A stretch of DNA of 64,000 bases, from positions 186,001 to 250,000 of the forward strand of contig NZ_QVFV01000003.1 of NCBI RefSeq assembly GCF_004212215.1, written 5' to 3'. The position numbers and the translations under genes were made by a program. Source of the stretch: Leptolyngbya iicbica LK (GTDB lineage Bacteria > Cyanobacteriota > Cyanobacteriia > Phormidesmidales > Phormidesmidaceae). Of this stretch, positions 1 to 64,000 are shown one piece after another; positions within the stretch are counted from its first letter, which is position 1; every line of letters starts with the position of its first letter. The notes under the pieces were generated by a model. It did no database searches and was not told where the DNA came from. It saw only the letters and a list, made by a program, of their open reading frames with translations.

Positions 1-124
1 TCATAATCTCTCTATCGATGACATTGGTTGTGTTGATGTGGCGGACGGGAAAGCGATCGCGCCCGGTGGGTGTGGCCCTGCGCCATAATGCAGACAAGTA
101 TGTTGCAGCGGGTTCAAAATCGTT

Positions 125-922
125 ATGGTTGCTCAACTTCCCACAGTGCCGATACTGGCCCATCAAGACCTAGACATTCAGTGGGAACCCCTGCCAGATG
201 ACTACGTGTTACCAGATGATCCTGTGGAAAATCTCCAGCAACCGCTCTTAGCTGCTGCTCTCACTGATGCGCTGGGGGCAGCGGGATGGATTCGGCCTGA
301 GATGCTGATTGCGTCTAATTTTGGGTTGGTCGCAACGGTGGCGGGCAAAACCGTTGTCAAGGCTCCCGATTGGCTTTACGTGCCTCAGGTGCAACCCGTG
401 GCGGAGTCGGTGATTCGCCGCAGCTATACCCCCCATGCCGAAGGCGCTGCAGTCGCGATCGTGATGGAGTTTTTGTCAGAAACGGAAACGGGCGAATATT
501 CTGTCCGTCCGGTTTACCCATACGGCAAGCTGTTCTTTTACCAGCGCATTTTGCAGGTACCCACCTACGTATTATTTGACCCGGCTTCAGTAACGCTCCA
601 AGTCTTTCGGCTAGAGGGTGAGACCTATCAAGCGACTGAGCCGGATGCCCAGGGGCGTTTTTGGCTCCCAGAGATGCAGCTCTTTTTGGGCATTTGGCAG
701 GGCACTCGCTTGGGCACGACTACGCACTGGCTCCGCTGGTGGGATGCTGACGGTAATCTCCTGTTATGGAGCAGCGAACAAGCGGAAGAAGCACGGAAGC
801 AAGCTGAACAAGCGCAACAACAAGCTGAACAGGCACAGCAACAAGCTGAGCAAGAGCGAGATCGCGCTGACCAACTGGCGGCAAAACTGCGAGACTTGGG
901 CGTTGATCCTGAACAACTTTGA
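125..922 (+). CDS. Uma2-family (DUF820) PD-(D/E)XK-fold protein with C-terminal coiled coil
   Basis: This 265-residue protein belongs to the Uma2/DUF820 family, which is greatly expanded in cyanobacteria and has a restriction-endonuclease-like fold; its cellular role is not established. Visible family landmarks are the PD pair at residues 81-82, the E-F-L-S motif at 115-118, Lys135 and the PTYVLFDP strand at 146-153. Residues ~215-255 form a Gln/Glu/Ala heptad coiled coil built from near-repeats of QAEQAQQ, a common tail in this family. ATG at 125 is the first in-frame start. It is convergent with the cupin gene at 1014-2078. Family assignment is secure; nuclease activity is only an inference from the fold. 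Confidence 0.85.
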   Translation: MVAQLPTVPILAHQDLDIQWEPLPDDYVLPDDPVENLQQPLLAAALTDALGAAGWIRPEMLIASNFGLVATVAGKTVVKAPDWLYVPQVQPVAESVIRRSYTPHAEGAAVAIVMEFLSETETGEYSVRPVYPYGKLFFYQRILQVPTYVLFDPASVTLQVFRLEGETYQATEPDAQGRFWLPEMQLFLGIWQGTRLGTTTHWLRWWDADGNLLLWSSEQAEEARKQAEQAQQQAEQAQQQAEQERDRADQLAAKLRDLGVDPEQL

Positions 923-1013
923 CTCTGCTTGGGATGCATCTCGCCGTAGATCATAGGGCCACGATTGTGGGGGGAGGTGGTTGTCGATAACGGCGAGCCA
1001 GGCATTGTGCCAG

Positions 1014-2078
1014 CTATAGTCGCGATGGTGTACAGCGCCCCATATTGGGAGGGATCAAGTCAAAACAGCCTTCAGTTTGATTCCAGACAAACATTTCGGT
1101 GTCATTGGTCGAGCGCCAGTGCTTATCTTCTGGCGGGTGACCAAACCGGAAATGGAGGGTGACCAACGGTTGATCAGAGCGGTTGGCAATTTGGTGGCCA
1201 TGGCGGCGATCAATCGCGACCACATCCCCCGCTCGGTAAATCTCTGAAGGTCCTTCATAGCGACGAGCAGGCTCAAACCCTTCAAATGGGACATTTTCCT
1301 CCCAATGATCTGGAGGGACAAACCAATGGGTCATCTCACCTCGGATAACCTGAATGGCATCTAGAGCCAGACCGTGATGATGCACACCGACCTCTTGCCC
1401 CGGCATCCAGCTAATGACGTAAACGACCAGTGACCAGGTGCGGCAGACCAATTGGCGTTTATAGAACTGCTCATCAAACAGCACGTAACGGTCTAAAAAT
1501 GACTCATCCAGCGTGATTTGCTCGACCCAGTGGTGAAATGTCTGCACATCGACACTGTGAGGCGGCACGGACTCAACCTGACGAATCAGGCTGCTCAGCA
1601 TGAAGCTATTGGCGATCGCCTCGGCGTCGATCACTTTTTGCCCTTGGGCCAAGCTTTGGTCGATCACGCGATCGGCCTGCCGTAGCCAGTAAGACGAGAG
1701 ATTTTGTGGCAGTCCCAACAGTTTGCGACTCAGTCCTAACCCATACAAACGGCGAGTCGCGCAATACTGCTTGACCTGATGAAACTCTTCGGTGGTCAGA
1801 GTATTGCCTTCATAGTCCTCCGTTGCCTGCAGCGGTTCTGTGGTGCAGTCGGCGGGGGGCTGTCCCTGCCACCGAGTCCAGGCTTCTTCAATCAAAATCA
1901 TGCCTGAAGCTTTAATCAGGGCGCAAAAATACCGTAAGGATTGGATTAACCGCCACAATCGCGATCGGCCATCCTGTTTTAATTGATTGTCAATTTCCCA
2001 AAAGTCGCCTAACGCTTCATCACGAATGACTTCCAGTACGAGCACTTTGGCTGCATTTTCGACAATCTCAACAAACAT
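1014..2078 (-). CDS. Cupin protein, cysteine-dioxygenase-like
   Basis: The C-terminal third carries a cupin barrel. Motif 1 is around residues 227-250, with H-H-H at 233-235 and Glu at 248. Motif 2 follows AGDVVAID, with His at 293 and 295, and ends in LHFRFG. This arrangement resembles type I cysteine dioxygenases and related thiol dioxygenases. The N-terminal ~190 residues are helical and unassigned. I chose the ATG at 2078 because it has an AGTAGG Shine-Dalgarno-like sequence at good spacing; a TTG 36 bp upstream would give 366 residues. The PadR regulator lies 109 bp upstream on the same strand and may control it. Substrate unknown; the cupin call is solid, the dioxygenase call is inference. 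Confidence 0.75.
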   Translation of the reverse strand: MFVEIVENAAKVLVLEVIRDEALGDFWEIDNQLKQDGRSRLWRLIQSLRYFCALIKASGMILIEEAWTRWQGQPPADCTTEPLQATEDYEGNTLTTEEFHQVKQYCATRRLYGLGLSRKLLGLPQNLSSYWLRQADRVIDQSLAQGQKVIDAEAIANSFMLSSLIRQVESVPPHSVDVQTFHHWVEQITLDESFLDRYVLFDEQFYKRQLVCRTWSLVVYVISWMPGQEVGVHHHGLALDAIQVIRGEMTHWFVPPDHWEENVPFEGFEPARRYEGPSEIYRAGDVVAIDRRHGHQIANRSDQPLVTLHFRFGHPPEDKHWRSTNDTEMFVWNQTEGCFDLIPPNMGRCTPSRL

Positions 2079-2187
2079 AATATGCCTACTTGAAACGAAG
2101 TTCTTGAAAATCAAAGCTCATAGCCGATACCAGGCACCCTTTGCGGCGAACCAAGCCGCCCAAGGACATTGACTCAGTCAGCCAGAT

Positions 2188-2520
2188 TTAGGTCAGCGCT
2201 TCGTGGATTTGACTCTGACTTTTGATTTGGTCGCGAATGGATTCAATCCGCAGCAGCATGTCACGACCGACGGTTGTTACTTCGTAATAACAACGACTGT
2301 GACCGTTGCGCACGGCTAAGTTTTCTTGTCGCTTGTGGGCTTGAATAAAGCCTCGCTGGGATAAGCGTTTCAGCGCTGGATATAACGTGCCACATCCAAT
2401 TTGGTACTCGCCTTGGCTGGCGGCGCTCACCACCTCAACAATGTCTTGTCCATAGCGGGGTTGATGCACGATCGCCAGCATGATGGCTTCCTCCAAAGAT
2501 GTCAGCTTTAGTTTTTCCAT
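2188..2520 (-). CDS. PadR-family transcriptional regulator
   Basis: This 110-residue protein has the PadR winged helix: L-T-S-L-E-E-A near the N-terminus, YGQDIV, then the typical G-T-L-Y-P-A-L-K-R-L recognition segment at about 45-54 and a Y-Y-E-V-T wing at about 78-82, followed by a short C-terminal dimerisation helix. PadR proteins are dimeric repressors that often respond to phenolic or hydrophobic ligands. The cupin gene follows 109 bp downstream on the same strand, so the two may form one unit. A CGATATCG palindrome lies at 2594-2601 in its upstream region, a possible operator (unproven). Cysteines are sparse, so redox sensing is not suggested. Confidence 0.9.
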   Translation of the reverse strand: MEKLKLTSLEEAIMLAIVHQPRYGQDIVEVVSAASQGEYQIGCGTLYPALKRLSQRGFIQAHKRQENLAVRNGHSRCYYEVTTVGRDMLLRIESIRDQIKSQSQIHEALT

Positions 2521-2748
2521 GCACTGAAAGCCTCCATGGCTGAGAGCTATAGGCCATGTTAGTCAAGCCGTTTAAGCGGCGCTATCTAGTTTTCGATATC
2601 GATCGCTGCTATCGACTATTGACATCGATCAAGAGATTGGCGATCGCCTTCCCTCAGGACAGAGTAGAAACCAAGGAAATTTAGAGTTTGCTAACGCGAG
2701 TTGCACGGCTTTTGAGTTGCAGAAACCTCGTCACTGGGATATTTCACC

Positions 2749-2970
2749 ATGCGCCATCACAGTCGCTTGTTTCGCTGGGTCTGTCGATTTATCAAATACT
2801 TTTTTCTCTTGAGTTTTGGGCTCGCGGTGTTCTGTGTGTTGGCGAGCCTCTTCGAAGCGGCGGGCTTTGCGCTCTGGGTGCTGCATTTAGTGACGGATTG
2901 GTGGCTGCGGTTAGCGGCAAGCGCACTTATTTTCTTGGGATTCGCCGCGATGATTGAATCCATCGGGTAA
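2749..2970 (+). CDS. Small two-helix membrane protein (hypothetical)
   Basis: A 73-residue reading frame with two strongly hydrophobic stretches (about residues 17-42 and 52-70) and a basic N-terminus (M-R-H-H-S-R), which would place the N-terminus in the cytoplasm. I do not recognise a family. Two overlapping frames of similar size exist here, but only this one has the composition of a real small membrane protein. The Shine-Dalgarno sequence is weak. It faces the end of the solute-binding protein gene. Treat as possible. Confidence 0.4.
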   Translation: MRHHSRLFRWVCRFIKYFFLLSFGLAVFCVLASLFEAAGFALWVLHLVTDWWLRLAASALIFLGFAAMIESIG

Positions 2971-3155
2971 ATGGCCGCGCGATCGCCCCCCTGGATTACC
3001 CAGCCGTGAGACACCGACCCTGATCGCCACGGTCCTAAGCCGAGAGCAGGGAAATCGACAGCAAAATTTGCGGTGCCGACTGCCCGCCAACCGAGCCTTT
3101 AGGGAAGCAGGCAAGCAGGACGCGGAAAGCCAGCAAGAGCAGCGTAAGGATGACG

Positions 3156-4451
3156 CTAACGGGCATCCCACTCAGCCGCCGCATCGGCGACGGCTTCATC
3201 CACGGTTTTTTGGCCCAGCATGGCCGCTTGCAGGTTGGTATAAATGGCCTTTTGCAAGGTTTTGACATCTTCCATCGCGGGGATCAAAACTTCGGCATCG
3301 GCCATCTGTCCGGCACTGACGGAGCGCGCCAGGGTGACCGGTTCGGCATCGGTTGGCGGTTCGGTAAAGTAGCTGTCGGAGAGCGCCTGCGTGGTCGAAG
3401 GCAGTACGTTGGCCGCTTTGGCAAAGGTCAGCTGGTTGGCGTCATTCGTGACGTAGAGGGCGAACTTCAAGGCCGCCTCGGGCGCGTCGGTAGAGCGGGG
3501 AATCACCAAATTCATCACCGCGACATTTTTCTTAGCGGTCTCCCCAGAAATTTGGGGGGCACTGGCGGTCGCGGCGGCGATATCTGGCGCGTTGTTTTCA
3601 ATCGTGCTGAGGAATTCGGCCCCAGACGCGAGGATGGCCGTTTCGCCTGCTTGATACAGTTCCACGGCGCGGCGATGACCTTGAGTCAACACTTCACGAG
3701 GCAAGAGTTCTTGCTGATACAGATCCGTCCAGTATTGAAATACCGCTTTGCCCTCGGGGGTGTTGAAGGCCGCGTTGCCCTGGTCATCCACCAACGGTAC
3801 GCCCATTTGCACAAAGGATTGCAGCACGTCAGCCGCATCTTCGGGCACAAAGGAGATAAAGAAGGCGTACTTGCCGGTGGCGTCTTTGATTTGCTGAGCG
3901 GCGGTGGCCAATTCCTCATAGGTGGTCGGCGGCTCGGTGATGCCCGCTGCTTCAAACAACTCTGTGTTGTATAGGGTGACGCGGGTGGTGAGATACCACG
4001 GCAACCCAAAGCTCTCGCCATTTAGGGTATTGGCTTGCCAAATCTTATCGAGGTACAGCGATTTTTCTGCTGGCGAGATGCGATCGTCCAGCGGCAACCA
4101 CGCCTGTTTGCTCGCGAGTTGCGACGCGAAATCGGGGTTCAAATTCACCACATCAGGGGCGGTCCCGGCGGACACTGCCGTGAGAATTTTGCTTTGCATA
4201 TCGCCCCAGGGCACATCGATCCACCGGACGGTGATGCCGGGGTTCTCCGCTTCAAAGTTGGCAATCAGCTCGTTGAAATAGTCGGTGAAATCGGGCTGCA
4301 ACTGCATGGTCCAAAACTCCACCTCTTGGGAGCCGTCGGCGCTGGACTCGGAGGTGGCTGAGGGATTGCCGCAGCTGATCAGCCAACTCATCAGCACGCC
4401 CAGTAGCATGAGCAGGCCAAAACGTTTCCAGAAACGGGGGAGGGTGGACAT
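3156..4451 (-). CDS. ABC transporter family 1 solute-binding lipoprotein (sugar type)
   Basis: A 431-residue periplasmic binding protein of the MalE/UgpB-like family. It has a basic N-terminus, a hydrophobic signal at about 11-26 and a lipobox LISC with Cys27, so it should be lipid-anchored. The mature part starts with VEFWTMQ and contains family landmarks such as FEAENPGI, GTAPDVV, LPWYL and the TPEGK segment. The ligand is probably a sugar or glycoside. No ABC permease or ATPase gene is next to it in this window, so the membrane partner is encoded elsewhere. purT lies upstream on the same strand after 107 bp. The family call is confident; the ligand is not determinable. Confidence 0.88.
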   Translation of the reverse strand: MSTLPRFWKRFGLLMLLGVLMSWLISCGNPSATSESSADGSQEVEFWTMQLQPDFTDYFNELIANFEAENPGITVRWIDVPWGDMQSKILTAVSAGTAPDVVNLNPDFASQLASKQAWLPLDDRISPAEKSLYLDKIWQANTLNGESFGLPWYLTTRVTLYNTELFEAAGITEPPTTYEELATAAQQIKDATGKYAFFISFVPEDAADVLQSFVQMGVPLVDDQGNAAFNTPEGKAVFQYWTDLYQQELLPREVLTQGHRRAVELYQAGETAILASGAEFLSTIENNAPDIAAATASAPQISGETAKKNVAVMNLVIPRSTDAPEAALKFALYVTNDANQLTFAKAANVLPSTTQALSDSYFTEPPTDAEPVTLARSVSAGQMADAEVLIPAMEDVKTLQKAIYTNLQAAMLGQKTVDEAVADAAAEWDAR

Positions 4452-4558
4452 GGTGGAGTCGGGGAATGGGTGGATGAGAGGGCAGATGCGGTTGAGTGTG
4501 AGGGGCCGAGTGCGGCGATCGCAGTGCTTAACTCTGCACTAACAGGCCACCTAAAAGC

Positions 4559-5770
4559 CTAAAGCAAAACTTGCACTTTGCTGGCGCAGGCGATCGCTCT
4601 TTCCTTGGCCTCCTCGACGGAATCGCCCAGAGCGAGCGCCACGCCCATGCGGCGGTTGAGGTGACAGCGAGGTTTACCAAAGAGGCGGACTTTGCTGGTG
4701 GGCACGCTGAGGGCTTCAGCCACCCCGGCATAGCGAGGCTGATTGCTCGAGCCGGGAGCGAGAATCACCGCCGACGCACCTGGTTGCAATAGTTCAATCT
4801 GGCCGATGGGCAAGCCGGTAATGGCGCGGACATGGAGCTCAAACTCCGACATGTTTTGGCTGACCATCGTCACCATACCCGTGTCGTGGGGGCGCGGACT
4901 GACTTCGCTGAAATACACCATTTGAGGCTGATCGGGCGACCCGGCAATGAACAGTTCCACGCCAAAGAGGCCCCACCCGCCAAGGGCGTCGGTGATTTGG
5001 CCAGCGACCCGCTGACATTCGGCCACGGTGTCGGGATGTAGGCCGCAGGGCTGCCAAGATTCGCGATAGTCGCCGTCTTCTTGGCGGTGCCCAATGGGGG
5101 GACAAAAGAAGGTGCCGTCTTGGGCGCGCACCGTGAGCAGGGTAATTTCGGTTTCAAATTCGATGAAGCCTTCGACGATGACGCGCTGGACTTTGCCGCG
5201 TCCAGCGCTGTAGGCGTAGTCCCAAGCGGCGTCAATGTCTTCGGGCGATCGCACTAAGCTTTGGCCTTTACCGGATGAACTCATGATGGGCTTCACCACG
5301 CAGGGCAACCCAATGGCCTCGACGGCGGCGCGATACTCCGCCAGCGTGCCCGCAAATTGATAGGGGGAGGTGCGCAGTTGGAGTTCCTCGGCGGCGAGGC
5401 GACGAATGCCCTCGCGGTTCATGGTGAGTCGCGTGGCTTTGGCGGTGGGGACGACGGTCCAGCCTTCCGCTTCCAGCGCGACTAGCGTGTCGGTGGCGAT
5501 CGCCTCCACCTCTGGCACGATCAAATCGGGTTTTTCTTGTTCGATCAATTGGCGCACGCGATCGCCATCCAGCATATCGATGACATGAAAACGATGGGCC
5601 ATCTGCATCGCTGGCGCATGGGCATAGGCGTCTGCCGCGATGACTTCCCAGCCCAGGCGCATCGCTTCGAGGGCGACCTCGCGCCCTAACTCCCCAGACC
5701 CCAGCAGTAGCAAGCGTTTTGCCCCTGCCAAGGTAGGCGTTCCCCAAGTTGTACCCGCTTCTTGTGCCAC
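4559..5770 (-). CDS. purT: Formate-dependent phosphoribosylglycinamide formyltransferase
   Basis: PurT converts glycinamide ribonucleotide to formyl-GAR using formate and ATP in purine biosynthesis, a folate-independent alternative to PurN. The 403-residue ATP-grasp protein has the N-terminal GSGELGREV nucleotide-fold motif (about 26-34), [16 protein letters not shown], the ATP-grasp loop [16 protein letters not shown]-like region (here [10 protein letters not shown]) and [14 protein letters not shown] with the metal-binding acidic residues. Length matches the family. The start is GTG at 5770; no earlier start is usable. It is divergent from pilM across 585 bp. Identification is very secure. 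Confidence 0.96.
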
Positions 5771-6355
5771 AGTTTTGCTTCTTACCTCACACCAATAGAC
5801 GTTTAAATCTCAGATTTTTGCAGATTTTTTCTATATTAAATGGTTCACTTTTGAAAATTGTGTGTAACATCTCAGGTGAACTGACTAATCCATTCGTATT
5901 TACGACGTGATTGGTCAGGTAAAAATGAGTCGTTTAGACGCGAGCCGAACATCATTCTTCGGGTCGCCTATTCGAATAGCGACTCAGCATATCGGGTGCA
6001 GTGATTTCACTTGATTTGGTGGAGACTGATCAAATTAAGTTAGCGCAATGGTCTACAGGAAAAAGACAGTTTGCCTGACCAAAACGGTGCCCAACCTCGT
6101 TGGTGTTGCTCAGCTTATACGTTGGAGAACAGCCACTGCGAGAGGCCTTTGAGCGTGGCCACTGAACACGGTGATTACCCTCTAATTGACCGCTCGTTTC
6201 TTACGGTTTGTATCTTGTTTATTGCTGTGGCAATTCTGACTTAAATTGTGTACCATACGTCAGCACAATTTTGGTGAATCTCCATCTTGCATGTGCAGTC
6301 ATGGAGGATTGCTGATCATTCGTTATGGATAACGAAGGCATAAACGGAGACGGCG
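5771..6355. promoter_or_regulatory. Divergent purT/pilM intergenic region with two inverted repeats
   Basis: This 585-bp AT-richer gap separates purT (-) from pilM (+) and must contain both promoters. No convincing gene is present. Two symmetric sequences stand out: an imperfect inverted repeat at 5963-5983 centred on CTATTCGAATAG (5968-5979), and TTCGTTATGGATAACGAA at 6319-6336, which ends 19 bp before the pilM start and could fold in the 5' leader. I could not define -10/-35 boxes with confidence. Confidence 0.5.
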
Positions 6356-7465
6356 GTGAATATCATTCAGTCCCTATTTTCATCTAAGCGTCAGAGTGTA
6401 GGCATTGAGCTTACGCCTGAGCGAGTCAATCTTGCCCGGGTACGCAAACAGGGGCAAAAGCTCAAACTTGAGACGAGAACCTCGGTGGAATTGCCAGAAG
6501 GTGCATTTCAAGAAGGGCAAATTATTGACTCTCCGGCAGTCGCCGAGGCCATTCAGACAGGGCTGGCCGATAGCCGTATTAAGGTGAAATACGCCACAAC
6601 TGCGATTCCAGGGCGAGCGATTACCCGCGTTATTCCGGTGCCTTCGGAGTTGGATGAAGACGAACTGCGGGAAATGGTGCTGAACCAAGAAGCCAGTTTG
6701 TATTTGCCTTTTCCGCGGGAAGAAGCGGATGTTGACTATCAAAAGCTTGGCTTTTTTGTCGATGAAGATGGGATTGAAAAAGTCCAAGTTCTGTTAGTGG
6801 CGGTGCGTAAAGAAGTTACGGACAGTTATGTCGAGACTTTTCAGCAGGCCGGAATTAATCTGGCAGTCTTGGAAACTTCAAGTTTTGCGCTGATTCGCAC
6901 CATCCGGGATCAGTTGCGACAGTTCACTCCTCAAGAGGCTGCCGCTATTGTTGATATCGGGTTTGAAAGCACTGAAATTTCCATTGTCGTGGATGGGATT
7001 CCACATTTCTCTCGGTCGGTGCCGATTGGGACTTTTCAGATTCAAGGAGCGCTGAGTCGAGCGATGAATTTGCCGCCCTCGCGCAATACTGATTTGCTCA
7101 AAGGGATGACGGTGCCGACAACGCCGATGGATACTGTGGGGTCGCCCCAGCCGATTTCTGGCGGTGCTTCGAATCCAGGGACTGCGGCCATGCTGCGGAT
7201 TTTGGGAGAGCTATCGGATGAGCTGCGGCGCTCGATTGATTTTTATCTCAATCAAGCGGAAGACATGGAAGTTGCGCAGTTATTGCTAGCGGGGTCGGGA
7301 GCGGCGATCGGGCAGTTGGATGAGTTTTTTGCTCAGCGCCTGAGTTTGCCCGCTAGCCAGGTTGATCCGGTGGCGGCGTTGTCCTTAGAGCTGGCAGAAG
7401 AGATTGAAGAAGAGGAGCGACCTGGTTTGGCGACGGTGATTGGTCTTGGGCTCAGAGAGGTTTAA
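6356..7465 (+). CDS. pilM: Type IV pilus assembly protein PilM
   Basis: PilM is the cytoplasmic actin-like ATP-binding component that connects to the N-terminus of PilN at the inner membrane. The 369-residue protein shows the FtsA/actin fold signatures: GIELTPERVNLARV near the N-terminus (phosphate 1), AAIVDIGFESTEISIV around 197-212 (phosphate 2) and LLLAGSGAAIGQL around 315-327 (adenosine motif). The start is GTG at 6356, preceded by GGAGACGGC. pilN follows after 3 bp, making translational coupling likely. First gene of pilM-N-O-Q. Confidence 0.95.
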   Translation: MNIIQSLFSSKRQSVGIELTPERVNLARVRKQGQKLKLETRTSVELPEGAFQEGQIIDSPAVAEAIQTGLADSRIKVKYATTAIPGRAITRVIPVPSELDEDELREMVLNQEASLYLPFPREEADVDYQKLGFFVDEDGIEKVQVLLVAVRKEVTDSYVETFQQAGINLAVLETSSFALIRTIRDQLRQFTPQEAAAIVDIGFESTEISIVVDGIPHFSRSVPIGTFQIQGALSRAMNLPPSRNTDLLKGMTVPTTPMDTVGSPQPISGGASNPGTAAMLRILGELSDELRRSIDFYLNQAEDMEVAQLLLAGSGAAIGQLDEFFAQRLSLPASQVDPVAALSLELAEEIEEEERPGLATVIGLGLREV

Positions 7466-7468
7466 TCG

Positions 7469-8278
7469 ATGTACGGCTTAGATATTAATTTTCTAAAGGA
7501 TCGCGAGATTCGGCCGGTTGAGGCCTCTGCTCGTACCGCCCAAGCGGCTGCTCCAGCCGGGAGTCGGACTCCGCTACTCATTGGTTTGTTGGTGGCGGTG
7601 GCCGCTTTGGGCCTGGTCGGGGGATATTGGCTCTTGTTGCAGCAGCGGATTAGTCGTTTAGAGGCGCGGGAAGCGGAACTCGATCAGCAAATTGCGACGA
7701 TTCAAAGTCAGCTGCAGCAAATTGAGACCGTGCAGCAGCAGATTGCGCTGGTAGAGGCGGAGAATCAGGCGTTCGTGAATGTGTTTAACCAGATTCGCCC
7801 CTGGTCGGCCTTTTTGAAGGAGTTGCGCGATCGCACCCCGGCCCGCATTCAAATTGTCTCGGTCTCGCAAACGGCAGGCACCACCCTACCCGGTCCTCCG
7901 ACGGCTGAGGGAGCAACTGAGGAATCCGGTACGCCGCCGCCCGTCACTGGGGGCGTTGAAATTGCGGGAGTGGCCTGTTCTTTTAACGATGTCAATGACT
8001 TTTTGTTGACCTTGCAGCGATCGCCCTTGCTCAATGCCAGCAGCGTCACTATCGACGAATCGACCCGGCAAGATGAGCTGTTAGATCCCCAAGTTCAAGG
8101 GGTGTGTCCCAATTCGCCGCCCAATCGACCCGAGATTTTGGTGGACTTTACTCTGTCAGGCAACTTTACCGACGTGCCCTCAGAAGACTTGCTCGACGTT
8201 TTAGACCGTCAAGGGGCAGTGGGCTTGGCGACTCGTATCCGTGCCCTTCGTGATTCAGGAGTAATCGAAACACCATGA
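7469..8278 (+). CDS. pilN: Type IV pilus inner-membrane protein PilN
   Basis: PilN is a bitopic inner-membrane protein that binds PilM in the cytoplasm and PilO in the periplasm. It begins M-Y-G-L-D-I-N-F-L-K-D-R, matching the conserved short cytoplasmic motif (I/L-N-L-L-p-W-R in other bacteria) that docks into PilM. A transmembrane segment lies at about 35-55, followed by a coiled coil (about 60-100) and a periplasmic fold. Two Cys residues (in ACSF and GVCP) could form a disulfide. The stop overlaps the pilO start in an ATGA arrangement. Confidence 0.92.
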   Translation: MYGLDINFLKDREIRPVEASARTAQAAAPAGSRTPLLIGLLVAVAALGLVGGYWLLLQQRISRLEAREAELDQQIATIQSQLQQIETVQQQIALVEAENQAFVNVFNQIRPWSAFLKELRDRTPARIQIVSVSQTAGTTLPGPPTAEGATEESGTPPPVTGGVEIAGVACSFNDVNDFLLTLQRSPLLNASSVTIDESTRQDELLDPQVQGVCPNSPPNRPEILVDFTLSGNFTDVPSEDLLDVLDRQGAVGLATRIRALRDSGVIETP

Positions 8279-9192
8279 CTTTTTCTGATGATTTCGTCCC
8301 TGTTGAGGACGCGGAAGAACTAGAAGGCCCGAGTTATCCGACGGTCTTTGGCATCGAGCTAACTCCTAAAGTTCAAGGCATTGCGTTGGCGGTGCTCGGC
8401 GTCGGTGGTGCGGTTTTCTTATTTACGCGACTGGTGAGCCCGGTGCAAGATACGCTTACCGAGCTTGAGCAACGCATTGAGGAAAAAGAGGACACGCTGG
8501 CCAATCAGGCTGAGAGTCTGCGCCAAATTGAAGAGGTGCAAGCCGAGCTCGATCGCGTGATTTCGCAGCGAGAAGGCATTTACAGCCTCCTGGGAGATCC
8601 CAACAGCTTTGATACGTTGTTGCTCGATACTAACCAGCAAATTGAGAAAAGTAATGCCGCGATCGCGGGGGCGATCGCAGGCAATTTGACCCAAGCCCAA
8701 TCGGCTGAGCTGGCCTCCTTAGGCTTTAACAACACCGAAATTAATCGGATTTTTCAAGAAATTGCTGACGATCCCGTCGTGCAGCGATCGCTGTTCACCT
8801 CAGAACTGTCATCGTTTGATCCGCTGGGACTACCAGAAATTGTCGGGGAAGAATACGGTGCCGAACTCTCAGGCAAGCTCGAACGGCAAATCGTGGAAGT
8901 TAGCTTTAGCGCCTTGTTCAATCAGACTCAGAGCATTCTGTATAACCTTGAGCGGTTAGAGCCCTTGCTGATTATTCGAGACTTTAACCAAGAGGCCTCT
9001 GAGATTGATGGTGACCTCTCGGAAGAGGAAGCCAACCGTCTAGGCATTCGCCCCCTCGAAACTTCTTTCACGATGGAAGTTTTAGTGCCTTTAGGCGATC
9101 CGAGTGAGCCTCCTACGCCGGTTGCACCGGAACCCGCTGAAGGCGAAGAAGGGGCCGAGGGTGAAGCGACCGAAGCCAGTGACGAGGGCTAA
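8275..9192 (+). CDS. pilO: Type IV pilus inner-membrane protein PilO
   Basis: PilO pairs with PilN to form the alignment complex. The 305-residue protein has a cytoplasmic N-terminus, one transmembrane helix at about 36-55, a long coiled coil (about 58-100), and a ferredoxin-like periplasmic domain ending around 280. The last ~25 residues are an acidic, Pro/Glu/Ala-rich tail. It is longer than typical proteobacterial PilO (about 200 residues), with an Asn/Asp-rich insert around 130-200. Start ATG overlaps the pilN stop by 4 bp. No pilP reading frame lies between pilO and pilQ. Confidence 0.9.
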   Translation: MTFSDDFVPVEDAEELEGPSYPTVFGIELTPKVQGIALAVLGVGGAVFLFTRLVSPVQDTLTELEQRIEEKEDTLANQAESLRQIEEVQAELDRVISQREGIYSLLGDPNSFDTLLLDTNQQIEKSNAAIAGAIAGNLTQAQSAELASLGFNNTEINRIFQEIADDPVVQRSLFTSELSSFDPLGLPEIVGEEYGAELSGKLERQIVEVSFSALFNQTQSILYNLERLEPLLIIRDFNQEASEIDGDLSEEEANRLGIRPLETSFTMEVLVPLGDPSEPPTPVAPEPAEGEEGAEGEATEASDEG

Positions 9193-9272
9193 CCACATGG
9201 CCTAATTTTACGAGCGCTCATTGTCCCAGGCGCTGTCAACCAGACCCAGAACCTACGTGAGGAGAGTGAACT

Positions 9273-11483
9273 GTGAAACGATTATTAGGATATGGCAGTT
9301 GTTTAGCTAGCACCACTTTGTTGGCGGTTGTCGCCCACCCAGTGATGGCGGCTTCGACGGTGATTACCGGCGTTGAAATTGTGCCGACTGATGGCGGTGC
9401 TCAAATTGTGTTGGCCACGGCAGAGGGGGATACGCCCCAGGTATTTGCCGTCAACCAGGGCAATACTTTGCGAGCCGACATTGTGCGGACTCAATTGCAG
9501 TTGCCTGAGGGCGATCGCTTTGTGCAACAAAATCCGGCCCCTGGCATCGCAGAAATTGCGATCGTGCCTCTGGATGACAACAGTGTGCGCCTGATGGTCA
9601 GCGGCAACGGCAGCGTTCCCACCAGCGTCGTGGGTACCTCCGCCAACGGCGGCGTCATTATCGATGTCGCGACTAATGGCAGCGGTTCGGCTCCCCAAGC
9701 TAGCACTCCGGTGCCCAGCAATATCGAAACCGTTCCCAGCGACGAGCCCGTCCTCATCCCGGTAGAGCAGCCAGATACCGTCGCCCAGGCTGAAACCGCC
9801 GAACCCACTGAAGAAGCAACCCCAGCGCCCCCTCAACCGGATGTGCTGGTACCCAACCCGCAAGTGGTGATCGATGGTGTCCCTGTCGATGCCCCTGCTG
9901 TGCAGACCGCGCCGCCCTTCTTACCGTCTGCCGTGGCACCGCCCGTCGGTGATATTGCTGTCTCCGAAACCGTCCCGAGCTTTGGGTCGGTCGATCTGGG
10001 CACTACCGAACGAGTACCCCGTCTGGTGCTCCGCGATGCCCCCTCGCGCGAAGTCTTGAACTTACTCGCCCGAGCCGCTGGCTTGAACCTCGTTTTTATT
10101 GACGCTGGCGGCGGTGAAGGTGAAGGCGCCAGCGCTGGTAGTGGTGAAGGTCCTCCAATTACCTTAGACATTGAAAATGAATCGGTGCAAGACGTATTTA
10201 ACAGCGTTTTGCGAGTGACTGGTTTGCAGGCTAACCGCGTTGGTCGCACCATCTATGTGGGGACGAGTCTGCCTAACTCTGCGCGTAACATTGTGATGCG
10301 CACCTTACGGCTCAACCAAATCGATGCTCCCCAAGCCAGCAACTTTTTAGTCGGTCTTGGAGCTGAGCGAGCTGTTAGCCGTGAGCGCGAAGTCCAAACG
10401 GTTTCGGCTATCGATGTTGAACAGGGTTTGTCAGAGACTGAAGTTGAAACCACTACTGAAGAGGTGGTTGAGACGAGCCGGGCAGACTTTCAGGACAGCA
10501 TCCCTATTTTCCGAGGGCTGCAAGTGATTGCCGAAGAAAGAACCAATTCTATTACGCTGGTAGGCAGTCCTGAATTAGTACAGCTAGCCACCGCACAACT
10601 TGTGCGGCTAGACCTTCGCCGCCGTCAAGTTGCTATCAATCTCAAAGTCATTGACGTTGACCTTAATGCCATTGATGCGTTTGGTACTAGTTTCTCGTTC
10701 TCTGCCGGAGACGCTGATCTCATCCAAGCTGGTGGAGTTGGAGTAATTAACTTTGGCGCAGGCTCAAGATCTCCAGCAACGCCTTCAGCATTACCCAATA
10801 GCCCGCCTATTGGCCCTCAAAGTCCGCTAGGAAATGGTCTATTCTCAATCGTCGATGATTTTATATTTCAGCTTCAGGCCACGGTGTCAGAAGGTAATGC
10901 CAAGATCCTGACTGATCCAACCTTGATTGTCCAAGAAGGGCAAACGGCTAGTGTAGAACTGACACAAGATGTTCCGACTGACGTGGAAACGACGATTGAA
11001 ACGACTGATAGCGGCACTAATACATCAGTCAATGTGACCTTTGAACCGGCAGGGTTGATTTTGCAGGTTGATGTCGATCGCATCGATGATAATGGTTTCG
11101 TAACCCTATCAGTTGCACCAAGCATCACCTCGCCGACAGATACTTTCACGATTAACTCAGCAGGTTTTAGTAATACCGTGTTCTTGCTGAATAATCGCCA
11201 GCTGCAGTCTGGCTCTGTGCGGGTAAGAGATGGTCAAACCCTCGTTCTTTCCGGCATTATTCAAGAAACTGAGCGCAGCAGCGTGAGTAAGATTCCCATT
11301 TTGGGTGACATTCCCATTTTGGGTTCTTTGTTCCGTAGTACGGTGAACGACAACCAGCGACAGGAATTGATTGTGCTGTTGACGCCGGAAATTTTGGATG
11401 ACACTGACCAGTCGGCGTTTGGCTATAGCTATACGCCGAGTGATGAGGTGCAAGAGATTATTGAGCGATCGCGGCAACGCTAA
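9273..11483 (+). CDS. pilQ: Type IV pilus secretin PilQ
   Basis: PilQ forms the outer-membrane ring through which the pilus leaves. The 736-residue precursor has a signal peptide (about 1-26), an AMIN domain (about 30-135) that should bind peptidoglycan, a Pro/Ala/Glu-rich linker (about 140-235), an STN/N0-like domain (about 245-330), an N1 domain ending in ERTNSITLVG, and the secretin barrel (about 480-715) with the VPTDVETTIE, VRDGQTLVLSGII and PILGDIPILGSLFR signatures. Start is GTG at 9273 with GAGGAG upstream. It follows pilO after 80 bp and ends at a terminator. Confidence 0.95.
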   Translation: MKRLLGYGSCLASTTLLAVVAHPVMAASTVITGVEIVPTDGGAQIVLATAEGDTPQVFAVNQGNTLRADIVRTQLQLPEGDRFVQQNPAPGIAEIAIVPLDDNSVRLMVSGNGSVPTSVVGTSANGGVIIDVATNGSGSAPQASTPVPSNIETVPSDEPVLIPVEQPDTVAQAETAEPTEEATPAPPQPDVLVPNPQVVIDGVPVDAPAVQTAPPFLPSAVAPPVGDIAVSETVPSFGSVDLGTTERVPRLVLRDAPSREVLNLLARAAGLNLVFIDAGGGEGEGASAGSGEGPPITLDIENESVQDVFNSVLRVTGLQANRVGRTIYVGTSLPNSARNIVMRTLRLNQIDAPQASNFLVGLGAERAVSREREVQTVSAIDVEQGLSETEVETTTEEVVETSRADFQDSIPIFRGLQVIAEERTNSITLVGSPELVQLATAQLVRLDLRRRQVAINLKVIDVDLNAIDAFGTSFSFSAGDADLIQAGGVGVINFGAGSRSPATPSALPNSPPIGPQSPLGNGLFSIVDDFIFQLQATVSEGNAKILTDPTLIVQEGQTASVELTQDVPTDVETTIETTDSGTNTSVNVTFEPAGLILQVDVDRIDDNGFVTLSVAPSITSPTDTFTINSAGFSNTVFLLNNRQLQSGSVRVRDGQTLVLSGIIQETERSSVSKIPILGDIPILGSLFRSTVNDNQRQELIVLLTPEILDDTDQSAFGYSYTPSDEVQEIIERSRQR

Positions 11484-11813
11484 ACCCTGATTCCCGTAGG
11501 TCATTCTTCTCTGGTTCTGGTTAAATGGCTATAGTCTTTGTGCGTCAAGGGCTTTAGCCATTTTTTTGTGGGTTTGGCAACGCCTCAAACCCTTGTAATT
11601 ACGTTACCTTTCGTTAAAAAACGCCGAAAACGACATTAATTAAAGCTTTGGACGATCCATATTTTGGAAGTTGCCCTTAGAATAGGGCAGTGAAATTCCG
11701 GGATGTCAGGGGTTTCAGCGATTTCAGCCGCCGGGCTGTGATGTGGCCCCACTTAGTGGGGTGGCGATCGCCCCCTCTCTAGTCCCTATTCCCCCTAAAG
11801 GAGACTCACAGAC
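11484..11813. other. pilQ-HU intergenic region
   Basis: The gap holds the pilQ terminator (11523-11567), then an AT-rich segment (about 11600-11690), a GC-rich stretch with a HIP1 site, and the AAAGGAG Shine-Dalgarno of the HU gene. The HU promoter must lie here; I could not assign its boxes reliably. Confidence 0.5.
11523..11567 (+). terminator. Rho-independent terminator of pilMNOQ
   Basis: A stem with arms AAATGGCTA (11523-11531) and TAGCCATTT runs directly into seven T residues (11561-11567). It lies 40 bp after the pilQ stop. The loop is about 23 nt, longer than usual. Confidence 0.75.
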
Positions 11814-12089
11814 ATGAATAAAGGTGAATTGGTTGACAAGATTGCTGAGAAGTCTGAGGTGACCAAAAAGGAAGCCGATAAGGTTCTCACGGCAGCAGTT
11901 GATGTCATCATGGAAGCGGTATCGAGCGGCGAAAAAGTTACCCTCGTGGGCTTTGGTTCGTTTGAGCGGCGCGATCGCAAAGAGCGAGAAGGCCGTAACC
12001 CCAAGACGGGTGAAACCATGGTGATTCCGGCTACTAAGGTGCCTGCTTTTTCCGCTGGTAAGCAGTTCAAAGAAATGGTGGCTGAATAA
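11814..12089 (+). CDS. DNA-binding protein HU
   Basis: A 91-residue histone-like protein of the HU/IHF family, which bends DNA non-specifically as a dimer and organises the nucleoid. It starts M-N-K-G-E-L-V-D-K-I and has the family signature GFGSFERRDRKEREGRNPKTGE around residues 46-67, including the arm sequence RNPKTGE and the Pro (in MVIPAT) that intercalates. Length is standard. A strong AAAGGAG lies upstream of the ATG. The CobD-like gene starts only 16 bp downstream. Confidence 0.97.
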   Translation: MNKGELVDKIAEKSEVTKKEADKVLTAAVDVIMEAVSSGEKVTLVGFGSFERRDRKEREGRNPKTGETMVIPATKVPAFSAGKQFKEMVAE

Positions 12090-12105
12090 GCCCTTTCAAA
12101 TTCCG

Positions 12106-13206
12106 TTGGCAGATAGTCTGTTTAATAATCGACCGCATCACGGGGGGAACTTAGCTTGGGCTGCGCAAGTGGCTGGCTGTTCCCCCTTTGCTTTGCTCGA
12201 TTTTTCCGCCAGTATTAGCCCGCTGGGGCCGCCACCATCGGCGATCGCCGCCATCCAAGATGGCTTGCTGCAGTTGGCGCAGTATCCCGACCCGCAATAC
12301 GCAAAACTCCGTCAGCAGCTCGCCCAGCATCATCATCTTGCTCCGGATTGGGTCCTCCCCGGCAATGGGGCCGCCGAATTGCTGACCTGGGCCGGACGTG
12401 ATCTCGCCGCCCTAGAAGCAACTTATTTATTGACGCCCGCCTTTGGGGATTATGGGCGATCGCTCCGCGCTTTTGCCGCCCATCAGCAAGCGATTCCATT
12501 ACCGTTGACTGCCGTAGCTAGCGGCAAAATTGATTGGTTAACGGTGGTGACTCAAGGCTTAATGCATGATCCAGCCCGGTGTGGTCTCTTACTCAACACC
12601 CCCCATAACCCGACGGGCCTCTTAATGCCGCTATCCGTGTTGGAAACCTTGCTCAGTCTGTTTCGACTAGTGGTAGTGGATGAAGCCTTTATGGATTTTG
12701 TGATTCCGAGTGAGCAGCAAAGCTTGATTCCCCAGATTGCTCGCTGGCCCAACCTGATAATTGTGAGATCGCTCACTAAGTTTTACAGCTTGCCAGGTTT
12801 ACGCTTGGGATATGCGATCGCTCAGCCCCAGCACCTGAAACGATGGCAGCAGTGGCGCGATCCTTGGTCGGTGAATGCCCTGGCAGCAGCGGCGGTCACC
12901 GTATTGCAAGATCACGACTTTCAACAGCGCACTTGGCAATGGCTCGGCGAGGCCCGTCCGGCCTTATTCCAGGAGTTAGCGGCCATTCCGGGGGTGCATC
13001 CGCTGCCTGGGCGGGCCAATTATTTGCTCGTGCGGTGCGATCGCTCCGTCACTGCTCTCCAGCAAACACTGTTGCAGCGCGATCGGATTTTGATCCGTGA
13101 TTGTTTGAGCTTTCCTGAATTGGGCGATCGCTACTTTCGAGTGGCAGTGCGGCTTCCTGAAGAGAATGAACGGTTGGTTGACGCATTACGCCGTGTCATG
13201 ACCTGA
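12106..13206 (+). CDS. Aminotransferase class I/II, threonine-phosphate decarboxylase (CobD/CobC)-like
   Basis: A PLP-dependent fold-type I enzyme of 366 residues. It has the R-P-x-H-G-G-N opening found in CobD/CobC-type proteins, LLNTPHNPTG (about 157-166) for the substrate carboxylate, VVVDEAF (about 185-191), and the PLP-lysine motif SLTKFYSLPGLRLGY (about 218-232). CobD makes (R)-1-amino-2-propanol phosphate for cobalamin; HisC-type enzymes are the nearest alternative, but the HGGN opening and SLPGLRLGY favour CobD. The start is a TTG at 12106 with a poor Shine-Dalgarno, 16 bp after HU, so its start is uncertain and it may be read through from HU. Confidence 0.82.
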   Translation: MADSLFNNRPHHGGNLAWAAQVAGCSPFALLDFSASISPLGPPPSAIAAIQDGLLQLAQYPDPQYAKLRQQLAQHHHLAPDWVLPGNGAAELLTWAGRDLAALEATYLLTPAFGDYGRSLRAFAAHQQAIPLPLTAVASGKIDWLTVVTQGLMHDPARCGLLLNTPHNPTGLLMPLSVLETLLSLFRLVVVDEAFMDFVIPSEQQSLIPQIARWPNLIIVRSLTKFYSLPGLRLGYAIAQPQHLKRWQQWRDPWSVNALAAAAVTVLQDHDFQQRTWQWLGEARPALFQELAAIPGVHPLPGRANYLLVRCDRSVTALQQTLLQRDRILIRDCLSFPELGDRYFRVAVRLPEENERLVDALRRVMT

Positions 13207-13222
13207 GATGATTGCTGTCTGC

Positions 13223-14569
13223 CTAGGCGATCGTGAGCAATGACTCGTCTGCCGCCGTTTCTATTGCCAGTTGTTTGATCGGAATAGTAATGATAAATTC
13301 CGTCTCGCTACCTAGATGAGACTCACAGTGCAACTGGCCCTGGTGTTTTTCGACCACGAGCTGTCGACAAATTGGTAGTCCCAATCCGGTGCCCTTCCCT
13401 ATTTCTTTAGTGGTGAAAAAGTCATTGAAAATTTTGCTGCGGACCTCCTCTGACATGCCTCCGCCATTGTCGACGATGTGAATTGCGACCTGGCCATCGC
13501 CCAAATCTTGCGTTTTGATCTGAATTTTGGGGATGAATGCTTGCCCCGCTGCCCGTTGTCTTTCGCTATGTTCTTCCAGAGCGTCTAGCGCATTGCTCAG
13601 CAAATTCATAAAGACTTGGTTGAGCTGGCTCGCATAGCACTCCACCAAAGGCAAATCGCCATAGTCCTTGATAATTTTGACGGCGGGTAAAGTGTCCGTC
13701 GATTTCAACCGATGCTGCAAAATGAGCAGGGTGCTGTCGATCCCTTCGTGAATATCGACTGCTTTGAAGTCGGCCTCATCCAACCGCGAGAAGTTGCGTA
13801 ATGAGAGGACGATTTGGCGAATGCGATCGGCTCCCAACTTCATCGAGTTGATGAGTCGGGGTAAGTCGGCTTGCAAAAATTCCAGATCGACGTCTTCAAC
13901 GTACTTTTGCACAGCCTCCGGCAGTTCTGGTACTTCGGTTTGAATGCACTCAATTAGGCCCAGCAGGTCGCGCATGTATTCTTCAGCTGGCTTTAAATTG
14001 CCATAGATAAAGTTGATGGGGTTGTTGATTTCATGGGCAATGCCTGCGACGAGTTGGCCCAACGAAGACATTTTTTCGCTCTGCACCAGCTGAATTTGGG
14101 TTTGTTTGACGGTTTCGAGGGCTTGCCTGAGTTCGGCGGTGCGCGTCTCGACTTGGGCTTCGAGGGTTTGGTTAAGCTGGCGCAGTTGCAAATGCACGTT
14201 GATGCGAGCCAATACCTCTTCATGTTGAATCGGTTTGGTAATGTAATCTACCGCTCCGAGTTGGAGCCCTTTGACTTTATCGACGGTGTCCGAAAGTGCC
14301 GTCATAAAGATGACCGGAATGTCTTGAGTGGCTACTGCGGCTTTGAGGCGGCGACAGGTTTCAAAGCCATCGATGCCGGGCATCATCACGTCGAGCAAAA
14401 TTAAGTCTGGCAAGCTGTTTTCGAGTCGTTGCAGGGCGATTTCGCCGCTTTTGGCGATCGCGACCCGATAGCCAGAGGCATCCAGCAGATCGAACAGCAC
14501 CTGAATATTGGTGGGAGTATCATCCACCACAAGTATGGTTTGTTGCATCATGTCAGCTTGGGTTTCCAT
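13223..14569 (-). CDS. Response-regulator receiver/histidine kinase fusion
   Basis: Third gene of a three-gene operon. The 448-residue protein starts with a receiver domain (about 10-125: LVVDDTPTN acidic pocket, LLDVMMPGIDG phosphoacceptor Asp, MTAL, TKPI with the conserved Lys), continues with a coiled coil (about 130-170), a HisKA-type dimerisation segment with phosphoacceptor His in GIAHEINNP (about 178), and an HATPase domain with N box, VDNGGGM and GTGLGLPICRQL (about 280-430). No transmembrane segment, so it is cytosolic. It starts 5 bp after the upstream hybrid kinase ends, so it is a likely partner for the REC domain of that protein. There is no DNA-binding output. Confidence 0.92.
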   Translation of the reverse strand: METQADMMQQTILVVDDTPTNIQVLFDLLDASGYRVAIAKSGEIALQRLENSLPDLILLDVMMPGIDGFETCRRLKAAVATQDIPVIFMTALSDTVDKVKGLQLGAVDYITKPIQHEEVLARINVHLQLRQLNQTLEAQVETRTAELRQALETVKQTQIQLVQSEKMSSLGQLVAGIAHEINNPINFIYGNLKPAEEYMRDLLGLIECIQTEVPELPEAVQKYVEDVDLEFLQADLPRLINSMKLGADRIRQIVLSLRNFSRLDEADFKAVDIHEGIDSTLLILQHRLKSTDTLPAVKIIKDYGDLPLVECYASQLNQVFMNLLSNALDALEEHSERQRAAGQAFIPKIQIKTQDLGDGQVAIHIVDNGGGMSEEVRSKIFNDFFTTKEIGKGTGLGLPICRQLVVEKHQGQLHCESHLGSETEFIITIPIKQLAIETAADESLLTIA

Positions 14570-14574
14570 CAGTC

Positions 14575-17235
14575 TCAGTCAGCGTCGATATAAGGGGCAA
14601 TTAGCGTCACGATCGCGGCATCGTCAAAATTGCGGGCTAGCTCTAACACTTGATTGGCAAACAGTTCGTAAGCGGGGGATAACGCCCGCAAACGTTCGGC
14701 CTCTTGTTGGATGTCTTGAATGAAGCCCCCCTGGGCAGCGGTATGAAGAGCCTGTAATTCAGCCGCAGGCGGCACCTCAAACGTGTCTTCGGCGGCGGTG
14801 ACGGCCGTCATTGCAGGAGCGGCGGTGGGAGTTTGGTCATAGATCCACTCCAGCGATAGCAGCGCCCCAATTTCGGCCAGCAGGGTTGTCAAGTCGATGG
14901 GCTTGGGAATGAAGCGATCGCATCCCGCTGCGAGGCTTTCATGCTGTTCGACTTGAGACAGGCTGGCGGGTGACGCAATGATGGGGGTCTGGGCAAAGTC
15001 TGGGTGTTGGCGTAATAGGCGAGTCATAGCTAGCCCATCCAGTTCCGGCATGACCACGTCTGTAATGATCAGATCAGGACAATGCTTCAGGGCCAGTTCG
15101 TAGCCCACCTGGCCGTTTTCCGCTTCGATGACAGTAAAGCCAAGGGGCTCCAGCATATTGATCAGCACGAGACGATTTTCGGGATGATCGTCGATCGCTA
15201 GTAGGGTAAACGGTGGGCCTTGATAACCGATCACCTGGGGGGCGCTGGTGGTTTCGACATTGGCGAATTCTTTGGCCAGGGGCAGCGTCAGCTCAAACCA
15301 AAAGGTGCTGCCCTCACCCAAAACGCTCTCCAGATGAATTTCGCTGCCCATCATCTGAATAATTTGTTGGCTGATGGTGAGCCCTAGCCCGGTGCCCTCC
15401 GCATTGCGATCGCGATCGCCCGCCTGTTCAAACGCGCTAAACACTGACGTCAAGCGTTCCGGCGCAATGCCAATGCCCGTATCTTTGACGGTGAATCGTA
15501 AGCGCTTTAGCGGGCTTTGAATTGCTGTCTCCCCTGGTGTTGCGGGCAAGGTCGCGATGGCTGCTGGCTGGGGTTGATTCACGAGCCTAACCTGAAAGAC
15601 GACTCGACCATGGTCGGTAAATTTCACTGCGTTGCTCAGCAAGTTCAGCAATACCTGACGCAGCCGCTTGTCGTCTGCATGCACGGCGGTCGGAAGATTA
15701 GCCGCCTCGTCATAAATAAAGTCAATACCTTTTTGGTGCGCTTTGACCGCACAAATTTCGGCCGTACCCTGCAAAAAGTTTGGCAGGTGAAAGTCTTGGG
15801 GATACAGCTCCATCTTGCGGGCTTCGATTTTGGCTAAATCGAGCACATCGTTAATTAACGTGAGGAGGTGCGAGCCGCATTGTTTAATAATGCTGATGCC
15901 CTGATGTTGCTTGCGGGTCAGGGTGGTGTCCCGCCCCAAAATTTGGGCATAGCCGAGAATGCCGTTTAACGGTGTCCGCAGCTCATGGTTCATATTGGCG
16001 AGAAACTCGCTCTTCGCTCGGTTCGCGGTATCGGCCTCTTCTTTAGCTGCTTGCAACTCAGCGGTGCGCCTTTGCACCCGGCGTTCTAGAGAGGCGTTGG
16101 TCGCTGCCAGCTTGGCTACCGACTCTTGCACCTGGGCGGCCATGGTGTTGAAAGTTTGTGCCAGGAGGCCTAATTCATTATTCGTCTTGATATCGACTCG
16201 CGCGGCCAAATCACCTTCACTCAGAGCAATGGAGGCTTCGGAGAGTTTATGTAAGGGGGTGGTGAGGCGGCGGGTCAGCACCCAACCCGCCCCCAGCGCG
16301 ATCGCGATCGCCCCCGTCGCCCCCACACCAATGACCACAATCATGTGGCGCACAGGGGCATACACTTCCTGACTTGGCAGTTCTACCACGACCTGCCAAT
16401 TGACTGACGTAATGGGCGAAACTGCTCCCAACACAGGGCGATCAGTGAGGCCGACGTATTGGTTGATCGCTTGATCATCCAGTTGATCTAAGGTCTCGAC
16501 TAACTCTGTGTTGTTCAAATTTTGGATGGCTAGGTTTTCAAGCGGGCGATCAGAGCGAGTGATCACATGGTTCCGCTCGTCCAGAATGTAGACGTACCCG
16601 GTGTCGCCCACCTGTGTGCGAGAAATGACATACCCTAGGAACCGCAGATTCACTTCTGCAATCAAAGCCCCCGCGACCTCGTCTTCGCGATCGCGGATGG
16701 GGACGGCGAGCCTCACCGTTGGAAAGCGTAAGTTCGGATCAACCATCACGGTGCCAGCCACTTCTTCTTGCTGACCGTAAGCCCGGCGAAAAATCGGCGA
16801 ATTTTCGAACTCCACCGGGTTGAAATCTTCATACGGAGCGACGGAACTGACAACTTGCCCCTCGCGATCAAGAATCAGGATGGCTTCGTAAGCATCATTT
16901 TGACGAGCTAGACCATTGAGCAAATCGGTTTGGACGCTGGGATCTAACTCACTTAAGCCTTTGACCCGGGCCAGATAGCTCAATTGGCGCTGCAAGCCAT
17001 CCATATAGTTTTCGAGGCGGCTAGCAATGATCGCACTGCGCTCGCTTTGCAGGGCATTGATGTCTCGCATATGAGTGCCCAAGCTGACATAGATCAGCAG
17101 TGCGCCAATCGGTAAGGCCGTAAACAGCACCATTGCCAAAAGAGCTGCCCGAATCTGCTGCGCCAGCGATGACATCGATTTGCGAAAACTCGTGTGGTGA
17201 TCGCGCTGTGGCGACCCCGGTGCAGTTTGAGTCAT
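14575..17235 (-). CDS. Membrane hybrid histidine kinase (dCache-HAMP-HisKA-HATPase-REC)
   Basis: An 886-residue sensor kinase. Domains in order: TM1 (about 30-50), an extracytoplasmic double Cache domain (about 55-305), TM2 (about 312-335), HAMP (about 335-390), coiled coil, HisKA with the phosphoacceptor in [10 protein letters not shown] (about 430), HATPase (about 540-660, DTGIGI and GTGLGLTIS visible), receiver domain (about 690-805, [12 protein letters not shown]-like acidic site in [11 protein letters not shown]), and an ~80-residue helical tail lacking a clear Hpt motif. The ATG at 17235 has AGGATT upstream; a GTG 24 bp further out is less likely. It sits between a BMP-type lipoprotein and a second kinase on one strand. 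Confidence 0.93.
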
Positions 17236-17324
17236 AGGTTTAGAATCCTGAAGTGGCACTGAGGTGGCAGTCGCTTCCAGTAATGGGAAAACAGGGAACG
17301 GATAAGGGCAGGGGCGAGGCGCCG

Positions 17325-18347
17325 TTAGTTCGGTGAAATATCGATTTCGCCCACCATCACCTGATTTTTGATGTCTTCAAACTGGGCTTCTTGAGCCTCG
17401 GTCAAAGAACCCCGGAACGGCGCAATGCTGTAAATCCCTTCTTTGAGGCCAAACTTATAAAGCTTGCCTTCCCATTTGCCTTGCAGCAGCAAATCTACCG
17501 AGTTGGCGACTAGCCGGGGCAAGTCTTGCAGCATACTCGTTAGGACCTGATCCGGAGCGAGTTCATATTGGTCGTTAGTCCAGCCAACGATCTTGACATT
17601 GTCATAAGCTGCGGTGACCGCTTTCAGTGCTTCAATGCCCGCTTCATCTGCATTAATGGCAAAGCGATCAAAGCCCTGTTCCGCTAAGCCGAGGACGACT
17701 TCTTTCCCCTTTTCACCATCGGTCCAGGTTTTGAGAAATTCGGTCGCCACTTCTACATCAGGTTTGGTGGCTAACGCTCCCTTGCGAAACAGCGCGGCTT
17801 CCTCCTCATAGACGGGATAGCTATCGCCGACAATATAAGCTACCTTATTCGTCTCGGTGGTCATCGCGGCCAGTGCCCCTGAGAGATAGCCGACTTCGCC
17901 CGAGCGAAACGCGATCGCACCTAAATTCTTGTTGTTGCCAGGATAAGTGGTGACAATAGCAAACTTGGAGCGCGGAAACTCCTCCGCGACCTTTTCGGCG
18001 CTTTGAATATAGCCCCCACTATGGGCAATGATGAAATCGTAGCCAGCGGCGGCATAGTCGCGAAAATACTCCTCAGACTCTTCGTCTCCAACCATTTCTG
18101 CCAAGGTAACTTCGGCATTAAATTCTTCGGCAATGAGCTGCAAGCCTTCGTAACCGCCTTGGCTCCAACTCCCGTCATCTTTGGCCCCCGTAGTTACCAT
18201 TGCTACCCTCAACTGCCCTCCCTCAGTGGGCTCAGTTGCGGCATCGGTCGAGGTCGAAATCGTTGAATCGGTAGTGCTACAGCTCACAGCTAGAACAAAA
18301 GCCATGACCCCCAACAACAATCGCGTGACTAATGATTTAAGGTGCAT
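17325..18347 (-). CDS. BMP/Med family (PnrA-like) basic-membrane lipoprotein
   Basis: A 340-residue periplasmic binding protein of the BMP/Med family, whose known members bind purine nucleosides or related ligands (PnrA, BmpA). The signal peptide ends in LAVSC with Cys23 as the lipid-attachment site. The mature part shows [24 protein letters not shown] (ligand pocket Asp-Asp-x-Ser/Trp), [18 protein letters not shown], and VGWTNDQ near the end. It leads an operon with two histidine kinases, and no permease or ATPase genes accompany it, suggesting it presents a ligand to the adjacent Cache-domain kinase rather than only to a transporter (inference). The kinase ATG is 89 bp downstream. Confidence 0.9.
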
Positions 18348-18803
18348 GAGAAATCTAAGAACGTGTGGTGAACTCGAACGCTGAGTGTTAGTCGCGATTC
18401 ATCCTGCTCGGAGCGTGCAGAATGGAGCCGAACTGTGTGCGGCCTTTGGTTGCGGCCTTTGGTCAATAAAGACGGTCAAGCGATGGGGGCGATCGCTGCA
18501 ACAGTCAAAGGCATCATGCCCAAATGCGATCCAGCACTAACAGGCGGGGCGATCGCCCCGCACGAGTCAAAGCCTTAGGTCTACTCACCTGCCTAGCGCC
18601 AACGGAACGGTCAATCGGTGGCGCTCAAATGGAGCATCGCGCTGGGCTGGTAACTATCTTCAGCGACATCAGACGGCGTTGACGACGGCTGCTAAGCGGT
18701 AATTAAAACACAACAATAAATCTTGAATACATTCCCATCTTTTGGGCTTGTAGACGCAAGCTATGGTATTTTTATGACTTAATTTTCCTGAAGGAGTCTT
18801 TCT
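18348..18803. other. Divergent intergenic region (BMP operon / MscS) with tandem repeat
   Basis: A 456-bp gap with no credible gene. It contains a 13-bp tandem duplication (18438-18463), an 18-bp perfect palindrome GCGGGGCGATCGCCCCGC at 18544-18561 that extends a HIP1 core, and the AAGGAG Shine-Dalgarno of the MscS gene. Promoters of both flanking genes must lie here but are not assignable by eye. Confidence 0.5.
18438..18463. repeat. 13-bp perfect tandem direct repeat (two units)
   Basis: TGCGGCCTTTGGT occurs at 18438-18450 and again immediately at 18451-18463. It lies about 90 bp upstream of the BMP lipoprotein start. Two adjacent identical units could be a regulator-binding repeat or a slippage product. 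Confidence 0.8.
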
Positions 18804-19616
18804 GTGGATATTAATGTCATTCTGACCAGCGTGACAGATATTATTGTCGCGTTTGGCCTCAAAATCATTGGTGCCATTATCTTTTGGTTTGTGGGTCGCT
18901 GGTTGATTGGTTTAGCGATCAAGATGATCTCCGCAGCCTTTCGCAGCAGTAACCTTGAAGAAACGCTACTGATTTATCTCAAATCAACTCTGGGCGTTTT
19001 ACTAAATGTCATCTTAGTGGTGGCAATTCTTGGCTTTTTTGGTATCGAAACGACTTCCTTTGCGGCATTTTTGGCTGCTGCTGGTATTGCTATTGGGGCC
19101 GCATGGAGCGGTTTGCTAGCGCATTTTGCCGCCGGGGCGTTTCTGGTCATCTTCCGCCCTTATAAAGTGGGTGACTTTATCACTGCTGGCGGCATCACCG
19201 GCACTGTGAGGGAAATTGGCCTGTTTGTCACGAGCATCGACACGCTGGAAAATGTCAGAAATGTCGTGGGCAATAACGTTTTATTCTCAGATACGATTCA
19301 AAACTTTTCTACCAATCCCTATCGTCGGGTCGACTTGGTGGCGCAGCTCAATCATGATGTGAATCATAAGCACGCGATCGCCCTACTCAAAGAAAAAGTC
19401 AGCGCGATTCCTAATGTCATGGCCGAACCCGCTCCCGACGTAGAAATTCTCGAATTTACACCGATGGGGCCAGTTTTAGCAGTGCGTCCTTATTGTAATA
19501 ATGACCACTACTGGCAAGTCTATTTCGATACCAATAAGGTGATTCGTGAAACTTGTGTAGAAGCTAACTTTAGTGCTCCGGAACAGCATTTGGTGGTGCA
19601 TCGAACGGCGGCCTGA
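18804..19616 (+). CDS. MscS-family small-conductance mechanosensitive channel
   Basis: A 270-residue inner-membrane channel that opens under membrane tension to release solutes on hypo-osmotic shock. Three transmembrane segments are visible (about 12-35, 58-80, 84-112). TM3 carries the Gly/Ala-rich pore sequence LAAAGIAIGAAWSGLLAHFAAG, then FRPYKVGDFI opens the beta domain, which continues with VREIGLFVT and NVVGNNVLFSDTIQNFS. The overall size is that of E. coli MscS, without large extensions. The start is GTG at 18804 with AAGGAGTC at ideal spacing. Single gene on this strand. Confidence 0.95.
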   Translation: MDINVILTSVTDIIVAFGLKIIGAIIFWFVGRWLIGLAIKMISAAFRSSNLEETLLIYLKSTLGVLLNVILVVAILGFFGIETTSFAAFLAAAGIAIGAAWSGLLAHFAAGAFLVIFRPYKVGDFITAGGITGTVREIGLFVTSIDTLENVRNVVGNNVLFSDTIQNFSTNPYRRVDLVAQLNHDVNHKHAIALLKEKVSAIPNVMAEPAPDVEILEFTPMGPVLAVRPYCNNDHYWQVYFDTNKVIRETCVEANFSAPEQHLVVHRTAA

Positions 19617-19636
19617 CGAGTACTTTTGCACAGTCT

Positions 19637-19659
19637 GAAAGGCTAATGTTAGCCCTTTC
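19637..19659. terminator. Terminator-like hairpin after MscS gene
   Basis: GAAAGGCTAA pairs with TTAGCCCTTTC (one bulged C), 20 bp after the MscS stop. There is no T-run on either strand, so it may be a rho-independent terminator remnant or an mRNA-end stabiliser. Confidence 0.35.
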
Positions 19660-19740
19660 CAAATTCAGCCGTGGTGCTTGAGCAGGAAAGGACTTTTTCT
19701 CGCCCATGGCCCGCAGGAGCGTACGCGGGAGCTCATCAAG

Positions 19741-20364
19741 TTAGGTGTCGATACGGGAGAACTGCTCTAGCCATTGAGACCATTGTTGGGAACTCAAAAT
19801 GATTTCTGCTAACGCCGTATAGCCTTGCTCTCTGGGGTGGGCACCATCGTTGGCGATCGCCTCCTCCATCCAGCTAGGGGTGTTGAGCAGAGCTGCGCAG
19901 GTGCGGATATGGGGAATCGCCAACACCTGGCAGAGGTCGAGGATGTGCTGGTTCAGTTCAGCGAGTCGTTGGTTGGCGGCGAGGTCATTAGCGATCGGTG
20001 GCGACTCGACCATGAGCACCGGGTCGATTTTTTGAGCGTCGCCAAGGATGGCCTGGGCATAAGCCACGCTGTCAGCGAGGGGGACTCGCGGTTGGCTGGT
20101 CTCGTCATTGAGATTGACATCGTTGGCCCCAAACGAGAACACAAAGCCAACGCTGGCGGGGTTGGCCGAGCGAGACTGGACTTCTGGTTGCCATCGCTGG
20201 TGGATAAGCTGAGTGGTGTCGCCCCGAACCCCGAGGTTGTAGCCGGTGAAAGCATGATTATGAGCCATTGCCCGAGCGCAAACTCGACCGACCCAACCCA
20301 GGCAAGTCGGGTCACCCGTGCCGTGAATGAAGGAATCGCCAATGAAGAAGATGCGCGGGCTCAT
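19741..20364 (-). CDS. SGNH/GDSL-family hydrolase
   Basis: A 207-residue esterase/lipase-like protein without a signal peptide. The four SGNH blocks are visible: GDSF with catalytic Ser11, NLGVRGDTT (block II Gly), FGANDVN (block III Asn) and DGAHP (Asp and catalytic His) at about 175-179. Members cleave acyl or acetyl esters; the substrate here is unknown. It lies 37 bp downstream of an alpha/beta hydrolase and the copper ATPase on the same strand, probably as the last gene of that unit. Confidence 0.9.
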   Translation of the reverse strand: MSPRIFFIGDSFIHGTGDPTCLGWVGRVCARAMAHNHAFTGYNLGVRGDTTQLIHQRWQPEVQSRSANPASVGFVFSFGANDVNLNDETSQPRVPLADSVAYAQAILGDAQKIDPVLMVESPPIANDLAANQRLAELNQHILDLCQVLAIPHIRTCAALLNTPSWMEEAIANDGAHPREQGYTALAEIILSSQQWSQWLEQFSRIDT

Positions 20365-20401
20365 GGGAACTCAACCGCCCACAGACATGGACAAGGCGGG
20401 C

Positions 20402-21529
20402 TCATGACGACGGCTGCGCCAATCCCTGAGCCTGCAAAAAGTCGCGAACGCTCTGAGTCCAAAATGTCTCATCGACCGTGACGAGTAGGCTGTGACCCGT
20501 GTTCGGAAAGATCACGAGTTCTTTGGCTCCGGGCAAATTGTCATAAATGGCGTCAATTTCTTCCAGGGTGGTCCAGCGGTCTTTTTCTCCTTGGAGGATC
20601 AGAGTTGGCATTGACATCGACCGAGCATAGTTGACCGGATTATGGAAAAAGCCGTTTTCGCCATGCTGGATGCTGCCCCAAAACACCAACAATTCGGCGA
20701 CGCCCGCTGTGGGAAAATCCTGAGCTTTCATGCGGGTTTTCACCGCATTCATGAAGTGGGCAAAGGGCATTTCTAAAATAGTGGCATCGGGCTGGAGACC
20801 GTCATCGACAGCCTTCATGACTGCGACACTACCCGCCGACACCCCGTACAGCACGTAGGGACGAGGCAGGCCAATTTGTTCGGCGTGGGCCATGGCGGCG
20901 GCGACATCTTCGGCTTCGCGCAGGCCCATCGTGGCGCTGGTGCCGCTGGAACCGCCCTGGCCGCGAAAATCGACCATCAGGGTGTGGTAGCCCATTTGGT
21001 GAAAGATCCCAGCGGGCCACATGAGCTGATGCGCTTTGTTGCCGCCGTTGCCCGGAAAGAGCAGCACCGTCCCCTGGGGCTCACCATAATAGGGAATGCG
21101 CCAGGCTTCGAGCCATTCTTCGTCGTTGATGGTGATGCGCTCGGTGGCGTAGTCGAGGCCAAATTCTGCCGGATTGCTGGCGTTTTCGGGTTTGGGGGCA
21201 AAGGCTAACCCCGGCAGCATGGAGTCGTTGTAATGGGTCAGGGTGTAGGCCCCAAAATAGGCCAGGCCATTGACCAAAACCAGTAGCACTGCGACAAAAA
21301 ACAGGATGTACACCCGAGTTTTGCGACTGAGCAGTCCGGCCACCAAAAATGCGACCAAGCCAATGCCCGCCAGCCAAGCGGCGATGCTGATCAGGGGCAG
21401 TTGACTGAGGGCAAATTGACCCTGGGGGCGCAGCCATAAAAAAGCCAGTAAACCGACCAACAATACGCCCCAAGACAACAAACCGATTTGTAAGAAGACT
21501 AGCCGGGTTTTAGCACGGGAGCGGATCAT
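20402..21529 (-). CDS. Membrane-anchored alpha/beta hydrolase
   Basis: A 375-residue protein with three hydrophobic segments near the N-terminus (about 13-35, 48-65 and 72-98) and a C-terminal alpha/beta-hydrolase domain. The oxyanion region LLFPGNGGNK, the nucleophile elbow YGVSAGS (GxSxG), the acid in ILQGEKDRW and the His in NTGHS make a complete triad. The family includes esterases, peptidases and lipases; the substrate is not evident. I chose the ATG at 21529, 17 bp after the P-ATPase stop; a GTG at 21547 would overlap that gene. Probably cotranscribed with the ATPase. Confidence 0.85.
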   Translation of the reverse strand: MIRSRAKTRLVFLQIGLLSWGVLLVGLLAFLWLRPQGQFALSQLPLISIAAWLAGIGLVAFLVAGLLSRKTRVYILFFVAVLLVLVNGLAYFGAYTLTHYNDSMLPGLAFAPKPENASNPAEFGLDYATERITINDEEWLEAWRIPYYGEPQGTVLLFPGNGGNKAHQLMWPAGIFHQMGYHTLMVDFRGQGGSSGTSATMGLREAEDVAAAMAHAEQIGLPRPYVLYGVSAGSVAVMKAVDDGLQPDATILEMPFAHFMNAVKTRMKAQDFPTAGVAELLVFWGSIQHGENGFFHNPVNYARSMSMPTLILQGEKDRWTTLEEIDAIYDNLPGAKELVIFPNTGHSLLVTVDETFWTQSVRDFLQAQGLAQPSS

Positions 21530-21546
21530 GGCACTGTATCTGCACA

Positions 21547-23979
21547 CTAGAGAGGGGCGGGGCGCTGGGCTTTGAGTAATAGGGAATTAACCACTACCGT
21601 GACGGAGCTAAAGGCCATCAATCCCCCAGCAACGGCGGGACTCAGACTGACGCCGTAGGCCGGTAGGAGAATGCCCGCAGCGGCGGGAATGCCGATGAGG
21701 TTGTACGCAAACGCCCAGGCGAGATTTTGCCGAATTTTAGCAACAGTTGCTCGACCTAGACGCAAAGATTCTAAAACTCCGGTGAGGCGATCGCTCATCA
21801 AGACGACACCAGCAGATTCTGCCGCAATATCAGTGCCGGAACTGAGGCTGATGCCGACATCGGCCTGGGCTAAGGCGGGCGCATCGTTGATGCCATCGCC
21901 CACCAGCGCCACGCGATGACCTTGAGCTTGCAGGGCCGCGATCGCCTGTGACTTGTCGGCGGGCAAGACTTCGGCGCGTACTTGCGTGGCGGGGATGCCC
22001 ACGGTGGTAGCGATCGCTTGGGCGACGGGGGCGCGATCGCCCGTCAATAGGTGAACTTTGAGGCCCTGTTGCTGGAGTGCGGTGATCGTTTCTGGCGCGT
22101 CTTCTCGTAACTCATCCGCCACAGCGATAAGCCCCACCACGCGATCGCCCATGGCGATATACACCGCTGTTTGTCCTGGGGCAATGGCAGCCATTTGCGT
22201 CGTCGCCGTGTCCGTTGGCACAATGCCTTGTTGCGCTAGCCAGTCGGCATTGCCAATCCAGACAGGGTGGGACTGCTCATGCCAGGTGACGGTGGCGGCA
22301 ACGCCGAGTCCTGCCTGGGTCAAGAAGTCGCTAGCGGGAGGTAACTCCAGCGATGCCTCGGTAGCAGCTTGTTGAATGGCGATCGCGAGGGGATGCTGGG
22401 TGCCGCTTTCAACGGTCGCGGCGAGGGCCAGCAAGTCATTGTCCGTCAGGTCGTCCGCCAGGGACTGGCAGTGGGTGACGCGGGGCAACCCTGCCGTGAG
22501 GGTGCCGGTTTTGTCGAAAACGACGGTGTCGATTTGGCTGAGCATTTCGAGCACGTCGCCACCGCGAATCAGCAGCCCCCGCTCGGCGCCCATGCCGGAA
22601 CCGACGAGAATGGCGGTCGGTGTGGCGAGACCCAGCGCACAGGGGCAGGCGATGACGAGAACGGCGATCGCGAGCTTCAAACTCACCAATAGCGTTGATG
22701 ACTGCATCGTCATGGTGTGAGTGGCGTGGACGGCTCCCAGCGCACTGTCCATCACGTCAGGCCAGAGGGGCAGGCCGACAAAATACCAAAAGAGAAACGT
22801 CAGGGTCGCCAGGGTTAGCACGCCATAGGTGAAGTATCCCGAAATCACGTCGGCCAGTTGTTGAATCGGCGCTTTGCGGGTTTGGGCGGCTTCCACCAAG
22901 CGAATCATTTGGGCCAGCATGGTGTCGCTACCCGTCTCGGTGACTTTGAGGGCGATCGCCCCCGTTTGGTTCACCGTGCCCGCGACGACCATTTCGCCGG
23001 GCTGCTTTTCCACGGGCAAAGATTCTCCCGTCAGCATCGATTCATCGACCGTGGTTTGTCCGGTTTCAATCACCCCATCAGCGGGAATCGTTTCCCCCGG
23101 CAAGACTCGCAACCATTCGCCGGGCTGTACGGCACTCACGGGAATTTCGACGCCGGGTTGGGTGCTGCCATCGGCGGCGGGCATGCCAATCAGACGGGCT
23201 TGGGCGGGCTGTAGGGCGATGAGCGATCGCAGCGCGTCCGTCGCTCGAAAGCGGGCGCGATGCTCTAAGGTGCGGCCCAACAAGATGAAGCTCAGCAGCA
23301 TTACCGGCTCGTCAAAGAAACATTCCCAACCCAGGGTCGGCCACAGCAGCGCTACCACGCTGGCCCCATAGGCACTCAGCGCGCCCAGTGCTACCAGGGT
23401 GTTCATATTGGGAGTCCCGCGTCGGGCTCCTTGCCAGCCATCGACTACAATCTCGCGGGCGGGAAACAGCAGCACCGCTGTCGCCAACACGAAGTGAAAC
23501 CACAAGTTGCTCAGCACGGGCACGGTCACCCAGCCGAAGTGGTGCAAATGCCCAATGGTAGAAAGTGCCAAAAGGGTGAGGGCGATCGCCAGCCGCCCAG
23601 CCTGTTCACGGTTTTCTTGTTGCTTGCGGTGCAGCCAGTCGGTCAGGCCCGCATCGGTCTGGGTGCCATCGGCCGCTGTACGCAGCTGACTGGGGAAGCC
23701 GTTTTGGGTGAGGCGATCGGCCAACTGTTGCGGATCGACCTGGCGATCGGCCAGAGTTTCCACCACGGCCACCTCAGTGATTAAGTTCACCGTGGCACTT
23801 TGCACGCCGTCGCAGGCCGTCAATTGCTTTTCTACGGCGCGCACACACCCGGCACACATCATGCCGCTGACATCAAACACCAGAGAGCGAGTCGCTGGTG
23901 GAGTCGGTTTTGCAGGGGCCGCCGGGGCAGTAGGCAAAGGCGCTTTAACCATAGAGACAGAAAAATCCGCTTCTTTCAT
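21547..23979 (-). CDS. Copper-type P1B ATPase (CtaA/CopA-like)
   Basis: An 810-residue heavy-metal pump. It has one N-terminal metal-binding domain with GMMCAGC (Cys42, Cys45), transmembrane helices, the TGES actuator motif, the intramembrane ACPCALG motif (about residue 446) that marks Cu(I)/Ag(I) transport, DKTGTLT phosphorylation motif (about 488), and [14 protein letters not shown] (about 695). The His-Pro motif (TQHPLA) is present. Cyanobacteria have two such pumps: CtaA (plasma membrane import towards plastocyanin) and PacS (thylakoid). The [12 protein letters not shown] motif reminds me more of CtaA, but this needs a tree. Two hydrolase genes follow closely. Confidence 0.93.
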
Positions 23980-24299
23980 ATATCTCTATTGAGCCTAAAG
24001 TGTGGCACCGAACAATATGGAGAATTGTTGAGTTTTCTTTGTGTTTGTCAGGCGGCGATCGCGGACGGTAACGTCAGGCTCGACGCCTGTTATCCAACCC
24101 TGTGCCGATCGCTCTGCCCGTCATCAGAAGGCGCCAACCCAGCTTGAGGCGATCGCTGAGCCAGCCCTGATCCGCTCGCATCGCTGCGGCGCAGCGGTCA
24201 CCATTAGCAATGACGCCTCGTTTGCCTTAGATCTCCCTGCCTGAAACAGGGGCGTCTCCCCGGCATTCGTCTTGGGTGCGGGGGAGACGATGGCGAACG
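23980..24299. other. Intergenic region between copper ATPase and Spy-like gene
   Basis: A 320-bp gap upstream of the ATPase and downstream of the Spy-like gene, both on the minus strand. It contains the hairpin at 24253-24289 and several HIP1-like GCGATCGC cores. No gene or recognisable metal-regulator operator seen. Confidence 0.5.
24253..24289 (-). terminator. Hairpin after sigma/anti-sigma/Spy operon
   Basis: Perfect 9-bp arms CGTCTCCCC / GGGGAGACG flank a ~19-nt loop, 11 bp beyond the stop of the Spy-like gene. The stem is strong but is not followed by a clean T-run on the minus strand. Confidence 0.5.
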
Positions 24300-24821
24300 C
24301 TATTCGGCTAACCGTTGCTGGCGGCGACTTTCGCGCCGTTCTTGAAAGCGGCCCCGATGGTCTTCGCGGCGCTGAGCCATGCGCTCAGAGAGCTCTGTGC
24401 GTTGTTCCGGGGTGAGCACATTGCGCACCGCGAGCATGTTTTCAAACCGCAGGTCGGCAACTTCGCGGTGCAGGGTTTGGATTTCCTCGTGTTGGGCGCG
24501 GAGTTCCTCATCAGAGGCGGTGCCTGACATGAGGGTGTGCATGGCTTCACGCTCATTGCGGAGATTGGCATGCAGGGCCTGCATTTCTTCGCGATCGCCC
24601 TCACGAATCGCCCGAATTTGGGTGACCTGATCTTCACTGAGATCCAGGGTTTCAATCAAGCGCTCGGTGCGATCGCCGCGAGGCCCTTCACCGCTACCCG
24701 GTCCTTCGCCCATGCCGGGGCCGCCGCCCATTTGGGCGTGCAGTTGGGCGGCACTGAGGCCACCGACCACGGGGACTGCAAGGGCGGCGATCGCGAGCAA
24801 AGATACGGTTCTACGTTCCAT
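24300..24821 (-). CDS. Spy/CpxP-like periplasmic protein
   Basis: A 173-residue exported protein. From the ATG at 24821 (GGAG seven bases upstream) it has a signal peptide (M-E-R-R-T-V, hydrophobic 6-20, AQLHA cleavage region), a Gly-rich stretch, then a helical domain with two LTxxQ-type motifs: LSEDQVTQI and LTPEQRTEL. It is rich in Glu, Arg and His. Spy/CpxP proteins are chaperone-like envelope-stress sensors, and some (CnrX, CpxP) sense metals. It is the third gene after an ECF sigma factor and its anti-sigma factor. A longer reading frame reaching 25037 exists, but its extra 72 residues overlap the anti-sigma gene and are not credible. Confidence 0.85.
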   Translation of the reverse strand: MERRTVSLLAIAALAVPVVGGLSAAQLHAQMGGGPGMGEGPGSGEGPRGDRTERLIETLDLSEDQVTQIRAIREGDREEMQALHANLRNEREAMHTLMSGTASDEELRAQHEEIQTLHREVADLRFENMLAVRNVLTPEQRTELSERMAQRREDHRGRFQERRESRRQQRLAE

Positions 24822-24846
24822 CGTTAATCTCCAAAACAACTCACTA

Positions 24847-25236
24847 TCAATAAGGCGTGGCATATACAGACACCAGCCAATCGGGCTGCGTCGTATCGAG
24901 CGGGAGGCGCACCTCATCGCCGTAGGCACTGGCGTACCAGGTCTCGGCCAAAAAATCGTCCACTTCCAGCTCCACCTCAGACTCAGCCGCCATCTGCCAG
25001 CCTGGCCCGGTTGAGCGCCAAGCCATCCAGCTTCCACCTACTAGCACCAGCGCCGCTGCGATCGCGGGCAGTGCCCAGCGGCGGCGGCTGGCAATCGCGG
25101 GCGGCGGCGGCAGAGGTGCTAAGGCTGCCATCACTTGCGCTTCTAATTGAGGCGCAGCCGGCGGCGGCTCCGATCGATGCCGCTGCAAAAAATCGACTAA
25201 GCGATCGTCAGGGTGGTCATTGGGTGGCAAGGTCAT
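24847..25236 (-). CDS. Probable anti-sigma factor, single transmembrane helix
   Basis: A 129-residue protein beginning one ATGA overlap after the ECF sigma factor gene, which is the typical anti-sigma arrangement. It has a cytoplasmic N-terminal part of about 50 residues (RLVDFLQRH, then a Pro-rich segment), one transmembrane helix at about 53-68, and a ~60-residue periplasmic tail rich in acidic residues (EVELEVDDFL). It lacks the HxxxCxxC zinc-binding motif of ZAS anti-sigma factors. The function is inferred from gene order and topology rather than from a recognised domain. Confidence 0.72.
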   Translation of the reverse strand: MTLPPNDHPDDRLVDFLQRHRSEPPPAAPQLEAQVMAALAPLPPPPAIASRRRWALPAIAAALVLVGGSWMAWRSTGPGWQMAAESEVELEVDDFLAETWYASAYGDEVRLPLDTTQPDWLVSVYATPY

Positions 25237-25778
25237 AGCTGGACCCCTTCTGTTTGCAAAAATGTCCGCAACGCTGAGCGAGCGTGGTGGAGCCGAGACT
25301 TCACCGTGCCCTTGGGGATGTTCAAGATACTGGCGATCTCTTGCTGAGGCAGGTCTTCGAGATCATGCAGCACGATGACTGCTCGATGCTCTAAAGACAG
25401 GGCTTGCAGCCCTCGCTGCACGAGATCTTGATAGTGCAGCTGGGTCAGGTCGGCCTGGCCCGTGGCTAAGGTCAGCGGTGGCGAGAGGGGATGCGATCGC
25501 GCTTTGCCCAGGGCGTGACGGCGATCGCTGGCCACATTCCAAGCAATGCGATATAGCCAAGTTGAGAACTGGGCCGACTGCCGAAACTTCGGCAACCCCT
25601 TCCAAGCTCGCAAGAACACCTCCTGCACTAAGTCATCCAGTTCCGCTGCCCCACAGAGTTGGAACAGGGTGCTGCGCACCGGCCCCTGATAACGGCGATA
25701 AAGCACTTGAAATGCTGATCGCTGTCCGCGCAAGCATTGCTGAATGAGTTCAGCATCTGGCTGAGGGATAGCGGACAT
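25233..25778 (-). CDS. ECF-type RNA polymerase sigma factor
   Basis: An 181-residue group 4 sigma factor. Region 2 contains LYRRYQGPVRSTLF, DDLVQEVFLRAWKGL and FSTWLYRIAWNVASD (about 25-90); region 4 contains LEHRAVIVLHDLEDLPQQEIASIL and GTVKSRLHHAR (about 130-172). The ATG at 25778 is preceded by GGAG at good spacing; a GTG 27 bp upstream would add nine residues. It heads an operon with an anti-sigma-like gene and a Spy/CpxP-like gene, which suggests an extracytoplasmic stress response. The Shine-Dalgarno and the ATGA overlap support the gene model. Confidence 0.95.
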   Translation of the reverse strand: MSAIPQPDAELIQQCLRGQRSAFQVLYRRYQGPVRSTLFQLCGAAELDDLVQEVFLRAWKGLPKFRQSAQFSTWLYRIAWNVASDRRHALGKARSHPLSPPLTLATGQADLTQLHYQDLVQRGLQALSLEHRAVIVLHDLEDLPQQEIASILNIPKGTVKSRLHHARSALRTFLQTEGVQL

Positions 25779-26159
25779 TTCTGACTCCAGTGAGGTTGAG
25801 GTCACTGATCACGCCCCGGCTCATTGTGTGGACGTCCCTTTAGACTGGGGGGCGATCAAAAAGGTTCAACCGTAGCGAAATTTTTGCGCGTCTTACTGCA
25901 ACTGACGATATAGCAATCCGTAGTCAGGTACCGAGAGCCCAAAAGTTTCAAGCATGGGACTTAAGTCTAAGTGTGGGCAGCCGAGACGGCTGTCCCGGAG
26001 CAGGCAAGATGCCTGCACGACAAAACTTGGAGTTTTATACAACCCGGCTTCCTCAGTCCCGCGTTTTTCTGCTCCAGAGATGAACGGAGTGATCTGCGCA
26101 AGCTCTCGGACTCACCCCAACCGATTGAGACAGCAGGTCAGTGATCAGGCTTGCCAGAA
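25779..26159. other. Intergenic region upstream of ECF sigma gene
   Basis: A 381-bp gap containing the sigma-factor promoter region and the degenerate repeat copy A (about 25954-26054). No gene seen; short frames that cross the repeat are artefacts. Confidence 0.5.
25954..26054 (+). repeat. MITE-like element, copy A (degenerate)
   Basis: This is the most diverged of six related copies. The central part is well preserved: a hairpin GGGCAGCCG-AGA-CGGCTGTCC (one G-T pair), then GCAGGCA-AGA-TGCCTGC with seven perfect pairs, then CAAAACTTGGA and a decayed version of the GGATTTTATAAAATCC palindrome. The ends have lost the GGAAT/ATTCC termini, and no target duplication is visible. Confidence 0.75.
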
Positions 26160-27218
26160 CTATTCCGGCTTTGTTGAACTCCCCTTTAAAGCGGTTTTCA
26201 GGCTGACCCAGGCATTGCGGAGTTGCCAAAACCGATTCACCTCCATGGATGCGACGGTATTTTGCCAATGGTCGCGCATGGCCTGAACCGCTTGTAATTC
26301 GGCTTCAAAGCGTTCCTGTTGCTGCTGCATTTCTAGTTTGAGCTGTTGCTTTTCGCGGCGGCAGTGGCTATTGGCCCGCCAATCTTCCAGCATCCAGGCT
26401 TGATACATCGCTTCGTCTGCCTCTGAAGCCACAGGAGCTTGCCAGGTTTGGGACGTCGGCAGGTCAGCCGCTTGCTGGAGCGCAGCGTAAACTTCCAGCG
26501 TTTCAGGAAAATGATGCGCTAACAGCGTCGAGCGATGGGTGTCGTTCACCTGGTTGTGCATCACCGCCGGATCAAAAAGTGGCTGTTCCGGTGCCGTCAA
26601 GGGGAGAGCGAACTTATGTCGCAGTTTCTCAATGAAGCCTGCTTCGTCTGCCTTCAACACATCACAGTGAAAGAGGAAGCAATCGTCGGGGTAGCGCTGG
26701 TAAAAGTCTAAAGCCGCTCGGTTGTAGGTTAACCAGACGGCGATCGCAAAATTTGGGTGATGGGCAAAGGCGGCATCTCCTCGAGTAAAGAGGGAGTCAA
26801 TCACCGCCCAGGGTGACCGATACGGTAAGACGACTTTGGCTTGAGGGAGCCGCTGCTTCCAGAAATCAAGGAATAAGGTCGTTCGGGGTTCTTTCCAGCC
26901 CCATAGAGCGTGGGTTTGCTGGCGGCGATCGCACAAAGCCTGAGCACGCGCCCATAATTTTTCGGGTACGTCTAGCTGCTCGGTGGTTAACCAACCCTCA
27001 GAACTCAGCCCCAGAGCTGTCAGGATGTCGATATGCAGCGTCAGAAAATCGCGATCTTCAAAATGCCCTTTGGGGTTGCTCACCGCTGTGCCGAGTAATT
27101 CGTCACCGATGAAGACCCCCGCCTGCTGCAAAATCGAGGCCGTCAGGGAGGTGCCAGACCGATGCATCCCAGCAATGATGACCACTTGTGAATCGGGTTG
27201 AGCGGGGTTAGACATCAT
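26160..27218 (-). CDS. Sulfotransferase-family protein
   Basis: A 352-residue protein with the PAPS-binding P-loop of sulfotransferases near the N-terminus: IIAGMHRSGTSLTASIL at about residues 14-30. Further landmarks are WGWKEPRTTLFL (substrate/PAP region) and VVLPYRSPWAVIDSL with the 3'-phosphate-binding Arg-x-Pro/Ser pattern. The last ~60 residues form a Gln/Glu-rich coiled coil. Related proteins in cyanobacteria act on glycans or are fused to glycosyltransferases. The ATG at 27218 has GAGG upstream; a TTG five codons earlier is possible. It stands alone; the acceptor is unknown. Confidence 0.85.
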   Translation of the reverse strand: MMSNPAQPDSQVVIIAGMHRSGTSLTASILQQAGVFIGDELLGTAVSNPKGHFEDRDFLTLHIDILTALGLSSEGWLTTEQLDVPEKLWARAQALCDRRQQTHALWGWKEPRTTLFLDFWKQRLPQAKVVLPYRSPWAVIDSLFTRGDAAFAHHPNFAIAVWLTYNRAALDFYQRYPDDCFLFHCDVLKADEAGFIEKLRHKFALPLTAPEQPLFDPAVMHNQVNDTHRSTLLAHHFPETLEVYAALQQAADLPTSQTWQAPVASEADEAMYQAWMLEDWRANSHCRREKQQLKLEMQQQQERFEAELQAVQAMRDHWQNTVASMEVNRFWQLRNAWVSLKTALKGSSTKPE

Positions 27219-27520
27219 TAAAAGCTTCCTCAATTGAGTGCGGCGATCGCGCTCAAAATTATATGACTTAGTGGTGTGCTAGCACTCGCCAGACGATCGC
27301 TAATACAGTTGCGAGCAAGATGACGAAGCCCACAACGATGATTCAGCTCACGCTGGCATACCTTTTAGCTCAGCTTAGGAATGAGGATTTTATAAAATCC
27401 AAGTTTGGTTATGCAGGCATCTTGTCTGCACTTGGACAGCCGAGACAGCTGTCCACACATCATTAAATCTCCATGCCTTAGGGCAGATGGGGGCATCTGC
27501 AAAAAAGAGTCAGCCCCGGA
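27219..27520. other. Intergenic region holding repeat copy B
   Basis: A 302-bp gap between the sulfotransferase start and the HtrA stop. It holds repeat copy B (27378-27477) and, next to it, a hairpin GCAGATG/CATCTGC at 27483-27500 with a run of six A on its plus-strand 3' side. No gene seen. Confidence 0.5.
27378..27477 (-). mobile_element. MITE-like element, copy B
   Basis: A 100-bp element in the reverse orientation (palindrome end first). It begins GGAATGAGG and GGATTTTATAAAATCC and ends ATGCC. It is flanked by the direct repeat TTA (27375-27377 and 27478-27480). The main hairpin GGACAGCCG-AGA-CAGCTGTCC has one C-A mismatch. Confidence 0.8.
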
Positions 27521-28693
27521 CTAATCGCTGCTGGCCAATTCGGCGGTGGTGACGGTCAACTGCTCCAGTTGATTGCCTCGTCGGACTTTGAGGCGGAGGG
27601 TCTGGCCCACCCGGCTATCTTCCACTCGCCGTTGCAGCACGTCTGCCGAAGCGATCGCTTCCCCGTCGATTTCCAACACCACATCGCCCCGGCGCAGTCC
27701 GGCTTCGGCGGCAGGCGTATTGGGCACCACCCGAATGACCAAGACCCCAGAGACCTCTGGCAAGAGCACCCCAGCATTGGGATCTTCGTTGTTGCGACGG
27801 GCAATATCTGGCGTCAGGGTAGCGATCTGAACCCCGAGATAAGGATGCGCGATACTTTCACCCGCCACCAGCTGATCCTTGATTTCCTTCGCCTTGTTGA
27901 TCGGGATGGCAAACCCAATGCCCATGGCATCGGCGCGGATGGCGGTATTGATGCCAATCACTTCCCCGTTTTGGTTCAACAGGGGGCCGCCCGAGTTGCC
28001 TGGATTAATCGCCGCATCGGTTTGAATGAAATCTAGCCGCTTGTCGGGAATACCGACCGAGGCGCTGGAACGCTTGAGGGTGCTGACAATGCCTAGGGTC
28101 ACGGTGTTATCAAGTCCAAGGGGATTGCCCACCGCGATCGCCCAATCGCCTACCTTGACCGCGTCTGAGTTGCCCAGGGTCGCCACCGGCAGCGAGGCAT
28201 CATCGGCCTCAATTTTGACGACTGCCAGGTCGGTGACGCTGTCCTGGCCTTCCACGATGCCCTCGTAGCTGCGGCCATCTTTGAGCGTCACGGTGACGCG
28301 ATCGGCGCCATCCACCACGTGAGAATTCGTCAGAATATCCCCTGCAGCAGAAATGATGAAGCCCGATCCCTGACCCCGTAATAGTTCTTCTTGAGGGTAG
28401 CGGGGAAAGCCATTCGGCCCCATAAAGCCGCGAAAGAAGGGGTCGTCGAAAAATAAGTCCGGCGTTTCACGCACCACCGTGGTCTCGGTATCGATGCGCA
28501 CCACCGCGTCGCCCACCTGCTCAACCGCCAAAGCCACAAAGCTGCGGGGCACTGGAACGGTGACTTCCTCCGCCACCGATTGCGCCATCGCGGCTGACTG
28601 GCCCGTCACCAGTGCGACACAGGCCACTAACGCGATCGCCATCAACCGCACTACCAGTTTTTGCCAGGAATGCCACCAAGCCATCACTGCCAT
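27521..28693 (-). CDS. HtrA/Deg-family serine protease
   Basis: A 390-residue periplasmic or lumenal protease with chaperone-like roles in protein quality control. It has a signal peptide (about 1-37, ending AAMAQ), a trypsin-like domain with triad His125 (TNSHVVDG), Asp155 (VTDLAVV) and Ser234 (GNSGGP), and one PDZ domain (about 285-380: [22 protein letters not shown]). This single-PDZ layout matches cyanobacterial HhoA/HhoB/HtrA; which paralogue it is cannot be told by eye. Start ATG 28693 has GGAGAGAG upstream. It is divergent from the thioredoxin-like lipoprotein. Confidence 0.95.
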
Positions 28694-28959
28694 TACTCTC
28701 TCCGAAGGTGTTGAATTAAGCCTAAAGCTTTGCCGCAGAACCCGCTGCGAAAGCTAGTATGTTGACTGTCTTGTCTCATAGTAACTAGCTACGATAATGA
28801 ACCTGCTAGTCGCCTGCCAAGCCGGGATTGCCGAATCTTTGGATGGTATAGGTCAGGGTGAATCAAGGCTTGATCACGGTCATTACAAACGGCCTAGTTT
28901 TGAACTCACCTTGACCCACATTTTGATTTGATGTTGTTCACCCATTTCGCGTTGTTGTC

Positions 28960-29388
28960 ATGACCTACCCTTACCGTCCCGGCGGTCAATATCGAGCCGC
29001 TTTATTGTCTTTGACCGGCTGCTTGGCCATCTTGGGACTTGCCCTCGGCGGCTGCTCGCCTACGACTGATGCCAACGGCGGCAGTGCTGAACTGGCCGCT
29101 GATGCCCCCTACGAAGCCCGTTTGGCCAATCACCTGACCGCTCAAGATGCCACGATGTATGGGGCTTTTTGGTGTCCGCACTGTCAAGATCAAAAGGCGT
29201 TGTTTGGTGACGCAGAGGATCAGGTGCCCTATGTGGAATGCGACCCCGAGGGCGAAGACGCGCAGCCGGAACTCTGCCAGGCCAAAGAGATTCAGGGCTA
29301 TCCCACTTGGGAAATTGATGGCGAACTGTATCCGGGTACTCGATCGCTCGAAGAACTGGCGCAACTGTCTGGTTTTGAAGCTCCGTAG
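28960..29388 (+). CDS. Thioredoxin-like lipoprotein with CPHC motif
   Basis: A 142-residue exported protein. The lipobox LALGGC (Cys32) follows a hydrophobic signal. The mature part has a thioredoxin-like active site WCPHC (Cys72-Cys75) in GAFWCPHCQDQKALFG, a second Cys pair around VECDPEG and ELCQAK, and cis-Pro region GYPTWEIDG. It strongly resembles the thioredoxin domain fused to cyanobacterial VKOR, here as a free lipoprotein. It likely catalyses disulfide exchange at the membrane surface. The metal-sensor gene follows after 36 bp, suggesting cotranscription; redox chemistry linked to metal handling is an inference. Confidence 0.88.
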   Translation: MTYPYRPGGQYRAALLSLTGCLAILGLALGGCSPTTDANGGSAELAADAPYEARLANHLTAQDATMYGAFWCPHCQDQKALFGDAEDQVPYVECDPEGEDAQPELCQAKEIQGYPTWEIDGELYPGTRSLEELAQLSGFEAP

Positions 29389-29424
29389 GGTAATCGACCC
29401 GCTTGTTTTGCTGAAGGAATTGAT

Positions 29425-29787
29425 ATGGCGATCGCCAAACCTGACCGCTCATCAGAAGACCAGATACCGTCCTCGCGATCGGTGGTGCCCCACACCCACG
29501 ACGGCGTTCATGCCCACGTCCACGATCCCGAGTCGTTGCAGCGCATTTTGAATCGCTTTGCCCGCATCGAAGGGCACATTCGCGGCATTAAGACCATGAT
29601 TCAAGACAGCCGCCCCTGCCCCGATGTGTTGGTCCAGATTGCGGCGGTGCGGGGCGCTCTGGATCGCGTCGCCCGCATCATTTTGGATGAACACTTGAGC
29701 GAATGTGTCACCCGCGCCTCTCAAGAGGGCAATATTGAAGCCGAAATTGAGGAACTCAAAGCCGCGTTAGACCGATTCTTACCTTGA
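29425..29787 (+). CDS. CsoR/RcnR-family (DUF156) metal-responsive repressor
   Basis: A 120-residue all-helical DNA-binding repressor of the CsoR/RcnR/InrS family. The core shows RILNRFARIEGHIRGIKTMI and the ligand set Cys65, His90, Cys94 with C-x24-H-x3-C spacing, as in Cu(I)-sensing CsoR. It also has a His-rich N-terminal extension (His23, 25, 29, 31, 33). His33 is 32 residues before Cys65, which is, from memory, the spacing of the extra His ligand in the nickel sensor InrS. So Cu or Ni are both possible. Start ATG 29425 has AAGGAATT upstream. It follows the thioredoxin-like gene. Confidence 0.9.
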   Translation: MAIAKPDRSSEDQIPSSRSVVPHTHDGVHAHVHDPESLQRILNRFARIEGHIRGIKTMIQDSRPCPDVLVQIAAVRGALDRVARIILDEHLSECVTRASQEGNIEAEIEELKAALDRFLP

Positions 29788-30137
29788 GCGCTGCATCGCT
29801 GGCCAACATTGGTGTCTTCCACTAAGTCTCTTAATCCCCCCGCTAATTGCCTGGGCATCGCCAAAATGGGAGGTTTTCGTCCGTGCCGAGAGGGGGGCGA
29901 TCGCCCCAGGGAGATAACCGAACCTCTCAGCTCCCCTTCCTTTGATAGCCTATAGTCAAGATTAAAAGAAATGACTAAGCGATTAGCGACTTTCCGGGCC
30001 TAAGCTGCTGCACCGTGAGCACTTAAATGTCCGGTTTATTTATCTACTTACTGTTGATTTAGATCGCGAGGCTGTTGTCATGGCCGCAATGGCTAGCGAT
30101 CTCAGTAACTGTCAGCCTGTTAGGAGGGGATGTTTGG
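29788..30137. other. Intergenic region upstream of dnaJ-like gene
   Basis: A 350-bp gap. It holds a GGGGCGATCGCCCC palindrome (HIP1 core), an AT-rich segment at about 29940-29980 that may contain the dnaJ promoter, and the GGAGGGG Shine-Dalgarno. There is no CIRCE element. A longer frame starting at 30075 is not credible because the Shine-Dalgarno points to ATG 30138. Confidence 0.5.
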
Positions 30138-31148
30138 ATGGCTGCTACTGACTTTAAAGACTATTATTCGACGCTGGGGGTCAGCAAGTCCGCCAGTGCT
30201 GAAGACATCAAGCGGGCTTTTCGTAAATTGGCTCGCAAATATCACCCCGACGTGAACCCGGGTGACAAAGCCGCTGAGGCTAAGTTCAAAGAAATTAGTG
30301 AAGCCTACGAAGTCTTGTCTGACAGCGACAAGCGCCAAAAGTATGACCAGTTTGGCCGGTATTGGCAGCAGGCTGGTAGCGCTGGCAGCTATGGCGGCAA
30401 TGCTGCTGACTTTGGTGGTTTTGACTTTAGCAACTACGGCAGCTTCGACGAATTTATCAATGAACTATTAGGTCGCTTTGGCGGCGGACCAGGGGCCTAC
30501 GGTGCCCCGACTGGGCGATCGCCGGGCGGATATGGCTATCGCACCCCACCGCGCGGTGGTTTTGGCAACGGCTTTGATGGCTTTTCGACCGCAGGGGGCC
30601 CGAGCCAGCAGTCATTTGACCAAGAGGCCAAGATTTCGCTGACCTTGAGCGAAGCCTTTCACGGCACGCAAAAGCGCCTCAAAATTGGCGACGACGAAGT
30701 GGAAGTGCGGATTCCGGCAGGTGCCAAGCAGGGCACAAAAGTGCGGCTGCGGGGTAAGGGGCAGATGAATCCCTACTCGAAGCAGCGGGGCGATATTTAC
30801 CTGATCGTTAATCTGTTGCCGCACCACATCTTCCAGTTTGAGGGTGAGAACTTGGTGTGCGAAGTGCCGATCGCGCCGGATGAGTCGGTGTTGGGCGGCA
30901 AGATTCAAGTGCCCACGCCCGATGGCACCGTCACGATGAATTTGCCGCCGGGGGTGAAGTCTGGTCAATCGCTGCGCTTGCGCGGCAAGGGTTGGCCTAG
31001 TCCCAAAGGGGCGCGGGGTGATCAATTGGTGCGCGTGGTGATTACGCCACCTAAAAACCTGAGTGACCACGAGCGCGAGCTGTACGAAAAGATTCAGCGC
31101 GATCGCACCACCGATCCGCGCAGTCACCTGAGTCAGGTAAGGTTGTAA
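30138..31148 (+). CDS. DnaJ/CbpA-type Hsp40 co-chaperone
   Basis: A 336-residue type II Hsp40 that stimulates DnaK. J domain at about 6-70 with [13 protein letters not shown] and the essential HPD in [10 protein letters not shown]; a Gly/Phe/Tyr-rich region (about 85-165); no Cys zinc finger; two C-terminal beta-domains (about 165-310) with [19 protein letters not shown] and [17 protein letters not shown], which bind peptide substrates. This matches cyanobacterial DnaJ2-like proteins. ATG 30138 has GGAGGGG upstream. It is followed by the SWIM gene in the same direction. Confidence 0.94.
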
Positions 31149-31288
31149 AACGGCCTTACACAGCTCCCCCGTTCTGGCGGTTGCTGGTTGCCCAAAAGTG
31201 GCGAGCACCGTTGCTGGATAGGTGACGGCGATCGCCCCAGATGATTTTTGGCCGTGTTTACTGTTATTCGATTGACTTTTCCTTGCCG

Positions 31289-32158
31289 ATGACTCGCAGC
31301 CCAGTTATGCCGCCTAATTACGAGCTCGACCAAGAAGCCTGGTGGGTGCAGCGCTGGGTCGATTTGCTCAACAACTATCGCTTCAAAAAGCGGCTTGAGC
31401 GGGGACGCAAGTATGCCCGCGAAGGCAACATTCTCAATATTGAATATAAAGGCTCAAAGGTAATCGCGCTGGTGCAGGGCACCGCCGATGATCCTTACAA
31501 GCTCTCCATCTGGCTGGATGCCTTTACGGACGAAGACTGGAATTACGTCATCGATACCCTGGCGGAACACGCCCTGTTTTCAGCTCAACTGCTCGCGGGA
31601 GAAATGCCGGATGACATTGAGGGGGTCTTTACGGCCAATGGCTTGAGCCTCTTTCCATTCCAGCTCTCGGAAGTCCATTCTAAATGTGACTGCCCCGATC
31701 CCAAAAATCCCTGCAAGCACATTGCGGCGGTTTACTATCAGCTGGGTGATTTCTTTCGCGAAGATCCCTTTATCCTGTTTCAACTGCGGGGGCGCGATCG
31801 CGGCCAAATTTTGGAGTCGTTGCGCCAACAGCGCCAACAGTCCGCAGTGGTGGAGGGCGGTGACGATGTTGAGCCGGTAGCGGTGCCGCCGGCAGTCGAG
31901 GCGGATATGGCGATCGCGCCAACCAGTGCCGCCTATACGCCGATTAATGTTGCCCAGTTTTGGCAATATGAGGAGCCGTTAGACCCGTCTTTAGTCGTGA
32001 TTGCGCCCGCCAGTGAAACGGTGCTGGATGTGCTGGATACGATTCCACTGCCGGTGAACGATGCGCGGATCGTCATGGCTCACCTGCGCGATTTGTACCA
32101 AACTGTCAGCCAACAAGCCGCCATGAAAGCACTGTCGCTGCAAGCGGACGAAAAATAG
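31289..32158 (+). CDS. SWIM zinc-finger protein
   Basis: A protein of about 289 residues. It has a conserved N-terminus (WWVQRWVDLLNNYRFKKRL, GRKYAREGNI), a beta-rich segment, and a SWIM zinc finger CDCPDPKNPCKH at about residues 135-146 (C-x-C-x6-C-x-H), followed by IAAVYYQLGDFFREDP. SWIM proteins are often encoded near Snf2-type helicases and probably bind DNA or protein. No helicase is in this window. The start is uncertain: ATGs at 31289 and 31307 both lack a clear Shine-Dalgarno; I chose the first. The C-terminal ~110 residues are Ala/Val-rich and unassigned. Confidence 0.85.
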   Translation: MTRSPVMPPNYELDQEAWWVQRWVDLLNNYRFKKRLERGRKYAREGNILNIEYKGSKVIALVQGTADDPYKLSIWLDAFTDEDWNYVIDTLAEHALFSAQLLAGEMPDDIEGVFTANGLSLFPFQLSEVHSKCDCPDPKNPCKHIAAVYYQLGDFFREDPFILFQLRGRDRGQILESLRQQRQQSAVVEGGDDVEPVAVPPAVEADMAIAPTSAAYTPINVAQFWQYEEPLDPSLVVIAPASETVLDVLDTIPLPVNDARIVMAHLRDLYQTVSQQAAMKALSLQADEK

Positions 32159-32200
32159 ACCCGATGGATCTCTATGTTCATTCGGCTTGTCGAGTGCTTA

Positions 32201-32298
32201 GGAATGGAAATTGAATTTAAGTGTGAACAGTCGTCTCGGCTGTTCGAGCGCAAGCAAGATGCCTGCCCAAAACTTAGATTTGATAAAATCTCGATTCC
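32201..32298 (+). mobile_element. MITE-like element, copy C
   Basis: A 98-bp element in forward orientation, GGAATGGAA to CGATTCC. Flanks are TTA (32198-32200) and TGA (32299-32301), both fitting TNA. The hairpin GAACAGTCG-TCT-CGGCTGTTC has one G-T pair; a second hairpin involves AGCAAGATGCC. The palindrome is decayed (TTTGATAAAATC). It sits just after the SWIM gene stop. Confidence 0.8.
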
Positions 32299-32435
32299 TG
32301 AGTGTCACTCGCTCCACTCGACTGGGCAAACTGTCTTGGATAGCAGCGGTCAGTATTTTTGCGGAATAGATTACCGCCGCTGGCGGTAAAGTGCTATCAA
32401 ATTTGCATTTGCATGATTGATAGGCAGGAAAGGGT

Positions 32436-34199
32436 ATGGGTTCGCATTTGACCGCTATGCAGCGATCGCAAATCGCCGAAGCGCTCACGCTATCGCGGTT
32501 TCTGATTTCTCAGTCGGAGGGGGTAGAACCGGCCCTGATTGAGCGGCGGCGCGATCGCATTCGTGAGATTCAAACCGCCCTGCAAGCTTGCGCCCATCCC
32601 ATTAACCAGACGCCGGAGGCAGCGTCGGAGATACCGCTGCCAGTGCGGCAAGCGTTTGTAGAGTCGGCGCTGTTAATTAGCCGCTATTTTGCTGTGGGGG
32701 GCAGCGGTTGGCGGGGCACGCTGCCCTCAAACACCCTCAGTCGCTATCGTCCTGATCCGGTGCCGGCGCACTGGACCACGCCTGAGGGCATTGCCGCGAT
32801 GGGGCGACAGTTTGCGCTGCCCGATGCCGTGATGGATGCGATCGTGGCCCATCTGGCTCAAGTGGATGCGGAAATTGCCCACCAGCATCTGCTCATTGAG
32901 TCGGTTTTGCAAACGGTGGGTCTGTCGCTGGAGACCGTCTTGCCCCTGACGACAGAACCGTTCGTCTCCCTGTTTCAAGAGCTGTTTGGGGGCATTTTGG
33001 TGAATCCTGATCGGCTCAACGTCGTGTTCACCCCCACCCAGCTGTACTTTTGTGTGGACTTCCCCACGCTGGAAGATTTTGCGGGCTGGCGCGACCTGTG
33101 CCCCAAGGAGCATGAAAACTCGCTGCGGCAGCTCCATCAACGCCTGTCAGAATTCACCTTTCAAAAATTCCAGCGCTTTCCCACCTTTGGGCCCTGTCAT
33201 CCGGCCGGTATTCGCGAAGCGTGGGCGCGGGCGGTCAGCGATCGCTACAACGTCCAATCGGGCTCGCCGATTCCGATCACGCCCGAGCAGGTGATCCACC
33301 GCCTTGCCAAAAGTGTCGGCGTGCTGCCGCAAAAAGATGCCGAGATGTTCCTCGTCCACGATATTTGGGGGCACTACTGGCAACTGCTGTTCAGCCAATT
33401 TAACAGCGATTACACCGCCCTGGCAGACTGTGGCGAAGCGCTGCGAGCCCATGAAACCGCCTACACACCCGCTGGCCCCTTGACCTGTCGCGAACTGTTT
33501 GAGTTTGCTGGACCGTTAGTGTCAGTCAATGAAGCGAAAGCGGTGCAGTTTTTTCATGGGGAAGTGCGCCAGCGACTGGGGCTGCTGTTTACGCATCTGC
33601 TGGGCGAACTGGTGGCCGACATTGCCGAATTCAAGTTCACGTTCACGAATCCGCAGGCGGCGCATCAACTGCCCAGTTCATCGGCGTTTACTGACTATCC
33701 GGCCAACTTAGATTTGAGTCTGGCGGACTTAGATTTCTTGTTTTTGCGGGTGCTGCAGCCCCTGTTAGAAATTCATCTGTCGCCGATAGAAGCCTCGCCC
33801 CTCGAAATTGAGCTGCTGTCTGACTCGCCGCTGATGGATGTGGGGGCCGACCAGATTCCGCGTTTAGAGGTGAACTTAAAGAAAGCGATCGCGCAACTGC
33901 ACTACTGCTTTTTGCAGGAATATGGCCGCCATTACCTGCCGACGGTGGAGAGTGAAGACAGTCTCTTTGCCGAAATCGCGATCAATTTGCTGCACCTGCA
34001 AAACGTGATTAATACGCTCTACACCGACCCCCAGTTCACCGAGCAATCGCCGCTGCCGTTCCAAGATTTATTGATTGTGTTTATCAGTCGCTTTTGTTCG
34101 GGCGACAGCTATGCCGAGTTTTGGCAGGTGGATAATGTGTTGGCCGATCACTTCATTCCCTGTTGGCACTTGCTCAGGCAGGTATCAGCGGAGCGTTGA
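32436..34199 (+). CDS. Unrecognised 587-residue cytosolic protein with HDxxGH motif
   Basis: I do not recognise this family. It has no signal peptide or transmembrane segment. Striking features are a cluster of potential metal ligands in the middle: VHDIWGH (His308, Asp309, His313), then EALRAHETAY, then FFHGEVRQRLGLLFTHLLGELVADIAEFKF. An N-terminal helical part (about 1-100) ends in a Gly-rich stretch (AVGGSGWRG). The many Leu-rich helices and conserved-looking His/Glu residues suggest an enzyme or metal-binding helical bundle, but that is speculation. ATG at 32436, GGAAAGG upstream. It ends exactly where the convergent cyclase gene ends, with no intergenic base. Confidence 0.85.
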   Translation: MGSHLTAMQRSQIAEALTLSRFLISQSEGVEPALIERRRDRIREIQTALQACAHPINQTPEAASEIPLPVRQAFVESALLISRYFAVGGSGWRGTLPSNTLSRYRPDPVPAHWTTPEGIAAMGRQFALPDAVMDAIVAHLAQVDAEIAHQHLLIESVLQTVGLSLETVLPLTTEPFVSLFQELFGGILVNPDRLNVVFTPTQLYFCVDFPTLEDFAGWRDLCPKEHENSLRQLHQRLSEFTFQKFQRFPTFGPCHPAGIREAWARAVSDRYNVQSGSPIPITPEQVIHRLAKSVGVLPQKDAEMFLVHDIWGHYWQLLFSQFNSDYTALADCGEALRAHETAYTPAGPLTCRELFEFAGPLVSVNEAKAVQFFHGEVRQRLGLLFTHLLGELVADIAEFKFTFTNPQAAHQLPSSSAFTDYPANLDLSLADLDFLFLRVLQPLLEIHLSPIEASPLEIELLSDSPLMDVGADQIPRLEVNLKKAIAQLHYCFLQEYGRHYLPTVESEDSLFAEIAINLLHLQNVINTLYTDPQFTEQSPLPFQDLLIVFISRFCSGDSYAEFWQVDNVLADHFIPCWHLLRQVSAER

Positions 34200-36260
34200 T
34201 TAGGTCAGCGGTGAGATGGGATCAGTGCGGCGATCAATCACCCGATAAACCCCTAAAGGCGCGTGGCGCCCTTTGAGCACGAGGTCGCCCCAGGCCTCGG
34301 TGATGAAAGCATCGCCCACATAATCAAGGGTGTCTTGGCCAATCAAAATGCGGCAGGGTTCCGGCTGACGGCTTTTATCCACGCTTTCTAGGCGTGAGGC
34401 AATGTTGACGCTGTCGCCGATAATGCCGTATTCCATACGCTGGTGGCCGCCGACGCTACCGACAACCACTGGCCCGGTGAAGATCCCCACGCGCATTTCT
34501 AAGCGAGGGTGGTGCTGCGCCTGGCGCTCTCGGTTAATGGTTTGCAAGCGAGTGGCCATACCAAGGGCACAGGCGACTGCGGCTTGGGCGTCAGCGGCGA
34601 TCTCGTCCGGTGTGGTGCTGGCAATAGGCACCCCAAACACCGCCAGCAGACCATCCCCCGTAAATTTGTTGACAATGCCGTGATGGATTTGGATTTCGTC
34701 CGTCATGGCTTCGAGATAGTGGTTTAGCCATTCCAAGAGCTGCTCGGGCGGGGTGATTTCGGCCAGGCTGCTAAAGCCGCGCAGGTCAGTGAACAGCATA
34801 GTGGCGACCATGCTCTGGCCCGGTAATTTGCCCGATTTGATCAGGCGATCGCGATTCTCCCAGAGGGCGCGGGCAATTTCGGGGGAGGCGGCTTGCCCCA
34901 GCAGCACTTGCATCATCTGGCGTTGGCGAAAGGACTGTTGGGCCTGATACGCCAAGACGACCCCACTGGTGCCCAACACCGTCAGGGCCGGAGCGATGAT
35001 GGGCACCCAGCCCTGGGTCAAAAACAAGGCGTAGCCACTCACCGCGATCGCAATGAACACACCAGTTTCGCTGGCGGTCAGGGTGATGGGATGGTGCAGA
35101 TACCAGGCGAGGGTACCCCCCAGCAGCGCCCAGCCCAGGCACCATAGCCATTCTTGCCAGGGGTGACTCAGGCCCATGAGGGGGCGATCGCCCAGCGCCA
35201 AATCGAGCCACTGACTGACCATCTGGCCATGGAGGATGACCCCTGGCATCTGATGGTTGGCGTCGCTGGCTCCACCAGTGAAAGGCGTGTAAAACAGATC
35301 TTTGAAGCTGGGGGCAGTAATGCCGATGAGTACCACTTTGCCGCGCACCCAAGCCGGGTCAAATTGATCATTCAACACGGCTTGTAGGGTTACGGTGCGG
35401 GCGGGCGTGACGCGATCGCGATAGTCCAACATGACCTGATAGCCGTTATCGTCGATCCGGGCATAGCCCCCGGATCCCGATTGGAGGGGCCACAGTGTCG
35501 TTTCACCCAACTGCATATAGTCAGGATTCTCGGGACTGGCGGTGGGCATGAGGTCTTGCGTGGCCAGATAGCGCATGGCCAACTGCAAGGAAAAGGAAAA
35601 CAGGTAGGGATGCTCGGGTAGGGCGGTCGGTTCCGCGATCATCAAGGCCCGCCGCACTTTACCATCAGCATCGACCACCACATCGTTGAAGCTGACCTGT
35701 CCCGGAGCTGACTCGACAGGGGGGGGAATGCCTGGGCCGCCGGTACTGTTGGCCAGCTGCGCAATCACCACGATATTGTCAGCTTGCAGCGCTTGCCCCA
35801 AGGCGTCGCGCCCCGGTGGTTTAGGAATCGCCCGAAACATATCCAGCCCGATCGCGACTGGCTCATGCTGTTGCAGCTGGTTAATCGCCCGAGCGACGGT
35901 GCCATCGGTGAGGGGAAACTCGGCTAGGGTTTCCAAATCCTCTTCGGTGACGGTCACAATCAGCAGCCGATCATCAGGCGGCAGCGATCGCGTGGCCTGT
36001 CGCAGGCGCACCATCTGGTCGTAGGCTTTTTGTTCCAACCCTTCGAGCAGGCCCAACTGCACCAGCGCCGCGACCCCAGACGAGAGCGCTAGGCTGGCCA
36101 CCCCAATCACCATCAAATTGGCCGACTGCGATCGCCACCAGCCCCAATAGCGCTGCATTGGCTTGGTGGCCCAAGATTTAAGCGGTTTCCAGATCACCAC
36201 GGATGCTTCCCTGGTTGAGAGGTCGTCGGTCGCTTCTACCCGATTGCCGAGATATGTCAT
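34200..36260 (-). CDS. CHASE2-domain class III adenylate/guanylate cyclase
   Basis: A 686-residue membrane sensor that should make cAMP or cGMP. A transmembrane helix (about 48-70) is followed by an extracytoplasmic CHASE2 domain (about 75-365; LLIVTVTEEDLETL, GLDMFRAIP, VLIGITAPSFKDLFYTPF, MPGVILHGQMVSQ), three more transmembrane helices (about 370-450), and a cyclase domain (about 485-660). Metal-binding Asp residues are in LFTDLRGFSSLAE and KFTGDGLLAVFG; GIIGDSVNIASRLE carries the transition-state Asn/Arg. Catalysis looks intact. The stop codon abuts that of the convergent gene. Confidence 0.95.
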   Translation of the reverse strand: MTYLGNRVEATDDLSTREASVVIWKPLKSWATKPMQRYWGWWRSQSANLMVIGVASLALSSGVAALVQLGLLEGLEQKAYDQMVRLRQATRSLPPDDRLLIVTVTEEDLETLAEFPLTDGTVARAINQLQQHEPVAIGLDMFRAIPKPPGRDALGQALQADNIVVIAQLANSTGGPGIPPPVESAPGQVSFNDVVVDADGKVRRALMIAEPTALPEHPYLFSFSLQLAMRYLATQDLMPTASPENPDYMQLGETTLWPLQSGSGGYARIDDNGYQVMLDYRDRVTPARTVTLQAVLNDQFDPAWVRGKVVLIGITAPSFKDLFYTPFTGGASDANHQMPGVILHGQMVSQWLDLALGDRPLMGLSHPWQEWLWCLGWALLGGTLAWYLHHPITLTASETGVFIAIAVSGYALFLTQGWVPIIAPALTVLGTSGVVLAYQAQQSFRQRQMMQVLLGQAASPEIARALWENRDRLIKSGKLPGQSMVATMLFTDLRGFSSLAEITPPEQLLEWLNHYLEAMTDEIQIHHGIVNKFTGDGLLAVFGVPIASTTPDEIAADAQAAVACALGMATRLQTINRERQAQHHPRLEMRVGIFTGPVVVGSVGGHQRMEYGIIGDSVNIASRLESVDKSRQPEPCRILIGQDTLDYVGDAFITEAWGDLVLKGRHAPLGVYRVIDRRTDPISPLT

Positions 36261-36531
36261 CAGCGATCGGGGGCGGCAGTTACAGTTACAAGCTCATGGC
36301 CAACATTCCGGCTCCCTGATGGATTAACAGGCAGCGGTGGCGTCAGCATGGCTCACTCTACAGCCGAGCGTCTAAAAACTCCGGACGATGCAGGTCTCGT
36401 CCCATTGCACCCTAGATTGATTGTATGAAATAGATTGGTCTGAGCAGAGTTTAAACCGCTCCGCTGTGGGTCACAACATCTAAAGCGTTGGGGTTTGGCA
36501 TGCCCAACCTATCAACCTATATAGAGTTGAA

Positions 36532-36548
36532 GGTGGGCAAGGCCCACC
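36532..36548. repeat. Short hairpin GGTGGGC-AAG-GCCCACC
   Basis: Seven perfect pairs with a three-base loop. GTGGGC-type small palindromes are commonly dispersed in cyanobacterial genomes (background knowledge). A related imperfect palindrome is at 36492-36509. Confidence 0.7.
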
Positions 36549-36666
36549 CTACTAAAGCTGTCCCTCATTTTCTGGATCGATCTACAACCACTCTCGTGCT
36601 CTGACGACGCACACTTCAAATAGCCGCCTCTTTTAACCATGAAACTTGGGTATCTCTACCGGTAGA

Positions 36667-36729
36667 AGGCACCCGGTCCCTTGGTGAAGCCATCAATCTA
36701 TCGGGTTGACTGAGAGGGACCGGGTGCCT
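36667..36729. repeat. Long hairpin element, family R2 copy 1
   Basis: Perfect 15-bp inverted repeats AGGCACCCGGTCCCT (36667-36681) and AGGGACCGGGTGCCT (36715-36729) enclose a 33-nt loop. The same arm sequence reappears, in the opposite arrangement, at 54748-54813. Confidence 0.85.
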
Positions 36730-36881
36730 GGATTGGGCTGGTTAATTTACAGCTTTGGCATGCCTTAAGGTTGTGTCGGCGCTTTTCTCAGGTAATCCTC
36801 AGGGTTATCTGGCAAGGTAAGCCCAATCAATTATGCAGCCTCACGGTGGGGCTGTGTCCATCATTACCAATCGCGTTACGA

Positions 36882-37724
36882 GTGAAGGATTTGAGAACCA
36901 TCGAGCTTGACATTCCCGCAGTGTGCGATCGCATCGCCCTGTGTGGTGGCCCTTACAGTAACTTTGGGGCGGTGGCTGCGTTTTTAGACCGCACGGCCGG
37001 GGTGGATTATCGCTTTTGTTTGGGCGATATGGGCGGCTTTGGCCCCTTCCCCAATCGCACTTTGGAACTGCTACGACAGGCGGCGGTAATTTGTGTGCAG
37101 GGCAATTATGACCAGGCCATTGGCGACGGCGATCGCGACTGTGGCTGCGGCTATACCGACCCCCGCGATCGCGAATTTGCCCAAATCAGCTATGACTACA
37201 CTTATGCCCATACGGCCCCAACTCATCGCCAGTGGTTGCAAACGCTGCCGCAGTTGATTCGCTTGCGGTGGCGCGATCGCGCTTTTTTGCTGTGCCACGG
37301 CAGTCCCGACGTGGTGAACGAGTTTGTGTGGGAATCGGACACTGCCGACTCGTGGATCGCCAGTTGGTTAGACCGATTTGCGGTCGACGGCATCTTCGCG
37401 ACGCATACGGGCATTCCCTGGGTGCGCCAAGTAGCCCAAGGCTTTTGGTGCAATGTAGGGGTGCTGGGGCGACCCGCCCATGAAGGGCAACCCCACGTCT
37501 ATTTTGCTGAACTGCGCTGGCCGAGGGCCGCCGCGATCGCCCGCCCTGAAATTGTGCCTCTCTCCTACGATCCTCAACCCGTCGTGGCAGCGATGGCCCG
37601 CGAGGGGCTGCCGACGGAATTTCAGCAATCGCTGCTCACAGGCATTTGGACCACCTGCGCGGAAATTTTGCCCGAGGCTGAACGGCGAGTGCGATCGCGG
37701 CTCCCCGTGCCCCAGCGGTCGTAA
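36882..37724 (+). CDS. Metallophosphoesterase (calcineurin-like)
   Basis: A phosphoesterase of about 280 residues. Visible metal-site motifs are the degenerate first block (LCGGPYSNFGAV in place of GDxHG), CLGDMGGFGPFPN (GDxxxxG), VQGNYDQAIG (GNHD equivalent, with Tyr for His), LLCHGSP (GH-type) and THTGIPW. This resembles the YfcE/MJ0936-like group, which can hydrolyse phosphodiesters. A Cys-rich loop DRDCGCGYTDPRD is unusual. The start is uncertain: I placed it at GTG 36882 because upstream residues look non-coding; TTG 36891 is another choice. The symporter follows after 110 bp. Confidence 0.78.
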   Translation: MKDLRTIELDIPAVCDRIALCGGPYSNFGAVAAFLDRTAGVDYRFCLGDMGGFGPFPNRTLELLRQAAVICVQGNYDQAIGDGDRDCGCGYTDPRDREFAQISYDYTYAHTAPTHRQWLQTLPQLIRLRWRDRAFLLCHGSPDVVNEFVWESDTADSWIASWLDRFAVDGIFATHTGIPWVRQVAQGFWCNVGVLGRPAHEGQPHVYFAELRWPRAAAIARPEIVPLSYDPQPVVAAMAREGLPTEFQQSLLTGIWTTCAEILPEAERRVRSRLPVPQRS

Positions 37725-37834
37725 ACCAGGGGCGATTAAGGTAGCCTGATGCCTTGGCTGCGACCGTTTGGGTTGACTCGGTGCGATCGCGCAACCGTTT
37801 TTTAGTGTTCGTCTGATTTCACGATTCTCTGCTT

Positions 37835-39247
37835 ATGTTCATCACCACCCTGACTTGGGCCTTGCTGGCGGGCTATGGCGGCCTCATTTTCTACTTGGTG
37901 CGCCAGACCACCCCCCAGCGGGTCACCGCTCCCGAATTTTTTGAAGGCCAGTCCAGCAGCGGCAAAGCGCCGGGGATGTGGCTCCTCGTTGCCAGCGCTG
38001 CCATTTCCTGGATTTTTGCTAAATCTATCGACAATGCGGCCACGCTGGGTAATGCCTTTGGCATCTTGGGCGGCATCGGCTACAGCATCTACTATCTGAG
38101 TTTTGTCACCGCTGCGATCGCCCTCTATTTCATTCGCACCCGAGGGGGCTATCGCTCCATTCCCGAGTTTTTGTCCAGTAAATATGGCTTGCTCTGTTCG
38201 CGGTTGTTTTTAATTGCGATCGCCATTCGCCTGCTGAACGAAGTGTGGTCTAACACCAAGGTGTTTTCCCTCTACTTTGGGGCCGAGGGCAGCGCCGGTT
38301 ATTGGTTAGCCGCGCTGATCGTCACCGCGTTCACCGTGTTTTATACCCTGCTGGGCGGCTTGCGCAGTAGCCTGCTGACCGATGGCGCCCAAATGCTGCT
38401 CGCGGCTGTGCTGCTCGTCGTAATTCTCGCCACCTTGGGACCGGGGCTCGTAAGCCAAGGGCTGCCAACCGCTGATCCCGAAACGCGCCTGGCCGGGTTG
38501 ACCTTTTGTGGGCTGGCCTTTGTGCAAATTTTTAGCTACCCCTTCCATGATCCGGTGATGACCGATCGCGCCTTCATTACAGGACCGCGCACCATGGTCA
38601 AAGCCTTTATCTGGGCCGGACTCATCAGCGGCGGTTTCATTCTGCTGTTCAGTTCCGTCGGGCTTTATGCCCGTGCCTTTGGGGTGGAAGGCGCACCGAG
38701 CTACACCGTCCCGGCACTGTTTGGCCTGCCCATGCTGCTGGTGTTTAACGCCATCATGCTCACCAGCGCGGGCTCGACCCTCGATTCCACCTTTTCTAGT
38801 GTGGCCAAATTGGGGGCGCGAGATTGGGACAACCGCAAAGGCCAACCGACCGAAAATCAAGCGTTCATCGGGCGGTGGTGGATTGTCGCGATCGCCCTCC
38901 TGGGCAACGTGCCGCTGCTCAGCATTTACATGGGCGATCAGCTCGGCCCCGCCATCATCATGGCCACCACTATCAGCGGCACCATGGTCATGGGCCTCGC
39001 CCCGATCTTTCTCCTCGCGTTCTTACCCGGAGCCGGGGCCTTGAGTTTTCACCTCGCCTTTTGGCCGGGGCTGTTCTTTGGGGTATTGCGGGTGCTGGAA
39101 AGTGCTTTGAGCACCCAAATTTTTCCCACCTGGCTGAGTCTGGGGGGCGGCAAGTATGCGCTGGATTTGGGCGTGAATGTGTACGGGTTGCTACTCTGTA
39201 CCGCAGGCTACTTAATTGGGGCCTGGTGGGGTCGCCGCGATCGCTAA
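37835..39247 (+). CDS. Sodium:solute symporter (SSS) family transporter
   Basis: A 470-residue inner-membrane protein with about 12-13 transmembrane helices, of the SSS (PutP/SglT) family, which couples Na+ entry to uptake of small solutes. Landmarks are LVASAAISWIFAKSI (TM near residue 55), the YRSIPEFLSSKYG cytoplasmic motif, LLGGLRSSLLTDGAQM with the GG-x-R/S-LxTD signature, and LTSAGSTLDSTFSSVAKL that contains Na+-site Ser/Thr residues. It is shorter than typical PutP (about 500). Substrate cannot be told. Convergent with tRNA-Gly, whose terminator lies just beyond. Confidence 0.9.
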   Translation: MFITTLTWALLAGYGGLIFYLVRQTTPQRVTAPEFFEGQSSSGKAPGMWLLVASAAISWIFAKSIDNAATLGNAFGILGGIGYSIYYLSFVTAAIALYFIRTRGGYRSIPEFLSSKYGLLCSRLFLIAIAIRLLNEVWSNTKVFSLYFGAEGSAGYWLAALIVTAFTVFYTLLGGLRSSLLTDGAQMLLAAVLLVVILATLGPGLVSQGLPTADPETRLAGLTFCGLAFVQIFSYPFHDPVMTDRAFITGPRTMVKAFIWAGLISGGFILLFSSVGLYARAFGVEGAPSYTVPALFGLPMLLVFNAIMLTSAGSTLDSTFSSVAKLGARDWDNRKGQPTENQAFIGRWWIVAIALLGNVPLLSIYMGDQLGPAIIMATTISGTMVMGLAPIFLLAFLPGAGALSFHLAFWPGLFFGVLRVLESALSTQIFPTWLSLGGGKYALDLGVNVYGLLLCTAGYLIGAWWGRRDR

Positions 39248-39292
39248 TCGCCCAGTGCCCTCAGTGGAGAATGAGATCGTGGGGATGCCATT

Positions 39293-39325
39293 AAAAAACT
39301 CCGACTTCTTTGAGAAGCCGGAGTT
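39293..39325 (-). terminator. Terminator of tRNA-Gly
   Basis: On the minus strand the arms AACTCCGGCTTC and GAAGTCGGAGTT (one G-U pair) fold around a 5-nt loop and run into a block of six T. It lies 18 bp downstream of the tRNA 3' end. It may also help stop the convergent symporter transcript. Confidence 0.85.
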
Positions 39326-39342
39326 CTGAATATCGGTATTAA

Positions 39343-39413
39343 AGCGGGTGGGGGGAATCGAACCCCCATCATTAGCTTGGAAGGCTAAGGTTTTACCACT
39401 AAACTACACCCGC
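39343..39413 (-). tRNA. tRNA-Gly (anticodon TCC)
   Basis: The reverse complement folds as a standard 71-nt tRNA: acceptor GCGGGTG/CACCCGC, D arm GTTT-AAAC with AGTGGTA loop, anticodon stem TTAGC/GCTAA with loop CTTCCAA (anticodon TCC), T arm GGGGG-TTCGATT-CCCCC and discriminator T, as usual for glycine. CCA is not encoded. Confidence 0.97.
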
Positions 39414-39717
39414 AAAGCGAATACCAGATTAGCATAAACCACCTTTGCGTTGATCACCGGAGTTGAGGTTGGGCGGCAGAAGGCCCTTGCCCTCGTGTGG
39501 AGAAGAACCGGAGTCTGTATGAGCCTATCCTTGCCAAAGAGGGGTGCCGCAGGCGGTGAGGTTCTCTCAACAATCAACTGCCACTACTAAAGCTGAAGCA
39601 CCATCCAGTGATGGGATCGCGATCGCTGATCAACGGCCCCGAGAAAGCCGGTTTCACATGAGAAGATGGCCTTACGAATTCAACTGATGTTCCAAAAATC
39701 GGGTTTCTGACTAGCGT
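39414..39717. promoter_or_regulatory. Divergent tRNA-Gly/egtC intergenic region
   Basis: This gap of 304 bp contains the tRNA promoter (a TATGCT -10-like hexamer on the minus strand near 39435) and the leader of the ergothioneine operon. A 197-codon minus-strand frame from 40167 runs through egtC and this region and is a shadow. No gene seen. Confidence 0.45.
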
Positions 39718-40515
39718 ATGTGTCGTCTTTTGGGCTATGTGGGGCCCGCGATCGCCCTCGACTCGCTGTTGCTGCAACCGCCTCACTCCCTCATGGTGCA
39801 GTCCTATGCGCCGCAGGAGTTGGAGGTGGCGCTGTTGAATGCTGACGGCTTTGGCTTTGGGTGGTACGGCGGGGGCGCAGCGGCGGAGCCGTTTACTTAT
39901 CGCAATGTGCTGCCCATGTGGAACGACCCCAATGTGGAGCCATTGTGTCGCTACATCACCACGGACTGTGCCCTGGCCTATGTGCGTAGCGCGACCCCAG
40001 GGCAGGGGGTAGATATCAGTAACTGTCAGCCGTTTCAGTCGGGCCAGTGGTTGTTTGCCCACAATGGTTACATCAAAAACTTTCGGGAAACGCTGTATCG
40101 CCCCATGCGCCAGTTGATGAGCGATCGCGTGTATGCCGCCATTCACGGCAACACCGACTCCGAGCACATTTGGGGCTTAGTGCTGACGGCGCTGGCAGCG
40201 CCTGAATCTCCCAATCCAGTGGCGGCGTTAGGCACGGCCTTAAAGCAACTGCTCACGTTGGCGCGACAATATGACACTCCCGTCGCTGCCAACGTTTTGA
40301 TCAGCGATGGCCGAACTCTGGTCGGGTCCCGATTCGCCTCCCATGGGGCCGCTCCCTCTTTATACTGGCTAGGTAACAATTTGCAACTTCCCAACGCAGT
40401 CGTAGTGGCCTCAGAGCCATTGTTTGCAGCCCCTTGGGCACCCTTAGAAGAGAATTCGTTGTTTACTGTCAACGCTAACTGTGATCTCCAGTACCACGCC
40501 ATCGGTAGCCTCTAA
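39718..40515 (+). CDS. egtC: Ergothioneine biosynthesis glutamine amidohydrolase EgtC
   Basis: EgtC removes the gamma-glutamyl group from the hercynyl-gamma-glutamylcysteine sulfoxide made by EgtB. It is a class II (Ntn) glutamine amidotransferase: Met is followed by Cys2, the catalytic N-terminal nucleophile (M-C-R-L-L-G-Y-V-G). Other signatures are NADGFGFGWYG, AYVRSATPG, NCQPFQSGQWLFAHNGYI and HGNTDSEHIW (glutamine-binding Asp). Length 265 residues fits. The egtB start overlaps its end by 35 bp, so the two genes are translationally coupled. Presence of egtC argues for a gamma-glutamylcysteine-dependent route. Confidence 0.92.
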   Translation: MCRLLGYVGPAIALDSLLLQPPHSLMVQSYAPQELEVALLNADGFGFGWYGGGAAAEPFTYRNVLPMWNDPNVEPLCRYITTDCALAYVRSATPGQGVDISNCQPFQSGQWLFAHNGYIKNFRETLYRPMRQLMSDRVYAAIHGNTDSEHIWGLVLTALAAPESPNPVAALGTALKQLLTLARQYDTPVAANVLISDGRTLVGSRFASHGAAPSLYWLGNNLQLPNAVVVASEPLFAAPWAPLEENSLFTVNANCDLQYHAIGSL

Positions 40516-41770
40516 ACTGTCGCGAGCCGAGCAGCGACAACAACTGCGAGCCGACATGCTTGCTTGCCGGGCCAGCACGCTTCGTCTGGCGCAAGATCTC
40601 GCCGCAGTGAAGGAATTTCGGCGACAAGCGCACCCGGACTTTAGTCCCATCGGCTGGCACCTGGGGCACATTGCCTTCACCGAGTCGCTGTGGCTGCTGG
40701 AACGGTTGCAGCGATCGCCCTGCCCCTATCCGCAATATCAAAAGTTGTTTGCGGCGGATGGACTGCCCAAAGCCGAGCGGGAAAATCTACCGGATTTGCC
40801 GACCATTCTGGCCTACATGGCCGACATCCGCGATCGCACCCTCGCCTTTTTGGATCAGGTGCCCCTGGGGCATCAACTGCGGCTCTGGCGCTGGCTCTTG
40901 CAGCATGAAAGCCAACACGTCGAAACGGCCACTTATCTATTAACCCTGCATCGCTGGCCGCAGACCCATGCTCAGGCACCCACCGAGGTGTTTCCCTCGT
41001 CCCCACTGCCCGTTTTAGAGGCCGCGTCGACCACCGAGATGGTCTTCGTCCCTGGGGGGGAATTTGTGATGGGGGGTGACAGCATTGACACGCTGGATAA
41101 TGAGCGATCGCCCCACTCAGTTGAGGTCGAGGATTTTTGGATTGATCGCACCCCGGTCACCGTCGAAGAGTACGCCAAATTTATCGCGGCGGGCGGCTAT
41201 CACAACAGTCAGTGGTGGCATCCCGAGGGTTGGATCTGGCGACATCGGTACGACATTACCCAGCCCCTCTATTGGCAAAACGATGAACCCCAAGCGCCTG
41301 TCTGTGGCGTCAGTTGGTACGAGGCCGACGCCTATGCCTGTTTTGTGGGCAAGCGCCTACCCACCGAGGCCCAGTGGGAACGGGCTGCTCGCTGGCATCC
41401 CGGCACGCAAACGCTGCAATCCTGGCCCTGGGGGGAGGATGCTGTGAGCGATCGCCACGGCAATTTTGACAGTCGCCATGGCGGCGTGACGCCGGTGGGT
41501 CAGTTTGCGGCGGGGCGTAGCCCCACGGGCTGCGACGACTTATTGGGCAACGTCTGGGAATGGACCAACACCTGGTTTGACTGCTATCCAGGGTTTGAGG
41601 CCTTTCCCTATCGCGAGTATTCGCAGGTGTATTTTGACCGAGCCCATCGCGTTCTGCGGGGCGGCAGTTGGGCTACCCGCCCGTGGGTTTTGCGTCCCAC
41701 GTTTCGCAATTGGTATCAGCCCGGTGTGCAGCAAGTCTTTGCTGGTTTCAGATGTGCCTTAAGTGCATAG
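40481..41770 (+). CDS. egtB: Ergothioneine biosynthesis sulfoxide synthase EgtB
   Basis: EgtB is a non-heme iron enzyme that joins a cysteine-containing thiol to hercynine with O2, forming the C-S bond. The 429-residue protein has an N-terminal DinB-like domain with the iron ligands in WHLGHIAFTE and QHESQHVETA, and a C-terminal FGE-sulfatase domain: MVFVPGGEFVMGGD, GVSWYEADAYACFVGKRLPTEAQWE and GNVWEWT, ending with FRCAL. The start is taken as GTG at 40481, overlapping egtC by 35 bp; the next ATG (40556) would cut into the conserved N-terminus. egtD follows after 68 bp. Confidence 0.95.
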   Translation: MISSTTPSVASKLSRAEQRQQLRADMLACRASTLRLAQDLAAVKEFRRQAHPDFSPIGWHLGHIAFTESLWLLERLQRSPCPYPQYQKLFAADGLPKAERENLPDLPTILAYMADIRDRTLAFLDQVPLGHQLRLWRWLLQHESQHVETATYLLTLHRWPQTHAQAPTEVFPSSPLPVLEAASTTEMVFVPGGEFVMGGDSIDTLDNERSPHSVEVEDFWIDRTPVTVEEYAKFIAAGGYHNSQWWHPEGWIWRHRYDITQPLYWQNDEPQAPVCGVSWYEADAYACFVGKRLPTEAQWERAARWHPGTQTLQSWPWGEDAVSDRHGNFDSRHGGVTPVGQFAAGRSPTGCDDLLGNVWEWTNTWFDCYPGFEAFPYREYSQVYFDRAHRVLRGGSWATRPWVLRPTFRNWYQPGVQQVFAGFRCALSA

Positions 41771-41838
41771 GCTATTCTCAGCTGGCAATGTCAAAATACG
41801 TTGGGGCGACTTCAGCCCTTGCCGAATTCTGAATCTCT

Positions 41839-42897
41839 ATGCCAGTTCCTTCTCCCTCCATTCGTCCAAAGTCTAACCGTCCTGATGGTCAGGCAATGGG
41901 CGATCGCCTGATTGTTGAAAACCGCATGGCTCCCACTGAGGCAGTAGCGACCGTCGCCGGTCAAGACGTGATTGTGGGCCTTTCTCAACCTCACAAGGCC
42001 CTGCCACCCAAATATTTTTACGATGCCCGAGGGTCGGAACTCTTTGAGCAAATTACCGAACTGCCGGAATATTATCTGACGCGCACCGAACGGGAAATTT
42101 TAGCCACCTATGCGGGGGCGATCGCCGATACGGTCGGGCCGTGCGACCTGGTGGAACTGGGTAGCGGCAGCGCCAGCAAAACTCGCTTGTTGTTCAATGC
42201 TTATCAGCAGCGAGGGTTGCCATTGCGCTACGTGCCCGTCGATGTCAGCGGCACCATGCTCGAAACCAGTGCCCAAGCCCTGCTCACCGAATATGACAAT
42301 CTCACGGTGCATGGTTTGGTGAGCACCTATGACCAGGCCTTGCAGGCGCTCCCCCCCACCGACTCGCCCCGCCGCCTCATCGCCTTTATTGGCAGCACCT
42401 TGGGCAATTTGGCCCCCGAACCCGAGCAGCACTTCTTTCAACACGTCAGTCAAGCCTTAACCGACGGCGACTACTTTTTACTCGGGGTCGATTTGCACAA
42501 AGATACCGCCACGCTAGAGGCCGCCTACAACGACTCGCAGGGACTCAGTGCGGCGTTTAACTTAAATATGCTGCAACACCTCAACTGGCGGTTTGACGGC
42601 AATTTTGACCTGAGCCAATTTCGTCATGTGTCGTTCTACAACGAGGGCGATCGCCAGGTCGAAATGTACATCGAAAGCCTGACGGCGCAAACCATCACCC
42701 TGCAAGCCCTGAACCTGACCGTCGAGTTCGCCCAGGGAGAACGGCTGTTTAGTGAGATTTCGCGGAAATTTGACACCGAGGTGTTGGCGCAAGAACTGTT
42801 GGCCTTTGACCTGGCTGTCCGTCAAGTGTTCACTGATGAGCGCCGACAGTTTGCCCTCCTGCTGTGTCAAAAACAGTCCTTAGGAATGGGGATTTAA
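41839..42897 (+). CDS. egtD: L-histidine N-alpha-methyltransferase EgtD
   Basis: EgtD trimethylates histidine to hercynine with S-adenosylmethionine, the first step of ergothioneine synthesis. The 352-residue protein shows LPPKYFYDARGSELFEQI (about 50-67), ELPEYYLTRTE, the SAM-binding VELGSGSASKTR (about 111-122), YVPVDVSGTML, FIGSTLGNL and SFYNEGDRQVEMYI. The last five codons (L-G-M-G-I) and the stop come from the left end of repeat copy D, so the native C-terminus was probably slightly different. Third gene of egtC-egtB-egtD. Confidence 0.95.
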   Translation: MPVPSPSIRPKSNRPDGQAMGDRLIVENRMAPTEAVATVAGQDVIVGLSQPHKALPPKYFYDARGSELFEQITELPEYYLTRTEREILATYAGAIADTVGPCDLVELGSGSASKTRLLFNAYQQRGLPLRYVPVDVSGTMLETSAQALLTEYDNLTVHGLVSTYDQALQALPPTDSPRRLIAFIGSTLGNLAPEPEQHFFQHVSQALTDGDYFLLGVDLHKDTATLEAAYNDSQGLSAAFNLNMLQHLNWRFDGNFDLSQFRHVSFYNEGDRQVEMYIESLTAQTITLQALNLTVEFAQGERLFSEISRKFDTEVLAQELLAFDLAVRQVFTDERRQFALLLCQKQSLGMGI

Positions 42898-42980
42898 TGA
42901 TGTGTGGACAGCCGAGACGGCTGTCCAAGTGCAGAAGATGTCTGCACACCAAAACTTGAATTTTATAAAATCCTAATTCC
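42883..42980 (+). mobile_element. MITE-like element, copy D, overlapping the end of egtD
   Basis: A 98-bp element (GGAATGGGG to TAATTCC) in forward orientation with a perfect direct repeat TTA on both sides (42880-42882 and 42981-42983). It has hairpin GGACAGCCG-AGA-CGGCTGTCC (nine pairs), a second hairpin GTGCAGA/TCTGCAC, and the palindrome-like GAATTTTATAAAATCC. The stop codon of egtD (42895-42897) is inside it. Confidence 0.88.
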
Positions 42981-43031
42981 TTAGCTGCGTCCGGTGCGAT
43001 CACCGCATCCGGTGCAGCTCGATCGCCGACT

Positions 43032-44546
43032 GTGACTCCACCCGAAATGTACCCTCAGACCGCCACGCCATTGCTCACGGCATTGACGACAGCTGCCCAG
43101 CGTGACCACGCGGCTTTTTATGCGCCGGGGCACAAGCGTGGGCAAGGCGCATCCCCAGCTCTACAAGCGCTGGTGGGAAGGGGACTGCAAGCAGATCTGC
43201 CAGAATTGCCCGAACTGGATAATCTGTTTGCCCCCACCGGAGCGATCGCGGCTGCCCAGGAGCTCGCGGCCCAAGCCTTTGGGGCTGAAGCTACCTATTT
43301 TTTAGCCAACGGTTCGACCTGTGGGCTGGAGGCGGCGTTACTGGCAGTCAGTGAGCCTGGTAGCCAGGTGCTCATTCCCCGCAATGCCCACCAGTCGGTG
43401 TTCGCTGGATTGGTGTTGGCGGGGGCGGCACCGATTTATCTCGCGCCGCTGCACGATGACCGCTGGGATTTGGCGTTTGGCGTCACCGTTGCGCAGATTG
43501 AGCAGGCCTTCCAGGCCTATCCCGATATTCAAACGGTGGTGGTGGTGTCGCCCAGTTACCACGGCGTCTGTGTGGATATCGCCGCGATCGCCCGTTGTGT
43601 GCATCAACACAATGCAGTGCTGATTGTGGATGAAGCCCACGGAGCGCATCTGGGCTGGCATCCTGATTTACCGCAGGGCGCGATCGCCGCCGGGGCCGAC
43701 ATCGTGGTTCAATCCACCCACAAAACCTTAGGAGCGATGACTCAGGCTTCGATGCTGCATGTGCAAGGTCAGCGAGTCAACCGCGATCGCCTCCGCCAAG
43801 CGCTGCAACTGACCCAGTCCACCAGTCCCAACTATCTGCTGCTGGCCTCACTGGATGCCGCCCGTCAGCAACTCGCGATGGAGGGGACAGACCTGCTGGG
43901 GCAAACGCTGGCGATCGCTCAACAGATTCGTTCCGATCTGCAACCGCTGACGACTGTCACCGTGTTATCTCCCGCCCACTTGCCTGCTGAAACCTATGAT
44001 TTTCGGCTAGATCCCACTCGTTTGGTAGTTGATGTTTCGGGTCTGGGCCTCACCGGCTTCGCTGCCGATGAGTTCTTACACGAGCAGCAGCACGTCACCG
44101 CCGAACTCCCGACCCTGAGACAGTTGGCGTTTATCCTCAGCTTGGGCAATCGGCCTGAGGACGGCGATCGCTTAGCCGCTGCCTTCGCCGCACTCGTCCG
44201 GCAAGCTGAGCACCTGCGAGGGCAAGATGGCATCTCTGTCCCGGCATTACCTGACTTTGCCTCCCCGAGCCAACTGTCTCAGCCCCCGCTGACACCCCGC
44301 GAGGCTTTTTTCGCGCGCGCGATCGCAGTGCCCCTAGAGCAAGCCGCTGGGCAGATTGCCGCCGATGCTCTCTGTCCCTATCCCCCCGGCATTCCCCTCG
44401 TGCTGGCGGGGGAACGGATGACCGCCGCCGCGATCGCGACCCTGCAGCAGATTCATCAAGCGGGGGGCGTGATCACGGGTAATCCCGACGACACCTGGCA
44501 GACGGTGCGGGTGATTCATTCAGGATCTGCCCATTATTCTGGTTGA
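43032..44546 (+). CDS. Orn/Lys/Arg decarboxylase family protein (fold-type I PLP enzyme)
   Basis: A 504-residue decarboxylase of the bacterial aspartate-aminotransferase-fold group, with cyanobacterial relatives often annotated as arginine or lysine decarboxylase. Landmarks: FYAPGHKRGQG (substrate/PLP loop, about 29-39), LDNLFAPTG, FLANGSTCG (PLP phosphate), SPSYHGVCVD, IVDEAHGAHLGWHP, and the Schiff-base Lys in VQSTHKTLGAMTQ (about 230-242). The C-terminal third is the small domain. The start is GTG 43032 or ATG 43047; neither has a strong Shine-Dalgarno. Substrate (Arg, Lys or Orn) is not resolved by sequence reading. Confidence 0.9.
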   Translation: MTPPEMYPQTATPLLTALTTAAQRDHAAFYAPGHKRGQGASPALQALVGRGLQADLPELPELDNLFAPTGAIAAAQELAAQAFGAEATYFLANGSTCGLEAALLAVSEPGSQVLIPRNAHQSVFAGLVLAGAAPIYLAPLHDDRWDLAFGVTVAQIEQAFQAYPDIQTVVVVSPSYHGVCVDIAAIARCVHQHNAVLIVDEAHGAHLGWHPDLPQGAIAAGADIVVQSTHKTLGAMTQASMLHVQGQRVNRDRLRQALQLTQSTSPNYLLLASLDAARQQLAMEGTDLLGQTLAIAQQIRSDLQPLTTVTVLSPAHLPAETYDFRLDPTRLVVDVSGLGLTGFAADEFLHEQQHVTAELPTLRQLAFILSLGNRPEDGDRLAAAFAALVRQAEHLRGQDGISVPALPDFASPSQLSQPPLTPREAFFARAIAVPLEQAAGQIAADALCPYPPGIPLVLAGERMTAAAIATLQQIHQAGGVITGNPDDTWQTVRVIHSGSAHYSG

Positions 44547-44578
44547 CGGGCGCGGCAATCGCCTGTCGCTACTGCTGT

Positions 44579-44779
44579 CTACTCATCGGAGAGCAGCTCA
44601 TCGAGGTCAGGGGTAATGTCGAGAGTGGTGCGGAGCAGACGGTTTTCGTAACGGCGATCGCGCCGTCTGGCCTTGGCTCGGCCCGCCCGCTTGGTCGGAC
44701 GTTTATCCACCACAAGCTCATCGAGGGCTGGAGCCTCTTCCCAAGACGAGAGCCCCGATTGAGGAGTGCGCTTACCCAT
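44579..44779 (-). CDS. Small basic/acidic conserved-looking protein (hypothetical)
   Basis: A 66-residue frame starting M-G-K-R-T-P-Q-S-G. It has an acidic segment (SWEEAPALDELVVD), a very basic centre (KRAGRAKARRRDRRYENR) and an acidic end (DLDELLSDE). This polar, structured charge pattern is unlike a random shadow frame, and nothing else is coded here. A longer start at 44806 or 44854 is possible. I do not recognise a family; RNA or DNA binding is conceivable from the basic patch. Confidence 0.5.
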   Translation of the reverse strand: MGKRTPQSGLSSWEEAPALDELVVDKRPTKRAGRAKARRRDRRYENRLLRTTLDITPDLDELLSDE

Positions 44780-44950
44780 CGTGTCGAGAACTATGAACGA
44801 CTTCATAAAGAAGTGTAAACATTTCAGTGGCAAAATGCTGCGAAAATCCTTCAAAGCCGTTACACAGACTACGAATTCCTTTCCTGAGAAGACTGAACTC
44901 TGTACACTATCAATGTTGAGCAGTCATCCATCCCAGTTTTTATAAAAAAT

Positions 44951-45436
44951 ATGTCTGTAGTTAGCCAAGTCATTTTGAACGCCGATGATGAGCTGCGCTA
45001 TCCCACCATTGGCGAGCTCAAAAGCATCGAGACTTACCTCTCAACAGGTGAGCGTCGCATGCAAATCGCTCAGACTCTATCTGAGAACGAAAAGAAAATT
45101 GTTGATAAGGCCAGCAAAGAACTGTGGGCCTTGCACCCCGACTACATTGCCCCTGGTGGGAATGCCTTTGGCCAAAAGCAGCGAGCTCTGTGCCTGCGCG
45201 ATTATGGCTGGTACTTGCGCTTGGTGACCTACGGCATCATTGCGGGTGACAAAGACCCCATTGAGAGCATTGGTCTGGTGGGGGTTCGGGAAATGTACAA
45301 CGCCCTTGATGTTCCCGTTCCGGGGATGGCCGACGCGATTCGCTGTCTCAAAGATGCTTCTCTCGGCCTGCTGTCGGCAGAAGAAGCGAGTGAAGCTGAG
45401 CCTTACTTTGACTACATCATCCAAGCGATGTCATAG
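44951..45436 (+). CDS. apcD: Allophycocyanin alpha-B subunit (ApcD)
   Basis: ApcD is a terminal emitter in the phycobilisome core that passes energy to photosystem I (and II). The 161-residue protein opens [18 protein letters not shown], the typical ApcD start, and contains the bilin-attachment Cys in [23 protein letters not shown]. Further conserved parts are [16 protein letters not shown] and [10 protein letters not shown]. Length is standard. As usual for apcD it stands apart from apcAB. A TACACT -10-like hexamer is at 44903-44908, and a strong terminator follows. Confidence 0.95.
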
Positions 45437-45474
45437 GCTCAACTAAGCTGGTTGACCATCAATAGCGACTTTGA

Positions 45475-45529
45475 CAAATACCACTGGCAAACCCGATGAC
45501 CGCATCGGATGTGCCAGTGGTATTTGTTT
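45475..45529 (+). terminator. Strong terminator of apcD
   Basis: A 15-bp perfect stem CAAATACCACTGGCA (45475-45489) / TGCCAGTGGTATTTG (45512-45526) with an inner hairpin CCGATG/CATCGG, followed by a T-rich tail. It begins 38 bp after the apcD stop. The stem is almost symmetrical and may act on both strands. Confidence 0.85.
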
Positions 45530-45572
45530 GGGCCGTGTAGCGATGAAGGACGCTGGTCATGTTGGCGATCGC

Positions 45573-45812
45573 CTAACTCCAGTCGTATTCCAGCGCGGCA
45601 TCCCCCAGCATTTCCCGCACGGTTGAGCGAATTGTGCGGAGTTCTTCGGGCGTCACCTGATTATCCGCGTGGATCATGGCTCGCACGGATTGGAGTTCGG
45701 CCTCAGAAAATTTGCCATCTGCCAGGGCTGATTCCACTAACTGCCGCAACTTTTTAAGATGAGCTTGCTCCTCAGCGGATAGTTCATGTTGACCTGAACG
45801 TTCAATTTCCAT
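45573..45812 (-). CDS. Small helical protein, TerB-like in character (hypothetical)
   Basis: A 79-residue acidic, helical protein with a strong AAGGAG upstream of its ATG. The sequence LVESALADGKFSEAELQSVRAMIHADNQVTPEELRTIRSTV contains two repeats of the type A-DGK-s-EAEL and ADNQVTPEEL, reminiscent of TerB/EF-hand-like helix pairs, but I cannot assign a family. Convergent with apcD across its terminator. No neighbours hint at function. Confidence 0.7.
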   Translation of the reverse strand: MEIERSGQHELSAEEQAHLKKLRQLVESALADGKFSEAELQSVRAMIHADNQVTPEELRTIRSTVREMLGDAALEYDWS

Positions 45813-45949
45813 GGTGTACTCCTTACTTGAGTGAGATTTTAATGAGACGGTAACTGTTGAAAAATGCGGATGCTGGGTATTTGCAGGAGCGATCGCTCTG
45901 GTGAATCAGACCACTCACTAATGGGGCGGGCATACACGGTTCTCCAGGT

Positions 45950-46411
45950 TTACGCCGGATCACAGCGAATCTCTAATAAAAATCCATCGGGATCGTAGAA
46001 ATAAATACCCCGGCCCGTCGGGCGACTCACAGGTCCGTGATCAATCTGCACGTTCTGGGCCTTGAGCGCCTCTACCGCCGGGTCAAATTGATCGGGGGCA
46101 ATGTCAAATGCCAGATGATTCGCTCGCGTAAACTGCTGGGTGGGGTCAGGATGGGGCGGCACTAAATCCGGCTCGCCAAACAAATCGAGAATCGTGCCAT
46201 CAGGGGTGCGAAAGTTGGCGACTTTGCCCTGCGCTACCAATTCTTTTAGCGTTTCTGGGACTTCGGCCCCCTGCAACTCATGCAGCCCTAAAACTTGCCC
46301 GTAAAACTGCCGCGATCGCGCCATATCTTGTACATTCAGCGCATAGTGATGAACGCGACGCAACGCGCCAGTGGGAATCGCGGGGGTGGAGGCGATCGCA
46401 GAATGGGTCAT
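45950..46411 (-). CDS. VOC-family (glyoxalase/bleomycin-resistance fold) protein
   Basis: A 153-residue metal-dependent vicinal-oxygen-chelate protein. It shows the repeated beta-alpha-beta-beta-beta module: VHHYALNVQDMARSRQFYGQVLGL at the start (metal-ligand His), NHLAFDIAP in the second module (His), and GRGIYFYDPDGFLLEIRCDP at the end (Glu ligand in LEIR). Relatives include glyoxalase I, fosfomycin thiol transferases and dioxygenases; the reaction here is unknown. The order H...H...E is complete. Confidence 0.88.
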   Translation of the reverse strand: MTHSAIASTPAIPTGALRRVHHYALNVQDMARSRQFYGQVLGLHELQGAEVPETLKELVAQGKVANFRTPDGTILDLFGEPDLVPPHPDPTQQFTRANHLAFDIAPDQFDPAVEALKAQNVQIDHGPVSRPTGRGIYFYDPDGFLLEIRCDPA

Positions 46412-46544
46412 CAGTCCAGACAGAATGCAATTGCTAGTACCCTATCGCATCTTGCCAGAGGTAGTTGTTGCTGTTTCTAACGGTGCTCTTGATCAATGAT
46501 TGTGTCTTGTTGTGCGTCTAATCCAGGAATCCTAGAATCGCTAA

Positions 46545-46644
46545 GGAATCAGGATTTTATAAAATCCAAGTTTTGTCGGACAAGCATCTTGCCTGCTCTT
46601 GAACAGCCGAGACGGCTGTTCACACTTAATTTAATTCCAATTCC
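46545..46644 (-). mobile_element. MITE-like element, copy E
   Basis: A complete 100-bp element (GGAATCAGG to CAATTCC) in reverse orientation with the direct repeat TAA on both sides (46542-46544, 46645-46647). It contains the 16-bp palindrome GGATTTTATAAAATCC and the hairpin GAACAGCCG-AGA-CGGCTGTTC with nine perfect pairs. Differs from copy F at about four positions only. Confidence 0.9.
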
Positions 46645-46723
46645 TAAGGGCTGCTAGCTCCAGGCATCCTCATGTTGCTGAACAAGGAAGAAACATCCTG
46701 TTTTTCAATGCCGGAGGATATGC

Positions 46724-47518
46724 CTACAGCCAGCCTCGCAGCCGATAAATCAGGAGTCCCAGGTATTCTTTCATCGCTCGACTGACATCCTGCAGGTTGT
46801 AAGCATCGGGTAGCAAACTCAGCAAAATGGCCTGCCGGGTACCGCTGACTTCGGCCACGCGCCGTTCTGAGATTTGGAAATCGGTGGGGGCCGCGATCGC
46901 GTCAATCCCCTGCTTTTGAAAGATCGCCAGCGATCGCGGCATGTGCATCGCTGAGGTCACCAGCAAAATTCGTTCGATCCCTTCTTGCTGCAAAATCGCT
47001 TTCACGTTCACGGCATTTTGATAGGTGTTCAGGGAGGTGGGTTCAGTAATGATGTCGGTCTTCGGTACTCCCATCGCTACAGCAATTTGGGCCATATCCT
47101 CGGCTTCCGGCGGGCCACCGCCCTTCCATTCAATGCGTCCCCCACTGAGAATAAGTTTGGGAGCTTTTCCCGCGTTATACAGTTGAGCGCCATGCAGCAC
47201 GCGATCGCCCGCTTCGTTGACATCCACCCAGGGGCGAGGGGCATCGGCGGCACGAGTGCAGCCTCCCAACACGACGATGGCATCGGCGGTTGGCATGGGC
47301 GTGGGCGGCAAGTTTTGCCACTCTAGAGATTGCATAAGGCGAGTGGCGACCCAGGCATTGCTACCCGCCCAGAGAACTATAAATGCTGCGATCGTGCTCG
47401 CCATCGCCAATCGCTGTCGCTTGCGCCAGATGCCCCATACCGTTACCGCCATCAGCACACTTGCCAAACCGAGAGGATAGACCAGCAACGGCAGCAGCTT
47501 GGACAAAAATAGAAACAT
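46724..47518 (-). CDS. YdcF/SanA-like DUF218 membrane protein
   Basis: A 264-residue protein of the DUF218 family, found in envelope-related proteins such as ElyC, SanA and YdcF. Two N-terminal transmembrane helices (about 9-29 and 36-53) precede the domain with ADAIVVLGG, RVLHGAQLYNAGKAPKLILSGG, EPTSLNTYQNAVNVKAIL, ILLVTSAMHMPRSLAIFQ. ATG 47518 is favoured over a GTG 21 bp upstream. The family is linked to cell-wall precursor or exopolysaccharide handling, but the activity is unclear. Confidence 0.88.
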   Translation of the reverse strand: MFLFLSKLLPLLVYPLGLASVLMAVTVWGIWRKRQRLAMASTIAAFIVLWAGSNAWVATRLMQSLEWQNLPPTPMPTADAIVVLGGCTRAADAPRPWVDVNEAGDRVLHGAQLYNAGKAPKLILSGGRIEWKGGGPPEAEDMAQIAVAMGVPKTDIITEPTSLNTYQNAVNVKAILQQEGIERILLVTSAMHMPRSLAIFQKQGIDAIAAPTDFQISERRVAEVSGTRQAILLSLLPDAYNLQDVSRAMKEYLGLLIYRLRGWL

Positions 47519-47863
47519 CCGGTTTTCCCATCGCGCCACCGCTATTTTGGCAGGTTCCGCCTCTGCATTTGAAAACTGAGTGTGCGATGCTGCTTCCGCT
47601 ACAGTCCACGAACAGGAGACGGTACCCTCTCTACTCCATCAAAATAAGCAGATAGTGGTCAGGGAACCGCCTCCTCGGCCTCACCTGACTTCACTCAGCG
47701 CCCGATCCATCCACCGTGCTCAAAGCACCGGGGCATCTGGTTGTCTGTAAAACTCGATGACCCGGTGCTTAGAATGCTTTAAGTACCCCTTGTGGCCTGA
47801 AAGTGTCGAACGCGCAATTGAGGGCAGATTAGGATGTATCAGCGTCTAAGGAGAAGCCTGACC
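47519..47863. other. Intergenic region with hairpin
   Basis: A 345-bp gap between the divergent YdcF-like gene and the dioxygenase-like gene. It contains an inverted repeat AAGCACCGGG (47723-47732) / CCCGGTGCTT (47761-47770) with a 28-nt loop, and the AAGGAG that selects ATG 47864. No gene seen. Confidence 0.5.
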
Positions 47864-48508
47864 ATGTCACTGTCGAGAAGCGTCCGCCATAGCCGCCGAG
47901 TGCTGCTCAAAACCGGACCGTTTTTCCTGGGCTCTTGGGCTTTAGCGGCCTGTCGTCCTCGCTTCACAGAGTCGTCTTTAAGGACAACTGAACCGTTGGC
48001 CTCAGCCCAGAACTTACCGGCCACTCCGGCTTGCGGTGATGCCCCCACACCGCCACAAACCTCTGGACCGTTCTATCGGCTCAATTCTCCTGAGCGTACC
48101 TCGCTGCTAGAGCCAGGGTTCACTGGCACGCCGATCATGCTCACGGGCCAGGTGCTATCTACAAACTGTCAGCCGATCGCTGGGGCGGCCCTGGAGTTTT
48201 GGCATACGAATGCCCAAGGCGAATACGACAACTCCGGATTTACCTTTCGCGGGCAGCAGTTCTCGGATGCTGAGGGGCGCTATCAATTAGAGACGATCGC
48301 CCCTGGCATCTATCCGGGACGAACGCGCCACATTCACGTGCGGATCAAGTCTGAAACATATGCCACACTCACGACGCAACTCTACTTCCCTGCCGAACCA
48401 TTAAACGAGGGCGATTTTCTGTATCAGCCTGAACTACTGATGTCGGTTGACAACAGTGGAGAGCGCCTCCAGGCTCAGTTCAACTTTGTGCTAGCGAGGA
48501 ATGTCTAA
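47864..48508 (+). CDS. Exported intradiol-dioxygenase-like protein (Tat signal, lipobox)
   Basis: A 214-residue protein in the intradiol ring-cleavage dioxygenase fold (protocatechuate 3,4-dioxygenase beta type). The N-terminus has a twin-arginine signal (S-R-R-V-L-L-K) at about 10-16, then a hydrophobic stretch and LAAC, so it may be a Tat-exported lipoprotein with Cys30. The fold is shown by TSGPFYRLNSPER, GQVLSTNCQPIAGAALEFWH, AEGRYQLETIAPG and HIHVRIKS (His ligands); Tyr ligands are plausible in YPGRTRH. AAGGAG upstream of ATG 47864 decides the start. Substrate unknown. Confidence 0.85.
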   Translation: MSLSRSVRHSRRVLLKTGPFFLGSWALAACRPRFTESSLRTTEPLASAQNLPATPACGDAPTPPQTSGPFYRLNSPERTSLLEPGFTGTPIMLTGQVLSTNCQPIAGAALEFWHTNAQGEYDNSGFTFRGQQFSDAEGRYQLETIAPGIYPGRTRHIHVRIKSETYATLTTQLYFPAEPLNEGDFLYQPELLMSVDNSGERLQAQFNFVLARNV

Positions 48509-48885
48509 CGACAACGGTTTTAGCATTGGGAGAAATTTTGTTTGCTAAGGCTGGAGTGGTGGCGGTGCGGGGCAACTCCAACGACTCTTCAGAGATACAG
48601 GAATAGCTAGCTGGCTGCGGGAACTTTGAGATGAAAACGTTCTCATGAACCCTTCACGTCAGCTTTAAAGAGGATCCGCATTCTATAAGATACTTAACCC
48701 AGGCTTAACCAGTTGTCGGTGTCGGTCTGGGACTTCGGGGATACTGGGATCAGCTCCCTATGTTGCCCGGTGGCTGTTGGTCGGTTTCGTGGCTAAAGTC
48801 TTCCCTCACGCTGGTTTGACTGAGAGACACCCGCAGCATTCCTCCCCGAGATGCGTCTATCGCCTGAGCCGTAAAGGAGCTTTCC
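48509..48885. other. Intergenic region upstream of glycosyltransferase cassette
   Basis: A 377-bp gap that should hold the cassette promoter. An AT-rich patch around 48675-48705 (TTCTATAAGATAC) is the best place for a -10 element. A 78-codon frame at 48777 overlaps the next gene and is not credible. Confidence 0.45.
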
Positions 48886-50211
48886 TTGGTTTTCATTTCC
48901 TCGTCCTCACCTTCCCTCGCTACGTCTGTCTTGCATTCGCCACAGGATTCATCGCCCCCGCCGCTGGCGGCGGTACCCTCCGAACCCGATGCGGTGCCCC
49001 GTCCCTCGCCTAAAAGCCAGCGATCGCGGATTGTGCTCTACTCCCACGACACCATGGGCTTGGGCCACAAGCGCCGTAACCTGCTGATTGCCCAAACCCT
49101 TGGGAGTGCTGACATCCAGGCCGATATTTTAATGATCAGCGGCATGCGGGACGCCAGCGACATGCCCACCCCCCCCGGGGTAGACTGTCTCACGCTACCC
49201 GCCTTAGAAAAACGCGCCGACGGGCAGTATCAAGCCCGGCGGCTAGGACTGGCCCTAGAAGAGATGATTGGCCTGCGATCGCAGATCATCCGCACGACCG
49301 TCAAAAACTTTCAGCCCGACGTGCTGATTGTGGACAACGTGCCCCGAGGTGCGAAACGCGAGTTAGATCCGACGTTGGAATATGTTCGCTCTCAGCCCCA
49401 CATGCGCTGTGTGTTGGGCCTGCGGGATGTCCTGGATACACCGGAAGCGGTGCGGCGTGACTGGCGACGGGCCGATAACTGTACCGCTCTGCGCCATTAC
49501 TACGACGCGATTTGGATTTACGGCGACCCCGACCTGTATGACCTGCGGCAAGAATATGGTTTGCCCGCCGATATCATCGCTAAGATACGGTCCCTCGGCT
49601 ATCTCAACCAGCGCGATCGCCTGAAGTATGTGCGGCCCCAGGTACGGTCTGGCCTGGAACGGCTGAACCTGCCCCAGGACAATCTGGTGGTATGCGCTGT
49701 GGGGGGCGGCCAGGATGGCTCGGCATTGGCCCAGGCCTTTGCCCAGGTCACTTTTCCTGACGGTATGACTGGTGTCTTGTTGACGGGCCCTTTCATGCCC
49801 CCCGAGGTGCAGCAGAGGTTGATGAAGCGAGCGTCACAAAATCCCCAACTGCACCTAGTGGATTACCTCGAAGAACCCACCCTGCTGCTTGAACAGGCCA
49901 GTCGCGTAATCGCCATGGGCGGCTACAACACGACCTGTGAAATTCTGTCTTTCCAAAAGCCGGCCCTGCTGGTGCCCCGTATCGTCCCTCGCCAGGAGCA
50001 GTGGATTCGGGCTGAACGGTTGCAGCAACGTGGACTGATCGATGTCCTCCATCCTGAGTACCTCTGCCCCGATGCCTTGACCACCTGGCTGCATCAGCCT
50101 GTGAATGCCATCAGCGATAGCCCTTCGGTTAACCTCAACGGTCTGGATAATTTGCTGACAGAAATGCAACATCTACTGTCTACCGCCCCCGTCGCCGTCC
50201 ACGCCTCCTGA
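48886..50211 (+). CDS. Glycosyltransferase, MurG/GT28-like (COG4671 type)
   Basis: A 441-residue predicted glycosyltransferase with the GT-B fold. After a ~45-residue Ser/Pro-rich leader come RIVLYSHDTMGLGHKRRNLLIAQ (acceptor N-domain Gly-rich loop), ILIVDNVPRGAKRE-like DVLIVDNVPRG, VVCAVGGGQDG, then the donor-binding region EEPTLLLEQASRVIAMGGYNTTCEILSFQKPALLVPR. It starts at TTG 48886 with AAAGGAG at ideal spacing, which is unusual but convincing. First gene of a five-gene cassette. Donor sugar unknown. Confidence 0.85.
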   Translation: MVFISSSSPSLATSVLHSPQDSSPPPLAAVPSEPDAVPRPSPKSQRSRIVLYSHDTMGLGHKRRNLLIAQTLGSADIQADILMISGMRDASDMPTPPGVDCLTLPALEKRADGQYQARRLGLALEEMIGLRSQIIRTTVKNFQPDVLIVDNVPRGAKRELDPTLEYVRSQPHMRCVLGLRDVLDTPEAVRRDWRRADNCTALRHYYDAIWIYGDPDLYDLRQEYGLPADIIAKIRSLGYLNQRDRLKYVRPQVRSGLERLNLPQDNLVVCAVGGGQDGSALAQAFAQVTFPDGMTGVLLTGPFMPPEVQQRLMKRASQNPQLHLVDYLEEPTLLLEQASRVIAMGGYNTTCEILSFQKPALLVPRIVPRQEQWIRAERLQQRGLIDVLHPEYLCPDALTTWLHQPVNAISDSPSVNLNGLDNLLTEMQHLLSTAPVAVHAS

Positions 50212-50323
50212 ATCAGTGACACATTGAAACTTTGGCGAGTGGTGCGTTACGGCTTCACCTAACAGCACCCTACAATTCTCCTGAACCAGTTTTGAGTGCT
50301 GAATTGGATACGGAATTCAATAC

Positions 50324-50345
50324 TCAAAATTCAAAATTCAAAAAC
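50324..50345. repeat. Short AAAATTC heptamer repeat and pyrimidine tract
   Basis: Just before the second glycosyltransferase, TCAAAATTC is repeated in tandem (about three copies), followed by a C-rich pyrimidine stretch (50347-50380, CACCCATCCACCC-like) that reaches the ATG. Such heptamer repeats are typical of filamentous cyanobacterial intergenic DNA (background knowledge). Confidence 0.6.
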
Positions 50346-50380
50346 CCATTCACCTCACCCATCCACCCTCACACCCACCC

Positions 50381-51640
50381 ATGCCTTCCCCAAAAATTGC
50401 CTACATTGTCAAACGTTATCCCCGCTATTCAGAAACGTTCATCGTCAACGAAATTCTCGCCCACGAAGCCGCCGGCCTAGACCTGCACATTTTCGCTCTG
50501 CGCCCTCCCGCCGACACCCACTTTCAAGACAAGATTGCACGGGTGCGTGCCCCCGTCACCTATTTGAGAAAGCCGGCCCAAGGCCGCATGAATCCGTCGG
50601 TCAACACCCTGACCCCAAATTCCGGCACATATTTCTGGGCAGAGCTGCAAGAAGCCGCCAAGGTAATGCCGAGCCTTTGGGCAAAGCTAGGGGATGCCGC
50701 CGGAGAACGCACCAGTGTGGTGTATCAGGCGGCGTGGCTGGCTCAGGAAATTCGGCAGCGGGGCATTACCCATCTGCACGCTCACTTTGGCAGTATTGCT
50801 ACCAGTGTGACCCGATTGGCGGCCCACTTTGCCGATGTGCCCTACACCTTTACGGCCCACGCTAAGGATATTTTTCACCAGGATGTGGAGCCGGAAGACC
50901 TGCGGCGCAAGCTGCGGGCTGCGGCCACGGTGATTACCGTCAGCGACTACAACGTGGCCCATTTGCAGCAGCGGTTTGGCCGCGATGCTGACCAAGTGCG
51001 CTGCATCTATAACGGTATGGACTTGGGAGAACTGCACTATCAGCCGCCCACTCAGCGATCGCCCCGCATTCTTTCCGTCTGTCGCCTGGTGGAAAAGAAA
51101 GGACTGACCCACCTGATTGACGCCTGTGCCCTGCTCAAGCAGTGGGGCTGTGAGTTTACCTGCCAGATTGTAGGCACGGGGCCGATGGAGGGGGAGTTGC
51201 GATCGCGCATCACTGCCCTACACCTCAACGACTGGGTGGAAATTGTCGGTCCCCGTCCCCAGGGAGAAGTGTTTGAACTAATGCAGCAAGCCGCCGTATT
51301 TGCTGCGCCTTATGTAATCGGCAGTGACGGCAACCGGGATGGCCTACCCACCGCCCTGCTGGAGTCGATGGCTCTGGGTACTCCCTGCGTCGCCACTGAC
51401 GTGACGGGCATTCCCGAAATCATTCGCGATGGGGAAACGGGGCTGCTGGTGGCTCAGCGGGATGCTGAGGGACTCGCGATCGCGCTGCAAACCCTGCTCA
51501 CCCAGCCAGATCTGAGAACCGCGATCGCCACCCAAGCCCGCCACCTAATCGAAGCCGACTTCGACATCACCCGCAATGCGGCTGCACTGCGAGCGTGCTT
51601 TCACTCTAGGGCCGCCGCCGCCGCACTCCAGGAGGTTTGA
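50381..51640 (+). CDS. Group 1 (GT4) glycosyltransferase
   Basis: A 419-residue GT-B enzyme resembling colanic-acid-type transferases. It begins PKIAYIVKRYPRYSETFIVNEI (the classical YPx-ETFI motif), continues with HLHAHFGSIATSVTR, YTFTAHAKDIF, and in the donor domain has LSVCRLVEKKGLTHLIDA, IVGTGPMEGEL, VEIVGPRPQGEVF, SDGNRDGLPTALLESMALGTPCVATDVTGIPEII with the E-x7-E pattern. Donor and acceptor unknown. The next GT overlaps or abuts its stop, with GGAGG inside the gene end. Confidence 0.93.
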   Translation: MPSPKIAYIVKRYPRYSETFIVNEILAHEAAGLDLHIFALRPPADTHFQDKIARVRAPVTYLRKPAQGRMNPSVNTLTPNSGTYFWAELQEAAKVMPSLWAKLGDAAGERTSVVYQAAWLAQEIRQRGITHLHAHFGSIATSVTRLAAHFADVPYTFTAHAKDIFHQDVEPEDLRRKLRAAATVITVSDYNVAHLQQRFGRDADQVRCIYNGMDLGELHYQPPTQRSPRILSVCRLVEKKGLTHLIDACALLKQWGCEFTCQIVGTGPMEGELRSRITALHLNDWVEIVGPRPQGEVFELMQQAAVFAAPYVIGSDGNRDGLPTALLESMALGTPCVATDVTGIPEIIRDGETGLLVAQRDAEGLAIALQTLLTQPDLRTAIATQARHLIEADFDITRNAAALRACFHSRAAAAALQEV

Positions 51641-51645
51641 ACCGA

Positions 51646-52863
51646 ATGCGTATCGCCTACGTCTGCGCCGATCCTGGCATTCCCGTCTTCGGCCAGAAGG
51701 GCTGCTCCATCCATGTGCAAGAGGTGATTCGTGCCTTTCGCCACCAGGGAGCCACCGTCGATCTGTTTGCCGTGCGCTGGGGTGATCATCCCCCGGCGGA
51801 TCTGGCGGACGTGAAGGTCCATCCGTTGCCCCCTGTCCCCAAAGGCGACACCGCCTTGAGGGAACAGGTCGCCCTCGCCAGTAATCCTGATTTGCAGATT
51901 GAGCTAGCAGTCAACGGCCCCTTTGACCTGATCTACGAGCGCTACGCCCTCTGGAGCTACAGCGCCATGAAATTTGCCCAGGCCCAGGGAATTCCCGGCC
52001 TGCTCGAAGTCAACGCCCCCCTGATTGCAGAACAGGCCACCCATCGGGGGCTAGTACACCGAGAACAGGCGGAACAGGTGGCCGATCTCGCATTTAATGC
52101 CGCCAGGGGCATTGTGGCCGTCTCCGCAGAAATCAAGGCGTATCTGAGCCGCTGGGGCATCACCGACAAGGTGCGGGTGATCCCCAACGGGGTCAACCAT
52201 CATCGCTTTGTCGAGGCCTTATCCCCCGCGATCGCCCCAGACCCTGCCACCTTTACCGTCGGCTTTGTGGGTTCTCTCAAGCCCTGGCATGGCCTCAGCC
52301 ACCTGGTTGACGCCTTTGCCCAACTGCGCCAACAAGTGCCCCAGGCGCGACTGCTGATCGTGGGCGATGGTCCCGAACGAGACGCCCTCACCACCGACCT
52401 GGCCCAGCGGGATCTCTTGCCCTGGACTCACCTCACTGGTGCGGTCTCCCCGGAGCAAATTCCTTCGCTGCTGGCGTCGATGGACGTGGCCGTTGCCCCC
52501 TATCCCGCCGATCTCGACTTCTACTTTTCACCCCTCAAGGTGGTGGAATACCTGGCGGCGGGGCTGCCCGTGGTGGCCAGCGATATTGGTCAGTTAGCCC
52601 ATTTGATTACCCACGGTGAAACGGGGTGGCTGTGTCCTCCTGGCGATGCCGTAGCCTTGACAGCGGCGCTGGCGCACCTGGAGCGATCGCCCGAATTGCG
52701 GCAACGGCTGGGCACGGCTGGGCGGCAGTACATTCTGGCCCACCACACCTGGGACACAGTGGCCGAGCAAATTTTGGCGATGGCCTTTGGGCCAGCAGCC
52801 CCAGAACACCCCAAATCATCTCCCAGAGACCGGCGCATCCCTCTTCCGGAGGGGCAGGGGTGA
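51646..52863 (+). CDS. Group 1 (GT4) glycosyltransferase
   Basis: A 405-residue GT-B enzyme. The N-domain starts M-R-I-A-Y-V-C-A-D-P-G-I-P-V-F-G and keeps the KGCSIHV acceptor motif; the donor domain shows VIPNGVNHHRF, VGFVGSLKPWHGLSHLV, LLIVGDGPERDAL, LLASMDVAVAPYPA and YFSPLKVVEYLAAGLPVVASDIGQL with the E-x7-E equivalent. ATG 51646 has GGAGG ten bases upstream; a TTG at 51637 would overlap the preceding stop. It is the third transferase of the cassette. Confidence 0.92.
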   Translation: MRIAYVCADPGIPVFGQKGCSIHVQEVIRAFRHQGATVDLFAVRWGDHPPADLADVKVHPLPPVPKGDTALREQVALASNPDLQIELAVNGPFDLIYERYALWSYSAMKFAQAQGIPGLLEVNAPLIAEQATHRGLVHREQAEQVADLAFNAARGIVAVSAEIKAYLSRWGITDKVRVIPNGVNHHRFVEALSPAIAPDPATFTVGFVGSLKPWHGLSHLVDAFAQLRQQVPQARLLIVGDGPERDALTTDLAQRDLLPWTHLTGAVSPEQIPSLLASMDVAVAPYPADLDFYFSPLKVVEYLAAGLPVVASDIGQLAHLITHGETGWLCPPGDAVALTAALAHLERSPELRQRLGTAGRQYILAHHTWDTVAEQILAMAFGPAAPEHPKSSPRDRRIPLPEGQG

Positions 52864-52942
52864 GTTTACCCAGGTTTTACGACCCAACCCGCCCTCCGGT
52901 CACCCCCTCCCGTGAGGGAATGGTTTACCCAGGCAATTTGAG

Positions 52943-54817
52943 ATGAAGAAACGAACGGCTCCGATGCAACAAGTGATCCCCGGTCTAGGGCGTGTGGGGC
53001 GCCAGTTTTGGCCCGATATTCGCCCCCAGTGGCCGCTACTGCTGGTGTCGGGCATTGCCCTGCTGACCGAGGTGGGTCTGCGGGTGCTAGAACCCTGGCC
53101 CCTAAAGGTGATTTTTGACTACGTGCTGATTCCGGCTCCGCAAGGGCGCGGGTTGTCCCCCTGGCTAGAGCGCCTCGATCCGGTGCTGGTGTTAACGGTG
53201 GCGGTGGTCGGTATCGTGGCGATTACAGGGCTGCGGGCAGTGGCCGCCTACTGGAGTACCGTCAGCCTCGCGATCGTGAGCAGTCGGGTAATGATGCGGG
53301 TGCGCGATCGCATCTATCGCCACCTGCAACGGCTTTCTCTGGGTTATCACCACCAGGCCCGCAGCGGGGATTTGATTATTCGGGTCAGCAGCGATGCCAG
53401 CCGCCTGCAGGAAATCTTGCTAACCGCCGCCCTGCCTCTGGTGAACAGCATTCTCACCCTGACGGGCATGGTCATCGTCATGGCTTGGCTGGATTGGAAG
53501 CTGACCCTGCTTTCTCTGGTGACGTTTCCCCTGTTTTGGCTGGCAGCGACCCGGTTCAGCCAGCGGATTCGTCACGCCTCTTACCAGCAGCGGCAGCAGG
53601 AAGGAGCCGTGGCGGCGACGGCGGCTGAGTCCCTGGCGGCGATCAAGCTGGTGCAGGCGTTGTCGTTGGAAAATGCCTTTGCCGATGTCTTTGCCCAGCA
53701 AAATCGTCGCAGCCTGGAAGACAGCGTCGCCACCAAACGCCTTGCGGCCCACCTGGAGCGCACGGTAGATGTGCTGATTGCCCTGGGAACCGCCCTGGTG
53801 CTGTGGTACGGTGCCCGGCTGGTGCTTCAGGATGCCCTGACGCCGGGAGACGTGCTGGTGTTTATGACCTATCTGAAGAACGCCTTCAAACCCGTGCAGA
53901 ACTTCGCCAAATACACCGGACGTCTGGCTAAAGCCGCCGCTTCTGGGGAGCGCATTCTGAATGTGTTGGAGCAAACCCCGGAGGTGGATGACCTGCCCCA
54001 TGCCCAGCCTGCTCCTATTTTCAGAGGAGCTGTAGAGCTGGAAAATCTCCACTTCGCCTACGAACCGGGACATCATGTGCTGAAGGGGATTTCGCTCTCA
54101 GTTCAACCGGGGCAACAGGTGGCAGTAGTTGGGCCTTCCGGCAGCGGCAAATCTACCCTGATGAGTCTGCTGTTGCGGCTTTACGACCCCACCGCAGGAC
54201 GAGTGCTGATCGACGGGCGCGACATCCGCGACTACACCCTGAACAGCCTGCGCCCCCAAATCAGCGTGGTGCTGCAGGAGAGCCTGCTATTTGCCGCCAC
54301 CATTCGTGAAAACATCGCCTACGGCATCGCCGGGGTCAGCGATCGCGAAATCGAAGCGGCTGCAAAGTTAGCTAATGCCCACGAGTTCATCACCGCCTTA
54401 CCCCAGGGCTACGACACCGTAGTGGGGGAACGGGGAGCAACCCTTTCCGGTGGGCAGCGACAGCGAATTGCGATCGCCCGCGCCACCATCCGCCGCACCC
54501 CCATCTTGATTTTGGATGAACCCACCACGGGGCTCGACAAGGCTAACGAACAGGCGGTGGTGGATGCCCTGCGCAAGCTCTCCCAAAACCGCACCACGTT
54601 TTTGATTACCCACGATCTACACTTGGCCACCCAGAGCGATCTCATTCTGTATTTGGAACAGGGACAGGTATTAGAACAGGGCACCCACCGGGAGTTGATC
54701 CGCCAAAACGGTTCTTATGCTGCTTTGTTTAGCATGCAAGCGGCCTTAGGGACCGGGTGCCGGTCTGATCACCCTGAAGTTTCTCGGCAATATCCACAAG
54801 GCACCCGGTCCCTTTAA
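52943..54817 (+). CDS. ABC exporter, fused membrane and ATPase domains (MsbA/HlyB-like)
   Basis: A 624-residue half-transporter. Six transmembrane helices (about 30-330) precede a nucleotide-binding domain with Walker A GPSGSGKST (about 397), Q-loop, signature LSGGQRQRIAIARA (about 503), Walker B ILILDEPT (about 523) and H-loop ITHD. It likely exports a lipid-linked or glycosylated product made by the three upstream transferases (inference from gene order). The final ~22 residues (from about 603) are encoded by a repeated hairpin element, which also provides the stop codon. The start ATG 52943 has only a weak Shine-Dalgarno. Confidence 0.92.
   Translation: MKKRTAPMQQVIPGLGRVGRQFWPDIRPQWPLLLVSGIALLTEVGLRVLEPWPLKVIFDYVLIPAPQGRGLSPWLERLDPVLVLTVAVVGIVAITGLRAVAAYWSTVSLAIVSSRVMMRVRDRIYRHLQRLSLGYHHQARSGDLIIRVSSDASRLQEILLTAALPLVNSILTLTGMVIVMAWLDWKLTLLSLVTFPLFWLAATRFSQRIRHASYQQRQQEGAVAATAAESLAAIKLVQALSLENAFADVFAQQNRRSLEDSVATKRLAAHLERTVDVLIALGTALVLWYGARLVLQDALTPGDVLVFMTYLKNAFKPVQNFAKYTGRLAKAAASGERILNVLEQTPEVDDLPHAQPAPIFRGAVELENLHFAYEPGHHVLKGISLSVQPGQQVAVVGPSGSGKSTLMSLLLRLYDPTAGRVLIDGRDIRDYTLNSLRPQISVVLQESLLFAATIRENIAYGIAGVSDREIEAAAKLANAHEFITALPQGYDTVVGERGATLSGGQRQRIAIARATIRRTPILILDEPTTGLDKANEQAVVDALRKLSQNRTTFLITHDLHLATQSDLILYLEQGQVLEQGTHRELIRQNGSYAALFSMQAALGTGCRSDHPEVSRQYPQGTRSL
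54748..54813. repeat. Long hairpin element, family R2 copy 2 (inside 3' end of ABC gene)
   Basis: Perfect 14-bp arms AGGGACCGGGTGCC (54748-54761) and GGCACCCGGTCCCT (54800-54813) around a 38-nt loop. The arms equal those at 36667-36729 but in the opposite inside-outside order. It is translated as the end of the ABC exporter, and the stop follows its right arm; the hairpin may also act as a transcription attenuator between the ABC gene and the next gene. Confidence 0.88.
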
Positions 54818-54831
54818 TCGGTGACTTCATT

Positions 54832-55863
54832 ATGGATTCCAAAATCCCCTTCCTATCTGACACCCTAGATCGCCACCAGTCCTGGACGCACCTCCAAACC
54901 ATCATCCCTAACTTGCGGCGAGTCACCGCCGCCATGCTGATCCGTCATAAGCCCGGACGCCGTGCCCTGATCGAGTACCAGCTCGAAACCTCAGACGGCC
55001 CTCTCAGCATCCTGGGGAAAATTCGTGCTAAAGGCACCGACTGGCACAGCTACAACATCCAACAAGCCCTCTGGAATGCCGGCTGGGCAGCAGACAGTCT
55101 CGATCGCTGCTCCGTCCCCGAACCCCTCGGCGTCATCCCCGACTGGCACATGGGGCTTCAACGTCGCGTTCCCGGTGTACCCGTAACGGAAATTCTGCCC
55201 ACCGCTGCCGGGATTCCCCTCGCCCGCCGCATCGCCGCCCTGGCCCGCAAACTCCATCACACCCCCATCCCCACCCCCAAAAACCACACCCTCACAGACG
55301 AACTCCGCATCCTCCACGATCGCCTGCCCCTCGTCGCCGACCAACATCCCCAACTGCGATCGCGCCTCACCACCCTCCTCCAAACCTGCGACACTCTCGC
55401 TGCCCCCCTGCTCCCCCGCCCCCCTGCTCCCTCACCCACCCACCTCACCCACCCACCCACCTCCCCATCCCCCCATTCCCCCGCTCTGATCCACCGCGAC
55501 TTCTACCCCGACCAGATTCTTGTCGACCGAGATCGCCTCTGGCTCGTCGACCTCGACCTTTGCTGTCAGGGAGATCCCGCCCTCGACATCGGCAACTTCA
55601 TCGCCCACCTCACCGAGCAAAGTCTGCGAGAAACTGGGGATCCGGCGACCATGAGTGCCCAGGAAACGGCCTTTCGGGATGCCTATATACAAGCGGCAGA
55701 AGGGTTCCATGAAAACCACCTGCGGCGGGCGATCGCCCATTACACTCTATTGAGCCTGGTGCGGCACATTCACATCAGCACCCGCATTCCGTCCCGCCGT
55801 CATTTAACGGCAGCAATGCTGACCCTCTGCGAAACTCGACTCCAGCCATTGCGAGAACCTTGA
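54832..55863 (+). CDS. Aminoglycoside-phosphotransferase (APH)-fold kinase
   Basis: A 343-residue kinase-like protein. The N-lobe has RHKPGRRALIEYQLE and ILGKIRAKG (Lys for ATP). The catalytic loop is LIHRDFYPDQILVDRDRLWLVDLDL with the HxD pattern and DLD in place of DFG, then GDPALDIGNFIAH. The protein may phosphorylate a small alcohol or sugar rather than an antibiotic; context suggests a role with the glycan pathway (inference). Directly before the HRD motif is a ~27-residue Pro/Ser/Thr/His insert made of a pyrimidine tract, which is unusual. It starts 14 bp after the ABC gene stop. Confidence 0.85.
   Translation: MDSKIPFLSDTLDRHQSWTHLQTIIPNLRRVTAAMLIRHKPGRRALIEYQLETSDGPLSILGKIRAKGTDWHSYNIQQALWNAGWAADSLDRCSVPEPLGVIPDWHMGLQRRVPGVPVTEILPTAAGIPLARRIAALARKLHHTPIPTPKNHTLTDELRILHDRLPLVADQHPQLRSRLTTLLQTCDTLAAPLLPRPPAPSPTHLTHPPTSPSPHSPALIHRDFYPDQILVDRDRLWLVDLDLCCQGDPALDIGNFIAHLTEQSLRETGDPATMSAQETAFRDAYIQAAEGFHENHLRRAIAHYTLLSLVRHIHISTRIPSRRHLTAAMLTLCETRLQPLREP
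55402..55486. repeat. Pyrimidine-rich low-complexity tract inside APH gene
   Basis: About 85 bp of C-rich, almost pure pyrimidine/A sequence with repeats of CCCACC. The minus strand therefore holds many G-runs and could form G-quadruplexes. It encodes the Pro-rich insert before the catalytic loop. A related tract lies at 50347-50380. Confidence 0.8.
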
Positions 55864-57374
55864 GAGAGACCGCATCGCAAATCGCTAAAGCTTTTAATAT
55901 CTATTGTTGCGAAGTTCTGTGGTTGAAATCTTTGGCATATAACTGGCAATTTCTCGGCGTGGCGCGTACCCGCATTTTGATTTGGTCTCTAGCCCTGATG
56001 ACGCTGTCCAGTGTGACTTCGGTGCTAGTGATTCGGCAGGTTTTGTTTGCCAAGCTTGAAGATCGCATTCAACAATCCATGCAGCTCGAAATCGAGGAGT
56101 TTCATCAACTTCGGGCAGGCAATAATCCCCAAACTGGGCAACCCTTTCAAGATGACGTAGAAGCGATTGTTGATGTTTTTTTATCGCGCAATATTCCGGA
56201 AGATGACGAATATTTAATTGCGATTGTGGATGGCGAATTTTACCGGGCGAGTTCCTTGGCGCTGCCGCCGGCGCTTCAGCCCGATGGGGCTTTGATGCAA
56301 CGTTGGGCGAGGCTGAGCCAGCCCCGACAGGGCATTGCTGTGACCTCTGAGGGCAACATTCTGTACCAGGCTGAGCCGATCCGCCCCAATTCAGAGTTGT
56401 CGTCTAGTGTGGAGACGGCGCGGGGGGAAGATATCTTCGTGGTGGCCTATCTAACAACGGGCGAACGGGACGAGGTGAACGAAGCGGTGCAAACGGTGAC
56501 GCAGGTGTCGTTGAGCGTGCTGGCGATCGCTTCCCTCTTAGCCTGGCTGGCGGCAGGTAAAGTCCTTGCCCCTCTGCGATTACTGAGCCAAACCGCTCGT
56601 TCCATCAGTGATGCCAACCTGACTGAGCGGATTCCTGTCCGGGGGAGCGGCGACATTGCGGAACTGGCCATCACCTTCAATGACATGATGGATCGTCTCG
56701 AGGCCACCTTTAACAGCCAGCGGCAGTTGCTCAACGATGTGGGACACGAACTGCGCACACCGATGACGATTATTCGCGGTCACTTAGAGCTCATCGGTTC
56801 CACCTCTGATGAGCAGCAGGAAACTCTGGATATTGTGCTGGATGAGCTCGATCGCATGAGCCGCTTTATCAACGAACTGATGCTGCTGGCCAAGGCGGAA
56901 CGTCCGGACTTTTTGACCCCTGCCACCATTGATCTGACGCTGTTTACCGAAGAACTGTTGACCAAAATCACCACTTTGGGCGATCGCCACTGGCGGCTAG
57001 ACGCGCTGGGAACGGGGCAGTTTGTGGGCGATCGTCAACGCCTGACGGAGGCGATTGTCAATCTGGCACAAAACGCGATTCACCATACCGACCCCAGCGA
57101 TACGATTATGCTTGGATCCGCATTGCGCCAGGGGCGGATTTATCTTTGGGTCAAAGATACGGGCGAAGGCATCGACCCCGCCGACCAGCAACGGATTTTT
57201 GAGCGCTTTGTGCGGGGGCATAGCCGTCACCCTCATCCCGAAGGTACCGGCCTCGGCCTTGCGATCGTGCAGGCCATTGCCATTGCCCACAATGGCGACG
57301 TCACGCTCACCAGTCATCCTGGTCAGGGCGCGACCTTTACCCTGGTGTTACCTTACCTGCCACCTCCGGACTAG
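55860..57374 (+). CDS. Membrane sensor histidine kinase (HAMP-HisKA-HATPase)
   Basis: A 504-residue classical kinase. Transmembrane helices lie at about 38-60 and 217-238, enclosing a ~155-residue extracytoplasmic sensor of unknown type, followed by HAMP (about 240-290), HisKA with the phosphoacceptor in DVGHELRTPMTII (about 300), and HATPase with NLAQNAIHHT, DTGEGI and GTGLGLAIVQAI. The start is the TTG at 55860, which overlaps the APH stop; an internal start could shorten it by up to ~22 residues. The response regulator begins 5 bp after the stop, so this pair is a complete two-component system. Confidence 0.92.
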   Translation: MRETASQIAKAFNIYCCEVLWLKSLAYNWQFLGVARTRILIWSLALMTLSSVTSVLVIRQVLFAKLEDRIQQSMQLEIEEFHQLRAGNNPQTGQPFQDDVEAIVDVFLSRNIPEDDEYLIAIVDGEFYRASSLALPPALQPDGALMQRWARLSQPRQGIAVTSEGNILYQAEPIRPNSELSSSVETARGEDIFVVAYLTTGERDEVNEAVQTVTQVSLSVLAIASLLAWLAAGKVLAPLRLLSQTARSISDANLTERIPVRGSGDIAELAITFNDMMDRLEATFNSQRQLLNDVGHELRTPMTIIRGHLELIGSTSDEQQETLDIVLDELDRMSRFINELMLLAKAERPDFLTPATIDLTLFTEELLTKITTLGDRHWRLDALGTGQFVGDRQRLTEAIVNLAQNAIHHTDPSDTIMLGSALRQGRIYLWVKDTGEGIDPADQQRIFERFVRGHSRHPHPEGTGLGLAIVQAIAIAHNGDVTLTSHPGQGATFTLVLPYLPPPD

Positions 57375-57379
57375 CCAGC

Positions 57380-58048
57380 ATGAGTCGCATCTTGATCGTG
57401 GAAGACGAACCCCGCATTGTCTCATTCTTAGCCAAAGGATTGCAGGCCAACGGCTTCACCACGACCCATGCCCCCGATGCCGCTCAAGCGAGGAATTTGG
57501 CCCTGGACGGCGACTTCGACTTGATCATTCTCGACTTGGGCCTGCCCGACCAAGACGGCATGATGTTGCTGAATGAACTGCGTGGCCAAGGCTTTGGCCA
57601 GCCCATCATCATTCTCACCGCCAGAGATGACATCCACGACAAGTTGGATGGCTTTGCCGCCGGAGCGGACGATTACGTCACTAAGCCCTTCCGCTTTGAA
57701 GAACTACTCGCCCGCATCAAGGCTCGTTTGCGCAACGCCCAGCCCCAGACCACACCCAACGACCATCTGCTGACCATTGGGGCGATCGAGCTAGATCAAC
57801 TGACCCACCGTGTCCAGGTATCTGGTCAGATCGTCGAGCTCTCTGCCCGCGAGTTTGCCCTGACCGAAACTTTCATGCGCCATGCCGGTCAGGTCCTCAG
57901 CCGCGAACAGTTGCTCGATCGCGTGTGGGGCTACGATTACGACCCTGGCTCCAACATTGTGGATGTGTATGTCGGCTATTTGCGCAAAAAGCTGGGCGAT
58001 CGCTGCATCGAAACCGTGCGGGGCATGGGCTACCGCATGCTCACCTAG
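57380..58048 (+). CDS. OmpR-family response regulator
   Basis: A 222-residue transcription factor. The receiver domain (about 1-118) has IVEDEPRIV with the acidic pair, DLIILDLGLPDQDG with phosphoacceptor Asp (about 52), LTARD and DDYVTKPF (Lys about 102). A winged helix (about 125-220) has REFALTETFMRHAGQVLSREQLLDRVWG and NIVDVYVGYLRKKLG with RGMGYRM at the end. It is the partner of the kinase 5 bp upstream. Whether it controls the adjacent cassette is not shown by the sequence. Confidence 0.95.
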   Translation: MSRILIVEDEPRIVSFLAKGLQANGFTTTHAPDAAQARNLALDGDFDLIILDLGLPDQDGMMLLNELRGQGFGQPIIILTARDDIHDKLDGFAAGADDYVTKPFRFEELLARIKARLRNAQPQTTPNDHLLTIGAIELDQLTHRVQVSGQIVELSAREFALTETFMRHAGQVLSREQLLDRVWGYDYDPGSNIVDVYVGYLRKKLGDRCIETVRGMGYRMLT

Positions 58049-58497
58049 TCCAGGGATAGCTGGTAGCTGGCCACGTTCAGTTGAAACAACCACAACATTG
58101 GCACTGGCATGCCGTCGATCATATAGCGCCGCGTAATCGCTCCGGACATCCCCATGCTCTAGAACCCTGCCCGACAGCGCGATATCACTGCGATCTCCCG
58201 ACCGCAGAGGATTTCTGCCATGAACCCTACCGCTATCACCACCACCCGCCAAATCAATTACCAACGCCGCCTGACAGCGATCGTCCAATGTCTCGTCATC
58301 GAACTGGGCGAATCTCAAATACTGCCTCACCGAAGGTCGCCAAGACGCCCACTTAGGAATCAGGATTTTATAAAATCCAAGTTTTGTCTGGCAGACATCT
58401 TGCCTGCTCTTGAACAGCCGAGACGGCTGTTCACACTTAATTTAATTCCAATTCCTTAGAGACTGCCGCCGCTGGCACTGATACCGCGATCGACTGC
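58049..58497. other. Intergenic region with repeat copy F
   Basis: A 449-bp gap between convergent genes. It holds repeat copy F (58356-58455). Small frames at 58081 and 58220 include the repeat and look non-coding; a decayed gene remnant cannot be excluded. Confidence 0.5.
58356..58455 (-). mobile_element. MITE-like element, copy F
   Basis: A complete 100-bp element in reverse orientation, nearly identical to copy E (about four differences), flanked by the direct repeat TTA (58353-58355 and 58456-58458). It contains GGATTTTATAAAATCC and the GAACAGCCG/CGGCTGTTC hairpin. It lies between the response-regulator and DICT-kinase genes. Confidence 0.9.
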
Positions 58498-59904
58498 TTA
58501 GCTGTGTAAGGGCAGCTTGACGATGAAATGGGTCCCCACATCGGGCTGACTCTCGACGCTGATTTGGCCGTCGCAGTACACCAGGAGTTGCCGCACGATC
58601 GCTAACCCCAGGCCCACGCCTTCTTCTATGCCGCTGGCCTGGCGACCTTGATAAAAGTGCTCAAACACATGGGGCAGCTCATTTTGGGGAATCCCGACCC
58701 CGGTATCTTTGATACTAATCGTCAGAAACTCTTCTTCATCGGGCTGCGCCGTGACCCAGACCTCGCCCCCCGGCTCAGTAAACCGGATACTGTTGCTGAG
58801 CAGTTGAATGACAATTTGCCGCACCCAATTTTCGGGGCAGCAGATGGGAGGCAAGTTGTTGGGTACGGTATAAGCCAACCGAATGCCCTTTTCTTGCGCT
58901 AAAGGTTGATAGGTGCTGACCACCCCAGGCAAGACGTCAAATAAGTTGACGGGCTCGGGCTGAGCGGTCATCACGGTGCGTTCGATTTGCAGGAGTTCCA
59001 ACACGCCGTTGATGAGGTTGACCTGGCGATCGCACTCACGACTAATCATGTCTAGATAGCGCTGCCGCTGCGGGGGCTTTAGATTCGGGGAAGACAAGAG
59101 CGGTAGCGCCGTTTTGATGCTGGAAAGCGGGGTGCGTAACTCTTGTCCCACTGTATTGAGAAAGTCATCTTTTAACCGCAATGTATTCATCAACGACTCG
59201 TTTTGCGTTGACAGGCTAGATGCGGTCATGGCTTGCCGACGGTATGACCGCGCCTGGCGTTGCAACCGTTCTTGATGGCTGCCAGCTTGCTGCGCCACGG
59301 CATCAAACAGGGCAGGATGACACTGTTGGGGTAAGCGGGTGCGATCGCCCCACTGAGCCAACAATGCGGTCACAATGGGCTGCTCGGGCTGCTGCTGCAC
59401 ACTGCTGTGCAATGACTGCTTGAGGTCGGTCACAAAGTCTTGAATGAGGCCCGTTTGAAACGTCAGGCGATAGTTGACGATGGGCAAAGTTTCGTCCTCA
59501 ACGCCGGCCACAGTTGACTCCGAGGCTTCATCGTTGATGTTGGTAGGGGTTGCTTCGCGATCGCCATGGAGCCAAAATGCAACCGTGTCAGAAATTCCCA
59601 AAACAAAATATTCTCCCTGCATTGGGGCGGCATCGGGGATGAGAATCGGTTGCTGCCAAGCCGGAATATCAGTGGCGTCACGCACCCACAAAAAGATCTC
59701 TGGTGCAGGGTTGATGGCCTGACGATAGTGCTGTAAATCCAGCCACCAGCTCTTGCCACGCGGCAGTTTGGCAAATAAAGTGACTGACATATTGAGTTGT
59801 GCCAGTGCTTCCAAAACTGTCTCAATTTGCCTTTTAAAGCTGCGGGGTGAAACTTGAATGGACGGTAAAAAAATCGTTGAAATCTGCTCAATCCTGTGAT
59901 CCAT
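58498..59904 (-). CDS. DICT-domain histidine kinase homologue lacking the phosphoacceptor His
   Basis: A 468-residue cytosolic protein. The N-terminal ~165 residues look like the DICT domain (a cyanobacterial sensory module: FKRQIETVLEALAQ, FVLGISDTVAFWLHGD, YRLTFQTGLIQDFV). A coiled coil leads to a HisKA-like helix: FLNTVGQELRTPLSSIKTAL. At the phosphoacceptor position the codon is CAA (59143-59145), giving Gln254 instead of His. The HATPase domain looks intact (NSIRF, DTGVGI, GVGLGLAIVRQLL). So it may bind ATP but not autophosphorylate by the usual route, or act on another protein. Confidence 0.88.
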   Translation of the reverse strand: MDHRIEQISTIFLPSIQVSPRSFKRQIETVLEALAQLNMSVTLFAKLPRGKSWWLDLQHYRQAINPAPEIFLWVRDATDIPAWQQPILIPDAAPMQGEYFVLGISDTVAFWLHGDREATPTNINDEASESTVAGVEDETLPIVNYRLTFQTGLIQDFVTDLKQSLHSSVQQQPEQPIVTALLAQWGDRTRLPQQCHPALFDAVAQQAGSHQERLQRQARSYRRQAMTASSLSTQNESLMNTLRLKDDFLNTVGQELRTPLSSIKTALPLLSSPNLKPPQRQRYLDMISRECDRQVNLINGVLELLQIERTVMTAQPEPVNLFDVLPGVVSTYQPLAQEKGIRLAYTVPNNLPPICCPENWVRQIVIQLLSNSIRFTEPGGEVWVTAQPDEEEFLTISIKDTGVGIPQNELPHVFEHFYQGRQASGIEEGVGLGLAIVRQLLVYCDGQISVESQPDVGTHFIVKLPLHS

Positions 59905-60281
59905 AAAGACAGGAACCTGTGACGACGGTGCTCAAACACAACTCAAGGCATAGCAGTGATATGACATCACTTTAAAGTGGCTAATGCCCTATGCCGTTGG
60001 GGAGAGCTTTGCCCAGCGGCGACAATTTGGGAGGCAAAACAGGAACACAGACACCCTGTTTGAGGCTTAATGAATTTAAAAAAATCATCTTTAGCATCAA
60101 ACAAGCTAGCTCTAACAGCCTATCTTGCCTGCATCTGAAAAAAGTATCCTGTTTCTGTGAATTAATGTAATGACCACCATAGAAACTCACCGTCAGTCGC
60201 TGCAAAGTGGCGTCGAATGCGTCACGTCGGTGTTGCCGTTGGCATCAAAAAAAGCCTCAATTTGCTCAGCTAGTGATGTTA
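59905..60281. other. Intergenic region upstream of DICT kinase
   Basis: A 377-bp gap with the kinase promoter region. An inverted repeat AAACAGG/CCTGTTT lies at 60037-60061. No gene or clear promoter boxes seen. Confidence 0.45.
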
Positions 60282-61343
60282 CTAAGTTGCTAAATAACCG
60301 CGACTGGCAAAGGGTAGATCGACCACTGTGGCTGACTGATTGTCTACTGTCACCGACAATCCCAAGCCGCCCGCCTTGGTGCGAATGTAACCTAAGGCGA
60401 TCGCGCCCTCGGCGGTGGGCACACAACTTGTGACCACGCCCACCTTGTTGCCCTCCACCATGATCGGGGTGTCCGGTGCCACTGGGGCGGCCAGCTGGAG
60501 CCCCCAAAGCTGTTGCTTGACGCCTTGATAGGTTTGCAATCGCGCAATGGTTTCTTGCCCGATGTAGCACCCTTTGTCGAAGGAGATGGCTTGCCAGAGC
60601 GCTGCTTCGAGAGGGTTGTAGTCATCGGTGAGTTCGGTGCCGGGCAGTGGTCGCCCCTGCTCAACTCGCAGCGTTTGCCACCCGCGATCGCCCAGCGGCA
60701 CGGCTCCAGCATCGGTGAGCGCGGACCACAGGGGGCCACCCGCGTCTGCGGCCGCTATCAGCGTAAAGCCCGGCAGCGCCAGACCACTCCCGTTGGCCAC
60801 CTGCACCTCAACGCCTGCGATCGTCGCCACTTGATGGCTGTGATCGGGAGCTGTCGCCAGCTCTGACAGCCCTAGTTGAGCCAAGAGCGCTGGGCTGTCT
60901 GGCCCGATTATTGTAAATGCCACGGTGGTGGCTGTTTCATCGGTGAGTTTGACTTTGTCGGCAAAGAAAATGTAGCGATCCATCCATTGCATCAAGGGTT
61001 CCGCCTGTCCCGGTGAGGTGAGCAGCAGGACTGAATCAGCATCGACATAGGCGGTGACTAAGTCGATCGTGCGCCCAGTGGAGGTGACAAATACTGTGTC
61101 GCATCCTTGCCCCGGCTGCAATTGCTGCATCTGATTGGTGGTTTGGTTGTGCAGAAAGCGCAGGCGATCGCTGTCTGACACCCGAATGCGGCCCCAGTGG
61201 GAGCGATCGCACACTGCCACCCCAGACTGCGCGGCGGCTAACGCCGCTGCATCATTGCCAAAGGTCACTGGCACCGAGAGCTCCTCTGCAAACACAGCCC
61301 CTTGGTTGGTTTGTAAATCCTGCAATGCGTTGCCCATCGTCAT
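60282..61343 (-). CDS. YgfZ/GcvT-like folate-binding protein
   Basis: A 353-residue protein of the YgfZ (COG0354) family, implicated in iron-sulfur cluster maintenance through tetrahydrofolate. The diagnostic motif KGCYIGQE occurs at about residues 260-267 (SFDKGCYIGQETIARLQ). GcvT-like features include RGRI-type WGRIRVSDSDRLRFLHNQTTN near the N-terminus and a C-terminal VTVDN beta domain. I start it at ATG 61343; upstream extension to 61409 would add 22 less typical residues. It is divergent from the TfoX-like gene. Confidence 0.88.
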   Translation of the reverse strand: MTMGNALQDLQTNQGAVFAEELSVPVTFGNDAAALAAAQSGVAVCDRSHWGRIRVSDSDRLRFLHNQTTNQMQQLQPGQGCDTVFVTSTGRTIDLVTAYVDADSVLLLTSPGQAEPLMQWMDRYIFFADKVKLTDETATTVAFTIIGPDSPALLAQLGLSELATAPDHSHQVATIAGVEVQVANGSGLALPGFTLIAAADAGGPLWSALTDAGAVPLGDRGWQTLRVEQGRPLPGTELTDDYNPLEAALWQAISFDKGCYIGQETIARLQTYQGVKQQLWGLQLAAPVAPDTPIMVEGNKVGVVTSCVPTAEGAIALGYIRTKAGGLGLSVTVDNQSATVVDLPFASRGYLAT

Positions 61344-61505
61344 GACCACTTCTTCGCTGATCGCCGTCCCGACTATACCGTTGCAGAAAGGGTTTTGGCG
61401 AACCGCCATCTCAATTCACTGTCGACTCAAAGCGATCCTGCAAGGCCCAAGGGTGACCGCATCCGCAAGCTTTTAGAATAGGCTCAACCTGCTGCCAACT
61501 ACGCC

Positions 61506-61886
61506 ATGCCCCCTTCTCCTGATGCTGATGCCAAAGCTGCCAAACAGCAATTTTGCAATGAGGTCGTGCGGCATCTTAACCAGGTTGCGCCCGTCACGGC
61601 CCGTGGCATGTTTGGTGGCTACGGACTTTACCTTGAGGGCGTTATGTTTGCGCTCATCGCGGATGAAACGGTGTATTTCAAAGTGGATGAGGGCAATCGG
61701 GGCGACTTTGAAGCCTGGAAGATGCCGCCGTTCACTTACGACGGCAAAGGCAAACCGATCACCCTGTCCTACTACGAAATTCCGCCGCCGATTTGGGAAG
61801 ATGGCTCGGAATTGCAGCATTGGGTTGAGCGGGCTCACGCTGCAGGTAAACGAGCTAAGCAGGGGAAGCGGCGATCGCGGGCTTAG
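61506..61886 (+). CDS. TfoX N-terminal domain protein
   Basis: A 126-residue protein matching the TfoX N-domain alone: VTARGMFGGYGLYLEGVMFALIADETVYFKVDEGNR, then MPPFTYDGKGKPITLSYYEIPPPIWED. TfoX regulates competence in some gamma-proteobacteria, but the isolated N-domain is widespread and its role in cyanobacteria is unknown. Ends with a basic tail (KRAKQGKRRSRA). Start ATG 61506. Single gene. Confidence 0.88.
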   Translation: MPPSPDADAKAAKQQFCNEVVRHLNQVAPVTARGMFGGYGLYLEGVMFALIADETVYFKVDEGNRGDFEAWKMPPFTYDGKGKPITLSYYEIPPPIWEDGSELQHWVERAHAAGKRAKQGKRRSRA

Positions 61887-62051
61887 GTGTTCTCTAGAAA
61901 TAAATTTCCCATCGTAGGTTGGTGTCGAGGAACGAGGCCCAACATGCTTGAACCCTTGATGCTGTTGGGTTTCCTGACGTCAACTGCAACCTCCTCCACA
62001 CTTTCTTTCGGGTAATTTCTTTTTCAAAGCTCTCCTTAGACCGGGTTTCTA

Positions 62052-63227
62052 CTATTTTTGGTCCAGCTCACGGGCTTGCTCTAGGGCGGCTTTTTCCCGT
62101 GCGCGCTGCACATAGGGCTGCAACTGTGCTGGCGACAAGCCCGACAACAGACTGAGATTTTCCACAGTCATGCCCCGGGTCAGCATTTCCACACACCAGG
62201 TAGACTTGGCTTGCTCTGGCTGCGACAGGGAAGGGAGGGAGAGATCGTGAACCCAAGCGGCCCATTTTTCGACAATGTCTTCGACTGAGAAGGCAACGGG
62301 TTCTTCGTCAGTCTTAATGAACAGCCATGGGCTTTCATCTTTACGACTTTTGAGCCATTTGGTGAGCGGATTGCTGGTGTAAGAACCATAGCGCTTGCCC
62401 CAAATCCACTGATTGATCGGCACTTGGCGATCGCCGACTTGCAGCGTGTGCTGGGTTTTGGCACTGAGGTGTTGCGATCTCGTCAGCGCCACCACTTCTG
62501 CTGGTTCTAACCCCGCCGCCAAGAGCAAATATGCCAGGGCATAGTCTTGCGCATTGACGGCTTTGGCCTGGGCCAAAATTTGGTGCACCCAGGGGGCGGG
62601 CAAATCTTGCACGGGCGTCGGGGTGAGGGGAGTCGCTCCGTTAGCCTGATTAGCGAAGGTTTCTCCCAGGAGCAACCCGACCAACCCATCGAGAAAATTT
62701 TCGCGGTTGGCCCAGAGACCATGCCCGTCGCTGGTGGATTCGATCACGACATACCCTACCAAGAGCGCGCCAAGGTAGCCCGATAGCTGACCAGCGGCAA
62801 AGTGGCGATTGGGCATGGTGTGCTCTAAATATTGCGCCACATATTGGCTGGCTTCTTGAATGCGCTGGCCAAGGGCCTGCCGATTGTCGTCGGGAAATTG
62901 ACCGGCCTCGCCAATCAGCGATCGCACAAATGCGGGGGCTTGTTCTAACGCTGCCAAGCATTCCCCCGCATAGGTTTTCAGGGTTTGGTGGCGATCGCTG
63001 GTAGCAATGGTTTGCTCCATCAATCCTTCGCCCAAATTACGAAAAGTTGGGGCCGCAGTCAGCACTGCCTGCAACAAGCCATATTTGTTGCCAAAGTTTC
63101 GAAACAGGGTCACTTCATTGACGCCCGCCAGGTCCGCGATTTGACGGGTCGTGGTTTGACTGACCCCCTGCGCCAAAAAGAGTTGCAGAGCGGCTTGAAT
63201 CAGACTTTCGCGAGAGGATTTTGCCAT
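62052..63227 (-). CDS. TetR-family repressor fused to a degenerate tyrosine-recombinase-like domain
   Basis: A 391-residue regulator, twice the usual TetR length. Residues 1-60 are a TetR DNA-binding domain (ALQLFLAQGVSQTTTRQIADLAGVNEVTLFRNFGNK), followed by a helical ligand domain to about 190. From about 205 to 380 the sequence reads like a phage-integrase/XerC catalytic domain: DYALAYLLLAAGLEPAEVVALT, DRQVPINQW, KSTWCVEMLTRGMTVENLSLLSGL and LQPYVQRAR. The catalytic Arg (in GLR) is Glu241 and HxxR is absent, but Tyr372 is present. I judge it non-catalytic. ATG 63227 used. Divergent from the desaturase. Confidence 0.82.
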   Translation of the reverse strand: MAKSSRESLIQAALQLFLAQGVSQTTTRQIADLAGVNEVTLFRNFGNKYGLLQAVLTAAPTFRNLGEGLMEQTIATSDRHQTLKTYAGECLAALEQAPAFVRSLIGEAGQFPDDNRQALGQRIQEASQYVAQYLEHTMPNRHFAAGQLSGYLGALLVGYVVIESTSDGHGLWANRENFLDGLVGLLLGETFANQANGATPLTPTPVQDLPAPWVHQILAQAKAVNAQDYALAYLLLAAGLEPAEVVALTRSQHLSAKTQHTLQVGDRQVPINQWIWGKRYGSYTSNPLTKWLKSRKDESPWLFIKTDEEPVAFSVEDIVEKWAAWVHDLSLPSLSQPEQAKSTWCVEMLTRGMTVENLSLLSGLSPAQLQPYVQRAREKAALEQARELDQK

Positions 63228-63237
63228 ATGACCAGTC

Positions 63238-63254
63238 TGCAAGCTGTGCTTGCA
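63238..63254. promoter_or_regulatory. Operator-like palindrome 1 (TGCAAG-N5-CTTGC)
   Basis: TGCAAGCTGTGCTTGCA, seven-base arms around TGT. It lies 10 bp upstream of the TetR ATG and would cover the ribosome-binding region or the start of the transcript, suggesting autoregulation. Confidence 0.7.
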
Positions 63255-63322
63255 TTCAACCAAATATTAAGACAACATTGAGCCCTTGTCACCCTGCCCA
63301 AAACTCGCTAAGCTGACCCTTG

Positions 63323-63339
63323 TGCAAGTGGCACTTGCT
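63323..63339. promoter_or_regulatory. Operator-like palindrome 2 (TGCAAG-N5-CTTGC)
   Basis: TGCAAGTGGCACTTGCT, inner 15 bp a perfect palindrome. It shares the TGCAAG-N5-CTTGC half-sites with palindrome 1 and lies 51 bp before the desaturase ATG, just upstream of the candidate promoter. Confidence 0.7.
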
Positions 63340-63390
63340 TTACCTTAGCAGGCCGTCACGTTTGATAAAACATACTGTTCGGTTGGTGCA

Positions 63391-64000
63391 ATGAATTCAA
63401 CACGTTTATCGACTCCTCCCCGTGCCCGCAATACTTTGGATTGGGGAGTTGTGTTCTTTTTTGGGGTATGTCACGCGATCGCCCTGATCCTTGCTCCCGT
63501 TTATTTTTCTTGGTCAGCGCTGGGGGTCATGCTGCTGTTGCATTGGCTCTTTGGCAGCATCGGCATTTGTTTGGGCTATCATCGCTTACTGAGTCACCGC
63601 AGTTTTCGGGTGCCCCGCTGGCTGGAATATCTCTTTGCGACGGTGGGCGCCTTAGCGGCACAGGGCGGCCCGATTTTTTGGGTGGGTGGTCATCGCAAGC
63701 ACCACGCTTTTACTGAAGACCCAGAGCAAGATCCCTACTCTGCCAAGCGTGGTTTTTGGTGGAGCCACATGCTGTGGATTCTGCAACCGCAACCGGAGTC
63801 CTTTGAATTTGCTCAGTACTCCAAATTTGCACCAGATTTAGCGAAGCAGTCCTATTACCGCTGGTTAGACCGTTATTTTCTACTTTTGCAAGTTCCACTT
63901 GCGATCGCGCTTTACGCTTTCGGGGGGTGGTCGTTTGTGGTGTACGGCATTTTTGTGCGCTCCGTTTTGCTGTGGCACTCCACCTGGTTTGTGAACTCTG
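63391..64000 (+). CDS. Acyl-lipid fatty-acid desaturase, DesC-like (partial, runs off window)
   Basis: The first 203 codons of a membrane fatty-acid desaturase that probably introduces a double bond at delta-9. Hydrophobic segments at about 22-40, 45-60, 85-100 and 165-190; His boxes HRLLSH (about 69-74) and HRKHH (about 106-110), followed by WHSTWFVNS, which should lead into the third box beyond the window. The start at ATG 63391 is followed by a short basic N-terminus, as in DesC relatives. It is divergent from the TetR-like regulator, and operator-like palindromes lie between. Family call is confident; the regiospecificity is inferred. Confidence 0.92.
   Translation, partial: MNSTRLSTPPRARNTLDWGVVFFFGVCHAIALILAPVYFSWSALGVMLLLHWLFGSIGICLGYHRLLSHRSFRVPRWLEYLFATVGALAAQGGPIFWVGGHRKHHAFTEDPEQDPYSAKRGFWWSHMLWILQPQPESFEFAQYSKFAPDLAKQSYYRWLDRYFLLLQVPLAIALYAFGGWSFVVYGIFVRSVLLWHSTWFVNS

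Follow-up and report, generated by a model that had tools for sequence, protein, structure and literature searches.

The regulator gene and its surroundings

The stretch of DNA analysed, here called the window, covers 64,000 nucleotides of the genome of Leptolyngbya iicbica LK. Close to its end, a regulator gene was found on the minus strand (positions 62052..63227, ATG at 63227 and stop at 62052), which encodes a protein of 391 amino acids. From the ORF, Pfam and structure models, this protein combines a TetR domain with a tyrosine-recombinase fold that appears to be inactive. Divergently oriented on the plus strand lies a gene for a fatty-acid desaturase (63391..64000; Pfam FA_desaturase, E 4.2e-14), which extends past the end of the window and occupies as a whole G000:C3:249391-250233. 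Its product is putatively DesC or a delta-9 desaturase. Further upstream in the window (55860-58048), an adjacent pair of ORFs resembles by eye a sensor histidine kinase and a response regulator.

The first-pass annotation had proposed that residues 1-190 represent a complete TetR protein, and this was borne out. The TetR_N helix-turn-helix (PF00440) was detected in residues 9-55 (63063..63203, minus strand) with an E value of 3.7e-13 and a score of 49.5 bits against a cut-off of 24. When the full model was compared with solved structures using VIA, residues 2-190 were aligned with the all-helical fold of many TetR regulators, the best match being NemR (Z 16.1). The ligand-binding and dimerisation domain corresponds to residues 59-190 approximately (62658..63053, minus strand). 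A poorly conserved linker connects the TetR half with the recombinase-like half (residues about 207-391; 62055..62609, minus strand), in which catalytic residues have been lost. The core-binding N-terminal domain of tyrosine recombinases is absent, and its position is occupied by the TetR domain and the linker. The full-length AlphaFold2 model, obtained with an alignment of 28 sequences, displayed a mean pLDDT of 83.4 and a pTM of 0.49; the two domains appear to be well modelled and the relative placing of the two halves is unsure.

Fold and conservation of the C-terminal half

The C-terminal half had earlier been read as an integrase or XerC-like catalytic domain, and structure prediction followed by a fold search had been proposed as a check. 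Modelled alone with AlphaFold2, the C-terminal domain reached a pLDDT of 90.1 and a pTM of 0.86. Foldseek ranked XerA (5hxy) first with E 2.8e-8, and the 50 matches listed were recombinases or integrases throughout. VIA aligned the C-terminal model with XerA at Z 20.5 (173 residues, 3.6 Å). Using the full model, residues 202-391 were placed on XerA 5hxy at Z 20.1, and the comparison with XerA 4a8e gave Z 18.2, with 1.8 Å over 148 residues and 24% identity. Tyrosine recombinases, with XerA at their head, were thus the top matches in structure. The last 200 residues of the window protein matched the Phage_integrase family with E 0.0023 and 18.2 bits, which is below the curated cut-off of 27.1. 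The same family was matched at E values up to 1 by 19 of 22 homologous C-terminal domains (best value 9.5e-10), and a profile of the C-terminal family retrieved XerA 4a8e among solved structures with E 2.2e-6. In a divergent homolog (L166), a single ORF lies above the Pfam cut-off for both TetR_N and Phage_integrase (27.9 vs 27.1 bits for the latter). Family profile, Pfam and predicted structure all support the earlier reading of this half. The structural matches to XerA, the Phage_integrase profile matches and the case of L166 together demonstrate that the C-terminal half shares common descent with recombinases and is not a chance pattern.

For the protein alignments, L015 was left out due to an in-frame stop, and L023 was not part of alignment A1; alignment A2 consisted of 22 chosen members. 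In L015 (positions 3986-5233 of this locus, from a Pleurocapsa metagenome assembly), the stop falls between the TetR half and the recombinase-like half, and reflects either a pseudogene or an assembly error.

Mean conservation was 0.68 in the C-terminal domain and 0.60 in the TetR ligand domain, compared to 0.80 in the helix-turn-helix. A family-specific insert (residues 272-291), where the aligned XerA shows a nine-residue gap, reached a mean of 0.81. From the comparison of 0.68 with 0.60 and from the insert, the C-terminal half appears to be under selection for something besides catalysis. The insert, which is as conserved as the helix-turn-helix and lies at the XerA gap, would offer a surface for a small-molecule sensor or for the docking of a partner protein. 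Such a role for the C-terminal domain is possible but doubtful, as the desaturase is the only neighbour common to 30 loci within about 4 kb.

Loss of the catalytic residues

Five catalytic residues (R, H, R, H/W and Y) were checked and recounted in 71 full-length homologs. In the window protein, E241 stands at the first catalytic Arg, E338..K341 at the HxxR motif and L364 at the second His/Trp; Y372, which aligns with the nucleophilic Tyr, is the sole one of the five that is left. These observations agree with the first-pass annotation, in which a Glu at the first catalytic Arg, a missing HxxR and a Tyr at the nucleophile had been claimed. Among the homologs, the first-Arg column contains Ser in 44 sequences, Glu in two (window protein included) and Arg in one (L085); 70 of the 71 retain the companion Glu. 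The His of HxxR is present in one homolog (L004) and its Arg in 25 (Gln in 34). They never occur together, so that an intact HxxR was found in none of the 71 sequences. No His was seen in the second His column, where Trp is present in 8/71, and the nucleophile column shows Tyr in 64/71 and Leu in the seven others (L052, L053, L055-L059). Around the approximate place of the catalytic Lys, the hairpin displays an invariant Arg267 and no Lys in columns 265-266.

The proposal that the first Arg is lost in every homolog was rejected, since L085 has it. This fused homolog keeps Arg241, Arg341, Trp364 and Tyr372, the HxxR His being the only one of the five that is gone, and may be the least decayed of the recombinase domains. 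In the divergent lineage L165-L167, the sequence reads 'RHTW' where HxxR would be, apparently a remnant of the recombinase motif.

The retention of Tyr in most members (64/71) and the four residues of L085 could be taken as signs of a recombinase still at work. The number of checked residues kept is one in 46 homologs, two in 23, three in one and four in L085, an intact HxxR exists nowhere, and the window protein retains Tyr alone; a working enzyme is therefore hardly credible. Judged by its residues, the C-terminal half is almost certainly catalytically inactive.

Distribution and linkage to the desaturase gene

Within its own family, a strong match to the regulator was obtained in 55 of 63 genomes, one of them being merely a short fragment at a contig edge. 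In an even sample of 386 genomes from the cyanobacterial phylum, the fusion was identified in 40 genomes belonging to several families, with frames of 399-496 amino acids. Searching the same sample with the TetR half delivered 43 orthologs with E values of 1.2e-29 or better, followed by paralogs at 5.5e-20 or worse. Next to the 40 fused proteins, the orthologs include three unfused ones (L188, L189 and L190, at G073:C1, G237:C1 and G391:C8), with frames of 248-256 amino acids (233-237 from the aligned start). The same desaturase lies alongside and palindromes are present. No trace of a recombinase fold was detected in the 4-4.4 kb of sequence read around these genes. The proposal that the domain is always fused was rejected on the basis of this search. 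The recombinase half is not indispensable, as three orthologs live without it.

A FastTree phylogeny of TetR halves was calculated with 83 sequences, including four paralogs as outgroup, which did not test as monophyletic. The unfused ortholog of G073 nests within a clade whose other 13 members are all fused (14 in total, support 0.96), suggesting that the recombinase domain was lost in this lineage. Those of G237 and G391 branch basally, with weak support (0.70 and 0.57) and a long branch; possibly, they represent the state before fusion.

With the C-terminal profile, weak matches outside the fusion were obtained in seven further genomes of the phylum sample (E 5.2e-8 to 8.2e-4, G240 among them), and G081 showed a second weak match besides its fusion. 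These frames of 238-388 amino acids were taken for ordinary integrases. The profile search found no other match in the genome of L. iicbica itself.

The divergent neighbour of the regulator is a fatty-acid desaturase in the window and in all 29 other loci of the first scan (30/30); no further neighbour is common to these loci within about 4 kb. A divergent fatty-acid desaturase also adjoins the gene in 43/43 genomes of the phylum sample with a fused or unfused ortholog. Every locus in the main locus table shows this neighbour, and for ten fusion genomes of the phylum sample outside this table, the linkage was established by tblastn (six) or by coordinates (four). The search for the fusion and its desaturase linkage in other cyanobacteria, which had been suggested earlier, thus revealed the linkage in every relative examined. 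Regulator and desaturase distances were correlated over 64 loci (r = 0.89, compared to 0.90 for the two halves of the regulator), a correlation which shared genome descent alone would also yield. The genome of L. iicbica contains two further desaturase genes, at G000:C14:12123-12908 (L107) and G000:C1:1475841-1476605 (L108), with 52% and 35% identity, respectively. No operators were found upstream of the unlinked desaturase genes L107, L108 and L130.

Palindromes and predicted promoter in the intergenic region

The region between regulator and desaturase contains two copies of a palindrome with the consensus TGCAAGTnnnACTTGCA. Both were predicted as operators (unstranded features): O2 (TGCAAGCTGTGCTTGCA, 63238..63254) is centred 19 bp upstream of the ATG of the regulator, and O1 (TGCAAGTGGCACTTGCT, 63323..63339) lies just downstream of the predicted -10 box of the desaturase. 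The predicted desaturase promoter, TTGTCA-N17-TAAGCT (63286..63314, plus strand), follows the pattern TTG-N20-TANNNT, which has the spacing of a standard promoter.

Duplicates from one genome were dropped before counting (L030-L035, L037-L042, L045, L048, L049, L051, L060 and L084), which left 72 fused loci. All 72 of them have two sites that match the consensus in 11 or more of 14 bases within 600 bp upstream of the regulator, compared to about 0.02 such sites per 600 bp expected by chance according to our own arithmetic. Where more than two sites were present, the two nearest the regulator were used, and in L073, L078 and L087 sites were taken upstream of the regulator start only. Regulator, desaturase gene and palindromes travel together in many cyanobacteria.

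As a control, 23 desaturase homologs with 61-70% identity were picked among the matches listed for genomes that lack the fusion. In the 20 homologs that have no regulator alongside, no upstream palindromes were found (0/20). The remaining three are the neighbours of the unfused orthologs; G073 shows two sites 47 bp apart, and G237 and G391 show one each. Since the unfused orthologs keep the palindromes and the 20 regulator-free desaturases are without them, this comparison of sequences ties the putative operators to the TetR half of the regulator.

On the desaturase strand, the TTG-N20-TANNNT pattern was recovered in 58/72 loci (shuffles: mean 0.7, maximum 3), and in 54 of the 72 its -35 TTG has a fixed position within O2. 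In 55/72 loci, an extended -10 element (TGnTA) was found at 12-20 bp from the O1 centre (shuffles: mean 3.9, maximum 9). O2 would thus usually cover the -35 box and O1 would be located at the predicted transcription start. The spacing between O1 and O2 is 46-49 bp in 64 loci, 52-53 bp in four, 72 bp in one and 83-85 bp in three. In four loci of the genus of the window, O2 is displaced, giving the spacing of 72-85 bp. A half-site remains at the -35 box in L002 and L003, resembling the remnant of an earlier O2 that was formed anew upstream.

The helical phase between O1 and O2 was considered as a hint of contact and rejected, because the spacings are mutually out of phase. The usual distance of 46-49 bp corresponds to about 4.5 helical turns. 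The distance gives no support to side-by-side contact, and is better explained by promoter geometry. Apart from the promoter boxes, no further conserved DNA element was seen beside the operators.

A possible third site

A possible third operator, O3 (TGCAAGTTCCACTTGCG, 63887..63903, unstranded), is located inside the desaturase ORF. In the 5.7 Mb of the genome, the exact sequence GCAAGTnnnACTTGC occurs only at 63324-63338 and 63888-63902 (window coordinates). O3 is present at the same codons in 12 loci from two genera despite drift in the rest of the gene. These loci were picked after the site had been seen, as the fetched members of the two genera which show O3; L004 is cut short there. Leu 173 is encoded by CTT in 12/12, no other invariant Leu column exceeding 0.58, and Gln 170 by CAA in 12/12. 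Synonymous codon shuffling remade the site in 1.5-19% of trials per locus (mean 7.9%), which weakens O3 since the protein sequence favours such a site. Near the O3 position, 5/20 regulator-free desaturases score 11 (L138, L139, L175, L180) or 12 (L177) of 14, and scans of other groups for an in-gene site placed the top windows elsewhere than O3. As an operator, O3 is suggestive only.

Operator-like sequences were also observed at other places. In L007, L012 and L020, the desaturase ORF contains TGCAAGTGTnCCTAGCA (12/14), at a distance of about 400-435 bp upstream from the start of the regulator. Partial sites (11-12/14) were seen in the regulator ORF at +265 (L062, L065, L067-L069, L080) and at +967 (L016, L022, L023, L025, L028), and these may be forced by the protein sequence.

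A regulon beyond the locus was considered and rejected. The exact sites are confined to the locus, and GCAAGTnnnACTTGC with up to two mismatches gave 211 matches per strand, compared to 212 for the reversed control; 13 places in the genome with one mismatch were listed.

Proposed function

The earlier observation was confirmed and its reading of the fold supported: the window protein is a TetR-type regulator that has acquired a recombinase fold, almost certainly inactive, and is linked to a single desaturase. On the evidence of the operators, it is probably a local repressor of the divergent desaturase, and likely of itself, with the recombinase fold as an accessory. A TetR dimer would bind each of the 17-bp palindromes. 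In most relatives, the protein bound at O2 and O1 would shut the desaturase promoter, as O2 spans the -35 box and O1 is positioned at the predicted start of transcription. Autoregulation is suggested by the position of O2 next to the regulator start codon in the genus of the window, where the protein bound at O2 would also block the gene of the regulator. Activators exist within the TetR family, and the window protein could conceivably activate the desaturase instead; O2 over the predicted -35 box and O1 at the predicted start in most loci is a polymerase-blocking placement, which makes activation improbable and argues for repression.

The pocket of the TetR half probably responds to an acyl compound or to some other cue on the state of the membrane. 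Acyl-CoA sensing FadR proteins are among the TetR structures matching this half. A ligand of the acyl type is an appealing guess, the FadR match being generic, as many other TetR structures score alike.

As orthologs live without it, the recombinase fold is accessory. It could represent a second DNA-binding domain, which, as in MrpR of Bacillus phage SPbeta, would contact promoter DNA or adjacent sequence next to the TetR operator. Repressors with the integrase fold (MrpR/YopR and SroF; 8a0a, 8bj6, 8bpz, 9rgl and 9rd5) are indeed among the VIA matches of the C-terminal half (Z 11.8-13.1), and twelve basic positions are conserved within the domain. According to PMC10516654, MrpR has lost recombination and binds DNA, for which its Y304 is important; here, the Tyr is kept in 64/71. 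Topoisomerases IB reach the same Z values as the phage repressors with the C-terminal model, which points to a shared fold only. The net charge of the domain is -2 in the window protein and +2.2 on average in 71 homologs, compared to +12 for the matching stretch of XerA. The conserved DNA between the sites outside the palindromes resembles -35 and extended -10 elements, and the palindromes are retained by unfused orthologs. A second DNA-binding domain is consequently rather unlikely. The association of the operators with the TetR half weakens it and strengthens the reading as a TetR-based repressor.

Because the basic charge is lost and no further conserved DNA element was seen, the C-terminal fold is more likely to be a protein-protein module than a DNA reader. 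As part of the repressor, the C-terminal folds may connect TetR dimers and thereby keep two operators in proximity; this is put forward as a tentative proposal. In a more extended form, the retired recombinase fold would assemble TetR dimers and synapse the promoter operators, in some lineages together with the site inside the desaturase gene, as a gene-looping device without cutting. Such looping is unlikely, and its probability is lowered by the five regulator-free desaturases that score 11 or 12 of 14 near the O3 place. If true, the recombinase fold would have retained its ancestral ability to draw separate DNA sites to each other.

Comparison with known regulators and recombinases

The first-pass annotation knew of no described regulator with this layout. 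This holds for the fusion: neither a TetR-recombinase fusion nor a TetR regulator beside a desaturase was found in the literature searched, from which subscription papers were mostly absent, and the accessible parts of PMC8987985 and PMC2593844 do not mention a TetR-recombinase fusion. It does not hold for the use of the fold, as integrase-fold repressors without a TetR half have been described (MrpR). In this locus, an ordinary repressor would have acquired a recombinase domain, which has been maintained in several cyanobacterial families. The natural orthologs without the domain allow a comparative test of its role, and the locus provides a candidate regulator of a desaturase, an enzyme type that determines how fluid cyanobacterial membranes are.

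With the TetR/AcrR family, including acyl-CoA sensing FadR, the window protein shares the N-terminal helix-turn-helix and the all-helical second domain, as well as short palindromic operators (predicted here) and a divergent target gene. It differs in its additional stretch of about 190 residues, which carries a recombinase fold. At about 400 residues, the TetR regulator Mce3R is similarly long and is the best single PDB sequence match, with two matched stretches. The second half of Mce3R is another TetR domain.

Among the Xer recombinases, XerA is the closest match to the C-terminal half in both fold and sequence. In contrast to these enzymes, the window protein is devoid of the catalytic Arg and His, of the core-binding domain and of the basic charge, and it has the insert at residues 272-291.

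MrpR/YopR of SPbeta and SroF of phi3T are repressors with a tyrosine-recombinase fold, as found in the C-terminal half of the window protein. The study on MrpR (PMC10516654) describes an integrase-fold repressor which has lost recombination and most catalytic residues, and in which Y304 is important for DNA binding; its authors expected a wider recruitment of recombinases as regulators. In contrast to the window protein, MrpR displays the integrase core-binding N-terminal domain, lacks a TetR half and behaves as a monomer (PMC10516654). While MrpR/YopR and SroF are phage proteins, the window regulator is encoded on the chromosome, where it would be the equivalent of the integrase-fold repressors of phages.
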